DNA of 64,000 bases from assembly GCA_002898315.1 (NCBI GenBank), contig BEHV01000002.1, positions 62,001-126,000 of the forward strand. Reading direction: 5' to 3'. The notes beneath the pieces are model-generated. The model had not been told where the DNA came from and did not search any database. It saw only the letters and a program-made list of their open reading frames with translations. Of the stretch, positions 1 to 64,000 are shown piece by piece. A program made the position numbers and the translations under genes. The DNA is from a bacterium HR19 (lineage in GTDB: Bacteria; Calescibacteriota; Calescibacteriia; Calescibacteriales; Calescibacteriaceae). Positions within the stretch are counted from its first letter, which is position 1. Each line of letters starts with the position of its first letter.

Positions 1-1
1 C

Positions 2-928
2 GCTGGCTGTCATGCTATGATGCTCATACCATTGCGATACGCTCTTAATGCGGTGATACTTCCGAAATTTGATGCGAAACATTTCCTTGAAGTTATGAAG
101 AGAAAAGGTATAGTGATGGTTTATGCTGTCCCGTTCCACCTTCTTTCTGTTATGAGAGAGGAGGAGTTTGAAAAATCTGACCTTGAACACATAAAGCTTA
201 TTATGTTTGGAACCGCTCCGATGCCACCTTGGGCTGTAAAAAAACTCGCAGAAAAACTTCCATCAACATGGATTATGAACCTTTACGGAGCTACCGAAGC
301 GGGAATGGCAGGGTGTTTCCTCCCACCGGGTATGGCTTCTCAAAAACCAGATTCTATCGGAATACCACTCCCCCCAACAGAAGTCAAAATATGTGATGAT
401 GATGGTAATGAAGTGCCACGAGGACAGAAAGGAGAGATATGGATGCGTATCCCCGGAGTAGACCCGAGAAAATACTTCAAAGATGAAGAAAGCTCAAAAA
501 AAGTATGGACGGAAGATGGATGGGTCAAGACAGGAGATATAGGATATATGGATGAAGATGGCTATCTTTATGTTGTTGATAGAAAAAAAGATATAATAAT
601 ACGTGGTGGTTTCAATATATCGTCTGCGAAGGTTGAAGGTGTGATTATGTCTCATCCAGATGTTGTTGAGAGCGCGGTTGTAGGAGTTCCCCATCCACTT
701 TTGGGAGAAGATGTCTTCGCATTCGTTGTCGCAAAAAGAAAAATATCTGAACAAGAACTTATAAACTTTCTCAAAGATAAGCTTGCAGATAATGAAATAC
801 CTCGCTACTACGAGTTTGTAGATGAACTCCCTAAAAATGCAACGGGCAAAGTTTTAAAATACGAGCTCAGAGAGAGAGCGAAAAAAATATACGAAGAAAG
901 AAGAAGGAAAGAAGGCAAGGAAGTTTGA
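2..928 (+). CDS. Acyl-CoA synthetase (AMP-forming), C-terminal part
   Basis: This is the C-terminal part of an ANL-superfamily ligase that activates a carboxylic acid to acyl-AMP and then acyl-CoA. The reading frame is open to the window edge, so the N-terminal half lies outside. Seen: the A5 motif YGATE about 90 residues in, the hinge/ATP region with KTGD then DRKKDIIIRGG, and the C-terminal PKNATGKV whose Lys is the adenylation lysine of the family. It stops 34 bp before a remnant mobile element that separates it from an acyl-CoA dehydrogenase. The two were probably one fatty-acid-use operon. The acyl substrate cannot be read from the sequence. Confidence 0.93.
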   Translation, partial: AGCHAMMLIPLRYALNAVILPKFDAKHFLEVMKRKGIVMVYAVPFHLLSVMREEEFEKSDLEHIKLIMFGTAPMPPWAVKKLAEKLPSTWIMNLYGATEAGMAGCFLPPGMASQKPDSIGIPLPPTEVKICDDDGNEVPRGQKGEIWMRIPGVDPRKYFKDEESSKKVWTEDGWVKTGDIGYMDEDGYLYVVDRKKDIIIRGGFNISSAKVEGVIMSHPDVVESAVVGVPHPLLGEDVFAFVVAKRKISEQELINFLKDKLADNEIPRYYEFVDELPKNATGKVLKYELRERAKKIYEERRRKEGKEV

Positions 929-951
929 GTCAAAAATTTTTATAAGCTGAC

Positions 952-957
952 GGGAGG
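952..957 (+). promoter_or_regulatory. Stranded Shine-Dalgarno (GGGAGG)
   Basis: A strong GGGAGG lies 24 bp after the acyl-CoA synthetase stop, but no start codon follows it at a useful distance. Joining position 962 to 1607, that is, removing the remnant element, puts GGAGG exactly 9 nt before the ATG at 1611. I infer it was the ribosome binding site of the acyl-CoA dehydrogenase before the insertion. Confidence 0.55.
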
Positions 958-962
958 GGCAA
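957..962 (+). repeat. 6-bp direct repeat GGGCAA flanking the element (copy 1; copy 2 at 1601-1606)
   Basis: GGGCAA occurs at 957-962 and again at 1601-1606, bracketing the remnant element. IS200/IS605 elements do not make true target duplications, but their left-flank and right-end cleavage sites can be alike. The pair could therefore be the two cleavage sites or a short duplication. A 6-bp match alone is weak. The support comes from the restored Shine-Dalgarno spacing. Confidence 0.45.
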
Positions 963-984
963 TCAACAGTTAAAGGAAAATGTG

Positions 985-1000
985 CAATTTTGCGCAATTG
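985..1000 (+). repeat. Left-end subterminal hairpin
   Basis: CAATT (985-989) and AATTG (996-1000) are perfect inverted repeats around a 6-nt loop TTGCGC. Subterminal hairpins recognised on single-stranded DNA by TnpA are typical of IS200/IS605 ends. Confidence 0.45.
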
Positions 1001-1069
1001 GAGTTAAATGTTGCTAAGTGTGAAAAAAAGTTCAAAAACTTTATAATATCAAAAGAGGAAGAGAGAAAA

Positions 1070-1234
1070 ATGCTAACTGCTAAAACTACAATTCAAGCGA
1101 GGCTTTTGATTAAAGGAGAACGAAAACAAATACTTGATGACCTTATGAGACGGTGGTCTTCTTGTATGAGATTTGCATACAAAAGACTTCTTGAAGGAAA
1201 AACAAGAAACGAACTTAAACATATTTTTTACAGG
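1070..1234 (+). pseudogene. TnpB/OrfB N-terminal fragment
   Basis: From the ATG at 1070 the frame reads a basic segment resembling the N-terminal helix-turn-helix part of IS605 OrfB/TnpB proteins: ARLLIKGERKQILDDLMRRW, then a segment ending RFAYKRLLEGK. TnpB is an RNA-guided DNA nuclease of about 380-420 residues. Here the similarity stops after about 53 residues, and the RuvC and zinc-finger parts are absent. The frame happens to stay open to 1597, but that extension is Gly/Arg/Pro-rich translation of the folded RNA region and not TnpB. It cannot encode an active nuclease. Confidence 0.7.
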
Positions 1235-1239
1235 AGAAT

Positions 1240-1606
1240 TTTTCAAAGCCCTCAGTGTGAGTCAGGGACGGTGTCTGGGGAGACCGAAGGAAGGAACTCA
1301 GGCACTGCGGGGCATCCAGGGAGGAGAGCCTTCCGAAATCTCTGGCAAGTGCTGAGGGTAGCGGTGCTAACAGCACTCTCTCCTGAGGGGCAAAAAGTTC
1401 CAAGATGCTTCTCTCCCTTGAAGCCTTTGATGGTTTCAGGGGAAGTGGGGAGAATCCAGAAAGGGCGTGAGTTCCTGCTACTTGGGGCGGGGGCTATGGG
1501 TGTCCAAATGCCGCCAGCCGGGTCTCTGGACACCCTGAACAGGCGGGGTATAAGTAACCCGGCACCCAAACTGTGTAAAACTGCACAGTTCGGGTAACCA
1601 GGGCAA
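1240..1606 (+). ncRNA. Candidate TnpB guide RNA (omegaRNA/reRNA) region
   Basis: A GC-rich block ends at the right end of the remnant element, where TnpB guide RNAs lie. Pairings I can see: 1297-1306 with 1348-1356 (one bulged G); 1364-1368 with 1372-1376; 1409-1416 with 1447-1454 (one G-U pair); 1498-1505 with 1528-1535 (perfect 8 bp); and 1564-1575 with 1584-1595 (12 pairs with one A-C mismatch). In intact systems the guide begins just after the element end, here around 1607 inside the next gene. Expression and the exact 5' end are unknown, and the cognate TnpB is missing locally. Confidence 0.55.
1564..1595 (+). repeat. Right-end hairpin of the element
   Basis: ACCC-A-AACTGTG (1564-1575) pairs with CACAGTT-C-GGGT (1584-1595) around an 8-nt loop, with one A-C mismatch. 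It lies 11 bp before the inferred element end and may act both as the TnpA-recognised right-end hairpin and as the last stem of the guide RNA. Confidence 0.6.
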
Positions 1607-1610
1607 GTTT

Positions 1611-2825
1611 ATGATTGACCTAACACTGACACAGGAAGACAGAGAGCTTATAAAGAATATAAGGTTTTTGGGAGAGAAGTTCATGCGTCCTTTGGGAATA
1701 GAGTATGATGCAAAGGGCGAGCCAGTCCCACCAGACCACCCGTTCTTCAAGATGCTCGCTCAAATAGGATATCAGGAAAGAGTTGCCGGTATGGGAAGAG
1801 AGATGGACGACCTGAAAGACGAAAAGGGGAAAAAAGAGAGAACCTCTGCAAGAAGAGCCGTTCTTATCGGAGAGGAGACATCTTACTGGGATAGAGGTGT
1901 TGCAGTCGCTCTGCCGGGACCCGGTCTTGCCGGTCCCCCTCTTATGCTCATCGGTACTCCCGAGCAGAAAGAGAAGTATCTTTCTATTTTCAGAGATAGA
2001 GAAAATCCGCACTGGGGCGCTTTTGCTATGACCGAGCCCGGTGCCGGTTCAGATGTTGCAAGAATAAAGACCCGTTGCGTCAAAAAGGGAGATAGATGGA
2101 TACTGAACGGAGAAAAGGCGTTCTGTTCTAATGCAGATAGAGCGGACTTTGTTGTAGTTTGGGCTACTGTTGACCCAAAGCTTGGCAGAGCGGGACACAG
2201 AGCTTTTATAGTAGAAAAAGGAACCCCGGGTTTCAAGGTCACGAAAATAGAAAAGAAGATGGGACTTTCTGCTTATGCTTCTTGCTCTCTCGTGCTTGAA
2301 GATTGTGAGGTTCCCGAAGAAAATCTCCTTGGGGGAGAGAAAGCTTATGAAGGAAAAGAGGGTTTCAAGACAGCTATGAAATCATTTAACGCTACCCGTC
2401 CTACAATAGCAGCTATGGCAATAGGTATAGCTCGTGCTGCATACGACTATACCAAAAACTTCGTAAAAGAAAATTACATGCTTTCAAGACCTATTCCAAG
2501 ATACCATAAGATAAAGGAAGATATGGCAAGGGTGAGGAGGTATATAGAGGTTGGGAAGCTTCTTTGTTGGAAAGCGGCGTGGAAAGCTGATATGGGGATT
2601 GTGAATATAGTTGAGGCATCGCAGGCGAAGGCGTTCTGTCCTTTTGTTGCGCAGGAAGCGGTTTCGCTATGTCTTGATGTCCTCGGAGATGCAGGAGTTC
2701 AAAATGACCACTATGTTGAAAAACTTTACAGAGATGTCAAAGCGCTTGATATAGTTGAGGGAACGGGACAGATTCAAAGAGTAATAATAGCTCGCCGACT
2801 CTTTGACTTCCCATCAGAAGAGTAA
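1611..2825 (+). CDS. Acyl-CoA dehydrogenase
   Basis: This is a flavoenzyme (404 aa) that makes the first alpha,beta double bond in an acyl-CoA and passes electrons to ETF. Seen: the FAD/substrate motif AMTEPGAGSDVA (139-150), the NGEKAFCSNA segment, and the C-terminal VEGTGQIQR in which Glu383 aligns with the catalytic base of the medium-chain family. The length is normal. No Shine-Dalgarno lies directly upstream because the remnant element sits 4 bp before the start codon; GGGAGG at 952-957 is its probable former site. It is followed directly by the epimerase gene, with the ATG right after the stop. Chain-length preference is unknown. Confidence 0.94.
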   Translation: MIDLTLTQEDRELIKNIRFLGEKFMRPLGIEYDAKGEPVPPDHPFFKMLAQIGYQERVAGMGREMDDLKDEKGKKERTSARRAVLIGEETSYWDRGVAVALPGPGLAGPPLMLIGTPEQKEKYLSIFRDRENPHWGAFAMTEPGAGSDVARIKTRCVKKGDRWILNGEKAFCSNADRADFVVVWATVDPKLGRAGHRAFIVEKGTPGFKVTKIEKKMGLSAYASCSLVLEDCEVPEENLLGGEKAYEGKEGFKTAMKSFNATRPTIAAMAIGIARAAYDYTKNFVKENYMLSRPIPRYHKIKEDMARVRRYIEVGKLLCWKAAWKADMGIVNIVEASQAKAFCPFVAQEAVSLCLDVLGDAGVQNDHYVEKLYRDVKALDIVEGTGQIQRVIIARRLFDFPSEE

Positions 2826-3845
2826 ATGGAATTTCATCTCGTCACCGGAGCGAGAGGAGTTTTAGGAAGAGTTCTCACTCTGAAACTTTTGAGAAAAGGT
2901 TTGAGAGTCCGCACATTAGATCTCTTTTATGAACCATCGTTTCCCAAGGAGGTTGAGCAGATTATAGGTGATATTCGTGACCCTGAAACTTGTTCCCGCG
3001 CTGTTTATGGGGTTGAAGTCGTTCATCACCTCGCAGCCCGAATGCCCCAGTGGGGAATTTTGGGAGAAAAAACTCTATATGAAATAAATGTTATAGGCAC
3101 AAAGAACCTTCTTTCCGCCAGCATTAAAGCGGGAGTGAGAAGATTTGTTTTCGCATCTACTGCTGAAATATACGGAGCCCAGGAGAAGTATCCACTCTAC
3201 GAAGATGATGAAAAGTTATTTACGGGGACTTACAGCAGGAACAAATGGGAATGCGAGCAGATGCTTTTTTCTTATGATAAAAAGGGTTTGATAGAAGGTG
3301 TAGCTCTCCGCATGCCTATGATATTCGGACCTGGTTTTTATCACGAGCGTTCTATACTTTTGCTTTTTGACCTTGTTCGTCTGAACCTTCCCGTTGTTCT
3401 TACCGCTAATGGAAATGCGCCTTTCTCGTGTGTTCATGTAGAAGATGCTTCTGACGCTTTCGTTCTTTCTGCCGATAATCCGGAAGCCAGAGGTAAGGCG
3501 TTCAACATCGCTACACGAACTGCTCCCCCTATATCAGAAGTCATTCGTAAATTTATTCGTCAAGTCGGTTCTCGCTCTGTTTTAATTCCTTTTCCCCTAC
3601 CTCTTTTGCGATTTGCGATACGAGTTCTTTTACTGCTTAGCAGATTTTTGCCCTTTGTTTATACTCCTTCTGAACTTATACCTTTTGCTCTTACAGGCGG
3701 TTGGTACTCAATAGAAAGAGCTCAAAAGATTCTGGGGTATAATCCACGTTATGAACCTGTGGAGTGCCTTACCGAGACATATAGATGGTATTTTTATGAA
3801 AGAAAGCGCTCTTATGAAGAAAGGCGACTTCACGGATTGCCCTGA
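2826..3845 (+). CDS. NAD-dependent epimerase/dehydratase (extended SDR)
   Basis: This is an extended short-chain dehydrogenase (339 aa). The N-terminal VTGARGVLG is the GxxGxxG nucleotide-binding loop, and the YxxxK catalytic pair appears as YSRNK. Its ATG begins one base after the acyl-CoA dehydrogenase stop, so the two are cotranslated or cotranscribed. The pattern, with a hydrophobic segment around residues 255-280, is like 3-beta-hydroxysteroid dehydrogenase/isomerase-type or sugar epimerase SDRs. Given the neighbours, oxidation of a lipid-like alcohol is more likely than sugar chemistry, but this is inference. Confidence 0.85.
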   Translation: MEFHLVTGARGVLGRVLTLKLLRKGLRVRTLDLFYEPSFPKEVEQIIGDIRDPETCSRAVYGVEVVHHLAARMPQWGILGEKTLYEINVIGTKNLLSASIKAGVRRFVFASTAEIYGAQEKYPLYEDDEKLFTGTYSRNKWECEQMLFSYDKKGLIEGVALRMPMIFGPGFYHERSILLLFDLVRLNLPVVLTANGNAPFSCVHVEDASDAFVLSADNPEARGKAFNIATRTAPPISEVIRKFIRQVGSRSVLIPFPLPLLRFAIRVLLLLSRFLPFVYTPSELIPFALTGGWYSIERAQKILGYNPRYEPVECLTETYRWYFYERKRSYEERRLHGLP

Positions 3846-3965
3846 ATATTTCAACACATTCTCAAATACCGCAAGAACTTGAAAAGAAAAGGATTAGACA
3901 CAAAAATTCTCCTAAACTTACAGATTTTTATAAAAAATTCCTGATTTCTTATTAATCTAAACGAA

Positions 3966-6731
3966 ATGCGGAACTTTCAGATTATTATTAGAATATCTTT
4001 GGTGTCTTTGTTTTTTATTTTGTTTTTTTCGTCAAATCAAAAACTCTCCCATTCTATTACGATAAAGTTGAAGGAGGGAAAAGATATGAAAACACAGAAA
4101 GCAGTAAAAAAAGAAAAAAAACAGGAAAAAACATCGGAAGAAAATGTCCTTCACATCTGGCGATTTGATATAAGAAAATTCAGATTGAAAAATGGACTTG
4201 ATGTTATTTTAATTCCGAAAAGAGATGGAAGCAGAGTAAGCGGGGTTTATCTCTGGGTTAAATCTGGTGCAGCAGATGAACCTTCTGACTTTTTCGGCGG
4301 AGCTCATGTTCTTGAACACATCGTCTTCAAAGGCAGTCCAGAAAGAGGAGTGAGTGAGGTTGCTGACTCAGTAGAAAAAGCTGGAGGATACATAAACGCA
4401 TGGACCTCCTACGATAACACCGTCTACTGGGCAATAATACCATCTGAAAAAATAAATGTTCCGCTTGAAGTGTTTTCAGATATTGTTTTTAATCCCAGCT
4501 TTTCAAAAGATGAATTTGAAAGAGAAAAAGAGGTCGTTCTTGAAGAGTGGAGAAGAGGGAGAGATATTCCGAGTTCAAGGTTGTTTGACGAATTCTTTCA
4601 GAAAATCTATAAAAATCATCCGTACGGACATCCTGTCATAGGATATGAGGAGACGATAAAATCTCTGACCGAAAAACAGGTTTTGAATTTTTATTCCCGT
4701 CTTTATCATCCTGAAAATATTTTTTTGATTGTAGCTGGTGATTTTGATATTGACCATGTTGAAAAGAATATCAGAGATATTTTCGGGAAAATAAAAGGTA
4801 AAGAGAGTTTCAATATGCCTGATGAATCAGTGAAAAACCCAGATTTCAGGGGACCCGAATCATTTGTCATCTCTGGAAAAGAAAAGGAAGCGATACTTCT
4901 TATGGGATTTTTGGGTTATGATTTTTCTCTTACCACATCTGCTTACCTTGATATTCTCGCTGAAATCCTTGAAAAGAGGTTATATGAGAGAACAAGAATA
5001 AAAGAGATGCTCGCTAACTCTGTTGAAGTTGATTACTGGAGTCCCGTAAAGATCGGACTCTTTTTGATCTCATTTGAAGCAAACGCAGAAAACCTTGAGA
5101 AAATATATAACATCTCCGTTGAAGAGATAAATAAAATAAAAACATCTGGAATTTCATCTTCTGAACTTGAAACAATAAAAAACCTTGTTATCTCATCAGT
5201 GTATAAAAGGTTTCAAGATGTAAGAGGTATCGCATCTGCATTCGGCAGTTTCTATCAGCTGACGGGTGATTATAACTCTGTGTATGAGTTTGTGCAAGTT
5301 ATCCTTTCTGCCACAAAAGATGATGTTGAAAATCTCGCAAGACAGATTTTAAGCGAAGATAGATTGCTTGCTGGAATATATGTTAATGAGCAGGATTTGG
5401 GTTATGCTGAAAAAGTTTCTTCTGCTGTGAAGTCATTAGCTCTTGCAAAAAAATCAGATTTGCCTTTCAGATTATCTGATTCAAAAGACGGAATAGAAAA
5501 ATATGTGAGCAAAAACGGGGTCAGAGTTCTTCTGAAAAAAATTCAGGGTACAGGAACAATAACTATTTCTGCCGTTCTTCCGGGAGGTCAGGTTTTCTAT
5601 CCAGAGAAAATAGGAATACCGCTTATTGTGGCAGAATCGCTCACGAGGGGGACGCAAAACAGGACCGCCAAAATGATTCTTGATGAAGTGGAGCAGATAG
5701 GTGGCTCAATAGGTGCTTCTGTTTCCTTTGATGCTTTCAGGGTTTCGTCAAGTTTTCTCTCCAGCAAAAGAGATAAAGGATTTGAAATCTTCTTTGATGT
5801 TCTCTTGAATCCTTCATTTCCCGACGAAGAGATACAGAAGGTAAAGCAGGATATACTCGAAGACCTGAGGACAAGGTATGATAACCCTCAGGTTCAGGCA
5901 TTTGATGAACTTTACAGAACGATATTTGAAGGAACTCCTTATGCTTTCCGGGAACTTGCGAAAGAAGATGTGGTGAAGAATGCTGAAAGAAAAGAACTTT
6001 ATGAATTTCTTGACCTTATGTTCTCTGACCCGGAGAAAATAGTTATAGCAGTCGTCGGCGACTTCCAAGATTCATCAGAAATACTAAAATCCCTCTATCT
6101 CTATGCTGAAAAACTTTTCTTATTGCAAAAGAAGAAGAATATATCTTTTCCGGAGTATTCGGTTTGTAAAGATAGTCAAGAGGTGAAGTATGTGAAACGT
6201 GAGGGAAATCAGGTTCATATAGTTTCGGTTTTCTGTGGACCTAGTATTCTTGACAGAGATTCTATTCCTTTGCGCGTAGCTGTTGCTTCTGTATCGGGCA
6301 TGGGTGGAAGATTGTTTATGAATTTGAGAGAAAAAAGAGGTTTAGGTTATGCTGTCGGTCCCGTGAGGGAAGCGTTTTTGGCTGCTGGATTCTTCGGAGG
6401 ATACATAGCTTCCGCTCCTGAAAAATTAGACGCTTCTTTAGAAGGTCTGAAATCAGAACTTCAATCACTTCCCTCTATTACAGATGAAGAGATAGAGCGT
6501 GGAAAAAATATTCTTCTTGGGGCTTTAAGGAGATCTCTTCAAACAAATTCAGATTGGGCTTATGAAATATCTGCAAGCGAATTTTTCGGTCTCGGCTTCA
6601 ATTTTTACAAGAAATTTCAAGATGAGGTTAAATCAATCTCTCCCGATCAGGTTAGAAACACTCTTATGAAATATACCAAAGATAAGCCTGTCATTACAAT
6701 TGTTGTTGGACCATATAACGAGAAAAGATGA
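3966..6731 (+). CDS. M16-family zinc protease (two-domain, exported)
   Basis: This 921-residue pitrilysin-family peptidase has an N-terminal membrane/signal segment (about 7-24) followed by a Lys-rich linker. The inverted zinc motif HVLEH (114-118) carries two His ligands and the catalytic Glu, and the third ligand is probably in VVLEEW about 80 residues later. A second M16 half (from about 505) lacks HxxEH and is the usual inactive partner that closes the chamber. It acts outside the inner membrane, probably on small peptides or misfolded proteins. Its last codons overlap the extended ilvD frame, but the likely ilvD start lies about 100 bp downstream of its stop. Confidence 0.92.
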
Positions 6732-6829
6732 TTTTGGAGAGCAAACTTTTTTCGCTGTTTCATTATATTTTTTGCCTTCGCATAAAATCAAATTGTATGG
6801 GGAAGTTTGATGTAAAAAGAAGGTATGGT

Positions 6830-8485
6830 ATGAGAAGCGACAAGGTAAAGGCAGGGGAAGAGAGGGCACCGCACAGAGCTTTTCTGCGAGCCATAGGATA
6901 CAAAGATGAGGACTTTGAAAAACCATTCATAGCGGTTGGAACCGCATGGGGAGAAATTCATCCGTGCAACTACAATCTCCATGAGCAAGCTGAATATATA
7001 AAAAAAGGGATAGCGAACTCCGGAGGAATGCCGGCTGAATTTGCAACTATATCGGTGAGTGATGGAATAGGTATGGGACACGAAGGTATGAGATACTCGC
7101 TCGTGAGCAGAGAGATTATCGCCGATTCAGCGGAAACAGTTCTCAATGCCCACTTTTGTGATGGCTTTGTTGCTATTGGTGCTTGTGATAAAACCATCCC
7201 TGGATTCATAATGGCTATCGCAAGAGTGAATATCCCTTCAATATTCCTTTACGGTGGCACCATAATGCCAGGAGAATACAAAGGCAAGAGGATAACAATT
7301 CAAGATGTTTACGAGGCGGTAGGAGCTTATCAAGCAGGACTGATTTCAGAAGAAGAACTTTACGAAATAGAGTGTTCTGCGTGTCCGACTGTTGGAGCTT
7401 GCGGAGGACAATTTACCGCAAACACTATGGCTTGCGCAGCAGAAGCTCTGGGAATATCTCTTCCCGGTTCCGCTTCGTACCCTGCAGTCCACCCGGAAAG
7501 AAAAAGAATTTGCGAGTTAGTAGGAGAGACGATTGTAAAGCTCGTCAAAGAGAACATAAAGCCATCTGATATTCTCACTCGTAAGGCGTTTGAGAACGCA
7601 ATAGCAGTCGTCTCTGCAACAGGTGGGTCAACAAACGCAGTCCTTCACCTTATAGCCATTGCTAACGAACTCGGTATAACTCTCACACTTGATGATTTTT
7701 CAAGAATAAGCAAAAGAACTCCGCTTATCGCTGACCTCAAACCCGGAGGAAAATTTGTGATGTATGACCTACACATGGCTGGCGGAGTCCCCGCTGTTAT
7801 GAAAATACTCCTTGAAGCTGGACTCATTTACGGAGATGCTCTTACTGTCACCGGTAAGACCGTGGAGGAAAATCTCAAATCTTTTGAGGTCAGGTATAAC
7901 GGTGTTCTCTATCCTGTGACAAATCCTTTAAAACCCGACGGGGGAATTGTGATACTTTACGGAAATGTCGCACCTGAGGGAGCTGTAATGAAAATTTCGG
8001 GTGGTAACATAAGGAGAAAACATAGAGGTCCTGCGAAGGTATTTGAAAGCGAACTTGAATGCTTTTCCGCTGTGAAGCAGAGAAAAATAAAACCCGGAGA
8101 TGTTGTCGTGATAAGAAATGAGGGACCAAAGGGAGCTCCCGGAATGCCTGAAATGCTTCAGGTCACTGCTGCTCTGGTCGGACAGGGATTGATAGATTCT
8201 GTCGCTCTCGTTACAGATGGAAGGTTCTCGGGAGCAACCCGCGGACTTATGATAGGTCATGTCTCCCCGGAAGCGTACGACAGAGGTCCAATATCTGCTC
8301 TCAAAGATGGAGACATAATTGAGATAGATATTGATAGGGAAAGAATTGATGTTGAGTTGTCTGATGAAGAGATAAGAAGGAGATTGAGCGAGCTTCCCCC
8401 TCCTCAGCCGAAATTCACTCGTGGTGTTTTAGGAAAATACATAAAGCTTGTTAAGTCGGCGTCAAAAGGAGCTGTGACACATTAA
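6830..8485 (+). CDS. ilvD: Dihydroxy-acid dehydratase
   Basis: This Fe-S enzyme dehydrates 2,3-dihydroxy-isovalerate/methylvalerate in valine and isoleucine synthesis. Three Cys ligands are visible: Cys46 (HPCN), Cys119 (GACDK) and Cys191 (GACGG), as in IlvD, with Lys121 next to the second. I start it at 6830 (551 aa): MRSDKVKAG is the usual IlvD N-terminus and GAAGG lies 6 nt upstream. The frame is open back to 6728, and the ATG at 6797 has no ribosome binding site. No other branched-chain synthesis gene is in the window. It converges on livF with 4 bp between stops. Confidence 0.96.
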
Positions 8486-8489
8486 AAAA

Positions 8490-9248
8490 TTACCATCTTC
8501 TTTTTCTCTTGTAAAGCTGCCATCCCTTCTGTGGGGTCTTTATACTCCCCCCAAGAAATATTTCCTGAATAATTTCTGTTTCAATCAATTCCTTTGAGCT
8601 TCCTTCATAAACTATTTTTCCGTTTTCCATGACATATCCGTAATCTGCTATTGATAGAGATAGTTTTGCGTTCTGTTCTACTATCAAGATTGTGATATTT
8701 TTCTCTCGGTTTAACCTCTTTAAGATAGAGAAAAGTTCAAGGGTTATTTTTGGAGAGAGTCCGAGCGACGGTTCATCAAGCATAAGAAGTTTTGGATTTT
8801 TCAGCAGAGCCCGTGCTATTGCTAACATCTGCTGTTCTCCACCAGAGAGGTTATTAGAGATTTCAGAAAGTTTCTCTCTGAGGTTTGGAAATAAATCAAA
8901 TATGTAGTGGTTTTTACCATCTTTCCTCTCGCTCCACCCTGCGAGCTGTAAGTTCTCCTTTACGGTAAGTTCGGGAAATATACCTCTGTCTTCTGGGACA
9001 AGCTGTATTCCCAAAGATGCTATGTGTTCTGGTTCTTTTCTTGTTATGTTTTTCCCGCTGAAAATTATCTCCCCTTTTCTTGGTTGGTCCTTTATAAGTC
9101 CCATTATAGATTTGAGGAGTGTTGTCTTTCCTGCTCCGTTTGGACCTATCACAGCGGTTATCTTACCCTCTTGTGCCTTCAAAGATACGCCTTTGAGAAC
9201 ATATAATCTATCGTAATAAACCGTTTCTATGTTCTTCACTTCAAGCAT
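8490..9248 (-). CDS. livF: Branched-chain amino-acid ABC transporter ATPase (LivF type)
   Basis: This 252-residue ABC ATPase has Walker A GPNGAGKTT (35-43), signature LSGGEQQ (134-140) and Walker B LLMLDEP (154-160). The spacing and the PEDRGIFPELTV segment are typical of LivF, which with LivG drives uptake of branched-chain or other amino acids through LivHM. None of LivG, LivH, LivM or the binding protein is nearby. The last 20 residues form a basic, tryptophan-rich tail (ending KRKRRW) beyond the usual end. LivF-like ATPases also serve urea or aromatic substrates, so the substrate is open. Confidence 0.88.
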   Translation of the reverse strand: MLEVKNIETVYYDRLYVLKGVSLKAQEGKITAVIGPNGAGKTTLLKSIMGLIKDQPRKGEIIFSGKNITRKEPEHIASLGIQLVPEDRGIFPELTVKENLQLAGWSERKDGKNHYIFDLFPNLREKLSEISNNLSGGEQQMLAIARALLKNPKLLMLDEPSLGLSPKITLELFSILKRLNREKNITILIVEQNAKLSLSIADYGYVMENGKIVYEGSSKELIETEIIQEIFLGGSIKTPQKGWQLYKRKRRW

Positions 9249-9356
9249 ACTTGAAAATTTATTAACTGAGTAAATTAAAATTTTCTTGATTTTTACTTCA
9301 TTTTTTCTTCAAATTGGCAATTTTTGTTTGTCTTTTTTCTATGAGGTTTTGAGGGG

Positions 9357-9362
9357 AGGAGG
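9357..9362 (+). promoter_or_regulatory. Strong Shine-Dalgarno of pgk
   Basis: AGGAGG lies 9 nt before the pgk start, within a longer purine run. Most genes here have no such site, so it marks pgk as one of the few with a strong classical ribosome binding site. Confidence 0.7.
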
Positions 9363-9371
9363 GGATTTTTT

Positions 9372-10592
9372 ATGGCGAATTTCAAGGAGAAACTTGATAT
9401 AGTAGAGGGTGTGAGATTTGTAGATGAAAACAACCTCAGGGGTTCTCGTGTTCTGATGAGAGTTGATTTTAATGTTCCAATAGATGAGGCGGGGCAGATA
9501 TTAGATGACCGCAGAATAAGAGCTGTTCTCCCTACAATAAACTATCTTCTTGACGAAAAATGTCAAGTAGTTTTGCTGTCTCATATGGGTCGTCCGAAAG
9601 GCAAACGTGTTCCACGACTTTCTTTGGGTATTGTTGCAAAGCGTCTCTCCCGTCTTCTTGAAAAAGATGTTCTCTTTGTAGAAGATTGCATAGGCGAGAA
9701 AGTAAAGCTAGCTGTGAGAACAAAAGCCGATGTGATTTTATGTGAAAATGTGAGGTTTTATCCCGGTGAAACAGAGAACTCCGAAGAGTTTGCCAGAGAA
9801 ATTTTCAACTCAGTAGAAGCAGATATATATGTCAACGATGCGTTTGCTGTATCACACAGAAAACACGCCTCTTTGTATGCTCTCGCTCTTTTGTTCCCAG
9901 TTGAAAAAAGGTTTGCCGGAATACTTATGAAAAAAGAGCTTCTTGCTATCCAGCGAATTCTTCTCAATCCGAAAAAACCGTTCGTTGCAATAGTGGGCGG
10001 AGCAAAAGTATCAGATAAGATAGGAGCTTTGAAAAATCTTCTTTCCCTTGTTGATAAGTTAATCATAGGTGGAGCTATGGCTTTTACTTTCCTTGTGGCT
10101 ATGGGAATAAAGGTCGGAAATTCTCTTGTTGAGAAAGAGTTCATTGATGTTGCAAAAGAAATAATTGATGAAGCAAACAGAAAAGGTATAAAGCTTTATC
10201 TTCCGGTGGACTGTGTCATAGCAAGAGATATAAACAGCAACGATATAAAGGTTGTTCCTGTTTATGAGATACCAGATGGTTATGCCGCTTTTGATATAGG
10301 TCCTGCAACTATAACTCTTTTCAGCGAAGCACTTGCTGATGCAAGAACAATCGTCTGGAACGGACCTATGGGAGTTTTTGAAAAAGAACAGTTCGCAAAA
10401 GGTTCTTACTCAATAGTGTCAGTTCTCGCCAACTCTACTGCATATACTCTTGTCGGCGGTGGAGATACAGATGTAGTTATAACTAAAATGGGAGAACAAC
10501 ACAGAATATCTTATATATCAACAGGTGGAGGTGCTTTTATTGAAATTTTAGAAGGCAAAGAACTTCCCGGTATCACCGCTCTGAAAGCCTGA
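9372..10592 (+). CDS. pgk: Phosphoglycerate kinase
   Basis: This 406-residue glycolytic/gluconeogenic enzyme transfers phosphate between 1,3-bisphosphoglycerate and ADP. Seen: the substrate-binding MRVDFNVP near residue 26, [10 protein letters not shown], the nucleotide-binding [23 protein letters not shown], and the C-terminal GGGDTD. The length is normal for bacteria. The N-terminus carries about 10 extra residues (starting [13 protein letters not shown]) before the conserved core. No gap or tpi gene is adjacent, unlike the common gap-pgk-tpi operon. The strong Shine-Dalgarno fits high expression. Confidence 0.97.
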
Positions 10593-10616
10593 TTCAAAAT
10601 ATCTAAAAACTTGAAA

Positions 10617-11519
10617 TCACTTCATCGCTAAAAGATGTATCTGATTTTCCTCTCTTCCTATCATTCTTATCTGGCGTATGATTTCGTAAATCAAATTTAA
10701 CACCTTGATAAATTTTTCTCCTGAACCGTTTTGTGTGTTTAAACCAAATCTCTTCAAGAGTTCTTTTAATTTCCTTTCTCTATCATCAAAGATTATCTCT
10801 TTGTTCAGGTCTGTAATTTGACTGAATCCTGCGTCTTTCAAAGCAGAGATAAGCTCCTTTTTTGTTATGAAGTTGAGATATTTGAGTCCAGCAACAGGTC
10901 TGTTCAGAATTTTGAGATACATTTTTGTGAAAAAATGAGATGTCTTTGTTCTTGTGTTGAAAAACGGTGTCCAGAATATTCTGTAATGAGGTTCATAAAA
11001 ACTCGTTGAGTAATCAGGAGCTCTGAGGTATAGTATCCCTCCTTCTTTCAGAACTCTGAAAATTTCCAAAACACATTTTTTCGGGTCTTTTACATGCTCT
11101 ATTACTTGATTTGAAATAACCACATCAAAAGATTCAGGTTTGAAAGGTAGGTTTTCGCCTTCGCTCAGAACATATCTTGAAATCCATAATTTTTTGTATT
11201 TTAGTTTTTTGACTCTTTCTCTGAAAAAGTTTGCGCTATCTTTTGATATATCAATTCCTACTGCTTTATATCCTTTTTTCAGGCAGTAAAGGAGTGCTGT
11301 GCCATATCCTGCTCCGAAATCCAAAACAAGTTTATTTTTGAGGTTTGTCCTTCTTTCCAAAAATTTTACCGTTCCATCATAATTTTCTTCATCATCTATC
11401 TGTTCCCGAACTATCTTTTGAATATATTTTTCATCTTTGTCTCCCCATATCAAGCTTCTTTTCTCTTTCTCTTCTTTTAAGAGCTGGGAGCAAAGTTCTG
11501 CCTTTTTGCTATCTCTCAT
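10617..11519 (-). CDS. SAM-dependent class I methyltransferase
   Basis: This 300-residue protein carries a Methyltransf_11-type core. The SAM-binding loop LVLDFGAGYGTALL is near residue 70, the acidic VGIDIS strand end follows, then the SFDVVISNQVIEHVKDP motif, typical of small-molecule, lipid or sugar methyltransferases. The first 60 residues are charged and helical. The C-terminal part has no recognisable domain. It stands alone between pgk (convergent) and the CitE-type lyase (divergent), so the substrate is unknown. Confidence 0.85.
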   Translation of the reverse strand: MRDSKKAELCSQLLKEEKEKRSLIWGDKDEKYIQKIVREQIDDEENYDGTVKFLERRTNLKNKLVLDFGAGYGTALLYCLKKGYKAVGIDISKDSANFFRERVKKLKYKKLWISRYVLSEGENLPFKPESFDVVISNQVIEHVKDPKKCVLEIFRVLKEGGILYLRAPDYSTSFYEPHYRIFWTPFFNTRTKTSHFFTKMYLKILNRPVAGLKYLNFITKKELISALKDAGFSQITDLNKEIIFDDRERKLKELLKRFGLNTQNGSGEKFIKVLNLIYEIIRQIRMIGREENQIHLLAMK

Positions 11520-11639
11520 TTTTTCTGGAACACTAATATTTTATGCTCTTGGAAAAATAACTGAAATTTTAGACATATCTTTTTTAATTTTTACACTAAC
11601 ACTATCTGATTTATTAAAAGAGAGGAGGATTAGAAAGTT

Positions 11640-12623
11640 ATGTGGGCTTGGCACTTTTATGAGAGAAAAAAACCAGTAAGAGTCAGAAGGTCAGAGCTTA
11701 CCTGTCCTGGAAACAGCATGAAGATGATGACCAAAGCTGCTGAATCTGACGCGGACTGGGTTATGTTTGACCTTGAAGATACCGTCCCGCCAGCGGAGAA
11801 GGAGAAAGCAAGGGAGCTCGTTGTTTCTGCTTTCAACACACTTGATTTTAAAGGCAAGGTCAGAGCGTTCAGACCCAATAACCTCAGAACTCAATACTGG
11901 TATGAAGACATTACTTATGTTGTCAGCAGAGCGGGACATAACATAGATATAATAGTTCTCCCAAAGATATATGGTCCGGAGGAAATAGCAACGGTTGACC
12001 AGCTTCTCACTCAGCTTGAAAGAAAACTTGGTCTTGAGCCGGGAAAAATAGGTCTTGAAGTTCTTATAGAGACAGCTCAGGCGCTTGTGAGGTTGAAGGA
12101 GATATGCGAGGTATCACCTCGTCTTGAAGCGCTTATTTTCGGTGTTGCAGATTTTTCCGCTTCAATAGGAGCCAGAGAGATGAAGAGAGACCAACATATA
12201 AACTTTCTTTATGCCAAACAGGCGGTTGTGGTTCACGCAAAAGCTTATGGGCTTGACGCGATTGACTGTGTCACTCTTGATTTCAAAGACGCTGAGACAA
12301 CAAGAAAAGATGCAGAATGGGCTGCAAGGTTTGGTTTTGATGGAAAATGGGTCATACATCCAAGCCAAATAGACATAGTCAACGAGGTCTTCACTCCATC
12401 AGACGAAGATATAAAAAGAAGCTTGAGAATAATTGAGGAATATAGAAAGGTTGAGAAAGAAAAAGGTGCTTGGGCTCTTGCGATAGATGGCGAAATGGTT
12501 GATGCAGCAACTATAAGAGTTGAGTTTAAAAAACTTCTCTACGCTAAAAAAGCAGGAAAACTCAAAGAACTTGATATACCCAAAGATATTTTTGAAGGTG
12601 TTGAGTTTGAAGTGTCTCATTAA
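11640..12623 (+). CDS. CitE/HpcH-family lyase (malyl-CoA or citramalyl-CoA lyase type)
   Basis: This 327-residue TIM-barrel enzyme of the HpcH/HpaI-CitE family has FDLEDTVPP (43-51), the acidic EVLIETAQAL segment and FGVADFSAS, which supply the Mg ligands and CoA-thioester site. Members cleave or form malyl-CoA, beta-methylmalyl-CoA or citramalyl-CoA, or hydrolyse malyl-CoA. The start at 11640 has AGGAGG 11 nt upstream (11623-11628). lysA begins 6 bp after the stop, so they share a transcript. It may connect acyl-CoA breakdown to central C4 acids, but the exact substrate cannot be read. Confidence 0.85.
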   Translation: MWAWHFYERKKPVRVRRSELTCPGNSMKMMTKAAESDADWVMFDLEDTVPPAEKEKARELVVSAFNTLDFKGKVRAFRPNNLRTQYWYEDITYVVSRAGHNIDIIVLPKIYGPEEIATVDQLLTQLERKLGLEPGKIGLEVLIETAQALVRLKEICEVSPRLEALIFGVADFSASIGAREMKRDQHINFLYAKQAVVVHAKAYGLDAIDCVTLDFKDAETTRKDAEWAARFGFDGKWVIHPSQIDIVNEVFTPSDEDIKRSLRIIEEYRKVEKEKGAWALAIDGEMVDAATIRVEFKKLLYAKKAGKLKELDIPKDIFEGVEFEVSH

Positions 12624-12629
12624 TTTTTG

Positions 12630-13874
12630 ATGATAATAAACCTTGAATATAAGAACGGAGAGCTGAGCTGGGGCGAAGTAAAACTGAGGAAAATAGCCGA
12701 GGAGTTTGGAACCCCGCTATTTGTCTATTCTGCTGATGAATTTTTAGGGCGTCTCAAATTACTAGATAGATGTGCAGATTACAGAAAACTTATATGCTTT
12801 TCCCTCAAATCTAACTCAGTTATTCCACTTATCAGAGAAGCTGCTGAAAACGGATTCGGAGCTGATGTCGTATCGGGTGGAGAACTCTTCATAGCAGAAA
12901 AAGCAGGTTTCTCTCCCAAAAAAATCGTCTTTTCAGGGATAGGAAAAACAAACGAAGAAATATTTCAGGCAGAGCAAAAGGGAATACTCCTTCTCAATAT
13001 AGAAAGCGAATCGGAATATAAGTTTGTGAAAAAGCTTTTTTCTGAAAGTGGGGGAAAACTCAATTTCGGTGTCTCATTCCGCGTTAAATTTGAGGTTGAA
13101 CTTGAAAAACTTCATCCTTATTTGGGGGTTGGTAAAAAGGATTCAAAGTTTGGGCTTTCGGAAGAAGAGGCGTTTTTGCTTTACGAAGACGCTTTCAAGA
13201 GTAAGATATACCCGAATGGTTTGCACTTCCATCTCGGCTCCCAAATAAAAGATATGGAGATATTCAGAAAAGCTGTTGAACTCGCTATAAGATTCCTTTC
13301 AAAACTCAAAGAAAAAGGCATAAAATTGGAGTGGGTTGATGTCGGAGGAGGACTCGGTTTAGATTACGAGAACCTCACCGAACCATCTTTCAAAGATTAT
13401 GCCGATTCATTCAAGCCGATAGCAGACGAAGGATATAAAATAATTTTTGAGATAGGAAGAGCTGTATCTGCTCCATCAGGAATCCTCATCACAAAAGTTA
13501 TAAGAAAAAAGAAAACATCTGCGAAAAATTTCCTCATAGTTGATGCTGGAATGACGGAAATTTTGAGAATCCCGCTTTATAAAGCTTATCACAAAATTAT
13601 TCCTTTGACTCAGGGTGATTCCGAACAACCTTTTGATGTTGTTGGTCCAATTTGTGAGAATTCAGATTATATCGGACAAAATGTGCTTTTGCCAGATTTA
13701 GAAGAAGGTGAGTTTTTGTGTGTCCTCTATGCTGGTGCTTATACTTCATCTATGTCTTCAAATTATAATGGAAGGACTTTCCCTGCCGAGGTTATTATAA
13801 AAGGAAACAGATTTTTTCTCGCTCGCAGGAGACAAACTTTACACGAGCTCATATCACGCGACCAGATTGATTGA
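12630..13874 (+). CDS. lysA: Diaminopimelate decarboxylase
   Basis: This PLP enzyme of fold type III makes L-lysine from meso-diaminopimelate. Seen: the PLP lysine in ICFSLKSNS (Lys60), ADVVSGGEL, HLGSQI, the VDVGGGLG phosphate loop, and PICENSD carrying the Cys that acts from the partner subunit. I use the ATG at 12630 (414 aa) rather than the TTG one codon earlier. It sits 6 bp after the CitE-type lyase without its own Shine-Dalgarno, which suggests translational coupling. Carboxynorspermidine decarboxylase is a relative, but the motifs fit LysA. Confidence 0.93.
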   Translation: MIINLEYKNGELSWGEVKLRKIAEEFGTPLFVYSADEFLGRLKLLDRCADYRKLICFSLKSNSVIPLIREAAENGFGADVVSGGELFIAEKAGFSPKKIVFSGIGKTNEEIFQAEQKGILLLNIESESEYKFVKKLFSESGGKLNFGVSFRVKFEVELEKLHPYLGVGKKDSKFGLSEEEAFLLYEDAFKSKIYPNGLHFHLGSQIKDMEIFRKAVELAIRFLSKLKEKGIKLEWVDVGGGLGLDYENLTEPSFKDYADSFKPIADEGYKIIFEIGRAVSAPSGILITKVIRKKKTSAKNFLIVDAGMTEILRIPLYKAYHKIIPLTQGDSEQPFDVVGPICENSDYIGQNVLLPDLEEGEFLCVLYAGAYTSSMSSNYNGRTFPAEVIIKGNRFFLARRRQTLHELISRDQID

Positions 13875-13961
13875 ATAAAAAACAACCTCACAGAAATACG
13901 AAATGAAAATTTTCTTTAATTTTGCATAAATTTTTGTATTTCGGAAATTAATTTATTTGTG

Positions 13962-14459
13962 ATGAAAAGAAAAAGTTTTTCCCTCCTTGAAGTTATAATA
14001 GTTCTGATAATAATTTCTGTTTTGGCTTCCCTTGCTGTACCGCAATATAGAAAGCTGGTCTATAAATCAAAGTCAGCTGAGGTAAAAGCTATTTTGCCTT
14101 CTATTGCTCATCTTGAAGAAGTCCGAGAAACAGAAAAGGGTAAGTATATAACATGTGGATGGTATCCCGGCTCTGCTGGAAAAAATAAACAGGTGTGGTC
14201 AGAGACAAACTGCTTTTCTTCTGAACTCAACTTTAATGTTAAGGGTGGAACTTATTGTGATTTTGCAGTTGCAAGAGGAAATTTCTCCTCCAATCCCGCT
14301 TCCGCTTCCCCATCTGATAGAGAAGAAGTAGAGGGAACAGCAAACATAGATATAACAATTATAGCAAGGTGCGATTTAGATGGTGATAGAAACTTTTCAT
14401 ACTATGTGGTCACAGATGAGGATAACGAGGTCAAAGGTCCATTTGGAGATGATTTCTGA
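13962..14459 (+). CDS. Type IV prepilin-like protein
   Basis: A short basic leader MKRKS is followed by a hydrophobic helix starting FSLLEVIIVLI, the class III signal of type IV pilins and type II secretion pseudopilins, with Glu at mature position 5. The residue before the cleavage point is Ser rather than the usual Gly. The mature domain (about 160 aa) has a pair of Cys and an acidic C-terminus ending in a DDF segment. A GTG lies one codon upstream of the chosen ATG. No assembly ATPase, peptidase or secretin is in the window, so pilus versus pseudopilus cannot be decided. Confidence 0.88.
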   Translation: MKRKSFSLLEVIIVLIIISVLASLAVPQYRKLVYKSKSAEVKAILPSIAHLEEVRETEKGKYITCGWYPGSAGKNKQVWSETNCFSSELNFNVKGGTYCDFAVARGNFSSNPASASPSDREEVEGTANIDITIIARCDLDGDRNFSYYVVTDEDNEVKGPFGDDF

Positions 14460-14481
14460 TTGATTCTGATGGTTTGATTTG

Positions 14482-15156
14482 CTACAACCATCCTATGCTT
14501 TCTAATTTTTTTACAGCATCTTCTGGGTTTTCTGCTTCTATTACTTCTATACTTATTTTGTTTTCTTCTATGAATTTTTTTACTTTTTGAGGAAGAAACC
14601 CCCATTTTGCAAAGAGAAAAACTGAATTTGTTTTTTCAGCAAAGATGAGGTCGTTTATGCCATCACCTATAACAAGTGTGGGTCTGCTGATTTTTAGATT
14701 TTGCTCTATTTTTTCAAGGAGTTGTGCCTCCGGCTTTTTGACATCAAAGCTATCTCCTCCAACTATGCCATCAAATATTTGAACTATGTGAAGAGATGAT
14801 AAGAGCGAAACAGTTAGTTTGTGGCTTTTATTTGTTGTGAGAATTACCTTGTGATTTTTCCTCCTCAACTTGAATATAAGCTCTATGTTTCCTTTATAAA
14901 TATATGTCTTGCGCGAGATGTTTTTCCTGTACTCTGATATGAAATCTTTTAGAATCTCTTCTTCTTTTTCCTCTGCTCCAAGCTGTCTCAAGGTTTTCTG
15001 TATAAGAGGTCTTACCCCATCTCCTACATACGATAAAACCACATCAAAATCAATCTCTTTTATATGAAATTTTCTCAGGGTTTTGTTGAGTGAGAGAAAA
15101 ATATCCTCAGATGTATCTGCGAGCGTTCCATCAAGGTCAAAAAATATCGCTCCCAT
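14482..15156 (-). CDS. HAD-family phosphatase (phosphoglycolate phosphatase-like)
   Basis: This 224-residue HAD hydrolase has motif I FFDLDGTLADT (nucleophile Asp7, general acid Asp9), motif II in VILTTNKS, a Lys in VKKPEAQ and the acidic motif IV IGDGINDL. The helical cap between motifs I and II is of the Gph/PGMB type. Phosphoglycolate phosphatase is the closest named function, but nucleotide or sugar-phosphate phosphatases look alike. Its start lies 5 bp after the stop of the thiolase-like gene, so the two are probably one transcript. Confidence 0.85.
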   Translation of the reverse strand: MGAIFFDLDGTLADTSEDIFLSLNKTLRKFHIKEIDFDVVLSYVGDGVRPLIQKTLRQLGAEEKEEEILKDFISEYRKNISRKTYIYKGNIELIFKLRRKNHKVILTTNKSHKLTVSLLSSLHIVQIFDGIVGGDSFDVKKPEAQLLEKIEQNLKISRPTLVIGDGINDLIFAEKTNSVFLFAKWGFLPQKVKKFIEENKISIEVIEAENPEDAVKKLESIGWL

Positions 15157-15161
15157 AAAAG

Positions 15162-16283
15162 TTATTCACCTGCTATGACCCACACGACATTGTACTGATG
15201 GAAAGGAGTCCACGCGTTGGCTACTCCACGCCTCAGAGATTTTCTTATATCCATCTTATCTCCTACTAACCTTTTGACAATCTCTATCATTCTTATAAGT
15301 CCTACTGCACCTGGGGGATTGCCACATATAGCGCCTCCTGATGGATTTATTGGCAATTTTCCCTCTTTCAGAAATGAGCCGTCGTGAATGGGCTTTACAA
15401 GACGTTTCTCTGCGACAAGTTCAAGTGCCTCAATAGACATAAGCTCTATGTGAGGAAAACACTCCATTATCTCGGCGAAATCTATTTCTCTTTTTGGATT
15501 TTTGACTCCTGAATTTTTGTAAGCTTTCCTCGCTGCATATCTCAAAGAGTTGAGATGAGCTATATCTTCATATCCAGGATAGTACGGACCTATATTTACT
15601 CCGAATCCGTCTATCCATGCTCTCTTTTCTCTTGTTTTCACTATATCTCCTCTTGCGAATATTATGGCTGCTGCACCGTCTGTTTTTGGAGGCATCATAA
15701 GTTTCCTTATCGGTTCAGCTACATAGGGAGATGTGAGAATTTCTTCAAGTATTATCTTTTCTCTTATGTGAGCGTCTTCGTTATCTGCTCCGTTTCTCCT
15801 GTTTTTTATGACTATTATCCCGAGTTCTTCTTCTCCTATTCCGAGCCTATCCATGAACGCTTTCGCTTGAATTGCTGTGAAATTTACAAAATCTAGCCCG
15901 GTTTTACCAAGGTAATTTAACCTCCCATAAGAGACAGAAAGATGTCTTATATCTGTTTCTGATGATTTGCCATATCCTACAACAAGAGCTATTTTGCTTT
16001 CTCCGCTCATTATTTTCATAACCGCATAGGTTGCTCCGAAAGCTCCATCTATGTTCCTCAAGAATGTGTGTAATTTCGGCTTCAAATTCAATCTCCTTAC
16101 AAGGTCAGATATTTTGGTGTGCGATGAAAAAGAACACTCAACAAAATAATCTATTTCCTCCGGAGAAATCTCTGCATATTTTATTGCTTTCTCTACTGCC
16201 TCCTTCGCTATGTCAATATCAGAAAGCGGAGATTTCTCTTCCTGTCTTGAAATCCCAATTCCTATTATTCCAACTCTTAACAT
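15162..16283 (-). CDS. Thiolase-fold protein lacking the catalytic Cys (lipid-transfer-like)
   Basis: This 373-residue protein has the thiolase fold in both halves: N-terminal VGIIGIG, the MSGESKIALVVGYG region and the C-terminal NPSGGAICGNPPGAVG. The nucleophilic Cys position in the N-terminal active-site loop holds Gly (NIDGAFGA), the conserved GHPxGA motif reads GNPPGA, and the C-terminal Cys loop is absent. It should therefore not perform Claisen chemistry. Such proteins act as lipid-transfer-like or aldolase-type (Ltp2-like) enzymes, often with a DUF35 partner, which I do not see here. Cotranscribed with the HAD phosphatase. Confidence 0.82.
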   Translation of the reverse strand: MLRVGIIGIGISRQEEKSPLSDIDIAKEAVEKAIKYAEISPEEIDYFVECSFSSHTKISDLVRRLNLKPKLHTFLRNIDGAFGATYAVMKIMSGESKIALVVGYGKSSETDIRHLSVSYGRLNYLGKTGLDFVNFTAIQAKAFMDRLGIGEEELGIIVIKNRRNGADNEDAHIREKIILEEILTSPYVAEPIRKLMMPPKTDGAAAIIFARGDIVKTREKRAWIDGFGVNIGPYYPGYEDIAHLNSLRYAARKAYKNSGVKNPKREIDFAEIMECFPHIELMSIEALELVAEKRLVKPIHDGSFLKEGKLPINPSGGAICGNPPGAVGLIRMIEIVKRLVGDKMDIRKSLRRGVANAWTPFHQYNVVWVIAGE

Positions 16284-16365
16284 ATTTATTCAATTTATAA
16301 TGCCTGACATTTCTCTTTTGATGAATTTTAAAACTTTTCACCTTATAGATTTTCATCCTTCGGAT

Positions 16366-17829
16366 TTATTGATAGACCAATCTGAAAGAAAAACTACTTG
16401 AATTTTTTATTTTCGCGTTTTCCAGCTTCCCTTTATATGTGCTACATAGAGAAATGCTTTTTATTTCACCGGTGCAGTAATTATTAAAACAGCTCATAGA
16501 AGACGAGCAGTAGATTTTGTTCGGTATATCTAAATCTATATCAGATACAGCGTAGAATGTGACTTTGTAATCCCCCGCATAAGTTACAGAAAACGAATAA
16601 GTGTTTGCTTTGAGTCCTGATATAGCCGATGGGTAAAGTTCTTTTATAAAAATTTCTTGTCCTCCACCGGGGAGGTTATTCCCTTCTATGAGAACAAAAA
16701 CTCGGTATAAAGAAACATCAAAAGTTATTATGTAGTTTTCTATTGTTGCTGAGTTCGTATATGTTTTTTCTGATGGGTTCTGATTATCTTGCGCTTTTGG
16801 TTCAACAGATATTATAGGAGCTTGTTTTGCAACAGATACAATCGCTATCTTCCTCACACCTTTTTTCCCGAAAGAATCCTTTGCCGATACGGTGATCTGA
16901 AAAATTCCTGCGTTCTCGTATGTGTGGGACTTTCTTGCAACATATTTTGACCCAGTTGCAGGAATTGGGTCTGATTTTCCATCTCCCCAATCTACTGCTA
17001 ACTCTTTGATTTCATCTCCTTCTGGGTCCTCTACTGCTATCAGGACCGAAACGCTGAGCGGACTGATTCCTGCTACAATAGTGGTTTGGGTAAGTTCACT
17101 ATCAAATTTTTCTATGAATCCATCTATTATTGGTGGGAAGTTTTTCGGAGATGAACCGCCGATAAAAATTCCTATCTTCACTTCTGCATAAGATGAGAGA
17201 GGGTAGGGAGCGAATTTATTGTCGTCTGAGACATAGATTTTTATCGTGAAGTCGCCAGCTTCTTTGTAGATGTGAGAGCTAGAACAATCTTTTTCTTTTT
17301 CATCATAAGAATTATCTCCCCAATCTATTATGACTTTACCTATTCCGTTTGAATCTTTGCATATTGCTTTTATATATACTGTATCTCCGAGCGAAAAAGA
17401 TGATGTGGGTTCCAAAAACTCTTCGTCTTTATACGCCTGAAAGTTTATTATTTGTGGGGAATCGTTGGTGATTATGCTTGTTTTCACCTCATTAGAGCCA
17501 GATTCATCCATACCATAAAGTTTTACCTCAAAGATTCCAAATCTCTCATATGTGTGTTGAAGCGTTGTCTCTCCGTCTTTCAGGTTTTCAAGAATGCTCT
17601 TTTGCGTGTTATCTCCGTAATCTATTATGAGGTATTTCATTTTACCTCGTGACGGTATGGCTTTTACATAAAACGAGACAGCAAGAGGGAAAGAACCATA
17701 GTTTTGAGATGGTGAGAGAATGAGAAGGGGACCAGCGGTTGGAGGAAGCTTGCTCAGATCAGTGCAGAAAGCCAAAATAACAAAACTTAAAACACTCAGA
17801 ATCAAAAGCTTTTTATAGTGCTTTTGCAT
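16366..17829 (-). CDS. PKD-domain surface lipoprotein
   Basis: After a signal peptide starting MQKHYKKLL and ending in an atypical lipobox LAFC (Cys22), the protein carries three PKD-like beta-sandwich repeats, each with a xDxGDG/N core (IDYGDN, IDWGDN, VDWGDG) and a closing H-x-Y-x3-G-x-F/I strand (HTYERFGIF, HIYKEAGDF, HTYENAGIF). The last 120 residues hold several Cys and no known domain. PKD repeats mediate binding at the cell surface. I choose the Met at 17829; an in-frame Met at 17847 and a longer open frame to 17952 are possible. 487 aa. Confidence 0.82.
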   Translation of the reverse strand: MQKHYKKLLILSVLSFVILAFCTDLSKLPPTAGPLLILSPSQNYGSFPLAVSFYVKAIPSRGKMKYLIIDYGDNTQKSILENLKDGETTLQHTYERFGIFEVKLYGMDESGSNEVKTSIITNDSPQIINFQAYKDEEFLEPTSSFSLGDTVYIKAICKDSNGIGKVIIDWGDNSYDEKEKDCSSSHIYKEAGDFTIKIYVSDDNKFAPYPLSSYAEVKIGIFIGGSSPKNFPPIIDGFIEKFDSELTQTTIVAGISPLSVSVLIAVEDPEGDEIKELAVDWGDGKSDPIPATGSKYVARKSHTYENAGIFQITVSAKDSFGKKGVRKIAIVSVAKQAPIISVEPKAQDNQNPSEKTYTNSATIENYIITFDVSLYRVFVLIEGNNLPGGGQEIFIKELYPSAISGLKANTYSFSVTYAGDYKVTFYAVSDIDLDIPNKIYCSSSMSCFNNYCTGEIKSISLCSTYKGKLENAKIKNSSSFSFRLVYQ

Positions 17830-17891
17830 GGTATTAAATTTAATCATTTTGGAAAGTTTTATTTTTGTAAAGAGTGTGTGAAGATGAATTT

Positions 17892-18371
17892 TCAGGTCTG
17901 TTTTTTTAATTCCTTTATTAGTTTTGCCATGTAAATTGAGTTGAGAGCCCATTCATATCCTTTGTTTCCGTGTTTCCCTCCAGCTCTCTCAAATGCCTGA
18001 TTCAAATTCTCAACTGTGAGGATTCCAAAAATTATAGGTGTTTCTGTTTCAAGAGATGATTTCACAAGTCCTTCTACTAAACCTTTTGCTACATGTTCAA
18101 AATGGAATGTTTCTCCTTTGATGAGGCAACCGAGTGTGAGTATTGAGTCAAATTTTTTGGACTTTGCGAGGACTTTTGCTGTTATGGGTATTTCAAACGA
18201 GCCGGGTACATAAAAGACCTCAAAATCAACTTTTTGCTCTTCAAAAGCTCTTTTTGCTCCTTCAAGGAGTTTTTCTGTAATTATTTCGTTGAACCTTGAT
18301 ACAACGACTCCTATCTTCAATTTATATTTACTCTTGTTTTCGTCATTCAAATTTTCGCTTTTTCCTTTCAT
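17892..18371 (-). CDS. ribH: 6,7-dimethyl-8-ribityllumazine synthase
   Basis: This 159-residue enzyme makes lumazine from the ribityl-aminouracil and dihydroxybutanone phosphate, the penultimate step of riboflavin synthesis. Seen: SRFNE (25-29), PGSFEIP (56-62), GETFHFEHV (86-94, with the catalytic His93) and GGKHGNKGYEW (131-141). An N-terminal Lys/Asn-rich extension of about 15 residues precedes the core. No ribB/A or ribE is adjacent, and I see no FMN riboswitch in the 52 bp upstream. Confidence 0.96.
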   Translation of the reverse strand: MKGKSENLNDENKSKYKLKIGVVVSRFNEIITEKLLEGAKRAFEEQKVDFEVFYVPGSFEIPITAKVLAKSKKFDSILTLGCLIKGETFHFEHVAKGLVEGLVKSSLETETPIIFGILTVENLNQAFERAGGKHGNKGYEWALNSIYMAKLIKELKKQT

Positions 18372-18423
18372 ACTTAAAAGAATCGGAAAGTTTATGTTTT
18401 AACCTGCCGATCAAAAGAATATT

Positions 18424-19878
18424 TTATTTATTTATCTCCTGTTTTCTTTCTTTTTTGACTTTCATTCTCTCTTCTATTGATGGTATGTTCATCATTTTTC
18501 TGTATTTTACTATTGTTCTTCTTGATAACTCTATTCCGAATTTCTCTTTGATTTTTTTAGCTATTGCGGAATCAGAAAGTGGTTTTTCAGGGTCTTCTTC
18601 ATCTATCATTTTTCTTATCTCATCCATTATGGTGTCTCGTGATATTTTTTCACCTCCTTTTGATATTCCTTTTGAGAAGAATTTTTTCAGTTCAAATACT
18701 CCATGAGGTGTTTTAACATATTTGTTGATAACTGTTCTGTTTATTGTTGATATAGATATATTGCATATTTTGCTTATGTCTTCAAGTTTCATAGGTTTTA
18801 TCTTTGTGAAATCTCCTGCCATCAAAAAATCTCTCTGGTATGAGAAAATAGCTTTTGACACTTTTAATATTAAACTTTCTCTTTTTTTCAAACCCTCAAC
18901 ATAGTTTTTGGCTCTTTGTATAAGCATTTCAATTTTTTTCCTTTGTTCTTCGCTTACATTCCTCTTTGAGTTTTTGAACCATTTTTCTCTGCGCAGGTCA
19001 GAAAGTCTGACATCAAAATTCTTTATAGGTATAACATATATTTCTCCTTTGTCTTCAAACACCTCAACTTCTGGTTTTTTCGGGGTTTGAAAGAAATCCT
19101 CTTGACTATATAATTCGTAGAGAGGATAGGGTGGAATATCAATTTTTCCGGTTTCCCGACTTATAATTTCGCTCAACGCTTTTATTTTTCCTTCATCAAA
19201 ATTCGTTGCGCTTCCAAAATCTTTCAACTCCTTTTCTATTTCTGCCAATATCTTGCTTGCCTTATCTTCTCCTAATTTTTTTGAAAGTATAAATTGTAGG
19301 TATTCTTGTGCGTTTTTGCTACCTATTCCTTGTGGTTCTATCTCCATAAACTTCTTCCTCACTTTCTCTATTTCATCTTCATCTGTTTCTACTCCTTCAT
19401 TTTCAAGCTCTTTTTTTATTTCTTCTGTGGTTTTTGAAAGATAACCTTTTTCATCAATAGACCAGTAAATCATCTCTGCTATGAAAAGCTCCTTTCCAGA
19501 AAACTTGCTGTATATCTGTCCTAAAATCATCTCATCTATTGATTTTTTATCTGGAATGAGTTCAACTTCTTTTTCTTGGAATTCCTCTAAATCAGGATTT
19601 CTCGCAAATGAGAACCTCTCGCTTTCATAACCGAACAAATTCTCAAACTCGTATTCATAAAATCCCTCATCAGTTTTGTTTTTTTCTTTACTATCTATGT
19701 ATTCGGTTTCAGAATCTTCTTTTCCTTCGTACTCTAAAAATGGGTTTTCATTCGCTTCATTTTTTATTTCTTCTTCAAGCTCTGTAAGTGGCATAGAGAG
19801 AAATTTCAGATTTACTATGATTTGGGGATTAAGTTTTAACTTTGACTCTACCTTCTCCCGTAGCGTTATTTTTATCAC
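18424..19878 (-). CDS. rpoN: RNA polymerase sigma-54 factor
   Basis: The 484-residue protein has the Gln/Leu-rich region I (about 1-50, contacting activators), an acidic region II, the core-binding region (about 100-320), the helix-turn-helix and the C-terminal RpoN box SRRTIVKY (452-459; consensus ARRTVAKY), which contacts the -24 element. It starts with GTG at 19878. A TAAAAT lies 7 nt upstream, compatible with a leaderless start. No AAA+ enhancer-binding activator and no hpf/ptsN neighbour is in the window, so its regulon cannot be judged. Confidence 0.95.
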   Translation of the reverse strand: MIKITLREKVESKLKLNPQIIVNLKFLSMPLTELEEEIKNEANENPFLEYEGKEDSETEYIDSKEKNKTDEGFYEYEFENLFGYESERFSFARNPDLEEFQEKEVELIPDKKSIDEMILGQIYSKFSGKELFIAEMIYWSIDEKGYLSKTTEEIKKELENEGVETDEDEIEKVRKKFMEIEPQGIGSKNAQEYLQFILSKKLGEDKASKILAEIEKELKDFGSATNFDEGKIKALSEIISRETGKIDIPPYPLYELYSQEDFFQTPKKPEVEVFEDKGEIYVIPIKNFDVRLSDLRREKWFKNSKRNVSEEQRKKIEMLIQRAKNYVEGLKKRESLILKVSKAIFSYQRDFLMAGDFTKIKPMKLEDISKICNISISTINRTVINKYVKTPHGVFELKKFFSKGISKGGEKISRDTIMDEIRKMIDEEDPEKPLSDSAIAKKIKEKFGIELSRRTIVKYRKMMNIPSIEERMKVKKERKQEINK

Positions 19879-19944
19879 AAGATATATTTTAAGATTTTGA
19901 TGTTTTTTGTTGTCTTTTACTTTTTGAAATTCCTGTGCGATTTA

Positions 19945-21141
19945 TCAGTATTCCTCTTCTGATTTCTGCATGATTTCAGCGAGTTTTTCTCTCACCTTCA
20001 AAAAATCCTCTTCTTTTCTCTTTCTCTCATTTACAAAGTATTTATGGTATATATCCAACAGTTTGTTGAGGTCTATTGTTCCTTCGGGAATTTCGCTACC
20101 GTCTGAGATTTCCAATATTCCTATTCCTGTTTTTTCTTCGGTATCTATTGATACAACGTTTTCTATTTCAGAGTTTATTACTGTCTTCCACTTTACTATT
20201 TCTCTTATACCTTGCGCTTCCGAATATTTCAGTTTTATCTTTTTTATATCTTTTGGATATTTCTTCATCTCTTCAATTGATTTTTCTATCTGGATTTTTT
20301 CTATGTCAAACTCAAATTGTCTGAGAACCCTTTTTTGGTCTATCTTCTCAAATTCAGCTTTTTTCAGCACTCCATGAGATATTTCAATCAGATAAAAACC
20401 TTTGTTTTCATCTTCTCGTTCTCCAAAGTCAATCTGATATGGACTTCCGCAATAAACTATTTCTGTTGCTGTTGTGGATATTTTTTGGCTTTTGTGTATG
20501 TGTCCAAGTGCGCAGTAAGAAAACTGTGGAAATTTTGCCTTCCTTATTGAGTAGCTTGTGAGAACGCTTATTTCCTTTTCTGTACCAGATGGGATAGATT
20601 CTGATACAAATAGATGAGAGACAAAAACAATGGGGTATCTCTCTTTTGCTCCCTCTTCAAAAAGTAGTTCTATATATTTTCCGAGTTCATCTTCGTATGA
20701 TGAATTTTCTCTGGCAAAGAGGTTGGGGGATGGATATGGGAGAACTGCAAAATTCACCTTCTCTCCATTTTTATCTTCATATTGAAAAATTGCTTTTTTT
20801 ATTTCTCTTGGATTTATCACATTTGCAAAGACCTTCACATTCGCAAGCTGTAAGAGTTTGCTCATGCTTTTTAGAAAATCCTGTGAGTCGTGATTTCCGG
20901 AGATTATAAGAGAAAAAACCTTGATAGAGTTGAGCTCAAGAAAAAAATCCCAGACGACTTCCAGAATATCAGGTGGGGTTGTAGGTTTATCAAAAATATC
21001 TCCGCATACAATAACGCAATCAATCTTTTCACTGATTATGAATTTTTTCATCTCTCCAAGAACATGAATGAGGTCTTCTTTCCTTGATATGTTGCCGTTC
21101 TTTTTTCCTGCGTGCCAGTCAGATGTGTGAAGGATTCTCAT
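19945..21141 (-). CDS. sbcD: DNA exonuclease SbcD/Mre11
   Basis: This 398-residue metallophosphoesterase is the nuclease subunit of the SbcCD (Mre11-Rad50) complex that opens hairpins and blocked DNA ends. The five phosphoesterase motifs are visible: SDWHAG (7-12), GDIFD (47-51), GNHDS (82-86), a His in VSHLF and GHIHKS. A charged, Lys/Glu-rich C-terminus follows, where the SbcC/Rad50-binding helices should be. sbcC is not in the window. It lies 66 bp upstream of rpoN on the same strand. Confidence 0.92.
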   Translation of the reverse strand: MRILHTSDWHAGKKNGNISRKEDLIHVLGEMKKFIISEKIDCVIVCGDIFDKPTTPPDILEVVWDFFLELNSIKVFSLIISGNHDSQDFLKSMSKLLQLANVKVFANVINPREIKKAIFQYEDKNGEKVNFAVLPYPSPNLFARENSSYEDELGKYIELLFEEGAKERYPIVFVSHLFVSESIPSGTEKEISVLTSYSIRKAKFPQFSYCALGHIHKSQKISTTATEIVYCGSPYQIDFGEREDENKGFYLIEISHGVLKKAEFEKIDQKRVLRQFEFDIEKIQIEKSIEEMKKYPKDIKKIKLKYSEAQGIREIVKWKTVINSEIENVVSIDTEEKTGIGILEISDGSEIPEGTIDLNKLLDIYHKYFVNERKRKEEDFLKVREKLAEIMQKSEEEY

Positions 21142-21235
21142 AGAAATAACTTATTAATTTTTTGCTCCGAAACTTTTTGTTTTGTTCAACTCAATCGTTT
21201 TTTTCCCACTTACTAAAATTAAAAGTAAGCACTTG

Positions 21236-21916
21236 ATGGAGATAAAGATAAATCACAGATGGGATATTTCACCAGAAGAAGCAAAAAAAATTCAGCTTGA
21301 ACTTTCAAAACTTGTGAAAGAGGAGAAGCTTGAAAAAGAGCCGGAAACCGTCGCCGGAGTAGATGTCTCTTATAACATTGGTTCAAATCTTCTTTATGCG
21401 GGGGTAGTGGTGATAACTCTGAAAGATTTAGAAATTATAGAGAAGGTTGTTGTTCAGAAGGAGGTGAATTTTCCTTATATCCCGGGGCTTTTGTCTTTTC
21501 GTGAAACCCCTGCGCTTTACGAAGCGTTTTCACGCTTGAAAACAGAACCAGATGTCATCTTTGTTGATGGTCAGGGTATAGCTCATCCGAGGTTCTTCGG
21601 AATAGCATCTCATATAGGAGTTCTTTACGACAAACCTACTGTTGGTGTTGCGAAATCAATTTTAGTTGGGACTTATCCGTATCTGCCAAAGAAGAAATGG
21701 GAAACCGCTCCGCTTTTTTTCAGGGGAAGGCAGGTCGGATGCCTTCTCTGCACTCAGGAATCTGCTGACCCAATAGTTGTTTCAGTTGGATATAAAATAA
21801 CTCTTGACGAGGCAGTAGAGCTGACAAAAAAGCTCACAAGAGGGTTTAGAATACCTGAACCAACACGCCTTGCGCATATTATTGTCAATTCCGCAAGAAG
21901 AAAAGGAAAAGTTTAA
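21236..21916 (+). CDS. nfi: Endonuclease V (deoxyinosine 3'-endonuclease)
   Basis: This 226-residue repair nuclease cleaves one phosphodiester 3' of deoxyinosine. Family residues seen: Asp43 (GVDVSY), the PYIPG wedge (80-84), Glu90 in LSFRETPA, Asp111 (FVDGQG), His117 (HPR) and Lys140 (VGVAKS). I use the ATG at 21236; the frame is open upstream to a TTG at 21182, but that would add residues outside the family. Divergent from sbcD, it may share a DNA-repair regulatory region of about 95 bp with it. Confidence 0.95.
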   Translation: MEIKINHRWDISPEEAKKIQLELSKLVKEEKLEKEPETVAGVDVSYNIGSNLLYAGVVVITLKDLEIIEKVVVQKEVNFPYIPGLLSFRETPALYEAFSRLKTEPDVIFVDGQGIAHPRFFGIASHIGVLYDKPTVGVAKSILVGTYPYLPKKKWETAPLFFRGRQVGCLLCTQESADPIVVSVGYKITLDEAVELTKKLTRGFRIPEPTRLAHIIVNSARRKGKV

Positions 21917-21941
21917 ATTAAATATGTAGAGCTTAAAGTAT

Positions 21942-22445
21942 ATGCATTTTGAGATTTCTGATTTCAACAAATTGATAGAATCTGAAAAACTCAATACAGA
22001 ACCCAAGAGCAGAGAAAAAAGCATAATAGACGAACTTTCGGTTCTTTATATGGAAGCTTACAGAGGAATGGAGGAGTATGGAGAACCATCTTTAAGCCAC
22101 GCAAAAAAATATATAAAATGGCTTATGCGACACTCTGATTTTTTCAAGGTTCTCATATCAGAAAACAGATTCATCGGATTTATAGCATGTAGTTCGGATT
22201 GGTTCTGGAACGGAAGGGTGGGTGAAATACACGAAATCTGTATAGACCCTGATTTTCGCAAGAGAGGACTCGGAAAATTTCTTGTGAATTTAGCTATTGA
22301 TTTTTTCTCGCAGAAAAATCTCAAAAGAGCAGGTCTTTGGGTGGGAGAGAAAAATGAGGTTGCTATAAAGTTTTACAAAAGTTTGGGATTCGAATTCAGC
22401 GGTGATAAATTCCCAAATTGGTTGAGGATGGAAAAGGAGATATGA
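21942..22445 (+). CDS. GNAT-family N-acetyltransferase
   Basis: This 167-residue protein has the GNAT core: EIHEICIDPDFRKRGLGKFL contains the acetyl-CoA pyrophosphate loop (RKRGLG), followed by NEVAIKFYKSLGFE, the usual motif B. It resembles RimI-type and aminoglycoside-type acetyltransferases, and the substrate cannot be told. It starts 25 bp after endonuclease V and is followed 9 bp later by the 3' end of tRNA-Arg on the opposite strand. Confidence 0.85.
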   Translation: MHFEISDFNKLIESEKLNTEPKSREKSIIDELSVLYMEAYRGMEEYGEPSLSHAKKYIKWLMRHSDFFKVLISENRFIGFIACSSDWFWNGRVGEIHEICIDPDFRKRGLGKFLVNLAIDFFSQKNLKRAGLWVGEKNEVAIKFYKSLGFEFSGDKFPNWLRMEKEI

Positions 22446-22454
22446 GTTTTTGTG

Positions 22455-22531
22455 TGGTGCGCCCGGCGGGACTTGAACCCGCAACCTTTGGATTCGAAGT
22501 CCAACGCTCTATCCTGTTGAGCTACGGGCGC
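22455..22531 (-). tRNA. tRNA-Arg (anticodon TCG)
   Basis: The acceptor stem GCGCCCG/CGGGCGC closes at 22531-22525 and 22465-22459. The anticodon loop CTTCGAA gives TCG (22497-22495), reading CGA/CGG, and the T loop GTTCAAG is present. The discriminator A and CCA are encoded (22458-22455), unlike the other two tRNAs here. Confidence 0.95.
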
Positions 22532-22647
22532 AAAAAATCCTCTCAAATTAAAATTAACAAAATAAAAAACACATTCGCAAAAATTCAAGTTGATTGAAGA
22601 AAAGATAAAATCATCAGAGAAAAAGTAAAATAAAATCAAAGACCGCT

Positions 22648-23994
22648 ATGAGAAGAAAAGAACCCCGTTCAAAAACAGAGGTGAAATCAAAAGCAAAACA
22701 AAAAAAGAAAGAGCAAAATCTTGAAGATATTCTCAAACAACTTGAAAAAAGAACAAACTCTTTTTTATCTGAAAAAGACAAAGATTCGCTTTTCAGAGAG
22801 GCATTTTTCGAAACCCAGAACATCTTGCAAGTTGTGATTGAAAACCTTGAAGTCAAGTCAGCAGAGAGAAAAATAATAAGCGGTTTTTCTTTGAGAGAAG
22901 CAAAGATGGGCAGTGATAAACTTTCTTCAAACTCCAAACTGATATTTCCTGAAAATCTTTCACGTCTTGAACTATCTGAAACCGAAGTCGTAAAATTCCT
23001 GAAACAAAAGAGCGAAGTTCTAAAAGATGCCACAAGTTTCAGAGTCGCTTTCAGGGGAGTGAGGAGATTGAAGTTTGTGAAAAACTCTCTTGGAAACTCT
23101 GCTTTTGAAGATTCTACAAAACTGTATATCGTGGTCAGTGTCATCTTTCGGAAAGATGGAAAAATAGCAACCGCAAGGGAATCAATATCAGGAGAAGACC
23201 TAAAAGATTACGAGAATATAGAAGAAGTTTTTAATGAAGTTCTCGGAAGAGCAAAGAAGCAATTGGAAGGCGGAGTTAAAGTTTCCGGAAGGGTTCCGGT
23301 CGTTATTATGTCATCCGCGGGAGGTGTTTTTGTCCACGAATGCATAGGTCATGCCCTTGAAGCAGACCATATATTCAGAGGTCTTTCGGTTTTCAAAGAT
23401 AAGCTCGGACAAAAGATAGGGTCAGATATTGTGACAATTGTTGATGACCCAACATGGCCACATCAGAGGGGAACTCATAAGTTTGATGATGAGGGAACTC
23501 CTGCTGCAAGGAATGTTCTCGTTGAGAACGGATACCTCAAAAACTATATCGTTGATTTGAAACACTCTTTCATTTTGAATATGCCTCCAACATCGTCAGG
23601 CAAGAGAGAAAGTTATCAGTATCCCCCAATACCGAGAATGACTAACACCGTGATTTTGCCGGTCAAGGGAGTTAAACCGGGGGAGGTGATCCGTGAGTGT
23701 TGGAACGGCATCTTGATAAAAAAGCTTGATGGTGGAGAAGTTGATACCGCAACAGGAGATTTTGTCTTCGGTATTGAAGAAGGATATAAAATAGAAAACG
23801 GAAAGATAGGAGAAATGATTTATAAGGGTGTCCTTATGGGCAAGGTGCAGGAATCTTTGAAAAGGATAGTAAAATTAGCAGAAGATATTGGGTTCTCACC
23901 GGGGACTTGTGGTAAAGATGGTCAGTGGGTTCCTGTCTCTGACGCTCAGCCAACCGCGCTCTTTGAAGAACTCATAATCGGAACTTCAGATTAA
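22648..23994 (+). CDS. tldD: TldD-family metalloprotease
   Basis: This 448-residue protein contains HECIGH (230-235), the HExxxH zinc motif of TldD, followed by EADHIFRG and the C-terminal region with GKDGQWVPVSDAQPT. With TldE, TldD forms a protease that degrades unfolded peptides and processes antibiotic precursors. No tldE/pmbA gene is in the window. The first 45 residues are a Lys-rich extension, and residues 45-180 are poorly conserved compared with typical TldD. It starts 116 bp from tRNA-Arg, divergently. Confidence 0.88.
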   Translation: MRRKEPRSKTEVKSKAKQKKKEQNLEDILKQLEKRTNSFLSEKDKDSLFREAFFETQNILQVVIENLEVKSAERKIISGFSLREAKMGSDKLSSNSKLIFPENLSRLELSETEVVKFLKQKSEVLKDATSFRVAFRGVRRLKFVKNSLGNSAFEDSTKLYIVVSVIFRKDGKIATARESISGEDLKDYENIEEVFNEVLGRAKKQLEGGVKVSGRVPVVIMSSAGGVFVHECIGHALEADHIFRGLSVFKDKLGQKIGSDIVTIVDDPTWPHQRGTHKFDDEGTPAARNVLVENGYLKNYIVDLKHSFILNMPPTSSGKRESYQYPPIPRMTNTVILPVKGVKPGEVIRECWNGILIKKLDGGEVDTATGDFVFGIEEGYKIENGKIGEMIYKGVLMGKVQESLKRIVKLAEDIGFSPGTCGKDGQWVPVSDAQPTALFEELIIGTSD

Positions 23995-24026
23995 ACCGAG
24001 TAAGAAGAAACCCTCAAAATGGCTTA

Positions 24027-26126
24027 TCAGAAATTGACTTCAATTTCTTTTAGTTGTGTAAGGGAGCCGATGTCAGATGCTAAAATGGAAATCTTGGAAA
24101 AAGAGTTCGTACGAGACATCATCAAGCTCCATATCACATTGCCTATTATCACAGACCTTATGGGTGAGCACTGAAAACCTTGTCGATAGGCGTAATAATT
24201 GCAGTTTTTACATTCGCAACCTTTTATATATCCCGCATGCTCAAAGCCGTTATCTACCGATACTCTGTAAACTGAAAAGCCGGCGAGCTTGAAACTGCCG
24301 AGGTTCGGTCCACCACTGCCTCCCTCGTAAAGATATATTGGTATAGAAAGCACATTTTTGAATAGTGTAAGGGCTCTGTAATCGTAAAGGGCTTCTGATT
24401 CTGTCCCCCGCGAGCCAATCTCTATTCTGTGGAGGAGCCGTGGAGAAGATAAATCTGACACATCAAATATTGAAAGCTGAACTCCCTGATACCATGCAAA
24501 GTCGCCCATATCTTGTGTCTCTTTGCCTACTGTCAGCACATGGTTTTCACCAAATGGCAAAATCAGCGAGGAATATCCCGATACTTTAAGCTCTCCGACA
24601 ACGAGGGGGTTATAAGGGTTTTTGAGGTCAAGTGTGAAGAACGGGTCGGTCTTTTTGAATGTGACTATAAATCCTCTATCACCCATGAACCTTGCAGAGT
24701 GTATGAGTTCTCCGGGAGCTATTCCTTTTACCTGTCCTACAACTTTGAGTTTTCCATCTTCTTCTTTCAGCACAGATACTATGTTGTCTGAATTTCCAAA
24801 ATTCCCTTTTGATGTTGCTATTCTGAGAAAGCCGTTGTACTCGTTCATAGAAAGTTCAGCATTTTTCTGTCCTGTTCTTCCCGGTATAACAGAAATCCTA
24901 CCTTCAACTTCTCCGCTTGCGGAATACTTTACTTCATCTGATATGTCAAACTTGTGGATTATGGTTTTTTCTTCCGCTCCGTCTCCCCAGAACCATCTAT
25001 CTTTTGAGTATGCTACATATATGCTGTTTTTTGACATATAGACAAATGGGACATCAGATGTGCTTCCTACACCTATGGCGTAAATTATTTCGGGTTTTTT
25101 CCCGGGTTCAAGCAAAACCACAAAGGCGGAGTCAATCCCCGACGCATCAGAAGATATATAAACATTTGAGCAATCAATTTTGTATTCATCTCTTTTGAAA
25201 ATCAGTGATGTTGTCCCGTTAGAATACGAAATAGAATACGAGATTTCTTCAATTTTCGGGAAAATCTCTTTTATGTCTTCAAATCCTATCTCAATTTCAA
25301 CTTTCTGAATATCGCTTGCTGTGTTCATAGCTATTTCAATTATCTTGCTGATTATGGGGTTATTTGTGCTGAAGAAGTTCTGATTTGAGAGGTCTCCTAT
25401 GACAAAAATCTTCCCATCTTTTTTCCTTGCAGTTATGTATCTTCCTTCAACTGATATGGCTCTTACAAGCTCGGGTTTTTCTAATCCATCAAGTTCAGAG
25501 ATATAAAAGTTAGGTTGGTTATAATTTCCACTTTCACCGAAAGTGAATATTTTTGTGCCTTCTATAAGGAGTTCTCTCGCTATGACGGGTATATTTGCAA
25601 GAACTTCGGCATTGTCAGTGGGGTATGACCTTACAACGATTAACCTGCCGGACAGCACTGAATATATTCTTTCTCCATCTGTTTTCACAATATCTGCTTC
25701 ATCAACTCCTTTTTCCTGAACGGTTGTTTCTGAATGCTCAATGGTTTTCCCAGAATCTACTGGCTTAAAGTTGTAAACGAAGTCCTGTCCGTCTTCTAAT
25801 ACGGAGTAATCTCCGGAGTAAGAGTAAGCTTTCTCCCGTATATTTTTTATGAGTTTTTCGGCATACTTTTCCATAAGTGCTTCTAAATACTCTTTCACTT
25901 CAGCGCAGTTTTCTGCTTTTTTGAGTTTTGAGATTGAAGGAGAGAGGAAATTTTTTATGTTTTCTTCTGCTTTTATATCTTCTGATGAATTTGAGTTTGA
26001 TGGGTCAGCATTTGGTGATATATAGGTTATTACCTCTTTGCTCTCGCATCCGAGGAATACGGCGAGGATACAGAAAACCACCGCTATTTTTAATTTACCT
26101 TTTGCTGTTTTTACAAGTTTTATCAT
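24027..26126 (-). CDS. Beta-propeller lipoprotein (Beta_propel/PF09826-like)
   Basis: This 699-residue secreted lipoprotein has a signal peptide with lipobox FLGC (Cys27), a low-complexity linker rich in Ser/Asn/Asp, then the segment HSETTVQEKGVDEADIVKTD characteristic of the archaeal/bacterial secreted beta-propeller family, followed by repeated four-stranded blades. Near the C-terminus there is an unusual Cys cluster (CxCxxC and another Cys 12 residues on). The start at 26126 follows GAGGTGG; a GTG at 26135 also opens the frame. The function of the family is unknown. It is probably surface-exposed and ligand- or protein-binding. Confidence 0.87.
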   Translation of the reverse strand: MIKLVKTAKGKLKIAVVFCILAVFLGCESKEVITYISPNADPSNSNSSEDIKAEENIKNFLSPSISKLKKAENCAEVKEYLEALMEKYAEKLIKNIREKAYSYSGDYSVLEDGQDFVYNFKPVDSGKTIEHSETTVQEKGVDEADIVKTDGERIYSVLSGRLIVVRSYPTDNAEVLANIPVIARELLIEGTKIFTFGESGNYNQPNFYISELDGLEKPELVRAISVEGRYITARKKDGKIFVIGDLSNQNFFSTNNPIISKIIEIAMNTASDIQKVEIEIGFEDIKEIFPKIEEISYSISYSNGTTSLIFKRDEYKIDCSNVYISSDASGIDSAFVVLLEPGKKPEIIYAIGVGSTSDVPFVYMSKNSIYVAYSKDRWFWGDGAEEKTIIHKFDISDEVKYSASGEVEGRISVIPGRTGQKNAELSMNEYNGFLRIATSKGNFGNSDNIVSVLKEEDGKLKVVGQVKGIAPGELIHSARFMGDRGFIVTFKKTDPFFTLDLKNPYNPLVVGELKVSGYSSLILPFGENHVLTVGKETQDMGDFAWYQGVQLSIFDVSDLSSPRLLHRIEIGSRGTESEALYDYRALTLFKNVLSIPIYLYEGGSGGPNLGSFKLAGFSVYRVSVDNGFEHAGYIKGCECKNCNYYAYRQGFQCSPIRSVIIGNVIWSLMMSRTNSFSKISILASDIGSLTQLKEIEVNF

Positions 26127-26239
26127 AGCCACCACCTCACAAAATTTTTCTCTAATAATAGTGTAGTCATTTTTTCTCGATGGTATGGGGATTTTTCAAT
26201 TTTTGTTTTGTTTTTTGTTTTTTATTAAAAATATAATTT

Positions 26240-26329
26240 GGAGAGGTGGCCGAGCGGTCTAAGGCAACAGCCTGCTAAGCTGTGGCGGGGGTTTACCCTG
26301 CCTCGCGGGTTCGAATCCCGCCCTCTCCG
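26240..26329 (+). tRNA. tRNA-Ser (anticodon GCT)
   Basis: A 90-nt class II tRNA: acceptor GGAGAGG/CCTCTCC, D-arm GCCGAGCGGTCTAAGGC, anticodon loop CTGCTAA giving GCT (reads AGC/AGU), a long variable arm (TGGCGGGGGTTTACCCTGCC) and the T loop GTTCGAA. The discriminator is G, and CCA is not encoded (CCC follows). A broken DNA methyltransferase gene lies directly downstream, a common arrangement for integration next to tRNA genes. Confidence 0.95.
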
Positions 26330-26374
26330 CCCATCTCAAAAATAAACAACCACACTAATAGCAGAGAACTGGGA

Positions 26375-26591
26375 ATGCAAACTGATGTTTATGCTGAACA
26401 TAGAAGGAGAGAACTTGGAATGCATATTACCTCCGTAAAAATTTTCAAGAATTATATCCTTCCAGAAATTAGGGATATTCTATACGACTATACATGGATA
26501 GATTTATTTGCTGGAGAAGGAAATTTTACCAGAAGATGGGTTCTCCCTTAGCGCTTTGTTATTGGAAGAATTCTTTAATGACCTCACCTGA
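26375..26591 (+). pseudogene. DNA adenine methyltransferase fragment (decayed)
   Basis: The segment after tRNA-Ser encodes a Met-started frame with RRRELGMHITS, NYILPEIRDILYDY and WIDLFAGEGN, resembling the N-terminus of type II/IIG adenine methyltransferases whose DLFAGxGN binds SAM. The first frame stops at 26551. Shifting by one base at about 26523 continues as ILPEDGFSLSALLLEEFF to a stop at 26591, which fits the usual GEGNLxLP continuation, so a frameshift has occurred. The rest of the enzyme is absent. AGAGAACTGGGAATGCA (26363-26379) recurs at 26408-26424 with one mismatch. The whole gap 26330-26707 otherwise holds nothing I recognise. Confidence 0.6.
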
Positions 26592-26707
26592 ATTTTTGAA
26601 ATTCAAAAATGAGCTCGGTAAATTTTCCCTTCTGCCGAAGTTCCGACTTTTTCTCTCTTTGCTTGTTTTAAAAAATAAATAAAGAACTTGCTTTAAATTA
26701 AATATTT

Positions 26708-28012
26708 ATGATGCGTTCTTCTCATCTGAAAATTTTGTTGTTTGTCTTCCAAATACTTATTTTGAACCTTTCTGCTTGCATGAAAACCTCACCGAAAATA
26801 AAAAAAGTTGAATCCTCTTGTCCCGAATGTCAATACCAAAACGATAACACCGGAGATAAAAACATAAAATCCCCTCAGGCAGAACAAAAAAGCGATCAGC
26901 TAAACCAAGAAAATTTGTCACCCCAAGAAAAAACTTTCAACTTTGAAATAGATATTGCGAAACTTTTTGAGAGTAAATCTCTCGGCAAAAACCCTGTGAT
27001 ATTTGAATACGAACGCCTGAAAGATGTACTGAATGTCAAGACCTATGAGGAGATGTTTGATAAGGCGCTGTTTTTTTACTCCACAGGTGATATTGAACTT
27101 GCATCTCAGATATTTTACGCTCTCGCTTCAAATTCTCCAAATCAAGAGTACAGAGAAATAGCACTGTTTAATCTTGCTATGTCTCTTGAAAGGTTGGGAG
27201 AAGACGAGAAAGCTGAAATGATTTACTCCCAGATTGCAACAAGTCAACAGTATGAAATAAGTTCCGACGCTCTCCTGCGTCTTGCAAGAATAAAAATATC
27301 AAGAGGTGAAAAGATAAACCTCAATCAAGATTCCTTCAAGGACGAAAAGAGAAAAGAGTTCTCAATTCTCCTCAATACCTTTCAAGAAACAGAACAGATC
27401 CTGCTTGAACTCCTTCCAAAAGAAGATATAGAATTTGATTTTAACTCAGTATCAAAGTATGACAAAGTAAGAGCTAAAAAAAATTACTGGTATGAAAGAA
27501 TAAGATCTGTTGAAAAGACCATAAGAGATATGGAAAAATTCAAGCACTATGAGGAGATGAAATCTGTCTACTATCTCTGTCGTGGGAACTTAGCTTTTAT
27601 AAAAGGAATTTTAGAAGATAACTATCCTCTTCTGGCCCTTAAGAACAAAGTAAATTTCATACTCTCGGCACAGAAAGATTATATGGATGTTGTAAGGAGA
27701 GGGGAGCCGTGGTGGGTCACCGCTGCTGTTTTTAAGCTCGGAGAAACATATAGATATGTTTTTGAAGACCTTGCGACTTCACGCGACCCGAAAGAACTCA
27801 AATCTGATGAGGAGAAAAAAATCTATAGACAAGAACTCATAAAGGAGCTTCAAAAAGCTCTCAAATACGCCGCTTACATATACGAAAGAAATATAACGTT
27901 TGCAGGAAGAATAAAGTTCAAAACACTATGGATAAAAAGAAGCCAAGAAGGATTAGAAATAGTGAGAAAATATACAGAAAAAATTCAAGAGATATTACAA
28001 GATGAACAATAA
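26708..28012 (+). CDS. Lipoprotein with tetratricopeptide-like repeats
   Basis: This 434-residue protein has a signal peptide ending in lipobox LSAC (Cys24), a Gln/Asn/Lys-rich linker (about 30-75), and helical repeats. The stretch ASQIFYALASNSPNQEYREI followed by ALFNLAMSLERLGEDEKAEM is TPR-like, and further helices run to the end. It is likely an outer-membrane-anchored scaffold in the periplasm. No SD is visible; TTTAAATTAAA lies 8 bp upstream of the start. Its end overlaps the next gene by 11 bp, so the two are cotranslated and may act together. The specific function is unknown. Confidence 0.8.
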   Translation: MMRSSHLKILLFVFQILILNLSACMKTSPKIKKVESSCPECQYQNDNTGDKNIKSPQAEQKSDQLNQENLSPQEKTFNFEIDIAKLFESKSLGKNPVIFEYERLKDVLNVKTYEEMFDKALFFYSTGDIELASQIFYALASNSPNQEYREIALFNLAMSLERLGEDEKAEMIYSQIATSQQYEISSDALLRLARIKISRGEKINLNQDSFKDEKRKEFSILLNTFQETEQILLELLPKEDIEFDFNSVSKYDKVRAKKNYWYERIRSVEKTIRDMEKFKHYEEMKSVYYLCRGNLAFIKGILEDNYPLLALKNKVNFILSAQKDYMDVVRRGEPWWVTAAVFKLGETYRYVFEDLATSRDPKELKSDEEKKIYRQELIKELQKALKYAAYIYERNITFAGRIKFKTLWIKRSQEGLEIVRKYTEKIQEILQDEQ

Positions 28013-29207
28013 AAACCCTTATAACTACTTTTTTCAGATTCTTAAAAATTATAAATACGACCTTTTTATCCTGGATTTTCTAAAAACCAAGAAGATAGAT
28101 GAAGATAAATTTTCTTTCCTTTTAGATAACGAAAAGGAAGTTTTCAAAAGGGCAAAGCTTTTTGGTGTATCAACTCAAATATACCTCAAAATAAAAAATT
28201 TTCTGAACAACCAGAGTTTTTACGAAAAATCCATCTACCACATAAGAAGATTTGAAAAAAAGCTCAGGAAAAATGAGAGGAAGCAAAAATTTATTGAAGA
28301 TAGAGAAAAGTTTGCAGAACGTCTTTTCCCCATATTTTCATTTGACTTCCAAGCGAATTCTGAAAAACTTAAAAGAAACTTCAATTTCATAAAAGATTTG
28401 AAAGGGTTTTCTGACGACTTTGCTCTTTTCAAAGGAATTGCTCTTGCAAAAAAGTATTACCGCTCTCCGTTGGCAAGACACGCCGGAGATATAGATATCA
28501 TAGTTCCACAGAAAGTTTTTAAAAATTTTGAAAAAATAATTCTTGACCAGAATTTTCATCTTGTTCCAATGTCAAAAATAAAAGATAAGTACGGACATGT
28601 TCGTCAGTTCGTCAGAGAAGATGGTCTATCTTGTGGACTTCACCTTTATATATCTGATAGGTTCTTTGCAGAAATAAAATACGAAGATTTAGAGTTTGAA
28701 AACACATGCATTGAGTTCGGGAAAGACAAATTGGAAGTCAGAACTTTCAATCCAGAATTTGACCTAATTCAGCTTTCTCTTCACCTTTTTCAGCATTGCT
28801 TTGCTTTGAGAATCTTCCTTGACATTTTTTATGTTTTGAGAAGCTCTCGTATAGATTACAATAAACTTTTTGAAATCTCTCGTATTTTCAAAGTTGAGAA
28901 GATAGTTTTTATTTCTCTTTTATCTACTTCAAAGATATTTGCCTTCAGCTTTCCCGATAGATTTTTTGCGAAAAGAATTCGGGATTCTTTTCTTTATAGA
29001 TATGCTGATTTTGTTTCCTCTTTTGTTTCTCAACCTTTTTTCTTCCTGCTACTCAGAAATTTTTTGTTTTATTTGCCTTATCTTGATAAGTTTTTTTCAC
29101 TTCTTTTAGCTTTGAAGTTCCCAGCACGAAAATTTTTAAACTTACTACCATACTTCCCCTCTGAATTTTTGAGAAGGTTAAAAGGAGAGTATGTTATAGC
29201 AGTTTAG
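28002..29207 (+). CDS. Nucleotidyltransferase-family protein (NTP_transf_5-like)
   Basis: The 401-residue protein contains ALFKGIALAKKYYRSPLARH followed by AGDIDIIV, the helix, Gly and DxD pattern of the uncharacterised nucleotidyltransferase family often found in exopolysaccharide and peptide-modification clusters. The metal-binding pair would be in GDIDI. The rest is helical and basic. It overlaps the upstream TPR lipoprotein by 11 bp and precedes an outer-membrane-type protein and a Wza-like lipoprotein, which suggests a part in surface polysaccharide assembly. The substrate is unknown. Confidence 0.72.
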   Translation: MNNKNPYNYFFQILKNYKYDLFILDFLKTKKIDEDKFSFLLDNEKEVFKRAKLFGVSTQIYLKIKNFLNNQSFYEKSIYHIRRFEKKLRKNERKQKFIEDREKFAERLFPIFSFDFQANSEKLKRNFNFIKDLKGFSDDFALFKGIALAKKYYRSPLARHAGDIDIIVPQKVFKNFEKIILDQNFHLVPMSKIKDKYGHVRQFVREDGLSCGLHLYISDRFFAEIKYEDLEFENTCIEFGKDKLEVRTFNPEFDLIQLSLHLFQHCFALRIFLDIFYVLRSSRIDYNKLFEISRIFKVEKIVFISLLSTSKIFAFSFPDRFFAKRIRDSFLYRYADFVSSFVSQPFFFLLLRNFLFYLPYLDKFFSLLLALKFPARKFLNLLPYFPSEFLRRLKGEYVIAV

Positions 29208-29269
29208 TTCTATAAATGGTTTTTTGATGCAAAACTTCTTTTCTGTTTTTTAAACTTTATTTTTGACTT

Positions 29270-29788
29270 ATGAAGTTAGAGAAGAAATCTTTCCGCACTT
29301 TCTCTCCCATATTTTTGCTCGCTTCAATCTTCTCTCTTTTTATTTTCCCGATTTCATGTATGAAAAGGAATATATATTCGTCTTTGGGTGTAGGTGGAGG
29401 AATTCCGCCGGGAAGTGGAATATCAAAATTGAAAATTTCTCCCGGTGAATTTGATGAGGATATTCAAGGTGTTTTTGAATTGCAGGGATTTTACAGATTT
29501 GAGAAAAAAGATATAGTCCCCGCGACGGGGTATGCTTTACTTTATAATTTCCGTGAGATCAGCGATAAACTTTTCCCGTATTTTGGAGCATCTATAAATG
29601 TCTTGTGGTTGAGGGGAGAAAAGAATAAGATTTCAGCAAACGGTGAGTTTTCACTTGTGCTCGGAATTGAATCAATCCTGAGTAAAAATATATCACTCTT
29701 TTACGAGTTCCCAATAAATATTATAGCATCAGAAGTACCTAAATATAATTTGATATTCGGACTCTCATTCTACTTTAAGAGATTTTAG
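29270..29788 (+). CDS. Small outer-membrane-barrel-like lipoprotein
   Basis: This 172-residue protein has a signal segment ending FPISC (a possible lipobox), then alternating hydrophobic/polar strands with many aromatic residues and a C-terminal Phe (FYFKRF), the sorting signature of outer-membrane beta-barrels. Glycine-rich GVGGGIPPGSG follows the signal. The length would allow an 8-stranded barrel. It lies in the row between the nucleotidyltransferase and the Wza-like gene. No family match is recognised. Confidence 0.65.
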   Translation: MKLEKKSFRTFSPIFLLASIFSLFIFPISCMKRNIYSSLGVGGGIPPGSGISKLKISPGEFDEDIQGVFELQGFYRFEKKDIVPATGYALLYNFREISDKLFPYFGASINVLWLRGEKNKISANGEFSLVLGIESILSKNISLFYEFPINIIASEVPKYNLIFGLSFYFKRF

Positions 29789-29864
29789 AGAGAAAGATAC
29801 TTTTGATTAAAATTCTTTTTTTGTGTTATCTTTGAATATGAGGGGATTTGAAAAAAAAGGTGAT

Positions 29865-30584
29865 ATGAAAAGTTGTGGTCGCAAAGCTGTGTTTTTTTAT
29901 CTCCTCTTTTTCTTTTTTTCTGGTTTTCATTTTCTCTCCTGCTACAAGGAACCACCGCTGCCTCCTCCTGGACCGTTTATAACTCCTGAAACGCGCTATC
30001 CGATAGGACCGGGAGATATAATAGAGATAAAACTCGTTCCAGATGAGATAGGTGTTTCCGGACAATACGAAGTTGATGAAGAAGGCAGAATACTCATACC
30101 GATTATCGGTGAGGTTTATGTTGTGGGTATGACATCTATTGGTCTCCGTGTCCATCTTCAAAAGATATTCTCTGATTACATAAAGAGACCTTATATTGCG
30201 GTATATGTTCGTGAGATGAAAAGTCAGAAGATATATGTTTTAGATGAGGAGAAAGTTGGAGTGATTTATGTTCAGAGACCTCTGAGCATTCTTGAAGCTG
30301 TGATACTTGCTGGTGTTTCTCCAAAAGATGATAAACTCTCTCGCATATACATTATAAGATGGGACGAATCAAAAAAATCAAGCGATATATACTCTGTAAA
30401 TGTTGAAAAGATTTTGAAACAGGGTGATTTCACTCAAAATGTATATCTCAAACCGGGAGATATAGTTTTTATACCTCCAAAATATACGAAGAGTTTGAGA
30501 GAAGCTCTCTCATTTTACAGCAGTGTAGGATATTCAATAATTTTTGGTTTAGGTGGCATAAGAGTTCTTGGAATAGTGAAGTGA
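29865..30584 (+). CDS. Polysaccharide export lipoprotein (Wza/KpsD-like)
   Basis: After a lipoprotein signal (lipobox FLSC, Cys26) and a Pro-rich linker comes a Poly_export domain starting YPIGPGDIIEIKLVP and containing YVREM, then an SLBB-type domain with LDEEKVGVIYVQRPLSILEA and ending KPGDIVFIPPKY. Such proteins form the outer-membrane channel for exported polysaccharide. It is short (240 aa) for a Wza, so it may hold only one SLBB domain and no C-terminal amphipathic helix. I place the start at 29865; the ATG at 29838 is an alternative. No Wzc kinase or flippase is nearby. Confidence 0.85.
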   Translation: MKSCGRKAVFFYLLFFFFSGFHFLSCYKEPPLPPPGPFITPETRYPIGPGDIIEIKLVPDEIGVSGQYEVDEEGRILIPIIGEVYVVGMTSIGLRVHLQKIFSDYIKRPYIAVYVREMKSQKIYVLDEEKVGVIYVQRPLSILEAVILAGVSPKDDKLSRIYIIRWDESKKSSDIYSVNVEKILKQGDFTQNVYLKPGDIVFIPPKYTKSLREALSFYSSVGYSIIFGLGGIRVLGIVK

Positions 30585-30608
30585 TGGTCTAATGGTAAGA
30601 AACTTTTC

Positions 30609-30950
30609 TCATTTCAGTTCTACTTTGCATTCTGTTGCGGTTTCTCCGTTCTCTTTTTTGCAGATCACAATAACTATTTTTTTGTCTGGACTTTCCTCTT
30701 TGATTTCAAAGTTTATATCCTCTTCTAAAAGTATGGGGTTTATGAATCTTGCTTTTACCTTTTTTATATCTTGGGGTTTGGCGTTAAGATTTTTCAGAGC
30801 TTCTTTTATGCAGAGAGCCATTGTGAGCATTCCGTGAACTATCGGACGCGAAAATCCGGCTTTTTTCGCTACATCAAAATTATAGTGTATTTCGTTGAAA
30901 TCTTGTGAAGCTCCCGCATACATAACAAGCTGTTTCAAATCTAACTTCAT
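30609..30950 (-). CDS. MaoC-like (R)-specific enoyl-CoA hydratase
   Basis: This 113-residue single-hotdog protein has YAGASQDFNEIHYN near the N-terminus. Asp17 and His22 match the catalytic Asp/His of hydratase-2 enzymes. The RPIVHGMLTMAL segment that follows is equally typical. It would hydrate trans-2-enoyl-CoA to (R)-3-hydroxyacyl-CoA, or dehydrate in the opposite direction. It is slightly short for the family but covers the whole hotdog. It is convergent with the Wza-like gene (24 bp between stops) and unlinked to the other acyl-CoA genes. Confidence 0.85.
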   Translation of the reverse strand: MKLDLKQLVMYAGASQDFNEIHYNFDVAKKAGFSRPIVHGMLTMALCIKEALKNLNAKPQDIKKVKARFINPILLEEDINFEIKEESPDKKIVIVICKKENGETATECKVELK

Positions 30951-31018
30951 ATCAATTCTCTTTTTAGAATTTCTGAACTCTATGTTATATTTTTCTGCTT
31001 TTCTTTCAGGAAAACATT

Positions 31019-31921
31019 TTACATTTTACTTTTTCTTTTTTCTATTTCTCTTTCTATCAGTGTTTTTACGAATGTTTCGGAAACTATTTTGTAGTATCTT
31101 ATGAGTAAGGTAAGATATGTTTTTTCTTCTTCTTTTTTTACTTTTATAGGTGCGACAAGGTGAAAGTATGCGAGCTTTCCAAGATAATCTACTAAATCCT
31201 TCGCATCATCTTTTGGCAAAGATATATCTATTTTTATCTCTCTATATATTTTGGGAAAATCTCTTTCTAAATCTTTTTTTACCTCTCTCATTATTTCGTC
31301 ATAAGGTATCACACCGAAAAAATAAAAGGTTTTCTCTCTGTCTATTTTCTTTTTGGTTTTGCCTCTTGATATTTCTCCTTTTATTTTCAGGGAGATAGAA
31401 GAAGGAGCTGGACTGTATTTGAGTATCTTTTTTTCTACATCACATTTCAGGTTGGCTGAAACCGAAAATTCGTCTATTGCGGTTTTTATCATCGGAGATA
31501 GTTCGCCACAATCTATCTCTATTTTTCTTGATGGCATTTCCGGGTCAGATAAAAATTCAAGCAACTTCTTCACATTTACCTCTGATAAAACGGTGAGCGC
31601 TAATCCATCGGGTAATGTCTCTCTCCTTTCAATCTTGAACCTTGTTATAAATTTTGAAATATCTTCTATCTTTATTGTTTTTTTTACTTTCTCAATCTCA
31701 TCTCCTGTTTGGGGGATATACTGCAAGATATTGAAAAAAACTTCTGTTATTGCTCTTTTATATGCGGATTCGTATGAGGGTGGAGAAGGAAAGATGATTT
31801 TCATCCTCACCTGTTCGGTTTCCTGCAAAATTTTCTCTTCTTGAACTTTTTCTTCTTCCTGTGCGATTAAGATTTCTCCGAAAAAAAGTGTTGATAAGAT
31901 ATATATTGCAAGTATTTTCAT
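31019..31921 (-). CDS. Exported protein of unknown function
   Basis: A 300-residue protein starts with a signal peptide (MKILAIYILSTLFFGEILIA, probable cleavage before QEEE), followed by Glu/Lys-rich linker and a mixed alpha/beta body containing DIPYDE-like and repeated charged segments. There are Cys only in the middle (IDCGELSP and LKCDVEKK). I recognise no domain. It follows hflX on the same strand 24 bp away and may be cotranscribed. A GTG at 31948 would extend it to overlap hflX by 4 bp. Confidence 0.6.
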   Translation of the reverse strand: MKILAIYILSTLFFGEILIAQEEEKVQEEKILQETEQVRMKIIFPSPPSYESAYKRAITEVFFNILQYIPQTGDEIEKVKKTIKIEDISKFITRFKIERRETLPDGLALTVLSEVNVKKLLEFLSDPEMPSRKIEIDCGELSPMIKTAIDEFSVSANLKCDVEKKILKYSPAPSSISLKIKGEISRGKTKKKIDREKTFYFFGVIPYDEIMREVKKDLERDFPKIYREIKIDISLPKDDAKDLVDYLGKLAYFHLVAPIKVKKEEEKTYLTLLIRYYKIVSETFVKTLIEREIEKRKSKM

Positions 31922-31944
31922 GATTGTTTTTCTTTTGCGATTTT

Positions 31945-33105
31945 TCACAAATAAATTAACGACTTTTTTTCCTCTTCTGCTTTTTCTTTTATCTCTCCTT
32001 TTTCTATCTTTCCGGCTAACTCTATTATTTTTTCTTTTAGGTCATCTATACCTATTTTGTAGATAGCCGAAATGAATATCGCTTCTTGAAATTTTTCTCT
32101 CGCTGTGATCAATCTCTCTTTTGGAACAAGGTCTATTTTGTTGAAAACTATTATATATGGCTTTGATTTATCTACCTGAATTTCATCAAGAACATCTCGT
32201 ATTGTTTGATATTGTTTCTCGTAATCAGAGCTTATATCAAGGACTATTAAGAGGGCGTCAGAAAATATGACTTCTTCAAGGGTTGATTTGAAAGCTGCTA
32301 TGAGCGAGTGAGGTAGATTCCTTATGAATCCGACCGTATCTGAAAGTAGGATGTTGTTATTTTCCTTTAATTTTCCTACTCTTGTCTCAAGCGTCGTAAA
32401 TAGTTGGTCTTTTATGATAACATCTTCACCAGATAGGGTTTTGAGCAGGGTTGATTTTCCTACATTCGTGTATCCCACAAGTGAAAAAGTGATGAATCCT
32501 TCTTTTTTTCTTCTCTCTCTGTGGAGGAATCTTGTTTTTCTTATGTCTTCAATCTCTTTTTCTATTGCTCTTATTCGGTTTAGCATGTGCCTTTTGAGCT
32601 CTTCTGTTTTTGTTTCTCCCGGACCTCTTGTGCCGAGAACTCCTCCGAGCTGGGACATCTCTTTTCCTATTCCTATGAGTTTTGCCATTTTATATTTTAG
32701 CTCTGCGAGTTCAACTTGAAGTTTCCCTTCCCTTGTCGTAGCTCTTTCTGCGAATATCCTTATTATCACATATTCCCTATCAACAACTTCTTTTTTCGTT
32801 ATTTCTCTGAGGTTTGATATTTGGGAGGTCTTTAAAATTGAGTCAAACGCTATCACATCTATGTTTTCTTTCAACGCAAGTTCTTTTGCTTTACCTTTAC
32901 CTATGAAAAAAGATGGATCGGGTCTTTCTCTTTTTTGTATTATTTCTTCCTCTATTTTCCCTCCGAGATTTTTTATAAGTTCTTTGAACTCATCAAATGA
33001 TTCAAGCTTGTCTTGGATTTCGTTTTTTCTCGCAAATTTCGGCAAAACCGTCGCTACCGCAAATCTTTTTCCCTGATAAGAAGATGCTTCCTCAAATATG
33101 TCCAT
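31945..33105 (-). CDS. hflX: Ribosome-associated GTPase HflX
   Basis: The 386-residue GTPase splits stalled 70S ribosomes under stress, notably heat. Seen: the N-terminal HflX domain with SFFIGKGKAKEL, the glycine-rich GGVLGTRGPGETKTE (154-168) before the G domain, G1 GYTNVGKST (211-219), G3 DTVGF (256-260) and G4 NKID. The length is typical, with a Lys/Glu-rich C-terminal tail. It begins just after an AT-rich leader (TTTAATTTAAATAATAG) without Shine-Dalgarno. Confidence 0.95.
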   Translation of the reverse strand: MDIFEEASSYQGKRFAVATVLPKFARKNEIQDKLESFDEFKELIKNLGGKIEEEIIQKRERPDPSFFIGKGKAKELALKENIDVIAFDSILKTSQISNLREITKKEVVDREYVIIRIFAERATTREGKLQVELAELKYKMAKLIGIGKEMSQLGGVLGTRGPGETKTEELKRHMLNRIRAIEKEIEDIRKTRFLHRERRKKEGFITFSLVGYTNVGKSTLLKTLSGEDVIIKDQLFTTLETRVGKLKENNNILLSDTVGFIRNLPHSLIAAFKSTLEEVIFSDALLIVLDISSDYEKQYQTIRDVLDEIQVDKSKPYIIVFNKIDLVPKERLITAREKFQEAIFISAIYKIGIDDLKEKIIELAGKIEKGEIKEKAEEEKKSLIYL

Positions 33106-33184
33106 CTATTATTTAAATTAAAAAGTTTTCCTTTATTATTGCGAAAAAGAAAAAACATTCATCAGGTTTTTTAATTTAAGTTTT

Positions 33185-33712
33185 ATGAATTTTGCCTTCA
33201 TCTCTTTTAATTTTTCTTATATCTTTTCGCCCGAAGGTCTGTTTATAATTTCATCTGCAATTTTTATATCATACCTTTTCTATTCATTTCTGAGGTCTCA
33301 CTTCAAGTGGAGTTTTCTTTCGTTTTTTGTTTTTGTCCCAATATCAATCTTTTTTGTTGCGAAAGATGAGAGAGCAATGCTTGTGAAGAAAGTAGAAGAG
33401 AGAGCAGAGAAATCAGCAGATATAAATTTGCTCCGTCATCTTTCAAGAATATATGAATACGAGGGAGATATAACATCAGCGGTCAAAACATATATGAAAA
33501 TAATTCAGGTTGATCCGAATGATGAAGATACGCTTCTCAAATTAGCTATAATTTTCGCTCAAATGGGAAATGTTGACCTTTCACTTCACATAATTCAAAA
33601 TATCCTCAAATCTAACCCGTCTGATGTTATTGCAAAACATTTATATGATGTTCTGACAAAGATAAAATCTGGCGAAGAAGAAGGTAAGAAAGAGAACATC
33701 AAAGAAAAATAA
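33185..33712 (+). CDS. Membrane-anchored TPR protein
   Basis: This 175-residue protein has two N-terminal membrane helices (about 16-37 and 43-58), then a soluble part with about two tetratricopeptide units, including HLSRIYEYEGDITSAVKTYM and LKLAIIFAQMGNVDLSLHII, and a charged Lys/Glu tail. This is the build of CcmH/CcmI-like or assembly-scaffold proteins, but no cytochrome c maturation gene is nearby. The next lipoprotein gene follows after 20 bp, so they probably work in the same envelope process. Confidence 0.72.
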   Translation: MNFAFISFNFSYIFSPEGLFIISSAIFISYLFYSFLRSHFKWSFLSFFVFVPISIFFVAKDERAMLVKKVEERAEKSADINLLRHLSRIYEYEGDITSAVKTYMKIIQVDPNDEDTLLKLAIIFAQMGNVDLSLHIIQNILKSNPSDVIAKHLYDVLTKIKSGEEEGKKENIKEK

Positions 33713-33732
33713 ATTGAACTTTACCAGGTTAT

Positions 33733-34155
33733 ATGAGATTGGTTTTGATGAATCTATTTTTCCTTCTCCTTTTTATTTCTTGCTCTTCAAAGAAATTTTA
33801 TGTAGTTATTGACATAAAAAGTAGAAGTCCTTGGGTTATATCAAAAGGTTTATCGGTGGGTGATGAGAGAGCAGAAAAAAAAGCCGATGTCAAACTGAAC
33901 ATAGTAGATTACGAAGAGTCGCCATACTTTTTTGATTCATACGGTAATCCAAAAGCTTACAGAATTTTTGTAAGGGTTTCTTATGAGATAAGATGTGAGA
34001 AAGGATTTTTTGCTGGAAACTTCTCTTTTTATGAAACATTCAATTCTTATAACCCGCAAAGTTATAGAGCTTCTGTTATTGGGAAAAGAAAGGTTATAGA
34101 AAGGAGATTGGTCCAGAGAGTTATTTCAGAAGTTGAGAAGGCATGCTTTCGGTAA
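33733..34155 (+). CDS. Small lipoprotein, possibly LptE-like
   Basis: This 140-residue protein has a signal peptide with lipobox FISC followed by Ser-Ser-Lys. The mature part is an alpha/beta sandwich of about 120 residues ending in a long helix (VIERRLVQRVISEVEKAC). The size and the ending with an arginine-rich helix recall LptE-type LPS-assembly lipoproteins, but no diagnostic motif is visible, so this is a weak suggestion. The last 35 bp overlap the end of mnmA on the other strand. Confidence 0.62.
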   Translation: MRLVLMNLFFLLLFISCSSKKFYVVIDIKSRSPWVISKGLSVGDERAEKKADVKLNIVDYEESPYFFDSYGNPKAYRIFVRVSYEIRCEKGFFAGNFSFYETFNSYNPQSYRASVIGKRKVIERRLVQRVISEVEKACFR

Positions 34156-35257
34156 TATTATTTGGTTTTTCTGGTTTTGCAATGAACCCTCCTCCTATAA
34201 CTTTATCTTCCGAATAAAAAACGCACGCTTGTCCTGGGACAACCGGTCCGTACTCTTTTTCAAAAATCACATGAGCTTTTGAGCCGATTTTCCTCACGAA
34301 AGCAAGAGAACCTTCATGAGTATATCTTACTTTAACCAAACACCTTATATAATCTCTTTCAAAATCTTCTTGAATCTCTTCATCTACAAAAGAGAGGTTT
34401 TCAACAAAAAACTCCTTTATTGCGAGGTTTCTTTTATCTCCTACAAATATTATGTTGTTTTCTGGGTCTATGTGAATTACATAAAGCGGTTTGCCACGAG
34501 CTACTCCTATACCTCTTCTTTGTCCAACAGTGAAAAAGAAGTATCCCGGGTGAGTGCCGATGACTTCTCCTGATTCAATATCTATTATTTTGCCTGTTTT
34601 CTCCTTTACTCCGAATGATTTTATGACATCTCTCCAATCTTTTCCTTCTGTGAAGCATATATCTTGTGATTCTGGCTTTTTAGCTGTTGGGAGTTCATAA
34701 TCTTCGGCAATTTTTCTTACCATATCTTTTTCCATGTTACCGACAGGGAAGAGGATTTTTTCTATCTGATAAGATTTCAGTCCGAAAAGGAAATATGATT
34801 GATCTTTTTTTGATGGGGACTTTGAGATGAAGTTTATTCCTTTTTCTCTTTTTTTGAGGGCATAGTGTCCTGTTGCAACGAAATCAGCTCCCAGCATTTC
34901 CGCTTTCTTTAAAAACAGCTCAAATTTTATTATGTTGTTGCAGTGAACGCATGGAATAGGAGTCCTTCCCGCTCTGTATTCGGAAATAAAGTTATTTATT
35001 ATGTATTTTCTGAATTCATCTCGCATGTCTATAACGTAAAACGGTATTTTGAGTTTTAAAGCTACTCTTTCAGCATCTCCTATGTCATATGCGGAGCAAC
35101 AAGTTCTGCCTTCTCCCTTTGACTTTGACTCATACAGCATGAAAGTAACCCCTACAACTTCGTATCCTGCTTGTTTCAGAAGTAGGGCGGAGGTAGATGA
35201 ATCAACCCCACCGCTCATCGCAACAAAAACAACAGGTCTTTTTCTGATAAGATTCAT
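34121..35257 (-). CDS. mnmA: tRNA-specific 2-thiouridylase
   Basis: This enzyme thiolates U34 of tRNA-Lys, Glu and Gln. The PP-loop SGGVDSS (15-21) binds ATP, Cys103 in TPIPCVHCN is the nucleophile and Cys201 in ESQDICF the persulfide Cys. The HYALKK and FFTVGQRRGIGV segments are also typical. I begin at the ATG 35257 (378 aa). An in-frame ATG at 35296 would add 13 hydrophobic residues not found in the family. The sulfur donor could be the cysteine desulfurase at 56661. Its 3' end overlaps the LptE-like gene by 35 bp. Confidence 0.95.
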   Translation of the reverse strand: MNLIRKRPVVFVAMSGGVDSSTSALLLKQAGYEVVGVTFMLYESKSKGEGRTCCSAYDIGDAERVALKLKIPFYVIDMRDEFRKYIINNFISEYRAGRTPIPCVHCNNIIKFELFLKKAEMLGADFVATGHYALKKREKGINFISKSPSKKDQSYFLFGLKSYQIEKILFPVGNMEKDMVRKIAEDYELPTAKKPESQDICFTEGKDWRDVIKSFGVKEKTGKIIDIESGEVIGTHPGYFFFTVGQRRGIGVARGKPLYVIHIDPENNIIFVGDKRNLAIKEFFVENLSFVDEEIQEDFERDYIRCLVKVRYTHEGSLAFVRKIGSKAHVIFEKEYGPVVPGQACVFYSEDKVIGGGFIAKPEKPNNITESMPSQLLK

Positions 35258-35365
35258 AAAGCAAAAACGAAATAACAATAAAATATATTTACTCATCAGT
35301 AAAGAAGAGAGAAATGCAGATAAAGAATTTCCCTAGTGTGTTAGAGTGTGTAAAAAATCTTTCTC

Positions 35366-36685
35366 TCACAAGCTTTCTATGGCTTTCTCAACTCTCTCTA
35401 TATCTTCTTCCTCGTGAGAAACAGATAAAAACCATGCTTCAAAAGGTGATGGGGGAATAAGCACTTTATTTTCAAGAAGTTTTTTGAAGAATTTTTTGAA
35501 CATTTCTGTATCACTTTTTTTGGCATCTTCAAAATTTTCCGGAACTTTTTCGGAGAAGAAAACAGATATTACTCCTGTTTCCATAACTATTGATACCGGA
35601 ATACCTTTCCTGAAAAAACCTTCTTTCAAAACATAAAAGAGTTGTTCCGTCTTCTGCCTCAGAGTTTTGTAAAAATCCTCTCTTGATGATATTGCGCAAA
35701 GCGTTGCTAAACCTGCTCTTATTGATAGAGGATTTCCTGCAAATGTTCCTGACTGATAAACTTTCCCAGATGGAGCAACTACGCTCATTATATCTTTTTT
35801 CCCTCCGAAAGCTCCTATTGGAGTTCCTCCACCTATTACCTTGCCGAGAGTTATCAAATCTGGCTCTGGTACTTTTATTTTCTCTTCTTTTTCTCCTGAC
35901 CCATCAAACTTTCTTATGTGTATCTCTCCTTTTTTTGTGATTCCTCCCCAACCTACCCGAAAACCTGTTACTATCTCATCATATATCAAGAGAGATTTGT
36001 GTTTTTTGCAGAGTTCGTAAATTTTTGATATGAATTTCTGTTTTGGTGGAATGACTCCCATGTTTGCCGGAAGTACTTCAAGGACACAGCAAGCTATATC
36101 GTATTTTTTGAATGTATCTTCAAGGATATCATCAGGGGCGTTGAAGGGTAGGGTTATAGTGCATGAGATAAATTCTTCAGGTACTCCATCACTTGTTGGA
36201 ATTTGCAGTGTAGCGAGTCCAGAACCAGATGAAGTTAAAAATTGGTCGGAGTGCCCGTGGAAACAGCCAGAAAATCTCATCACAAACTTTTTTTTTGAAA
36301 ATCCTCTTGCAACTCTCACTATGCTCATTACCGCTTCTGTTCCGGAGTTGACGAACCTGAAAGAGAAGCCATCTCCAAATGACTTTGAAATCATTTTTGC
36401 GAACTCTACTTCTTTTCTGTGATTCAAACCGAAAGATATTCCTTCTTCAATTTGTTTTCTGAGCTCTTCAACAACCTTTTCGTGTGAATGTCCGAGAATT
36501 ATTGCTCCCCATGACATCACAAAATCAGAAAGCTCTTTGCCATCTTCTGTGTATATTTTTGAACCCCTGGCTTTTTTCACATATACGGGATTCATCTCAA
36601 CATTAGAAAAAGACCTCACAGGGGAGTTCACTCCGCCGGGTATATACTTTTTTGCATCTTCAAAAAGTTTTTCAGATTCTGTCAT
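35366..36685 (-). CDS. hemL: Glutamate-1-semialdehyde 2,1-aminomutase
   Basis: This PLP enzyme makes 5-aminolevulinate by the C5 route of tetrapyrrole synthesis. Seen: the N-terminal PGGVNSPVRSF (17-27), NSGTEAVM (113-120), FHGHSD, YDEIVTGFR (235-243) and the PLP Lys282 in LGKVIGGGTP. A charged insert of about 20 residues (250-274) separates GFRVGWGG from DLITLGK, where most HemL have a short loop. The start has a TAAAATTTAA leader and no Shine-Dalgarno. Confidence 0.95.
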   Translation of the reverse strand: MTESEKLFEDAKKYIPGGVNSPVRSFSNVEMNPVYVKKARGSKIYTEDGKELSDFVMSWGAIILGHSHEKVVEELRKQIEEGISFGLNHRKEVEFAKMISKSFGDGFSFRFVNSGTEAVMSIVRVARGFSKKKFVMRFSGCFHGHSDQFLTSSGSGLATLQIPTSDGVPEEFISCTITLPFNAPDDILEDTFKKYDIACCVLEVLPANMGVIPPKQKFISKIYELCKKHKSLLIYDEIVTGFRVGWGGITKKGEIHIRKFDGSGEKEEKIKVPEPDLITLGKVIGGGTPIGAFGGKKDIMSVVAPSGKVYQSGTFAGNPLSIRAGLATLCAISSREDFYKTLRQKTEQLFYVLKEGFFRKGIPVSIVMETGVISVFFSEKVPENFEDAKKSDTEMFKKFFKKLLENKVLIPPSPFEAWFLSVSHEEEDIERVEKAIESL

Positions 36686-36809
36686 TTAAATTTTAGAGTA
36701 ATTGCGATTTTGTAGAGAAAGCTTTTTGCGGACATAATATCTCACAATTTCTCCCTTGAATTTTTTCTGCCGATGAAAATTTTTTCACTTTTGCTTTATC
36801 TTTTTCATT

Positions 36810-37607
36810 ATGGATTTCAAGGGTAAGGTAGTTTTTGTAAGTGCTGCTTCTCGTGGAATAGGTTTTGAAACAGCTAAAAAATTCTGTGAGCTTTCCGCAA
36901 ATGTCTTTATAACATCGCGAAAAGAAGAAAACCTTAAATCTGCTGTCCATAACATAGAAACTTATCTTCAATCTATCGGGCGCAGAAAAGGGATAGATTA
37001 CGATATTCAGTTTTTCCCTGCTCACAGCGGGAATCCAGAAGATGTGAAAAAAGCTGTTGAAGTTTGCTGGGAGAGGTTTGGTAAGATAGATATACTTGTT
37101 AATAACTCTGCTACAAATCCTACAATATCTCCGTTACATCAAGTAGAAGATGAGCTCTGGGAGAAAATAATAAGCGTCAGTTTGACCGGGAATTTTGTGG
37201 CGAGCCGTGAAGTTGCAAAACGAATGATAGAAAAAAATATAAAAGGGTGTATAATTAATGTTGCTTCTGTTGCCGGTTTGAGAGCTACTCCGGGACTTGG
37301 CGTTTACGCGGTAGCGAAAGCGGGGCTTATATCTCTCACGAAAACTATGGCTGTTGAACTTGCTCCATTCGGTATAAGAGTAAATGCAGTCGCTCCGGGA
37401 CTTATAAGAACTAAATTCTCTTCTGTCCTTGTGGATTTATTTGAAAGTGGCGGTAAAGCAGAGGATACCAACCCTCTTCTTCGTATTCCTCTCGGAAGAG
37501 TCGGAGAACCGAATGAGGTTGCCGACCTTATAGTTTTCCTTGCATCAGATAAGGCATCTTACATAACCGGGGCGGTTTTTGTGATAGATGGTGGTTCCAC
37601 AGCTTAA
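36810..37607 (+). CDS. Short-chain dehydrogenase/reductase (FabG-like)
   Basis: This 265-residue classical SDR has the nucleotide loop SAASRGIG (11-18), LVNNSA (97-102; NNAG in most relatives) and the catalytic triad Ser153, Tyr166, Lys170 in VASVAGLR and VYAVAKAG. The C-terminal [12 protein letters not shown] is standard. An insertion around residues 46-68 (including [12 protein letters not shown]) lengthens the usual region after the second strand. It likely oxidises or reduces a 3-hydroxyacyl or similar alcohol. It stands divergent from hemL. Confidence 0.88.
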
Positions 37608-37717
37608 AAAACCTTACTGAATTTATTTCCCATTTGAAAAATTTTCTTGTTATTTTCAAAACCCACGAAAAATAGTGCAATAATAAAATGATTTCGTTTC
37701 AAACTTGAAAAATTAAA

Positions 37718-37723
37718 AGGAGG
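37718..37723 (+). promoter_or_regulatory. Shine-Dalgarno of the superoxide dismutase gene
   Basis: AGGAGG lies 10 nt before the ATG at 37734, one of the few strong ribosome binding sites in the window, consistent with high expression. Confidence 0.65.
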
Positions 37724-37733
37724 TTTTTAGATC

Positions 37734-38333
37734 ATGGCTGTGTATCAAGCAAAGAACTTTGACCATCTTTTAGGCACCCCGGGTTTTTCAGACCAGCTTC
37801 TTAAAAATCACTTCACACTCTATCAGGGATATGTTACAAACACAAATAAGCTTATTGAGGAGCTTGAGGCGATGACGAAGGAGGGGAAAGTTGGCACTCC
37901 CGCTTATGCTGAACTCAAAAGAAGATTCGGATGGGAGTTCAACGGCATGAGATTACACGAACTTTACTTTGAGAATATGACAAAAGAAAAAGTTGATTTC
38001 CCGGAAGGTTCATCTCTCTTCAAAAAGATAGTTCAAGATTTTGGTTCTTTTGAAACATGGGAGAAGGATTTCAAGGCAACAGGTGCTATGAGAGGCATAG
38101 GTTGGGCGGCTCTTTACTACGACCCTGTTGCAAACAAACTTTTCAACACATGGATAAATGAACACGATGTCGGACACCTTTCAACTTGTAGCATAATACT
38201 TATTATGGACGTATTTGAACACGCTTTTATGATTGATTATGGTCTCAAAAGGGCAGATTACATAGAAGCATTCTTCAAAGCAATAGATTGGAAGGTTGTC
38301 GTAAATCGCTACGAAAAGGTGAAAGCAAAATAA
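37734..38333 (+). CDS. Superoxide dismutase (Fe/Mn family)
   Basis: This 199-residue enzyme converts superoxide to peroxide and oxygen. The four metal ligands are visible: His26 (KNHFTLYQGY), a His in MRLHELYFEN, and Asp and His in DVFEHAFMIDYG. The common signature DxWEHxxY appears here as DVFEHAFM, with Phe replacing Trp. Iron, manganese or either may be the cofactor; the sequence does not settle it. Strong Shine-Dalgarno. No signal peptide, so cytosolic. Confidence 0.95.
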   Translation: MAVYQAKNFDHLLGTPGFSDQLLKNHFTLYQGYVTNTNKLIEELEAMTKEGKVGTPAYAELKRRFGWEFNGMRLHELYFENMTKEKVDFPEGSSLFKKIVQDFGSFETWEKDFKATGAMRGIGWAALYYDPVANKLFNTWINEHDVGHLSTCSIILIMDVFEHAFMIDYGLKRADYIEAFFKAIDWKVVVNRYEKVKAK

Positions 38334-38384
38334 TTGGTCGTAGGTAAACTCGTATTTGTGCAAACCTTATTCTATGCTGAATAA

Positions 38385-38390
38385 TATAAT
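38385..38390 (+). promoter_or_regulatory. Consensus -10 box placed for a leaderless start
   Basis: A perfect TATAAT ends 5 nt before the ATG at 38396, so transcription should begin at or beside the start codon. There is no Shine-Dalgarno and no good -35 at 16-18 bp. Confidence 0.5.
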
Positions 38391-38395
38391 TTCAG

Positions 38396-39232
38396 ATGAT
38401 AGAATTCAAGGAGTGGGAAAGCGCTGCTACGGGTTTGAGATGGGGAGAAGTTCTTTTTGACCTGGCAAATCTACCTAATTTAGACCGCTCGTTTTTTCAA
38501 AATTTAAGTGAAGAATCCAAATTATTTGACTGTGTTGTTCTGCGCCTGAAAATACCCTTTAACTCTGATAACTTGAAAAATAAAAAAATTTACTCTGCTT
38601 TCAGCTCTGCATTGGCTTTTTCGGACAGCTTTCAGAACTCTCTGAAACGAGAAATTGAATTGATGGGATTTTCCTTTGTTGATGAAAAAATTTGTGTTCT
38701 CGTCAATCTGAAAGAAATTCAGCTTGATATACAAATTGATAAATGGAAAAACCTATGCTTTGATTTTTTCTCTGGTGAAAACTCTATCTCTTGCGGAAAA
38801 ATTAGCCATTTTCTTGAACTTGTGAAAATTGAAGGAGCAAGGAAATTGAAAGAGGTATCAAGTTATAGAAATTTTTCTTGGGCGGAGGAAATATATAGAA
38901 GGTGGATAGATGAAATTTTGCTTGAAGGGGCTTTTGGAATAGTTCATTCTGACTATGGATGGGGATTCGCCGGCTCAAAAATATTCCCGCAAGAGAGAAC
39001 TGCAAAATTTATACTCCTCTTTTCAGATAAAATCCCATCTTTTGTTATAATAAAAAGGTTTTTTGATTTTATAATGAATCTCAATGTGCAAATCGTTGAA
39101 GCGAAAATCTCTCTTCTGTTGAATAAAAAATTTGCTCTGCTTCTTGCTAATTCTATAAGCAAAAATCTTTTCTGGAAAGAACTTATATTTATGAGAGTAA
39201 ATTCCAAAGTGAAGCAAGATAAGAGCAAATGA
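38396..39232 (+). CDS. Protein of unknown function
   Basis: I do not recognise this 278-residue protein. It has no signal peptide or membrane helix, is Phe- and Lys-rich and ends with a basic stretch (SKVKQDKSK). The N-terminus (FKEWESAATGLRWGEVLFDL) faintly recalls the opening of sugar-amine acetyltransferases of the WecD type, and AFGIVHSDYGWGFAGSK is its most distinctive segment, but neither gives a function. It stands between superoxide dismutase and gyrA on the same strand with its own -10 box. Confidence 0.6.
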   Translation: MIEFKEWESAATGLRWGEVLFDLANLPNLDRSFFQNLSEESKLFDCVVLRLKIPFNSDNLKNKKIYSAFSSALAFSDSFQNSLKREIELMGFSFVDEKICVLVNLKEIQLDIQIDKWKNLCFDFFSGENSISCGKISHFLELVKIEGARKLKEVSSYRNFSWAEEIYRRWIDEILLEGAFGIVHSDYGWGFAGSKIFPQERTAKFILLFSDKIPSFVIIKRFFDFIMNLNVQIVEAKISLLLNKKFALLLANSISKNLFWKELIFMRVNSKVKQDKSK

Positions 39233-39278
39233 AACTACAAATTTAAACTTTATCCCGTAGAATTTTAAAATTGAAAAT

Positions 39279-41573
39279 ATGGCTGTCCAGAGTGTTCCGG
39301 TAGAGAAAGAACTTGTATCTTCTTACCTGAGCTATTCCCTCAGCGTTATAATAGGAAGAGCAATCCCTGATATAAGAGATGGTTTGAAACCGGTTCAGAG
39401 AAGAATAATCTGGACTATGTGGGAAGAAGGTGTGACATCAAAATCTCAGTTCAGAAAGAGTGCAAAGATTGTCGGAAGCTGTATAGGGAAATACCATCCA
39501 CACGGAGATAAGCCGGTATATGATGCTTTTGTCAGAATGGCTCAGGATTTTACGATGCGTTATCCGCTCGTTGAGGGTCAGGGAAACTTCGGTTCAATAG
39601 ACGGAGATGAACCTGCTGCGATGAGATATACAGAAGGACGGCTCGCTCCAATAGCAGAAGAACTCATGAAAGATATCTACGAAGAAACCGTTGATTTCGT
39701 CCCAAACTACGATGAAACTCTGGTAGAACCAAAGTATCTTCCTGCAAGATTCCCTAACATTCTCGTGAATGGAACATCGGGAATAGCGGTCGGAATGAGC
39801 ACCTCTGTACCACCTCACAATCTTTCTGAGGTTATAGATGCTATCTCGTACCTTATTGATAATCCAGATGCTACACTTGAAGAAATAATGAAGTTCATAA
39901 AGGGACCTGATTTTCCTACTGGTGGGATAGTTGTTGGAGACCTCAAACAGATATATCAAGAGGGTAGAGGACAATTTACCATCTACTCAAGGTATAAGTT
40001 GGAGAAAAACGGCAAAACAACATCTATTGTTTTTTATGAAATTCCTTACCAGCAGAACAAATCAAAAATAGTTGAAAGAATTGCAAAACTCTCATCAGAG
40101 AAGATAATAGATGGTATTTTGCGAGTTGCTGATGAGTCAGACAAAAGAGGTATAAGAATAGTTGTTGAAATTAGGTCTGATTCTGATATTAATTCTATTA
40201 TAGCTCAGCTTTATGAGAGAGCGGGACTCAAAGAAAACTTCTTTGTCAATATGCTTGTCATAGATGGTATTCAGCCGATTTCTGTCAACCTCTTGCAAAT
40301 ACTCAAAAGTTTTATAGAGCTGAGGAAAGATGTTGTTTTGAGAAGAACAAATTTCAGGTTAGCAAAAGCAGAAAGACATCTTCACATTCTTGAAGGTTAT
40401 TTGAAAGCAATTGATGTTCTGGATAGTGTCATAGAGACGATAAGAAATTCTGAAAGTCAGCAATCTGCCAAAACCTCTCTGATGAAGAAATTCGGTTTTT
40501 CTGAAGAACAAGCTCAGGCGATTTTAGATATGCGACTTGGAAAACTCACAAAACTTGAAAGAGATACACTCCTCAAAGATTATAACGAAACAAAACAAGA
40601 AATATCAAAACTCAAACTCATTCTGTCAGACGAAAAAGAACTGAAAAAGGTTATAAAAGAAGAGATTTTAGAGATAAAACAAAAATACGGAGATCAGAGA
40701 AGGACGGAAATCTCAACAAAGCCACCAGTAGATGTTGAATCAATATCGCAGGAGTTCAAGATTGTTGTCACTCCTGATTTTTACATAGGAGTTTTCGGCA
40801 AAACAGAGAGAATAAGAAGAATACCTGTAAGAAGCATATTTTTCGCATCAGAGGATTTCACTGTTGTGAGTAATCTCGGAAAAGTTTATAGAGTGAAGAT
40901 ATCAAGAATAAAAAGCTGGGCTGAAAAAGGAACTCCAGTGAAATCGCTCATAAGGCTTTCAAAAGATGAAGAGGTGGTTTATGTGGGTCCAGCAGATGAA
41001 AATAAATTCCTTATCTTCCTTTCAAAAAAAGGTCTGACAAAAAAATTCAGGTTGAGCGAAGTTTATGATTTGACCGCAAGAGGAGAAGTTGTTTTTGAAC
41101 CGCAAGAAGGAGATGAAATAAAAGATGCTACTCAATGCTCCGAAGGCGATAGAATATTCTTCATAACAAAAAAAGGTATGATTCTCGGAGTTGAAGAATC
41201 AGATATCACTTCAAGAGTATCAAAAGCGATTGAGATTTCAGAAGGAGACTCCGCTCTATGCGTCATATCTAAATCGGAAGAAGATGACAGAATTATTGTT
41301 GCTACTGAAAGATATGTCAAAGCAGTCAAACACTCAGATCTAAAAGTTCAGAGTAAAGGTGGAGTGGGAATAATTCTTGTTCCAGAAAAAGCTGGATTTG
41401 TCAAAGATGCTATTTTCGCTAATGAAGAATCAGAAATATGTGTAACTTACATAAAAGATGGCAAAGTATCCTTCAAAACTTTCTCTGCTAAAAAAATTCC
41501 TGTGATGACAAGACAAGCTATGGGCAAAGAAATTGTGGAAGGTGAAATACTCGGTCTTGGGAAAATAATCTGA
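39279..41573 (+). CDS. gyrA: DNA gyrase subunit A (or topoisomerase IV ParC)
   Basis: This 764-residue type IIA topoisomerase subunit has the catalytic Tyr117 in AAMRYTEGRL, KPVQRRIIW, KYHPHGDKPVYDAFVRMAQD and GQGNFGS. The C-terminal DNA-wrapping domain shows beta-pinwheel blades, but the GyrA box (QRRGGKG) is only seen as QSKGGVG, so supercoiling ability is uncertain and ParC remains possible. The position of the quinolone-resistance Ser83 of E. coli is Lys78. gyrB/parE is not in the window. Its 3' end overlaps the adaptor gene by 144 bp. Confidence 0.9.
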   Translation: MAVQSVPVEKELVSSYLSYSLSVIIGRAIPDIRDGLKPVQRRIIWTMWEEGVTSKSQFRKSAKIVGSCIGKYHPHGDKPVYDAFVRMAQDFTMRYPLVEGQGNFGSIDGDEPAAMRYTEGRLAPIAEELMKDIYEETVDFVPNYDETLVEPKYLPARFPNILVNGTSGIAVGMSTSVPPHNLSEVIDAISYLIDNPDATLEEIMKFIKGPDFPTGGIVVGDLKQIYQEGRGQFTIYSRYKLEKNGKTTSIVFYEIPYQQNKSKIVERIAKLSSEKIIDGILRVADESDKRGIRIVVEIRSDSDINSIIAQLYERAGLKENFFVNMLVIDGIQPISVNLLQILKSFIELRKDVVLRRTNFRLAKAERHLHILEGYLKAIDVLDSVIETIRNSESQQSAKTSLMKKFGFSEEQAQAILDMRLGKLTKLERDTLLKDYNETKQEISKLKLILSDEKELKKVIKEEILEIKQKYGDQRRTEISTKPPVDVESISQEFKIVVTPDFYIGVFGKTERIRRIPVRSIFFASEDFTVVSNLGKVYRVKISRIKSWAEKGTPVKSLIRLSKDEEVVYVGPADENKFLIFLSKKGLTKKFRLSEVYDLTARGEVVFEPQEGDEIKDATQCSEGDRIFFITKKGMILGVEESDITSRVSKAIEISEGDSALCVISKSEEDDRIIVATERYVKAVKHSDLKVQSKGGVGIILVPEKAGFVKDAIFANEESEICVTYIKDGKVSFKTFSAKKIPVMTRQAMGKEIVEGEILGLGKII

Positions 41574-42695
41574 AACAATTTTCAAAGCTCTCTCTCCTAT
41601 TATTTTGACTTTTATTCCATCAAATATTCTGTCTGTTATGGGAGATATTATCTGAGTTATTTTTTCTGGGATTTCCACGAGAGCAAAATCTTGTAGGTTT
41701 TCAATAATATTGACTTTTATTTTTTTCGCCCTCCCGTCTGATACTCCAAATACGAACTCTCCATCAGATGAGATGTATATTGATTCATAAGGAACAACGA
41801 CAATGTTTTTTTGCAATTTCCCGTTCTCTATCTCTTTTTCTATATCAAGCTTTACTTTTGCTATTCCCTGTAAGTTCTGAGGAACTCTTTCTTTGAGTTC
41901 TACTATCACTTCAAATCCGCTTCTTGAAGTATCAGCTGTTGGTTTTATGCTTGTTATCTTTCCTTCTACTGTTCTTTTTATTGAAGGAAAATCAATTTCT
42001 GCTTTCATACCAATTTTTATTTTGGTTAGGTCTTGCTCTGATATTTTTCCAAGGAAATATGTTTTAGTGCTTTGAAGTATTAAAATGGGTATTTGTGGGC
42101 TTACAACTGTTCCAACATCTGCTCTTTTCTCAACTACTATACCATCGTATGGCGAAAATATGTTTGTTTCCGCAAGGTCTATTTGAGCTTTCTCAAGAGC
42201 TTTTTGTGCGAGCTCATAACTTGCTTTCAGCGATTCATAATTTGATTTTGCCGAATCGTATTCTGCTTGGGGTATTGATTTTGTTTGAATAAGCTTTTCT
42301 GCTCTTTCAAAGTTTATTTTTGCAAGTTCAAGTTGTGATTTTATTCTCTCAAGGTCAAATTTTGCCCTTTCCACTGCGTTCCTGTAATCTTTGTCATCTA
42401 TCTTCGCAAGGAGCTGTCCTTCCTTTACTCTGTCTCCTATGTCAACATATAATTTTACGATTCTCCCAGATACCTTTGAGGATATCTGGGAAGCTTTTTC
42501 CGACTGAACTATTCCGCTGAAAATCACATAAGCTGAAAAATTCTTTTGCTTCCCAACATTCACAACATACACTCCTATTTCACTTTTTTTGCCTTCAAAT
42601 ATGTTCTCTTCTTTTTTTGCCTCTCTTTTTTTCCCACAAGAGCTGATGAGTGAAATTACAAAGATAGTTGATAAGAATTTTCTGAAATTCACCAT
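41430..42695 (-). CDS. RND efflux periplasmic adaptor (MFP) lipoprotein
   Basis: This 421-residue membrane-fusion protein links an RND pump to an outer-membrane channel. Seen: lipobox ISSC, the split lipoyl halves ASQISSKVSGRIVKLYVDIG and FSPYDGIVVEKR, a helical hairpin between them (about 95-170) and the beta-barrel region after. The last 48 codons, after the usual end near FDGIKVKIIGER, run antisense over gyrA and look like read-through, with an aromatic, His-rich tail. Divergent from the pump gene, with 99 bp between. Confidence 0.9.
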   Translation of the reverse strand: MVNFRKFLSTIFVISLISSCGKKREAKKEENIFEGKKSEIGVYVVNVGKQKNFSAYVIFSGIVQSEKASQISSKVSGRIVKLYVDIGDRVKEGQLLAKIDDKDYRNAVERAKFDLERIKSQLELAKINFERAEKLIQTKSIPQAEYDSAKSNYESLKASYELAQKALEKAQIDLAETNIFSPYDGIVVEKRADVGTVVSPQIPILILQSTKTYFLGKISEQDLTKIKIGMKAEIDFPSIKRTVEGKITSIKPTADTSRSGFEVIVELKERVPQNLQGIAKVKLDIEKEIENGKLQKNIVVVPYESIYISSDGEFVFGVSDGRAKKIKVNIIENLQDFALVEIPEKITQIISPITDRIFDGIKVKIIGERALKIVSDYFPKTEYFTFHNFFAHSLSCHHRNFFSRESFEGYFAIFYVSYTYF

Positions 42696-42794
42696 ATTGA
42701 TAGTATTATTATCTTCAAAGGCAAAAAATTATTTTTTCATTTTTTCATTTTTTGAATTTTTGTGTTGGTATTTTTCGGTGATTACTTTGAATTT

Positions 42795-45700
42795 ATGAAC
42801 CTGCCTCAGATTTCTGTCTCAAGGTTAAGAGGGGTAACCATAATATATGTTTCCTTTATTGTTCTTGCTTTTTTTGCTCTGAAATTTATACCTGTTGATA
42901 TTTTACCACCTGTTGAAGCACCGTATGTTTCTGTTGCTATAACTTATCAAAGTGCTTCGCCTGAGCAAATAGAACAGCAGGTCGTAAAATATGTTGAAGA
43001 GCAAATCAAGGTGGTTGAGGGAGTGGAGGAAATAAGGTCTATATGCGAGCAGGGTGTAGCTGTTGTTCAGGTGAAATTCAGAGTAGGAGAAAACCTTGAT
43101 TTTGCAGTCCAGAGAATAAATGAGCGACTTGAATTTATAAAGAGAATCATCACAGACCCAAATATACGGTTTGCCGTTCTCAGATTTACATCTTCTACTT
43201 TTCCTGTACTTTTTCTTGGAGTGTCGGGAAAGAGAGATAGAGCGGGACTATATAACATACTTGATAGAACTGTTTCACCTTATATTTCAAGCTTGCCCGG
43301 AGTCGGAGGAGTATTGATTTTGGCAGATGCTCAAAGAAACCTTAATATATGGGTTGACCCTGAAAAGATGAGAAAATACAACATTGGAATTTTAGATGTC
43401 AAAAACGCTATCGCACAATATAATGGAGATTTTTCTGCTGGAAAAATAACTCTTGGAGGTCAAAGCTCTGTTTATGCTACTGTAAAAGGTAAGCTTTCAA
43501 GTATAGATGATGCAAAGGATATTGTTGTCGCTGTAAGAGGTGGAATACCGATAAAGCTCAAAGACATCGCAGAGGTTGAGATTTCAAGCAGATATGTAGA
43601 TTCTTCACGCTCTTATTTTTTTGATTCAAGCGGAGAGCAAGAGACAGTACTTCTTTACCTTGTGAGAAAAAGACCGGGGGCAAATATAGTTCAAGTAAGC
43701 GATGCAGTTAAAAAATCACTTCAGAAAATATCAAATGAGCTTCCGGCAGATGTTAAAATAAGAGTTCTCCTTGATTTCGCCGACTCTATAAGGAAGACCA
43801 TAGATGAATTGAAAACCACTATCTACTACTCTGTTATAGCTATCTCAATAATAACATTTGTGTTTGTAAGAAGGATAAGAGAGCTTATAATTTTGGTTGT
43901 ATCTATTCCTACTTCTCTTTTCTTCACAATTCTTACGCTTTACTTTTTGGGTAGGTCTCTGAATATAATAACACTTTCTGCTATCATAGCATCTTCCGGT
44001 ATAGTTATAGATAATTCAATAGTTGTTCTTGAAAGTATAAAGAGGAGGCAAAGTGAAGGGAAATCTTTTTTACAAGCAATTGTAGATGGAACAAATTATG
44101 TTTTCATACCTTTGCTCGGTTCTACTGTGACAAACTTCATCGTTTTTCTCCCAATAGTTTTTATCAAAGGTATATCTTTTTACCTTTTCCTTGACTTCGC
44201 TCTTGTTATTACCGTAGCTTCTATAATTTCTCTTTTCGTTGCGGTGACTCTTATTCCTGCAATATCTTCTAAGCTTTTGGGTGAAGAAGAGTTCTCTTAT
44301 CCTATGGAATGGCTTGAAAGGGGATACAAAAGAGTGCTTCGCCTTATAATCAGCCATCCTTTTACATCTCTCATACTCATATCGCTTGTAGGTTTTATAC
44401 CAATTGCACTTTTCCCTAAGGTTAAGAAAGAGTTTCTCAGGGTTCAGGAAGGTCAGGATATGAGAATTTTTGTTTATCTCTATAAATCTGCGAGTTGGCA
44501 CGTTGCTGAAAAGAGCGCCTTCAAAATAAAAGATGAAGTATATAAGAGAATGCCCGGAAAAGTGGAATACATGTTTTTAAGATACGGAGAATCAACTTTT
44601 GGAAGAGCTTTCGGAAGAGCCCAGAGATTTACAGAGGCAGAAAACCTTGTCCTCATAGGATTAAAATTCAAAGACATAAGTTATGGCGATGCTTATAAAA
44701 TCATCTCTGAAATCATTTCTTCTGACCCAAATGTTGAAGAGTTCAGAATAATTCCTGCTAACCCTGTAAATCTTTTCATATTCGGACAATCAAGAGGTAT
44801 TGAGATGCAAGTTTACTCAGATCTGGCTGAAGAGGATTACTTGAAGTTTCTTGAAAGATTAAAGGAGATAAGAAATTTTGTGAGAACTCTTGATTTTGTT
44901 CGTGCAGCAGACATTGAAATCGGAGAACCTGTCCCAGAACTCCAGCTTACACTTTGGGATTATGGTAAGTCGCTCGGTTTTTCTCCTGCATATTTGGGCG
45001 ATTTTCTCTCAACTCTTGTGAGTGGAACTCAGATCGGTACAGTTACCATGAATGGTTTAAATATGGATATTTTCGTAAGGACGAAAGAAGGAAGAGAAAT
45101 AGACCTTGAAAGTTTTCTAAGGATTCCAGTGAAATCCCCACTTATGCTCCAAGATGGATATATTCATCTTTCAGATATAGCCAGGGTGAAGTGGGGATTG
45201 TCTCCATCTGAGATTCAGAGAATAAACAGTTTTAGGGTTGGAATTATATCTGTTGATACTACTGAAAGCGACTTCGTTGCAGCTCAGAAGTTGAAATCTC
45301 TTGTTGAGAAGAATTTCCCAGATGTAAGGGTTGATTTTGGTGGTTCTGTTCAGGAATTTGGTCAGACATTTTCTTCTGTTTTGGCTATCTTTGGACTTGC
45401 TATATTTCTTGATTTTGCTTCCATGGTTGTTATACTTGAATCCTTTTCTCTGCCGTTTATAATACTATTTACCATACCTCTTGCTGTCTCCGGAGTATTT
45501 TTAGCTCTCTTTCTCACCGGTATCCCTCTTTCTCTTCTATCTTTCATATCTACTTTCCTTCTTGCTGGAGTAGTTGTGAATAACGGGATAGTTCTGCTTG
45601 AAGTTGTCCAGAAAAAATATAGAGAGGAAGGTTTTGATCTTGTGGGAGCATTAATTGAAGGTGGGGGAGAAAGATTGAGACCAATTCTTATGACATCTCT

Positions 45701-45896
45701 GACAACAATTTTGGGAGTTTTCCCATCTATCTTCGGTAGTTCTGAAACTCTTGTGGGTGGAAGAGATTTTGCCGTTCCTACAATTGGAGGTCTTATATGC
45801 TCTTCATTTTTCACTCTTTTCCTTATGCCTACAATGTTCTATATATTCATGAAAATTCCAGAAAAGTTGAAGAAGAAAGTCAAAAACCAAATATGA
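42795..45896 (+). CDS. RND-family efflux transporter (AcrB/HAE1 type)
   Basis: A 1033-residue inner-membrane drug or metabolite proton antiporter with twelve membrane helices and two large periplasmic loops. The start ATG at 42795 fits the N-terminal helix; a TTG at 42762 would extend it. The TM4 proton motif reads GIVIDNSIVVLE (Asp then Asn where AcrB has Asp-Asp), and TM10 has GVVVNNGIVLLE (Asn where AcrB has Lys), a variant common to one RND branch. PVDILPPVEAPYVSVAITYQ is the usual start of loop one. No TolC-type gene is visible. Confidence 0.93.
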   Translation: MNLPQISVSRLRGVTIIYVSFIVLAFFALKFIPVDILPPVEAPYVSVAITYQSASPEQIEQQVVKYVEEQIKVVEGVEEIRSICEQGVAVVQVKFRVGENLDFAVQRINERLEFIKRIITDPNIRFAVLRFTSSTFPVLFLGVSGKRDRAGLYNILDRTVSPYISSLPGVGGVLILADAQRNLNIWVDPEKMRKYNIGILDVKNAIAQYNGDFSAGKITLGGQSSVYATVKGKLSSIDDAKDIVVAVRGGIPIKLKDIAEVEISSRYVDSSRSYFFDSSGEQETVLLYLVRKRPGANIVQVSDAVKKSLQKISNELPADVKIRVLLDFADSIRKTIDELKTTIYYSVIAISIITFVFVRRIRELIILVVSIPTSLFFTILTLYFLGRSLNIITLSAIIASSGIVIDNSIVVLESIKRRQSEGKSFLQAIVDGTNYVFIPLLGSTVTNFIVFLPIVFIKGISFYLFLDFALVITVASIISLFVAVTLIPAISSKLLGEEEFSYPMEWLERGYKRVLRLIISHPFTSLILISLVGFIPIALFPKVKKEFLRVQEGQDMRIFVYLYKSASWHVAEKSAFKIKDEVYKRMPGKVEYMFLRYGESTFGRAFGRAQRFTEAENLVLIGLKFKDISYGDAYKIISEIISSDPNVEEFRIIPANPVNLFIFGQSRGIEMQVYSDLAEEDYLKFLERLKEIRNFVRTLDFVRAADIEIGEPVPELQLTLWDYGKSLGFSPAYLGDFLSTLVSGTQIGTVTMNGLNMDIFVRTKEGREIDLESFLRIPVKSPLMLQDGYIHLSDIARVKWGLSPSEIQRINSFRVGIISVDTTESDFVAAQKLKSLVEKNFPDVRVDFGGSVQEFGQTFSSVLAIFGLAIFLDFASMVVILESFSLPFIILFTIPLAVSGVFLALFLTGIPLSLLSFISTFLLAGVVVNNGIVLLEVVQKKYREEGFDLVGALIEGGGERLRPILMTSLTTILGVFPSIFGSSETLVGGRDFAVPTIGGLICSSFFTLFLMPTMFYIFMKIPEKLKKKVKNQI

Positions 45897-45912
45897 AATT
45901 GAGAGCGAATTC

Positions 45913-46614
45913 TTATGAGCTTGTGATGAACATAACGAAAAAATTTCCGATAGCATGAAGTATTGCAGACGGGAAGATGCTGTTATATTTTTCTCTTAAA
46001 ATGCCAAAAAGCACCGCAGGAAAAAAAACAAGAAACCTTATCGGAACCAATGACTGTGGTAAATGAACAATCATAAAAAGGACTGATTGTATTAAGAGCC
46101 CGTAGCCAAATTTTACCCCGAACATTTCAAATTTTCTTCCGAAGAACCTATTCAATCTTCCTTGAATAAACCCTCTGAAAAATAGTTCCTCCGGTACTGC
46201 TACTCCCAAAAAAAATATTATCAACCATTTCAATTCTTTTACTTCGGGTATTTGTGGAAACACCTTTATTATTTTTATCCCGAAAAGCTCTATATCTACT
46301 GGCTTTTTTACGCTTAAAAAAAGTAAGACAAAAGATATGCTACTTATTGCAGATGTGAATAAGAGAAATTTTATCTCCCTTTTCAGATTGATACTTAACC
46401 CAAGTATTTCGTTTGATTTTTCCAAAAGCGATGGAACGATGAGGAAAAGAACTATGGCTAAGTATCCCGATAACTCCCACTTACCGATTGCCTTCAGGAG
46501 TGTAAGTCCCGCAAGAGCCAAGAACCATATAGCAATAGGTAAGAGCAAGTCTTGAAACCTTCTCTGAAAAATTTGCTCTGTTTTTTCATCTTTTTCTTTT
46601 GTGTTCTGCATCAT
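45913..46614 (-). CDS. CPBP-family intramembrane glutamic protease
   Basis: A 233-residue protein with about seven hydrophobic segments and the CPBP (CAAX/Abi) motifs: PEELFFRGFIQGRL (first EE..R), then VHLPQSL with its His in place of the usual FxxxH, and a closing ILHAIGNFF. Members are membrane proteases processing lipidated or membrane proteins, some in self-immunity. The N-terminus is charged and cytosolic (KEKDEKTEQ). It is convergent with the RND gene, separated by 16 bp. Confidence 0.82.
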   Translation of the reverse strand: MMQNTKEKDEKTEQIFQRRFQDLLLPIAIWFLALAGLTLLKAIGKWELSGYLAIVLFLIVPSLLEKSNEILGLSINLKREIKFLLFTSAISSISFVLLFLSVKKPVDIELFGIKIIKVFPQIPEVKELKWLIIFFLGVAVPEELFFRGFIQGRLNRFFGRKFEMFGVKFGYGLLIQSVLFMIVHLPQSLVPIRFLVFFPAVLFGILREKYNSIFPSAILHAIGNFFVMFITSS

Positions 46615-46657
46615 TTCACATTTTTACCCGTATATACTAATTTTTACTTGTTATCTT

Positions 46658-46663
46658 TATATT
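46658..46663 (+). promoter_or_regulatory. -10-like hexamer placed for a leaderless start
   Basis: TATATT ends 6 nt before the ATG at 46670. With the usual 6-7 nt to the start point, transcription would begin at the start codon. No convincing -35 or Shine-Dalgarno. Confidence 0.35.
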
Positions 46664-46669
46664 TAGGGT

Positions 46670-47449
46670 ATGGTGGGATTTTCAAAAGAAACTTTGAGAA
46701 GTTTTTTCAGAATTTTGAAAACTTCAAGAGAATACTTAAATCTTGCTCCCGCCACATTTGCAAAGCATATTCTATGGTACATCAGAGATTTTCTTGAATA
46801 CATAAAAAAATCAGATGGCAAGAATTTTTCAAAAGTTATTTTTTATCCGTGTCTTCAAGATAAACTGTCTTTTACACCTGTTGAACCGATTTATTTTTTT
46901 CAGGACGCTTGGGCTGCGAGAAAGATTTTTGAACTCAAACCCACCTTGCACGTAGATTTAGCAAGCTCCGTCAAGTTTGCCTCGTTGATCTCCCAATTTA
47001 CCCCGACCGTTTTCGTAGATATAAGACCCGTGCCACTTAAACCCCCTGGCTTTATTCCTCTGAAAGCAGATATAACAAGCTTACCATTTAAGTCAGATTC
47101 TATAAAGAGTTTATCTTCTCTGTGTGTTTTAGAACATATAGGTCTTGGAAGATATGGAGATAAGATAGACCCATACGGTACAGAGAAAGCAGTTGAAGAG
47201 GTAAAGAGAGTTATGGCATATGACGGAATCTTACTTTTAAGTGTTCCAATAGATAACGAAAATGTACTTTATTTTAATGCTCACAGGTCTTTTTCAAGAG
47301 ATTATTTTATAAGCTTGTTCCAAGATTCCTTTGAACTGTTAGAAGAAAAATATATATGGGTAGGAAATAAGTTGTGGGATAGCTATAACCAAAGCATGCG
47401 TTCTGCAACTGGGCTTTTTATGATGAAAAAAAAGAAGAGAAAATTTTAG
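46670..47449 (+). CDS. DUF268/methyltransferase-like protein
   Basis: This 259-residue protein has the core of the DUF268/SAM-methyltransferase-like family: VFVDIRPVPLKPPGFIPLKA, then DITSLPFKSDSIKSLSSLCV, LEHIGLGRYGD and a later ILLLSVPI. Family members lie in surface polysaccharide clusters. The SAM-binding glycine loop is poorly preserved (HVDLASSVKFASL). It leads a row of three genes together with an FkbM methyltransferase (13 bp downstream) and a GT11 transferase. Confidence 0.75.
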   Translation: MVGFSKETLRSFFRILKTSREYLNLAPATFAKHILWYIRDFLEYIKKSDGKNFSKVIFYPCLQDKLSFTPVEPIYFFQDAWAARKIFELKPTLHVDLASSVKFASLISQFTPTVFVDIRPVPLKPPGFIPLKADITSLPFKSDSIKSLSSLCVLEHIGLGRYGDKIDPYGTEKAVEEVKRVMAYDGILLLSVPIDNENVLYFNAHRSFSRDYFISLFQDSFELLEEKYIWVGNKLWDSYNQSMRSATGLFMMKKKKRKF

Positions 47450-47462
47450 GGGAAAGTAAATA

Positions 47463-48284
47463 ATGAAAGAGATAAATATGATAAAAAGCGGGAGCATTTT
47501 TAAGAAAGTGTTGAGAGCAATAACTATAAAACTTCTTTTGTATCTGGAAAATAGCGGAAATGCGAACTTTCGGAAGAACGGAGAGAAAAAATTAATTGAA
47601 AATATACTTGAATTATATAATCGCCTTGGTAACAGAGAACCAATTATTTTTGATGTCGGAGCAAATGTTGGAGGCTGGACGGAAGAACTGTTAAAAATTG
47701 CACAAAAACTTGAAATGTTCCCACAAGTGCATGCCTTTGAACCTGTGAGATCTTCGTTTGAGGAACTATCAAGTAAATTCTCGGGAAAACAGAATATATT
47801 TTTAAATAATTTCGGACTATCCGAGAATTCGGGAGAGGTGAAAATATTCTTTTCCAGAGAAAAAGACCCGTGGTCCTCTGTTTATAAAAGAAATTTGAAA
47901 CAATACGGACTAAAATTTGAAAACTTTCAAGTTGTGAGAATGGAGAGAGCTGAAAATTATATAAAGAGTAAAGGTATACAACACATAAACTTCGTCAAAA
48001 TAGATACGGAGGGACACGATCTATATGTCCTTTTGGGATTTGGTGATTTCTTGAATGCTGAATTTATTGATTTTATTCAATTTGAATACGGGGAAGTTAT
48101 GATAGATTCAAGGACTTTCCTGAGAGATTTTTTTGACCTTCTCACTCCGAAAGGATTTAAGTTAGCTAAAATCATGAGAGATGGAGTGGAAATACGAGAA
48201 TGGAAACTCTATATGGAAAACTTCATTTATTCAAATTACATTGCAATATCTGAAAAATTCTTAAAATATTTTGCCGAAAAATAG
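47463..48284 (+). CDS. FkbM-family methyltransferase
   Basis: This 273-residue protein has an FkbM-type SAM-binding domain: IFDVGANVGGWTEELLK (about 57-73), HAFEPVRSSFEEL, and the family segment INFVKIDTEGHDLYVLLGF. FkbM enzymes O-methylate sugars, glycans or polyketides. It is 13 bp behind the DUF268 gene and 47 bp ahead of the GT11 gene, all on the same strand, pointing to methylated surface sugars. Confidence 0.87.
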   Translation: MKEINMIKSGSIFKKVLRAITIKLLLYLENSGNANFRKNGEKKLIENILELYNRLGNREPIIFDVGANVGGWTEELLKIAQKLEMFPQVHAFEPVRSSFEELSSKFSGKQNIFLNNFGLSENSGEVKIFFSREKDPWSSVYKRNLKQYGLKFENFQVVRMERAENYIKSKGIQHINFVKIDTEGHDLYVLLGFGDFLNAEFIDFIQFEYGEVMIDSRTFLRDFFDLLTPKGFKLAKIMRDGVEIREWKLYMENFIYSNYIAISEKFLKYFAEK

Positions 48285-48331
48285 CTATTTAAAAATAAAA
48301 AAAGCGTTTAAAAAAAGATTGATATATCAGT

Positions 48332-49252
48332 ATGATTCTATTTTTATCAGAAGGAGGTTTGGGAAATCAGATTTTTCAGTATGTTTTTCTGAAAACTTTG
48401 TCGGAACAGCTTGAAGATAAGCTGGTTTTGGGTATAGGTTTTGACGAACTTGAAGAAACCTTTCAAGAGATTAAAATCATTAATGTAAAGCTTCGTAAAA
48501 AATTTTGGAACAGAAGAAAAATAACCCGATTCATTTTTTATAACCTTATTTATAATTCCCTTTTTTATCTTTTTAACGATTTTCCCATCATAAACTTCTT
48601 TACGACATTTGAAGTGAAAAGAGATCTAGAAAGGTGTAGCAGAGAACTGGCAAGTTATACGATGAAAAGAGGTATATTTGATAGCATAAAGATTGTCAAG
48701 AGAGGTTTTTTTCAGAGCGAAAAATTCTTTGATAAAAAATTTGCCGATGAACTGAAAATAAAAAAAGAATTTGTAGAAAGAGCAAAAAACTTTCTTGAAC
48801 CGTTTGAAAACAGATACAAGGTATTTGTGCATATCAGATTAAAAGATTTTTTGAGCTTTCCTGTATGCGGGGTTGAAGGTGCGGGAATTCCCCCTTTATC
48901 ATACTTCCGGAATTGTATAGTTTGGTTTAAAGAAAATAGAAAAAATCCTCTTTTTGTTTTTCTCACCGATGAACCTGACTTTGTGGAGAAAAATTTATCA
49001 GAGTTTCTTGTTGATATAGGAAGTGATGCTGTGATATCTCAGAATGATTTTAAAGTGGATTTTGCTATAATGACGCTTTGTGATGGGGGAATTTTAAGTC
49101 CGAGTTCTTTTGCTTGGTGGGGAGCTTATTTTATGAGGCAAAGAGATGTTGTTTTTGCTCCAAAATTCTGGCTCGGATTCAGATTTAAAATAGATTGTCC
49201 CGAGGGAACTTTCCCGAGTTTTGCAATACCGGTTGAAATCTCAAATTCATAA
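48332..49252 (+). CDS. Glycosyltransferase family 11 (alpha-1,2-fucosyltransferase-like)
   Basis: A 306-residue GT11-type enzyme: the N-terminal GGLGNQIFQYVF, VHIRLKDF (family consensus HIRRGDY, so the Arg and Gly of that loop are altered), VFLTDEPDFV and the C-terminal SPSSFAWWGAYFMR. GT11 enzymes transfer fucose or related sugars from GDP donors to surface glycans. It closes the three-gene surface-sugar row. The loop change may alter donor or acceptor choice, or reduce activity. No GDP-fucose synthesis gene is in the window. Confidence 0.85.
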   Translation: MILFLSEGGLGNQIFQYVFLKTLSEQLEDKLVLGIGFDELEETFQEIKIINVKLRKKFWNRRKITRFIFYNLIYNSLFYLFNDFPIINFFTTFEVKRDLERCSRELASYTMKRGIFDSIKIVKRGFFQSEKFFDKKFADELKIKKEFVERAKNFLEPFENRYKVFVHIRLKDFLSFPVCGVEGAGIPPLSYFRNCIVWFKENRKNPLFVFLTDEPDFVEKNLSEFLVDIGSDAVISQNDFKVDFAIMTLCDGGILSPSSFAWWGAYFMRQRDVVFAPKFWLGFRFKIDCPEGTFPSFAIPVEISNS

Positions 49253-49302
49253 ATCTCTTGCAAATTGCTTATTTTTCTCAGATTTGCTATCCTTTTATTA
49301 TT

Positions 49303-49755
49303 ATGGCTTCAAGCGAAGGACTGGGCATTGATAGAAAAAAGGCAGAGGAAATTATCAGAATTCTTAGCGATATTCTCGCAAATGAATTTGTTCTTTATGT
49401 AAAAGCCAGAAATTATCACTGGAATGTTGTAGGAATGAACTTTATAGAACTTCACAAGCTATTTGAAAAAATCTATGAAGAGTTAAACGAATTTGTAGAT
49501 GATATAGCAGAGAGAATAAGGACTCTTGGTGGTCATCCCCCATCTACTCTGAAAGAGTTTTTAGAACTTGCGAAATTAAAAGAGCATCCTGGGACTTATC
49601 CTGATGCAAAAACGATGATAAAGAATCTTCTTGAAGACCACGAATTCATAATAAAGGAGGTTGATAAGGCAGATATTGGAACTGCTGACCTTCTCACAGA
49701 AATTTTGCGTTCGCACGAAAAAACCGCCTGGATGCTCCGCTCACTTTTAGGATAA
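49303..49755 (+). CDS. dps: Dps/ferritin-like DNA-protection protein
   Basis: This 150-residue protein binds and oxidises Fe(II) and protects DNA. The ferroxidase residues fall with exact Dps spacing: His39 (YHWNV), His51, Asp66 and Glu70, followed by ERIRTLGGHPP. I take the ATG at 49303; the frame is open to 49258, but the extra residues do not fit. It follows the GT11 gene and precedes sppA on the same strand. With superoxide dismutase it suggests regular oxidative stress. Confidence 0.9.
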   Translation: MASSEGLGIDRKKAEEIIRILSDILANEFVLYVKARNYHWNVVGMNFIELHKLFEKIYEELNEFVDDIAERIRTLGGHPPSTLKEFLELAKLKEHPGTYPDAKTMIKNLLEDHEFIIKEVDKADIGTADLLTEILRSHEKTAWMLRSLLG

Positions 49756-49803
49756 AACTTAAAAATAACTAAATCCTTACACTCAAATGTAAATTTCCTA
49801 ACT

Positions 49804-50787
49804 ATGGAGTCAAAAACAAAAACAACTTTACGAAAATTTTTCCTTCCGTTTATTTTTGCACTTTTGGGCTCATCTTGCATATACAACATAGATTTAGGCA
49901 TAAGAGGTTATGCTCCTTTGAGCGAGGTCACTCTTCTTGGCGAAGGAAAAGAAAAAATTCTGCTTATAAATATCTCGGGAGTCATAAGCTGGGAAGATAT
50001 AAGAGAAAGCAGAGGATTATTCACTGTTTCAGAGCCATCAATCGTTTCACGAATAAGAGAAGAACTTGATAAAGCTGAAAAAGACCAAAATATAAAGGCA
50101 ATTGTGTTTAAGGTCTCTTCACCGGGAGGTCTTGTATCCGCTTCGGAAGCGATATACAACGAAATAAAAAACTTCAAGGAAAAGAAAAAGATTCCAATTG
50201 TCGCATATATATCAACTTTGGGAGTGTCAGGCTCATACTATGTTATACTTCCATCAGATAAAATAGTGGCAAATCCAGCTTCTACTGTGGGGTCAATAGG
50301 GGTTTATGCGATGAAATTGAATGTTGAAAAGTTAGCAGATAAAGTAGGAGTAGAGTTTGAGATTGTCAAGGGTGGAGCTCATAAAGATATGCTTCTTTTC
50401 CACAGGAAAATGACAGAAGAAGAGAGAGAGAAGTTTCAAAAACTCATAGACTACTACTATGATATTTTCAAAAAGAGAGTTGTTGAGTGGCGAGGAAACA
50501 AGCTCAAAAAACCAATAGATGAGATAGCAGATGGCATTGTTTTTTCACCAGAAACCGCTCTTTCTCTTGGACTCATAGACGAGATAGGAGATATTTACAA
50601 AGCAATTGATTCCGCTGCGAAAATCGCCGGATTGAAAAGCTGGAAGCTTATCTCATACACTCGCAAAGGACAAAATCTCCCTTCTATATGGACAGAAACT
50701 TACGGGAAACACGACCTATCAGTCATAAAAAACATCTTAAATTACGGAGAATTCTTAATACTTTACATCTGGCCGGGAGAACTCTGA
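49804..50787 (+). CDS. sppA: Signal peptide peptidase SppA (lipoprotein form)
   Basis: A 327-residue Ser/Lys protease of the SppA short type: nucleophile Ser142 in GVSGSYYV and general base Lys194 in GGAHKDM, with the ClpP-like fold segments ILLINISGVI and VFKVSSPGGLVSASEAI. The N-terminus has a signal peptide with lipobox GSSC (Cys25), so it is anchored as a lipoprotein rather than by a membrane helix. It degrades cleaved signal peptides at the membrane. Confidence 0.9.
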   Translation: MESKTKTTLRKFFLPFIFALLGSSCIYNIDLGIRGYAPLSEVTLLGEGKEKILLINISGVISWEDIRESRGLFTVSEPSIVSRIREELDKAEKDQNIKAIVFKVSSPGGLVSASEAIYNEIKNFKEKKKIPIVAYISTLGVSGSYYVILPSDKIVANPASTVGSIGVYAMKLNVEKLADKVGVEFEIVKGGAHKDMLLFHRKMTEEEREKFQKLIDYYYDIFKKRVVEWRGNKLKKPIDEIADGIVFSPETALSLGLIDEIGDIYKAIDSAAKIAGLKSWKLISYTRKGQNLPSIWTETYGKHDLSVIKNILNYGEFLILYIWPGEL

Positions 50788-50817
50788 TTCTCTTTTGTTT
50801 TAGATTTTGATTCTGCT

Positions 50818-51270
50818 GTGGAAGACCTTTCAAAAATATTATCTTTAATACACGAGAAGGTTGTAAGTTCTGGATTTGAGCTTTATGACATTGAGATAAA
50901 AGATGCGGGAAGCAGATTGATTATAAGGGTCTTCATAGATAAAAAATTTGGTTTTATAAGCATAAGAGATTGTGTTTATGTTTCGCGGATTCTTGAACCT
51001 TTTCTTGAAAGCATGATAGACCGTAGTTTCACTCTTGAAGTATCTTCTCCCGGAGCTGATAGAGAGCTGAAAAAAGATGATGACTTTGAACGCTTCAAGG
51101 GGATGAATGTTGAGATATTGAAAAAGAATGGACAGAGATTTGTTGGAAAACTTATGGGAAAAGTTGGAGACGAAGTGTTTATTATGATAGATGATAAAGG
51201 AAAGAAGGGGAGAGTTTTTTCATTCAAACTTGCAGAGATAAACAAAGTTAAACTATACCCAAAAATATAA
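50818..51270 (+). CDS. rimP: Ribosome maturation factor RimP
   Basis: This 150-residue protein assists maturation of the 30S subunit. It has the N-terminal alpha/beta domain with RVFIDKKFGFISIRDCVYVS, then LEVSSPGADRELKKDDDFER and a C-terminal SH3-like barrel (VFIMIDDKGKKGRV). It starts with GTG at 50818. nusA and infB, which normally follow rimP, are not here. Confidence 0.92.
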   Translation: MEDLSKILSLIHEKVVSSGFELYDIEIKDAGSRLIIRVFIDKKFGFISIRDCVYVSRILEPFLESMIDRSFTLEVSSPGADRELKKDDDFERFKGMNVEILKKNGQRFVGKLMGKVGDEVFIMIDDKGKKGRVFSFKLAEINKVKLYPKI

Positions 51271-51339
51271 GAATGTCTTGATAGAACACTTTTTGAGTTT
51301 TTCTTATTCTTTTTTCGGTTTTTTATTTTTCTATTTTTC

Positions 51340-52248
51340 ATGCGGTCTTTTGATAGGTTCAAGCTTTTCAATTTTTTGGACTACCTTTCCCTTTTTATTT
51401 CGTTTCTTTCCCTTGCTCTGCTGTGGTCTTTTCTTATTGCTGTTACGCTTGATGTTTTTTCAGATGGATTAAAGAGGCTCGGGAAAGATTTCTTTTTTTC
51501 CTTTCCTTCACGCAGACCTGAAAATGCCGGAATATTTTCTGCGTGGGTTGGAACACTTGCTGTAATATCAGTAGCATTTCCGTTTTCTTTTTTATTAGGA
51601 GTTCTCGGTGGAATATACCTTGAAGAATACGCAAAGAGAAATATCATAACGAGGATAATTGAGGTGAACATAAATAATCTTTCTGCTGTTCCTTCAATAA
51701 TTTATGGTTTGCTTGCGGTTGGACTTTTCGCACAGGTTATGAGATTTGGGGAAAGCATTCTGACCGCTGGGCTGACTCTTGGAGTTCTCATGCTACCTAT
51801 AATAGTAATCACAACCCGTGAAGCAATAAGAACAGTCCCCCCTTACATAAAAGAAGCTTCTTACTCCCTCGGAAGTACAAAATGGGAAACAATAAAACAC
51901 CATGTTCTCCCTTATTCTTTTCCGGGGATTATAACAGGGGTTATTATAGCTTTGAGCCGTGCTATTGGAGAGACCGCTCCTCTTATCACTGTTGGTGCAT
52001 TAACATTTATCTCTTTTCTGCCTCCTTCTCCTCTAAAACCAGAATTTCCATTTTTGTCTTTTGAGTGGCTTAAATCTCCTTTTACTGTTCTACCTATTCA
52101 GATGTTCAACTGGGTCTCCCGTCCGCAGAAAGCTTTTCATTATAACGCTGCCGCTACTGGAGTTGTTCTGATCTCAATAACTTTCATCTTGATAATCATC
52201 GCCTCAATAATAAGGTATCGCTTCAGAAAAAGAGTTATATCTCTTTGA
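51340..52248 (+). CDS. pstA: Phosphate ABC transporter permease PstA
   Basis: This 302-residue integral membrane protein has six hydrophobic segments, the PstA-type GVLGGIYLEEYAKRN and the EAA loop EASYSLGSTKWETIKHHVLP, followed by ALSRAIGETAPL. It forms the high-affinity phosphate channel with PstC. pstS, pstC, pstB and phoU are all absent from the window, unlike the usual five-gene operon. It starts with ATG at 51340 after an AT-rich leader. Confidence 0.93.
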   Translation: MRSFDRFKLFNFLDYLSLFISFLSLALLWSFLIAVTLDVFSDGLKRLGKDFFFSFPSRRPENAGIFSAWVGTLAVISVAFPFSFLLGVLGGIYLEEYAKRNIITRIIEVNINNLSAVPSIIYGLLAVGLFAQVMRFGESILTAGLTLGVLMLPIIVITTREAIRTVPPYIKEASYSLGSTKWETIKHHVLPYSFPGIITGVIIALSRAIGETAPLITVGALTFISFLPPSPLKPEFPFLSFEWLKSPFTVLPIQMFNWVSRPQKAFHYNAAATGVVLISITFILIIIASIIRYRFRKRVISL

Positions 52249-52333
52249 CAAGATTTTTTCTACGGCTTTTGAGATCAGAGAAAAATAAATGAAAAATGAG
52301 AATATTTCAGAAAACATTTAAGATTACTACTTT

Positions 52334-53602
52334 ATGAAAACCGAAGGAGTCAATTTGAATCCACCCGAAGATATAAGGAGTATTATAGATTCTCTGTTCA
52401 AGTTCATAGATACTGAAATCGTCCCTCTTGAAAAAGAGAACAAAAAGTATCTTGATAATGAAGCAGATATGTATGAGCCCTCTGGCTATCTGAAAAAAGA
52501 AGTTATTGAACTCAGGAAGTATGTCAGAAAAAAATCCGCATCAGCAGGTTTTCTCAGTATGTTTGTCCCTGAAAGTTTAGGGGGTATGGGGCTTGGTCCT
52601 CTTGCATCTGTCTATATAAACATAGCGCTCCACGCAAGGTATGGTCCCGGCAGACCTCTCATAACCCCCGGCAAAGGTTTGCTTATAACTCCTCTGATTT
52701 CTGGTTTTGTAGATGGTCCTTCGCCAGTTATAGAGGAGATGTCAGATGAGCTGAAAAAAGCTTATCTGCCACTGCTTTTGAGTGGAGATAAGACACTTTG
52801 TTTTGCTCTTTCTGAGCCAGAGGCGGGTTCTGATATATGGTCTCTCAAAACTCGTGCGGAAAAGAGAGGAAAAAGCTGGGTGATAAATGGTTTAAAGCAG
52901 TGGATAACCAACGGTCCATATGCTGATTTTGCTGTTGTTTTTGCGGTTACAGACCCTGATATGCTGAAGCAGAGAAAAGGGGGAATAACCGCTTTCTTTG
53001 TTGAAAAAGAAAGGGGCTGGAAAGTTCAATCGGTTATTCCGTATCTTGGGCACTTCGGCTCCGATACCGCAATTCTTTCGTTTGACAATGTTGAAGTTCC
53101 TGAAAGTCATATTATAGGTGAGGTCAATGTGGGATTTTTCAAGGCAATGCAAGGAATAGACATAGGGCGTTTGGCAATAGGGGCAATTTGTGCTGGACTT
53201 TCGGAATGGGCTTTGAACGAATCTATTGAATACTCAAAGCAAAGGAAAGCGTTTGGAAATCCAATATCAGAGTATCAAGCCATACAGTTTATGTTAGCTG
53301 ATAGTTATATTGATACATATACTTCACAGGTTCTTGCAATTCACTGCGGGTGGAAAGCTGAAAATTCTGACACTTTACCTGTGAAAGAGATATCATCGGT
53401 CAAAGCTTATTGTGTTGAAGCGTGTCAGCGCGTTTTTGATAGAGCAATACAGATATTCGGTGGTATGGGGCTTACCAACGAGCTGAGATTACAAGATGGT
53501 TGGCGGCTTGCCAGAACTTATAGAATCCCAGATGGAACTTCTGAAATCCAGAGGAGAACAATCGCACGGAGATTGCTCAAAGGCGATACAAAAATTCTAT
53601 AA
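52334..53602 (+). CDS. Acyl-CoA dehydrogenase (second copy)
   Basis: A 422-residue flavoenzyme of the acyl-CoA dehydrogenase family with CFALSEPEAGSD (156-167), VINGLKQWITNG and the C-terminal RIPDGTSEIQRRTIARR. The position of the catalytic Glu in medium-chain enzymes holds Asp400 here (PDGTSEIQ), a variant known in some long-chain or unusual-substrate members. It is unlinked to the copy at 1611 and shares low similarity with it. tRNA-Ala follows. Confidence 0.92.
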   Translation: MKTEGVNLNPPEDIRSIIDSLFKFIDTEIVPLEKENKKYLDNEADMYEPSGYLKKEVIELRKYVRKKSASAGFLSMFVPESLGGMGLGPLASVYINIALHARYGPGRPLITPGKGLLITPLISGFVDGPSPVIEEMSDELKKAYLPLLLSGDKTLCFALSEPEAGSDIWSLKTRAEKRGKSWVINGLKQWITNGPYADFAVVFAVTDPDMLKQRKGGITAFFVEKERGWKVQSVIPYLGHFGSDTAILSFDNVEVPESHIIGEVNVGFFKAMQGIDIGRLAIGAICAGLSEWALNESIEYSKQRKAFGNPISEYQAIQFMLADSYIDTYTSQVLAIHCGWKAENSDTLPVKEISSVKAYCVEACQRVFDRAIQIFGGMGLTNELRLQDGWRLARTYRIPDGTSEIQRRTIARRLLKGDTKIL

Positions 53603-53642
53603 AAGTTAAATGGAATGTTTAAATTTTTTTATAGATTTTTGC

Positions 53643-53714
53643 GGGGCCGTAGCTCAGAGGGAGAGCGCCGGTATGGCACGCCGGAGGTCGGGGGTTCAAA
53701 TCCCCTCGGCTCCA
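53643..53714 (+). tRNA. tRNA-Ala (anticodon GGC)
   Basis: A 72-nt tRNA with acceptor GGGGCCG/CGGCTCC (one G-U pair), D-arm AGCTCAGAGGGAGAGC, anticodon loop ATGGCAC giving GGC (53675-53677) and T loop GTTCAAA. The discriminator is A, and CCA is not encoded (CAA follows). The next gene starts 14 bp downstream. Confidence 0.95.
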
Positions 53715-53727
53715 CAAAACCCCTCTT

Positions 53728-54267
53728 ATGTCTGCACTAACCATATATAAGAAAACGGGAGCAGTTAGATTCTCAGCTGACCCGCTACGCGGAGTAATCT
53801 TTGTCTCATTCGCAAGACCTCTTGACAGAAAAACATCAGAAGGACAGGAAACTCAAAAGGGAAGAAGAAAATACAGATGGGAAGAAAAAGTTACTATCGC
53901 GCTTGACCCATCGGAAGCATCAATAATAGGCGCTTTCGCAAGGTTGGTCCTATCCGGAAATCCTCCGCAAAAAAACCCTGTGATACACCATACACCAGAA
54001 AAATTTGGTAAAAAAGGTCCCGAAAAAACTATAAGAATAGATAGAAAAGGAGAAGCTTTCTCGCTTGAAATAGAAGTGAGAGGTGAAAAGATAACCGTGG
54101 GTCCAGTTGGTTTTTCAGATTTTTATCTTATAGACGCGTTTTTGACAAGGTTTATTCCAGACATTCTTCCGAAACCTCGTATCGCTGTTCCTCCGTCTGT
54201 TGAAGCCGAAGTACCAAGAGAAGAATCAACAGAAGAAGTTGAAGCTCCCGAAGAGATACTCTTCTGA
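53728..54267 (+). CDS. Whirly-like candidate single-strand DNA-binding protein
   Basis: I do not recognise a named gene here. Residues 5-146 follow the layout of the Whirly/p24 ssDNA-binding fold: a beta-rich first half, KYRWEEKVTIALDPSEASII (48-67; plant Whirly has KYDWEKxxxFALSPTEVG), a second beta half (TIRIDRKGEAFSLEIEV), then an amphipathic end FYLIDAFLTRFIPDIL. Residues 151-179 form a Pro/Glu-rich acidic tail ending EILF, like the acidic hydrophobic tip of bacterial SSB. No Shine-Dalgarno; it lies 14 bp behind tRNA-Ala and may be cotranscribed with it. Confidence 0.6.
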   Translation: MSALTIYKKTGAVRFSADPLRGVIFVSFARPLDRKTSEGQETQKGRRKYRWEEKVTIALDPSEASIIGAFARLVLSGNPPQKNPVIHHTPEKFGKKGPEKTIRIDRKGEAFSLEIEVRGEKITVGPVGFSDFYLIDAFLTRFIPDILPKPRIAVPPSVEAEVPREESTEEVEAPEEILF

Positions 54268-54273
54268 ACTTTT

Positions 54274-55203
54274 TTATTTTTCCAGTGTTTCTTGGATAGC
54301 GCTTTTTATCTCTTGATATTTGAACTCAAAATTTTTTGAGATCAGAAATTTCGGAACTACCCTTTGACTTATCTTTATCGTCTCCTTTACAAAATCACTT
54401 CCCATCGCTACCGAAAGAAGAAAATCGGGAACAGGAAGTATGAATTTTCTACCTGTATGTTGTGATAGTTCTTTTACTATCTCTTTGGCTTTTGCTGGTT
54501 TAGGCGAGCAAAGATTAAAAATAATGAGATTTTCCCCTTCTCCGAAAAACTTTTCTCTTTCACTCGCTATAAATTCAAAGCAATTTATGACATCTTCTAT
54601 ATGAACCCAAGAAATATAGTTTTCTCCTTTGCCGAACGGGTTGGCTACTATTGGTATTATTGGGGGTAGTTGGTATTTTATGAACTTTGCTTCTTTGCTG
54701 ATTACTACTCCTATTCTTGCTATTGCGGTTTTTATCCCATACTCCCCAGCTTTTTTGGCAGATTTTTCCCACATATCGCACACATCAGATAAAAATATGT
54801 TCCCTTTCGGATGACTTTCTTCTACTTCTTTTTCTCCCGTGTCTCCGTAGTATCCTACCGCAGAAGCTGAGATGAATAAATCTGCGGAAAGATTTTTTGC
54901 TAACTCAACCATCTTTTCTGTTGATTCCACACGGCTTTTTATTATTTTCTCCTTTGTCTTTTTAGTCCATCTTTGACCTATGTTCTCTCCTGCAAGATTT
55001 ATAAGCGTAATCTTCTCATCCTTTTTCAATTCATTTACTATTTTTGTTATTTCAGGTAGGTCGTTCCAGTTCAGAAATATTCTGTTATTTTCTTTTTTTG
55101 ATTGTTTTCTTGTCAGCATTATCAAAGTGTTTTCAGGTTTTGAAATTCTTTTTATAAGATAAGAGCCAATGCTTCCAGTCCCGCCAGATATTATAAATAT
55201 CAT
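54274..55203 (-). CDS. TIGR01777-family NAD(P)-dependent epimerase
   Basis: A 309-residue SDR-type protein with ISGGTGSIGSYL (GxxGxxG), LINLAGENIGQRWT, SASAVGYYGDTGEK and WVHIEDVI, the full signature of the YfcH/TIGR01777 group. The biochemical role of this group is unsettled; it is often found with cell-division and DNA-damage genes. It is divergent from the M20 peptidase and convergent with the Whirly-like gene (6 bp apart). Confidence 0.88.
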   Translation of the reverse strand: MIFIISGGTGSIGSYLIKRISKPENTLIMLTRKQSKKENNRIFLNWNDLPEITKIVNELKKDEKITLINLAGENIGQRWTKKTKEKIIKSRVESTEKMVELAKNLSADLFISASAVGYYGDTGEKEVEESHPKGNIFLSDVCDMWEKSAKKAGEYGIKTAIARIGVVISKEAKFIKYQLPPIIPIVANPFGKGENYISWVHIEDVINCFEFIASEREKFFGEGENLIIFNLCSPKPAKAKEIVKELSQHTGRKFILPVPDFLLSVAMGSDFVKETIKISQRVVPKFLISKNFEFKYQEIKSAIQETLEK

Positions 55204-55222
55204 TTTTAAGCATTTTTGTTTT

Positions 55223-55228
55223 TATAAT
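55223..55228 (+). promoter_or_regulatory. -10 box close to the start of the M20 peptidase
   Basis: TATAAT ends 8 nt before the ATG at 55237, so the transcript would start 1-2 nt before or at the start codon; no Shine-Dalgarno follows. Confidence 0.4.
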
Positions 55229-55236
55229 TTATAGTT

Positions 55237-56640
55237 ATGAGAAATTCAAGAAAGTTGCAGAAGATAAAGGAGATAGTAAATTCGGTGAGGTGGCATGAGG
55301 TCAAAGAAGAAGCGATAGAACTTTTGAGAAAGCTTATAAGAATAGACACAACAAATCCTCCGGGAAATGAAAGAGAAGCGGCAGAACTTCTTTCAAAGTA
55401 TTTTTCAGAATATGGTGTAGAATCTCAAATTGTTGAGTCAGAACCACAAAGGAGCAGTGTGATTGCGAATCTGAAAGGCAAAAAAGATTTGAAGCCGCTC
55501 ATCCTTTTGAGCCATCTTGATGTTGTTCCTGCTAACCCATCTGAGTGGAGATTTCCTCCTTTTTCAGGAGAGATAAAAGACGGATATATTTGGGGTAGAG
55601 GAGCAATAGATTGCAAGGGGCTTGCAGTTGTGGAAGCGGTCGCGATGAACCTTATAAAGAGGGCGGGTATAAAACCAGATAGAGGAATAAAATTCATCTC
55701 CGTTGCAGATGAAGAGATGGGAGGAGAAAAAGGGGCAAAATATGTCGTTGAAAACTTGGATATAGATGGTTTCGGAGTTCTGAATGAGGGGGGAACAGGT
55801 GTAGTGCTCGGAAATAGAAAAATTTACATGCCATGCTTCGGTGAAAAAGGTCCGCTCTGGCTCAGAATAAAAGCTAAGGGTAAGCCGGGACACGCATCTA
55901 TGCCTCATAAAGATAATCCCAACCTCATTCTCATTCAAGCTCTTTATAAAATCTTGAAATCAGACCTCGGCAGAAAACTTTCGGATGGATTTATAAGGTC
56001 TGCTAAATTCTACCTTATTGATAATAAAAAATCTCTGTCTGGGCTGAAAATTTTTTTCTCTCTCGTTGAAAAATCTGATTTTGCAAAAGAGATTTTGGGT
56101 AAAGCTCTCTCATCGCTATTTTATATGCTCAATAAAAACAAACTTTCTGCTATGTTTTCAAATACTTTGAGCGTCACCATAATGAAATCAGGGTATAAAG
56201 AAAATGTTATTCCAGAGGAAGCGGATGCTGTGCTTGATATAAGGATTCTGCCAGGATACGACCACGATGAACTTATAGAGAAAATGAGAAAGATTGTTGA
56301 TGACCCACGGGTGAGTTTTGAAATAATTTCTGTTTATGAACCGTCTCAATCAGACCCTGTATCTGATTTTATGATGATGCTAAAAGAGGCAACCTCTGCT
56401 GTTTTTCCAAGCACTTTTTTCCCAATCCTCGCAACTGGCTTTACAGATTCAAGATTTTTCAGAAAAAAAGGAATACCAGCATACGGCTTTCTGCCTTTCT
56501 TCCTCACAGATGAAGACCTCTCAACTATGCATGGTATAGATGAAAGAATATCAATAGAGAATATAGAGTTGGGTCTAAAACTCATGTTAGCAATAATTCT
56601 TCATATTTGCACAGAAGAGAATTCTCTGCCGGGGCTTTGA
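55237..56640 (+). CDS. M20-family metallopeptidase
   Basis: A 467-residue zinc peptidase or deacylase with HLDVVPANPSEW (first His and its Asp), GRGAIDCKGL (bridging Asp), VADEEMGGEKG (catalytic Glu and a ligand Glu) and a late His in MHGIDERIS. A lid domain with GKPGHASMP lies between. It resembles carboxypeptidase/succinyl-diaminopimelate desuccinylase-type proteins, and the substrate is uncertain; lysA is 42 kb away. The N-terminus has a 30-residue charged helix before the fold. Confidence 0.88.
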   Translation: MRNSRKLQKIKEIVNSVRWHEVKEEAIELLRKLIRIDTTNPPGNEREAAELLSKYFSEYGVESQIVESEPQRSSVIANLKGKKDLKPLILLSHLDVVPANPSEWRFPPFSGEIKDGYIWGRGAIDCKGLAVVEAVAMNLIKRAGIKPDRGIKFISVADEEMGGEKGAKYVVENLDIDGFGVLNEGGTGVVLGNRKIYMPCFGEKGPLWLRIKAKGKPGHASMPHKDNPNLILIQALYKILKSDLGRKLSDGFIRSAKFYLIDNKKSLSGLKIFFSLVEKSDFAKEILGKALSSLFYMLNKNKLSAMFSNTLSVTIMKSGYKENVIPEEADAVLDIRILPGYDHDELIEKMRKIVDDPRVSFEIISVYEPSQSDPVSDFMMMLKEATSAVFPSTFFPILATGFTDSRFFRKKGIPAYGFLPFFLTDEDLSTMHGIDERISIENIELGLKLMLAIILHICTEENSLPGL

Positions 56641-56660
56641 AAAACCTATCGTTTGAAAAT

Positions 56661-57812
56661 TTACCTTCTCAACCTGCTTACGATTTTTTTGATTTTCTCC
56701 ACCGTATAGTATATATCGTCTTCTTTCGTGAAGAGCCCAAATGAAAACCTTATTGAGCTTTGAGCTTCTTCTTGTGAAAGTCCCATAGCCATAAGAACGT
56801 GTGAAGGAGTTTTTGACTCAGCTGAGCAGGCGGAACCGATAGATACCGCAATACCTTCAAGGTCAAGAGCCATAAGAAGTGTCTCTCCTTCTATCCCCTT
56901 GAATAATACATTTGATGTTGTAGGAATTCTGAACTCGGGATGTCCATTTATTTTTGTTCCATCTATCTCAAGGATCATTTCCTCAAAAATTCTTTGGATT
57001 TTTCTAAGGCGTCTCATTTCTTCTTCTCTTTCGTTTTCGCATAGTTCCAGTGCCTTGGCTATACCAACCGCTCCGGAAACATTCTGAGTTCCAGCTCTTA
57101 ACCCATCTTCTTGCTTGCCACCGTGAAGCAATGGCTCAAGCGGTGTCTGTTTTCTTATGAAAAGCACTCCTATACCTTTTGGACCATATATTTTGTGTCC
57201 CGAGAATACCGCAAAATCTGCTCCGATTTCTTTCAGGTTTATGCGAACCTTCCCGACCCCCTGAACTATATCTGTATGGAAAAGAACATCGTTCTCTTTG
57301 GCTATTTTTGCTATTTCTTCTACCGGCATTATCACTCCTGTCTCGTTATTCACAAGCATTACAGAAATAAGAGATGGTTTACCGTTCTTTTTTATCGCTT
57401 TCCGAAAATCATCTGGGTCGGGAAGCCCGTAACTATCAACACCTATAAGTTCAACTTTTGCTCCCATTTCTCTTGCGAATTCTAATGGCCTCAGAACCGA
57501 GCTGTGTTCAACTTTTGTTGATATGATAAAGGGAGTTCTGCCTTTTTTCATTTCATAAAAAACTATTCCTTTTATAACTGTGTTGTTTCCTTCGGTTGCT
57601 CCAGAATTGAAGATTATCTCGTGTATATCTGCTTCAATAAGTTCTGCTATCTTTTCCCTTGCAGAATCTAATGCAGATTTTGCTTCTCTGCCAGACCAGT
57701 GGGGTGATGATGGATTCCCAACATTGAGATACTTTATCATCTCTTCTGCTACTTCTTCTCTCAGAGGGGTTGTAGCGTTGTAATCTAAGTAAACAAATCT
57801 TTTTTCCTCCAT
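56661..57812 (-). CDS. Cysteine desulfurase (NifS/IscS type)
   Basis: A 383-residue PLP enzyme that takes sulfur from cysteine for Fe-S clusters and tRNA thiolation. Seen: LDYNATTPL (9-17), KVEHSS with His103, the PLP Lys207 in FSGHKIYGPKG and the persulfide Cys329 in SIGSACSAES. The active loop fits group I (IscS/NifS). No iscU, iscR or nifU is adjacent. It may feed MnmA and IlvD encoded in this window. Confidence 0.93.
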   Translation of the reverse strand: MEEKRFVYLDYNATTPLREEVAEEMIKYLNVGNPSSPHWSGREAKSALDSAREKIAELIEADIHEIIFNSGATEGNNTVIKGIVFYEMKKGRTPFIISTKVEHSSVLRPLEFAREMGAKVELIGVDSYGLPDPDDFRKAIKKNGKPSLISVMLVNNETGVIMPVEEIAKIAKENDVLFHTDIVQGVGKVRINLKEIGADFAVFSGHKIYGPKGIGVLFIRKQTPLEPLLHGGKQEDGLRAGTQNVSGAVGIAKALELCENEREEEMRRLRKIQRIFEEMILEIDGTKINGHPEFRIPTTSNVLFKGIEGETLLMALDLEGIAVSIGSACSAESKTPSHVLMAMGLSQEEAQSSIRFSFGLFTKEDDIYYTVEKIKKIVSRLRR

Positions 57813-57922
57813 CTTTTTATTCCTGACCTAATTTATTTTAGGGTTTTTTGATGCAAAAATTTCGTTTATCACATATATATCTGAACACATTTTTGGTTGA
57901 GATTTTTTAAAATATAGCTTAT

Positions 57923-58639
57923 ATGTCTGCTCTTTTGTTTTCGGTGTTGATACTGTCTACTGGCTATCCGCATCTTTTTTCAGACCACTCTGTGAGTAAT
58001 AGATTTGGAGTTCTGTCTTTTGTATCGTGGAGAAAGCTCACTGGCTATCAGCCGTATCTTGCGCTATCATTTTTTGGAGAAGCCGAGTTTTTAAAAATGT
58101 TTGGTCTGAGATTAGATTTTCCTTTCGGATATGATTTAAAAAGGAGCATTCTTAAGTTTTCAGATTTTTCTGCTGACCTCAAATTTAATCCTGTTGACCT
58201 TGTATTTTCTCCCACCTTTATACTTTCTTTTGAGTTTCCAACAGGAAGCACTCCTTTTTCACAGAGAAGAATAGTTATAAGTCCGCAAGCTTATTTTAAG
58301 TTTGATGTTGCGGTTTTGAAATTGGACTTTATTTTGGGAGCAAATTTTTCTCCTGAAAGAAAAGAAGATGTAAATATTCTTTATCCACATACAACGAAGA
58401 ACGAAGTGTTTTTATTTTCTGGGTACTTTTTTGATGTCGTGCCCAAGATTTTTTCTGCTGGTTTGAGGATTGGTGGTATATATGAAGATTTCAGGTATTT
58501 TGTCTTTCAACCTTCTGCTCACCTCGTTTTATCTGCTTTATTTTTAGATTTTGATGTTTTTGGTGTGGGTAATTTTGGACAGAGCGGAAATGTCAGGCAC
58601 GGCTACGAGCTCGGAGGATTTCTCTCCTTCAAATTCTGA
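57923..58639 (+). CDS. Outer-membrane beta-barrel-like protein
   Basis: A 238-residue protein with a short hydrophobic N-terminus (signal, cut near GYPHLFSD), many alternating hydrophobic/aromatic strands and a C-terminal Phe (GFLSFKF), the terminal signature recognised by the BAM machinery. It would suit a 10-12-strand barrel. No family motif is recognised. It starts 110 bp from the cysteine desulfurase, divergently, with no Shine-Dalgarno. Confidence 0.68.
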   Translation: MSALLFSVLILSTGYPHLFSDHSVSNRFGVLSFVSWRKLTGYQPYLALSFFGEAEFLKMFGLRLDFPFGYDLKRSILKFSDFSADLKFNPVDLVFSPTFILSFEFPTGSTPFSQRRIVISPQAYFKFDVAVLKLDFILGANFSPERKEDVNILYPHTTKNEVFLFSGYFFDVVPKIFSAGLRIGGIYEDFRYFVFQPSAHLVLSALFLDFDVFGVGNFGQSGNVRHGYELGGFLSFKF

Positions 58640-58643
58640 AAAA

Positions 58644-59852
58644 TTATCCTTCTCCTTCAAGCACGAATACTACTGAGCCGTTTAGCATTCCGTGTTCTGC
58701 TTGAACGACTCCTATATCACATCTTCCTTTCTTCTGTCTTTCGTTGGCTTCTCCCCTCAGCTGTGTGACTACTTCACACATTTCTATTGCTGGGGTTGCT
58801 CCTGCTGGATGTCCGCACGCTATTCTTCCACCAGATGGGTCAACATAAAGTTTTGATTCCCTACCTACATTTCCTTCTTTGAAAGCATAAACTGATTTGC
58901 CTTCTTCAAAAAATCCCATATCTTCAAGTATGGTGAGTTCTGTTGTGGAAAAAACTCCGTATATTTCTGCAACATCTACATCATGCGGTTTTATTTTTGC
59001 TTGTGAGAATGCTTCATGTGATGCCTTTCTTGTCGCCTCAGAATAGTACGGAACATATTTTAACTGGTTGGGTAGAAATGAAGTTGGGGTGTGATACTCT
59101 CCGTATCCCTTTACTGACACTTTCCTTTTTTTGCTCGGGTTTGATTTTTCAAAGTCCTCTGATACAAGCAGTATTCCTGCTGCTCCCGCTGCGAATATAG
59201 AGCAGTCGTGAAGATGTAGGGGAGGGCATATCTCTTTTGATGCTGTGACATCCTCTGGTTTAATCAGCTCTCTTATAAGAGCTTTTTCGTTATTTTGTGC
59301 GTTTTCTCTTAATCTGACAGCTACATAGTTAAGGTCTTCTCTTGAAACTCTCTTCTCATACATATATCTTTGACCCGCCATGGCGTAATATGGTATTGGA
59401 GCTCCTATTCCGTACATTGAATCAAAAGGTCCGTAAAGGTTTATTTGAGCTATTGTTATATCGTATATAAAGTGTGGGAATTCCATTCCTTCGGGAATTC
59501 TGTCGCTTCTGTCGTCAAGGCATATTACCATTACGCTTTTGCATCTTCCAGATATTATCTCAAGCATTGCGTATCTTATTGCAAGAGCGGCGGTGCTACC
59601 TCCGTTTTCAACCATCACTTCAACTTTGAAATCCTGTCCAAGATAGTGTCCCATATGGTGCGCATGCATGAAGTGCTGTTTTAGCCCTCCGAGTGCGGGT
59701 GGAGTAAATACTATCCCATCAACCTCATCTCTACTTATTTCTGCGTCTTTCAAGACATTTTTGAATACTCTGTGTATTACTTCTTTGTATGTCTCTCCGT
59801 GCCTTTCTTTAACTACTGGGTCATAATAAACTCCTCTTATGTAGATTTTCAT
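58644..59852 (-). CDS. Thiolase-family protein lacking the nucleophilic Cys (SCP2/Ltp-like)
   Basis: This 402-residue thiolase-fold protein keeps the C-terminal CGHPAGATPAIEM (GHPxGAT), but in the N-terminal loop the nucleophilic Cys position is Gly (VENGGSTAALAI), and the second Cys loop near the end reads EHGMLNGSV. It therefore resembles lipid-transfer/steroid-aldolase-type thiolases more than acetyl-CoA acetyltransferase. I start it at 59852, where AAAGGAGG lies 8 nt upstream; the frame is open to 59894. A 16-bp palindrome lies 26 bp upstream. No DUF35 partner follows. Confidence 0.86.
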   Translation of the reverse strand: MKIYIRGVYYDPVVKERHGETYKEVIHRVFKNVLKDAEISRDEVDGIVFTPPALGGLKQHFMHAHHMGHYLGQDFKVEVMVENGGSTAALAIRYAMLEIISGRCKSVMVICLDDRSDRIPEGMEFPHFIYDITIAQINLYGPFDSMYGIGAPIPYYAMAGQRYMYEKRVSREDLNYVAVRLRENAQNNEKALIRELIKPEDVTASKEICPPLHLHDCSIFAAGAAGILLVSEDFEKSNPSKKRKVSVKGYGEYHTPTSFLPNQLKYVPYYSEATRKASHEAFSQAKIKPHDVDVAEIYGVFSTTELTILEDMGFFEEGKSVYAFKEGNVGRESKLYVDPSGGRIACGHPAGATPAIEMCEVVTQLRGEANERQKKGRCDIGVVQAEHGMLNGSVVFVLEGEG

Positions 59853-59878
59853 ATTGGTTTCCTCCTTTGACAAAAAAT

Positions 59879-59894
59879 TTGAACAATTGTTCAA
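59879..59894 (-). promoter_or_regulatory. 16-bp perfect palindrome, likely operator
   Basis: TTGAACAATTGTTCAA is a perfect inverted repeat centred 34 bp upstream of the thiolase-family start. Palindromes of this size and position are typical sites of TetR/MarR-type regulators of lipid or CoA-ester genes. I did not find it elsewhere in the window. The regulator is not identified. Confidence 0.5.
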
Positions 59895-59999
59895 TTTTTT
59901 AATTTTTTCAACTTTTTATCTTTTTCTTTCTTTTCGTTTCAGTTTTAAACTTTGTATTATTTTGTGAAAATTCTGATTTGAATTTCTAAATTTTCTCGT

Positions 60000-60416
60000 A
60001 TGGATAAGGGTGAGCAGAATAGGAATGAGTTTGGTCTTGAGCTTATTCTCACTTCTCTCTTTGAGAAAATAAAAGATGTTGTCAGATCTGAGACAATAGT
60101 GGGCAAACCAATAGAAGTTGGTGCATCTCACATCATACCTCTTTTGAAATTGAAGATAGGTTTTATGGCTGGAAGTCGCTCTGTGAATGAGTTAGGTGCC
60201 TCGGGGGGAGCTATTTCTGTTGAACCAATAGGAATTTTAGTTGTTTCAAAAGATGGGGGAGCTATTTTTTACTCAACCGCAAAACCTCAATCATCTCTCA
60301 TTGAAAAAGCTATATCTCTTATTCCAGAAATTGCTGAAAAAGTTCTTCCAGAAGTAAAGCAGAGAACAATCAAAAAGAGAGAAAGAGAAGAAGAGAAGAT
60401 TGAAGAACAAAAATAA
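60000..60416 (+). CDS. GerW/YtfJ-family protein
   Basis: A 138-residue cytosolic protein with the GerW/YtfJ core: SETIVGKPIEVGASHIIPLL, a Gly/Ser-rich middle (ELGASGGAISVEPIGILVVS) and a Lys/Glu-rich tail. In spore formers the family acts in spore germination/coat, but it is widespread in non-sporulating bacteria with unknown roles. A 59-codon ORF begins 6 bp after its stop. Confidence 0.85.
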   Translation: MDKGEQNRNEFGLELILTSLFEKIKDVVRSETIVGKPIEVGASHIIPLLKLKIGFMAGSRSVNELGASGGAISVEPIGILVVSKDGGAIFYSTAKPQSSLIEKAISLIPEIAEKVLPEVKQRTIKKREREEEKIEEQK

Positions 60417-60422
60417 AGCAAA

Positions 60423-60602
60423 ATGAGGGAATGGGAGAAAAGGTTGAAAAAGAGCAGGGGATTGGTCAGAGTTGCGGGAAGAATAGTTGAAGAAGGTCTT
60501 GAAAACCTGTACTTAGGCAGAAAGATTGATTTTTCTCCCTCTTACATGGAAAGATGGCGTGAAAGAAAGTTGTCGCAAAGCAAATCAAAGAGAACAAAAT
60601 GA
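60423..60602 (+). CDS. Small basic protein (59 aa) downstream of GerW-like gene
   Basis: Reading from the ATG at 60423, an open frame of 59 codons encodes a strongly basic, helical-looking peptide starting MREWEKRLKKSRGLVRV and ending in KSKRTK. It is 6 bp behind the GerW-like gene on the same strand and would be missed by a 60-residue cut-off. Its Trp/Arg-rich composition suggests nucleic-acid or membrane contact. I see no Shine-Dalgarno of its own, so translation would be coupled. The function is unknown. Confidence 0.5.
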   Translation: MREWEKRLKKSRGLVRVAGRIVEEGLENLYLGRKIDFSPSYMERWRERKLSQSKSKRTK

Positions 60603-60639
60603 GAGAAAACCGATTGATTCATTTTTCCATAAAGAAAGT

Positions 60640-60882
60640 TTATTTTCTCGTCCCGTAAAGTTTTGTGAGGACCTGCAAAGTTATTATTAAAGCTACAAGA
60701 AGCCCTGCTATTGCTCCGAACCCCTCTCCAATTCCTTCCTTCAATCCAAATTTTTTCCTTATCAGCAAACCTAAAAAAACACCACCCAAAACCAAACCTA
60801 TGAATTCAAAACCAAGTCCCACCAGAATCAAAAACCTTCTCGTCTTATCTTTTGTTTCATTTTTCATCTTTTTTTCGTTCAT
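60640..60882 (-). CDS. AtpZ/AtpI-like small membrane protein
   Basis: An 80-residue protein with two membrane helices (VGLGFEFIGLVLGGVFLGLL and GAIAGLLVALIITLQVL) around a short positively charged loop, the layout of AtpZ/AtpI helpers of the F-type ATPase (Mg2+ uptake or rotor assembly). No atp genes are near, so the assignment rests only on the topology and the EFxG, GxxxG pattern. Confidence 0.72.
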   Translation of the reverse strand: MNEKKMKNETKDKTRRFLILVGLGFEFIGLVLGGVFLGLLIRKKFGLKEGIGEGFGAIAGLLVALIITLQVLTKLYGTRK

Positions 60883-60903
60883 ATAATCTCTTTGGTCCAG
60901 CTT

Positions 60904-61251
60904 TTATTGAAAATTGATTTTTATCTCCCATGTTATGAATTTTATTTTCCCGGCGAGACCCAGAGAAAGAAGCTTTGATATTATCTCTTTTTCTCTACCT
61001 TTTTCAAAAGCAATATAAACCTGCGAGTTCTCTGCTTCTCCTTTCAGAAACGATAAATCGTCATCATCTGAGAGGATAATGAAGACCTTTCCGATTGTGA
61101 TTCCAGAGCTTTTGAGGAGTATATCTGCTTTTTCTCCTTCTCCTGCTACTTCACATTTTATTCCTCTTTCGTAAAGTTTTTTGTGTATTACACTTTTCAT
61201 CAGGTCTCTCAAAATTTTCTTCTCGTCTATACTTTTGCTTTCAGTGCTCAT
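60904..61251 (-). CDS. Protein of unknown function
   Basis: A 115-residue, charged alpha/beta protein without signal, membrane segment or recognised motif. Segments like [20 protein letters not shown] and [20 protein letters not shown] suggest a compact domain with a Ser/Asp turn. It lies 22 bp upstream of the AtpZ-like gene on the same strand. Confidence 0.5.
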
Positions 61252-61279
61252 TATTCCTCTTAATAATTTTATCTTGCTC

Positions 61280-61308
61280 TTGCAGTTTTCTAAATTTTAT
61301 GATATATT
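61280..61308 (+). promoter_or_regulatory. Promoter of trpB
   Basis: TTGCAG (61280-61285) and TATATT (61303-61308) are separated by 17 bp, the best -35/-10 pair I found in the window. A start point near 61315 gives a leader of about 20 nt before the ATG at 61335, supporting that start over 61299. Confidence 0.5.
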
Positions 61309-61334
61309 ATTTGCATTTGCATTATAGTTCTTTT

Positions 61335-62495
61335 ATGTATTACGGAGAGTACGGAGGACAATTTATTCCCGAAACACTTTTTCCTGTTCTTCAAGAGCTT
61401 GATAGAGCTTTTGAAAAAGCAAGGAGGAATAGAGATTTTGTAAAAAGGTGGCGTTATTATCTTGGAGTTTATGCAGGTCGTCCGACTCCGCTTTTTTTTG
61501 CCAAAAACTCATCTCAAAAGCTCGGAATAAAACTCTACCTCAAAAGAGAAGATTTGCTTCATACGGGAGCTCATAAAATAAACAACACAATAGGTCAATG
61601 CTTGCTCGCAAAAGAAGTTCTCAAAAAAACAAGAATAATAGCTGAAACTGGAGCAGGTCAGCATGGCGTTGCTACTGCCACCGCTTGTGCCCTGCTAAAC
61701 CTAAAATGCACAATATACATGGGACGAAAAGATGTTGAGAGACAGAAGATAAATGTTCTCAAAATGAAACTCCTTGGAGCAGATGTTGTTCCTGTAAGCT
61801 CGGGAACCGAGACGCTCAAAGACGCAATAAACTCCGCACTGCGGGACTGGATAACAAATCCAACATCAACTCATTATGTTATAGGTTCTGTTGTCGGACC
61901 TTACCCTTTTCCAAAAATTGTCTCCTTCTTTCAATCTATAATAGGTGTTGAAGCAAAACAGCAGATTTTGAAACTTGAAGGTAGATTGCCAGATTTTGTC
62001 GTCGCCTGTGTTGGTGGTGGCTCTAACGCAATCGGAATATTCTCCGCATTCCTGAAAGAAAAAAAGGTCAAGCTCATAGGAGTAGAAGCAGGTGGAAACG
62101 GGAAGTTGCATTCCGCAAGCTTGACCAAGGGCTCGCTCGGTGTGTTCCACGGAATGAAAACTTATCTTATTCAAGATGAAGATGGACAGGTTCTTCCACC
62201 TCACTCAATAGCTCCGGGACTTGACTACCCTGCTGTCGGTCCTGAACACGCATATCTCAAAGATTCTGGTAGGGCAGAGTACTATTCCGTTCAAGACGAA
62301 GATGCATTAGAGGGCTTTGAGTTCCTCTCAAGATTTGAAGGAATTATACCAGCTCTTGAACCAGCTCATGCTATGGCTTGGATAATCAAAAACTCAAAAG
62401 AGCTCAAAGGAAAAATTGTGATTTTAAATCTATCTGGGAGAGGAGACAAAGATATGGAGATATATTCAAACAGAAAAGCAGATCATCAAGCTTAA
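61335..62495 (+). CDS. trpB: Tryptophan synthase beta chain
   Basis: A 386-residue PLP enzyme that condenses indole with serine. Seen: the N-terminal [14 protein letters not shown], the PLP Lys81 in [17 protein letters not shown] with the catalytic Glu, and the phosphate loop GGGSNAIG. The ATG at 61335 gives the usual N-terminus; the frame is open to 61299. trpA is not adjacent, as it normally is. The last 30 bp overlap the LptF/G-like gene on the other strand. Confidence 0.95.
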
Positions 62496-63242
62496 AGATA
62501 TTACTATCAAAATTGGGATTAAACCTTTCCATTTCATCTTCCATCCTATAAACCCTCCAAAAGCGCATATAAGAGGAATGAGAACAGAAGTGAGCACGAA
62601 TTTCGCTGGATTTTCAAATAAGTTCTCTGTAAATTTCTCCTTTTTCAAAACCTCTACTTTGCTTTGATTTCCAACCAAGTTTGCTGAAATAAATGGTTTC
62701 AGATTTTCTTCTTCTGATTTTTCTATGATCTCTCCTTCTCGTGAAATCTTTATCATCTTCACCTTTTCCCCTTTTGGAGTGTTTTCCTTTTTGATATAAA
62801 TAAGGTAGGCGGACTTATCTTTTTTTTCTATAAACACTTCTGCATATTCTCTTTTCTCTTTTGTTTTCCTCGCTTCAAGTTTTTCTTTTGCTTTTGGTGA
62901 TACAAGTCCAGAGAAAATCATAATTGCGGGAGATATAACAGCGAGGTTGAGCAAAAAGACAGAAAAGAAAAATTTTATAGGGGACATACCGAATGTGATG
63001 AGTGAAGAAAATCTTTTGCTTTCGGTTGCAAAAAATCTGAAAAAAGAAATCGGAATAGAAAGAAAAAATATGTCAGGAATATAAGCAAGTAAAGAGAGAA
63101 AAAATATATCGTTTATTTTTTTGTTCCCTCTGTCTATCGCTTCAAGCAGTTCTATTTGAGATACAAGCAAGCTTATGATGATAGTTATTACCAGAGAAAA
63201 AGAAATTACTTTTTTCATTACGAATTTAAATAAAGTTCTCAT
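62466..63242 (-). CDS. LptF/LptG-family permease
   Basis: A 258-residue membrane protein with two helices before, and two after, a soluble periplasmic jellyroll domain (rich in EKK and SREGEI turns), plus further hydrophobic segments near residues 45-65 and 90-115; this is the YjgP/YjgQ pattern. Such subunits pair with LptB to move lipopolysaccharide from the inner membrane. It is about 100 residues shorter than LptF/LptG, mainly in the periplasmic domain. A PpiC-like gene lies 38 bp upstream. Confidence 0.8.
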
Positions 63243-63280
63243 TTCATAATTTTCTTTCTTATGCGCTAAAAGTTTTGATT

Positions 63281-64000
63281 TTATTTGTATCTTTCCATGA
63301 ATAGTTCTTCAAATTTATCTTTTTGAATTTTCACTCCGAGATTTTTCTCAATAGCGTCAAAATTCACATAAAAATCCATAGTTGTTCCTATCTCTTTTAC
63401 GATGTTGTTTATTGAATCTCTGATTTTCTTTTCCCTCACAGCTTTGAAAACCTGGTCTATAACTTTTTCAAGTTCCCAGTACCCTTCTTCTACTTTATCT
63501 ACTACCGCGAATATTGCATATTTGTTGTTAAATTTTACAGGTTGAGATACTTCTCCTGCTTTGAGTGAAAGTATAATGCGAGATACCTCTTTTAATTTAT
63601 CGTTTATGTAATTTCTATCTATATATCCGTAATCAAATTCTGCGGGAAGGTGGCGTGTTTGAGCGATATTTATAAAGTCCTGAATAGTTTTTATCTTCTT
63701 CCTTATCTCTTCTATCTCTTCTTTACTGTCTGATTCTATTTTCATCAATCTTATAACATCGGGGTGTTTGAACATCTCTTTGTTTTTCTCGTAAAAATCC
63801 TGAATTTCTGGGAAATTGATTTGAAGGTATGGTTTTATCTTTTCGTTGAATAAATATGGTCTTACTATTTCAGCAGAGTTATATATCCATCTTACTTTTA
63901 TCTCAGGTCTATCAAAGTATCCTTGTGATTTTGAATATGTGAAGACCGCTACTGCTTCTATAAATTCTGCCACAAGCTGAGTGACTTTTTCTGGACTTCT
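63281..64000 (-). CDS. PpiC/SurA-type peptidyl-prolyl isomerase, C-terminal part (partial)
   Basis: The frame is open to the window edge, so the N-terminus lies beyond position 64000. Seen: a helical SurA-like chaperone region, FPEIQDFYEKNKEMFKHPDV, then a parvulin-like segment with SLKAGEVSQPVKFNNKYAIF, and a C-terminal helix. It acts on outer-membrane proteins in the periplasm. It lies upstream of the LptF/G-like gene, consistent with a shared envelope-biogenesis operon. Confidence 0.78.
   Translation of the reverse strand, partial: RSPEKVTQLVAEFIEAVAVFTYSKSQGYFDRPEIKVRWIYNSAEIVRPYLFNEKIKPYLQINFPEIQDFYEKNKEMFKHPDVIRLMKIESDSKEEIEEIRKKIKTIQDFINIAQTRHLPAEFDYGYIDRNYINDKLKEVSRIILSLKAGEVSQPVKFNNKYAIFAVVDKVEEGYWELEKVIDQVFKAVREKKIRDSINNIVKEIGTTMDFYVNFDAIEKNLGVKIQKDKFEELFMERYK

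What the first reader, a model, noticed from the sequence alone, without database searches (positions are those of the whole stretch)
929..1610. Decayed TnpB element split a Shine-Dalgarno from its gene
Seen: GGGAGG (952-957) is stranded; GGGCAA flanks a 644-bp insert at 957-962 and 1601-1606; joining 962 to 1607 restores GGAGG 9 nt before the acyl-CoA dehydrogenase ATG. The insert has a TnpB N-terminal fragment, a folded GC-rich RNA region and end hairpins. This is a clear case where element entry rewired translation of a catabolic gene and may now place it under the element's own transcript.
Basis: partly seen in the sequence, partly recalled or inferred. Interest (0 to 1): 0.72.

Follow-up and report, generated by a model that had tools for sequence, protein, structure and literature searches.

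The report
TnpB transposon targeting Shine-Dalgarno sites
The stretch is a crippled TnpB jumping gene sitting exactly in a gene's ribosome-binding site, and its relatives in several bacterial phyla do the same thing repeatedly, even in front of essential genes, apparently because the element's right end leaves a usable weak replacement.

Summary
Window ~960-1602 is an internally deleted IS607-type TnpB element (TnpB N-terminal remnant plus complete omegaRNA/right end) inserted in the Shine-Dalgarno (SD) of an acyl-CoA dehydrogenase. A same-genus genome keeps the uninterrupted AAGGAGG-10 nt-ATG.

The larger result is family-wide. Of 70 distinct insertions from Aquificota, Thermoanaerobacter-type genomes and Caldisericum, 45 (64%) place the right end 3-14 nt before the ATG of an ORF, always sense, against 8% for other GGAGG sites and 24% for intergenic ones. 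The left flank is GGAGG in 37 of 43 copies. An exact filled/empty pair at fabI shows AAAGGAGG|TAATTTATG becoming AAAGGAGG|element...TAACCAGG|TAATTTATG. Targets include rplM, rpmA, metG, fabI, glmU and rho.

So this lineage inserts into SDs; its AGG right end, and in Aquificota and Thermus a terminal tnpB stop codon, probably supply replacement initiation (inferred, untested). Published IS607 TnpBs with AGGAG TAMs fit, but I found no paper stating the SD link. In the window the element is a stranded relic.

The parts
17..928 (+). upstream operon gene, AMP-dependent ligase (3' part of the gene; the window edge cuts it)
   Evidence: PF00501 E 2.9e-28 and PF13193; same gene order in G001 and G002
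952..959 (+). GGGAGGGG: left half of the acyl-CoA dehydrogenase SD = element target site; inferred GG crossover at 958-959
   Evidence: sequence; family left flanks GGAGG in 37 of 43 copies; empty site AAGGAGGTGAACCTTTTATG in G002
960..999 (+). left end: CAATC AACAGTT... with palindrome TGTGCAATTTTGCGCA at 981-996
   Evidence: 86% identical to the left end of L015 over 964-999; consensus
1020..1047 (+). promoter-like site inside the element, pointing to the downstream gene (weak)
   Evidence: 10 of 12 consensus positions; 2 sites found in the region, 0.7 expected in shuffles
1070..1221 (+). TnpB N-terminal remnant (about 50 aa)
   Evidence: TIGR01765; up to 87% aa identity to Aquificota copies
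1220..1244 (+). internal deletion junction; about 320 codons of tnpB, including the RuvC core, are missing
   Evidence: blastn gap between 1219 and 1245 against about 1 kb in L014, L148 and others; intact TnpB is 496 aa in L148, the window frame 175 aa from the TnpB start
1245..1602 (+). omegaRNA/reRNA region and right end, ending ...GGGTAACCAGG; the natural guide would start right after 1602
   Evidence: 73-81% identity to right ends of intact copies; covariation; no Rfam match
1569..1590 (+). right-end hairpin AACTGTGTAAAACTGCACAGTT
   Evidence: sequence; present in right ends of relatives
980..1597 (+). 205-aa ORF across the element (TnpB N-terminus joined in frame to the omegaRNA-encoded tail) ending at TAA 1595-1597, 5 nt inside the right end
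   Evidence: same frame and stop in most Aquificota copies and at the annotated TnpB stop in Thermus
1600..1602 (+). AGG supplied by the right end, 8 nt before the ATG; putative replacement SD
   Evidence: anti-SD duplex -3.9 kcal/mol against -11.0 before insertion
1611..2825 (+). acyl-CoA dehydrogenase, the gene whose SD was split
   Evidence: PF00441 and PF02770; 97% identical in G002, with the same start codon

Best explanation
Window ~960-1602 is a non-autonomous, internally deleted member of an IS607-type TnpB element lineage whose target is GGAGG, which in practice is mostly the Shine-Dalgarno core of genes, in sense orientation. Insertion is by GG crossover without target duplication (shown by a filled/empty pair at fabI). 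It leaves the host SD at the left junction and puts the right end, ...TRACCAGG, where the SD was. Translation of the downstream gene then probably continues at reduced strength from the AGG in the right end, helped in the Aquificota and Thermus branch by ribosomes ending at the terminal tnpB stop codon (inferred, not tested). That would explain why copies are found in front of essential genes. In the window genome the nuclease core is gone and no serine transposase or intact TnpB of this family was found, so the copy is a stranded relic between an AMP-dependent ligase gene and an acyl-CoA dehydrogenase gene.
For: Element identity and ends. Empty sites: (same genus) and, exact to the base, (fabI: G108 at 96% identity, G099 and G160 empty; G107 filled). 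SD targeting: 45 of 70 distinct insertions have an ATG-started ORF 3-14 nt after the right end (53 of 70 with any start codon); random positions 4.4%, other GGAGG sites 8.1%, intergenic GGAGG 24% (p 2e-12); holds separately in Aquificota (21/26) and Thermoanaerobacter-type genomes (24/44). Left flank GGAGG in 37 of 43. Downstream proteins begin at profile position 1-3 of L27, L13, FabI, MetG, GlmU, Rho, ThiC, RimM and PurM, so the start codons are true. Same target and end in Thermus plasmids and Peptoclostridium, with annotated neighbours. Relic status.
Against: About a quarter of copies are not before a recognisable start: one lies in a SAM-riboswitch-like leader (L192), one inside mnmE (L206), and two of three Thermus plasmid copies have no start nearby. 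So the recognised thing is the sequence GGAGG, and purging of harmful insertions must contribute to the SD enrichment. The replacement-SD energy (mean -4.7 kcal/mol, random -2.5) is weak. The omegaRNA-encoded tail shows no protein-like codon conservation, and in Thermoanaerobacter-type copies the terminal TRA is not the tnpB stop. The genome is only 82% complete, so absence of partners is provisional.
Confidence: 0.8

Rival explanations
1. The element only needs GGAGG; the SD enrichment is a survivor effect. Insertions inside genes are purged, and among non-coding GGAGG sites SDs are common. No feature of the element is adapted to restore translation.
For: IS607 TnpA itself needs only (G)GG (PMC6188088); copies exist in a riboswitch and inside a gene; intergenic GGAGG is already 24% SD.
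Against: 64% observed is well above 24% (p 2e-12), and splitting SDs of rplM, rpmA, metG, fabI and glmU should itself be purged unless translation is restored. TRA-CCAGG is present in 67 of 70 intact right ends.
Confidence: 0.35
2. One reading: a chance insertion of a TnpB element bounded by GGGCAA direct repeats that cut off the SD and put the gene under an element transcript.
For: GGGCAA is present at both places; a promoter-like site lies at 1020-1047.
Against: Ends of more than 40 relatives do not include GGGCAA; the precise filled/empty pair shows no duplication; insertion at SDs recurs.
Confidence: 0.05
3. The element was domesticated as a leader or regulator of the acyl-CoA dehydrogenase gene, for example an omegaRNA acting in trans with a TldR-like or other TnpB.
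For: The omegaRNA part is intact in all conserved columns while the nuclease is lost.
Against: No TnpB of this family elsewhere in the genome (the one other TnpB, L002, is of another type and has an in-frame stop); absent from the same-genus genomes, so there is no sign of retention.
Confidence: 0.04

Closest known systems
IS607 family (serine transposase TnpA plus TnpB; IS607, ISXfa1)
   Same: GG crossover, no target duplication, ends with GG; a serine recombinase frame precedes tnpB in several relatives and an annotated IS607 family transposase does so in Peptoclostridium; reported (G)GG target (PMC6188088) and GG crossover (PMC10711439).
   Different: Described IS607 has minimal target specificity; this lineage has GGAGG at nearly every left junction and sits before start codons.
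IS607 TnpBs guided by RAGATH-18-derived RNAs (ISFba1; PMC11061315)
   Same: TAM 5'-AGGAG in 18 of 22 strains, that is, an SD-like motif.
   Different: The RNA here is not RAGATH-18 (no Rfam match at E 0.1); the paper text contains neither 'Shine' nor 'ribosom'; insertion sites relative to genes were not its subject.
Group B IStrons and ISBth15 (PMC4227781)
   [quoted passage not shown] IS607-type; host damage limited by the element.
   Different: IStrons are rendered harmless by self-splicing and 58% of sites are intragenic; here there is no intron and most sites are SDs.
TIGR01765 'tspaseT_teng' TnpB elements (Thermoanaerobacter, Thermus, Aquificota)
   Same: Direct sequence membership of the TnpB remnant.
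   Different: The window copy lacks the RuvC core and is one of several internally deleted forms (133-830 bp) seen here.

Membership tests
TIGR01765 TnpB elements | TnpB N-terminal domain above the curated cut-off | tested here: met
   51.2 bits against 47.25
TIGR01765 TnpB elements | RuvC nuclease core | tested here: not met
   deleted in the window copy; present in intact relatives, so membership is as a deletion derivative
TIGR01765 TnpB elements | omegaRNA at the right end with conserved structure | tested here: met
IS607 family | GG crossover without target duplication | tested here: met
   exact filled/empty pair of a relative at fabI; for the window by homology of ends only
IS607 family | serine recombinase TnpA | tested here: not met
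   absent from the window copy and from its genome; present in relatives
RAGATH-18 IS607 TnpB systems | RAGATH-18 RNA at the right end | tested here: not met
   no match in Rfam scans of the window or of eight relatives
RAGATH-18 IS607 TnpB systems | AGGAG or GAGGG TAM by cleavage assay | not testable with these tools
   left-flank GGAGG is consistent, but TAM needs an assay
group B IStrons | group I intron fused to the IS | tested here: not met
   no group I intron match in the window or the relatives scanned
IS200/IS605 family | insertion next to a T-rich tetra- or pentanucleotide, HUH transposase | tested here: not met
   target GGAGG, GG crossover

The most novel reading that the evidence does not exclude
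A multi-phylum TnpB transposon lineage has specialised on Shine-Dalgarno sequences as insertion target and TAM, and carries a built-in replacement initiation signal (stop codon, then CCAGG) at its right end. In the Aquificota branch it even captures the host SD at its left end to start its own TnpB from a TTG, so that host ribosome-binding signals are swapped at both ends and insertion before essential genes is nearly harmless.
Probability: 0.4. Interest if true: 0.8.

Novelty: new variant of a known kind. Interest (0 to 1): 0.62.

Why it matters
Mobile elements usually avoid damage by choosing gene-free sites or by splicing out. A TnpB lineage that inserts into the ribosome-binding site of genes, including essential ones, and leaves a substitute would be a different way to stay harmless. 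It would explain why IS607 TnpBs have an AGGAG TAM, since that motif marks the start of genes in most bacteria. It also means that the guide taken from the flank reads the start codon region of a host gene, which bears on how such systems give rise to guide-RNA regulators. All of this is directly testable in cultured Thermus or Thermoanaerobacter.

Tried and rejected
GGGCAA as element boundary: rejected by comparison of ends. IS200/IS605 (HUH) type: rejected by the GG junction and serine recombinase relatives. Rfam RNA identity: no match. RAGATH-18 by accession: the tool takes no name and my guess RF02687 is RAGATH-8, so the extension to RAGATH-18 elements was not tested. Protein-coding conservation of the omegaRNA tail: codon-position differences 0.318/0.322/0.344, no signal. 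Other copies in the window's own genome: none. Copies in about 95 distant genomes by DNA: only chance-level short matches. Plasmids and phages: only Thermus and scattered distant hits. Terminator inside the element: none found.

Full report
What is in the window. Between an AMP-dependent ligase gene (17-928) and an acyl-CoA dehydrogenase gene (1611-2825) lies a 682-nt spacer. A 57-aa stretch translated from 1070-1240 matches the TnpB N-terminal family TIGR01765 at 51.2 bits, above its cut-off. A search of public genomes with it found 49 loci, mostly Aquificota MAGs (up to 87% aa identity) and Thermoanaerobacter, Caldanaerobacter and Caldisericum genomes. Alignment of the spacer to these loci shows two conserved blocks, ~960-1219 and 1245-1602, separated in intact copies by about 1 kb of tnpB that the window lacks. 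The missing part holds the RuvC core, so the nuclease is dead.

Right end. In the relatives the second block ends in ...GGTAACCAGG (or TGACCAGG), after which the sequences differ. The window reads GGGTAACCAGG up to 1602. The block is an omegaRNA by position and by covariation: 51 of 103 consensus pairs have compensatory changes among 16 sequences. It matches no Rfam family.

Left end. Relatives read GGAGG|TTARCAACAGTTGA in Aquificota and GGAGG|TCAAAACAGTTGA in Thermoanaerobacter-type copies. In 43 copies with a recognisable left end, 37 have GGAGG at that junction. The window reads GGGAGGGG|CAATCAACAGTT, so the left end starts at ~960.

Empty sites. The same-genus genome G002 (acyl-CoA dehydrogenase 97% identical) has stop codon - 34 nt - ATG with AAGGAGGTGAACCTTTTATG, and G001 has a similar strong SD. 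An exact pair exists for a 390-bp derivative in front of fabI: G108 (96% identity), G099 and G160 read CGCAAATAAAGGAGG|TAATTTATG (with small differences), and G107 reads CGCAAATAAAGGAGG|TTAGTAACAG...GGTAACCAGG|TAATTTATG. So insertion is 3' of GGAGG, with a GG shared by both junctions and no duplication, as expected for IS607-type serine transposases (PMC6188088, PMC10711439). Serine-recombinase coding sequence precedes tnpB in several relatives (read from the sequence), and one in Peptoclostridium is annotated as an IS607 family transposase.

Family-wide pattern. I took 70 copies with an intact right end and distinct right flanks. In 53 a start codon 3-14 nt downstream opens an ORF of at least 50 codons; in 45 it is ATG. 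Controls in the same loci: random positions 10.9% and 4.4%; GGAGG sites outside left ends 16.7% and 8.1% (n = 899); intergenic GGAGG 32% and 24% (n = 90; p = 2e-12 for ATG). By group, 21/26 in Aquificota (including the window) and 24/44 in the Thermoanaerobacter-type set. Distances peak at 6-9 nt. NCBIfam confirms true N-termini for L27, L13, FabI, MetG, GlmU, Rho, ThiC, RimM and PurM directly after right ends. Exceptions are informative: L192 lies in a leader that reads like a SAM riboswitch, which also carries GGAGG (from sequence, not scanned), and L206 lies inside mnmE, so the recognised thing is GGAGG, not the SD as such. In Thermus plasmids three of four left ends have GGAGG, and in T. 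oshimai the annotated tnpB stop is followed by CCAGGTCAG and the annotated GTG of the next gene. In Peptoclostridium the element reads AAGGAGG|TTAAAAACAG ... GTAACCAGG|CACAAGTATG.

What happens to translation (inferred). Insertion lowers predicted anti-SD pairing from a mean of -11.4 to -4.7 kcal/mol (random 18-mers -2.5); in the window from -11.0 to -3.9. A weak SD therefore remains. In 67 of 70 copies the three bases before CCAGG are TAA or TGA. In most Aquificota copies, including short derivatives without the nuclease and the window (205-aa ORF, 980-1597), one frame runs open through the omegaRNA to that stop, while the other frames close within about 18 codons; in Thermus it is the annotated tnpB stop. 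Termination about 11-14 nt before the next start would allow translational coupling. The tail is not conserved as protein, and the frame is not kept in Thermoanaerobacter-type copies, so coupling is a hypothesis for one branch. Occupation of SDs of rplM, rpmA, metG, fabI and glmU, genes that are essential in most bacteria (general knowledge), argues that enough translation is left.

Left-end capture (hypothesis). GGAGG is followed 9-10 nt later by TTG in 33 of 43 copies, and in several Aquificota tnpB-only copies this TTG opens the 515-565-aa TnpB frame, so the stranded host SD may drive TnpB. In the window that codon is TTA and the frame closes after 15 codons.

State of the window copy. No second copy, no resolvase-family transposase and no intact TnpB of this family were found in the 82%-complete genome; the one other TnpB (L002) is of a different type. 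Same-genus genomes lack the element. It is best read as a stranded, horizontally acquired relic. A promoter-like site at 1020-1047 keeps open, but does not show, that the downstream gene is transcribed from the element.

Comparison with the literature. [quoted passage not shown] Searches of the held library for TnpB or IS607 together with Shine-Dalgarno or ribosome binding site found no paper that makes the connection. The library lacks most subscription papers, so this is not proof of novelty.

Noticed in passing
L146, L150, L151, L152, L174, L010, L021 left ends: Host GGAGG plus a TTG 10 nt into the element opens the whole TnpB frame (515-565 aa where complete); the displaced host SD may drive TnpB translation.
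   Followed up: partly
L163, L170, L171, L166 (about 390 bp), L172 (133 bp), L210 (486 bp), L222 (217 bp): Short tnpB-less derivatives keeping both ends, so non-autonomous forms seem common in this family.
   Followed up: partly
L192, base 1247 onward: A copy inserted in what reads like a SAM riboswitch leader (right flank GAAAGAGCCCGATGAAACCCGGCAACC), a non-SD GGAGG target.
   Followed up: no
L002 (own genome, G000:C5 about 90-91 kb): A different TnpB gene, apparently interrupted by an in-frame TAG (...KKL*KVLSRKK...), with an unrelated right end.
   Followed up: no
L148:899-1597, also L016 and L018 upstream of tnpB: A possible passenger gene in place of tnpA (product ends ...LISVLEEYTERAKDYLSVLEERRNA), unidentified.
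   Followed up: no
L199 and L200 (same Thermoanaerobacter MAG): Two copies before different genes share the right flank CGCAATATATTATGGAA, possibly a longer right end or a carried-over flank.
   Followed up: no
L244 (Thermus phages Lalka27a, 27b and 8): A TnpB-family gene in the phages is followed by a short repeat array annotated as CRISPR.
   Followed up: no
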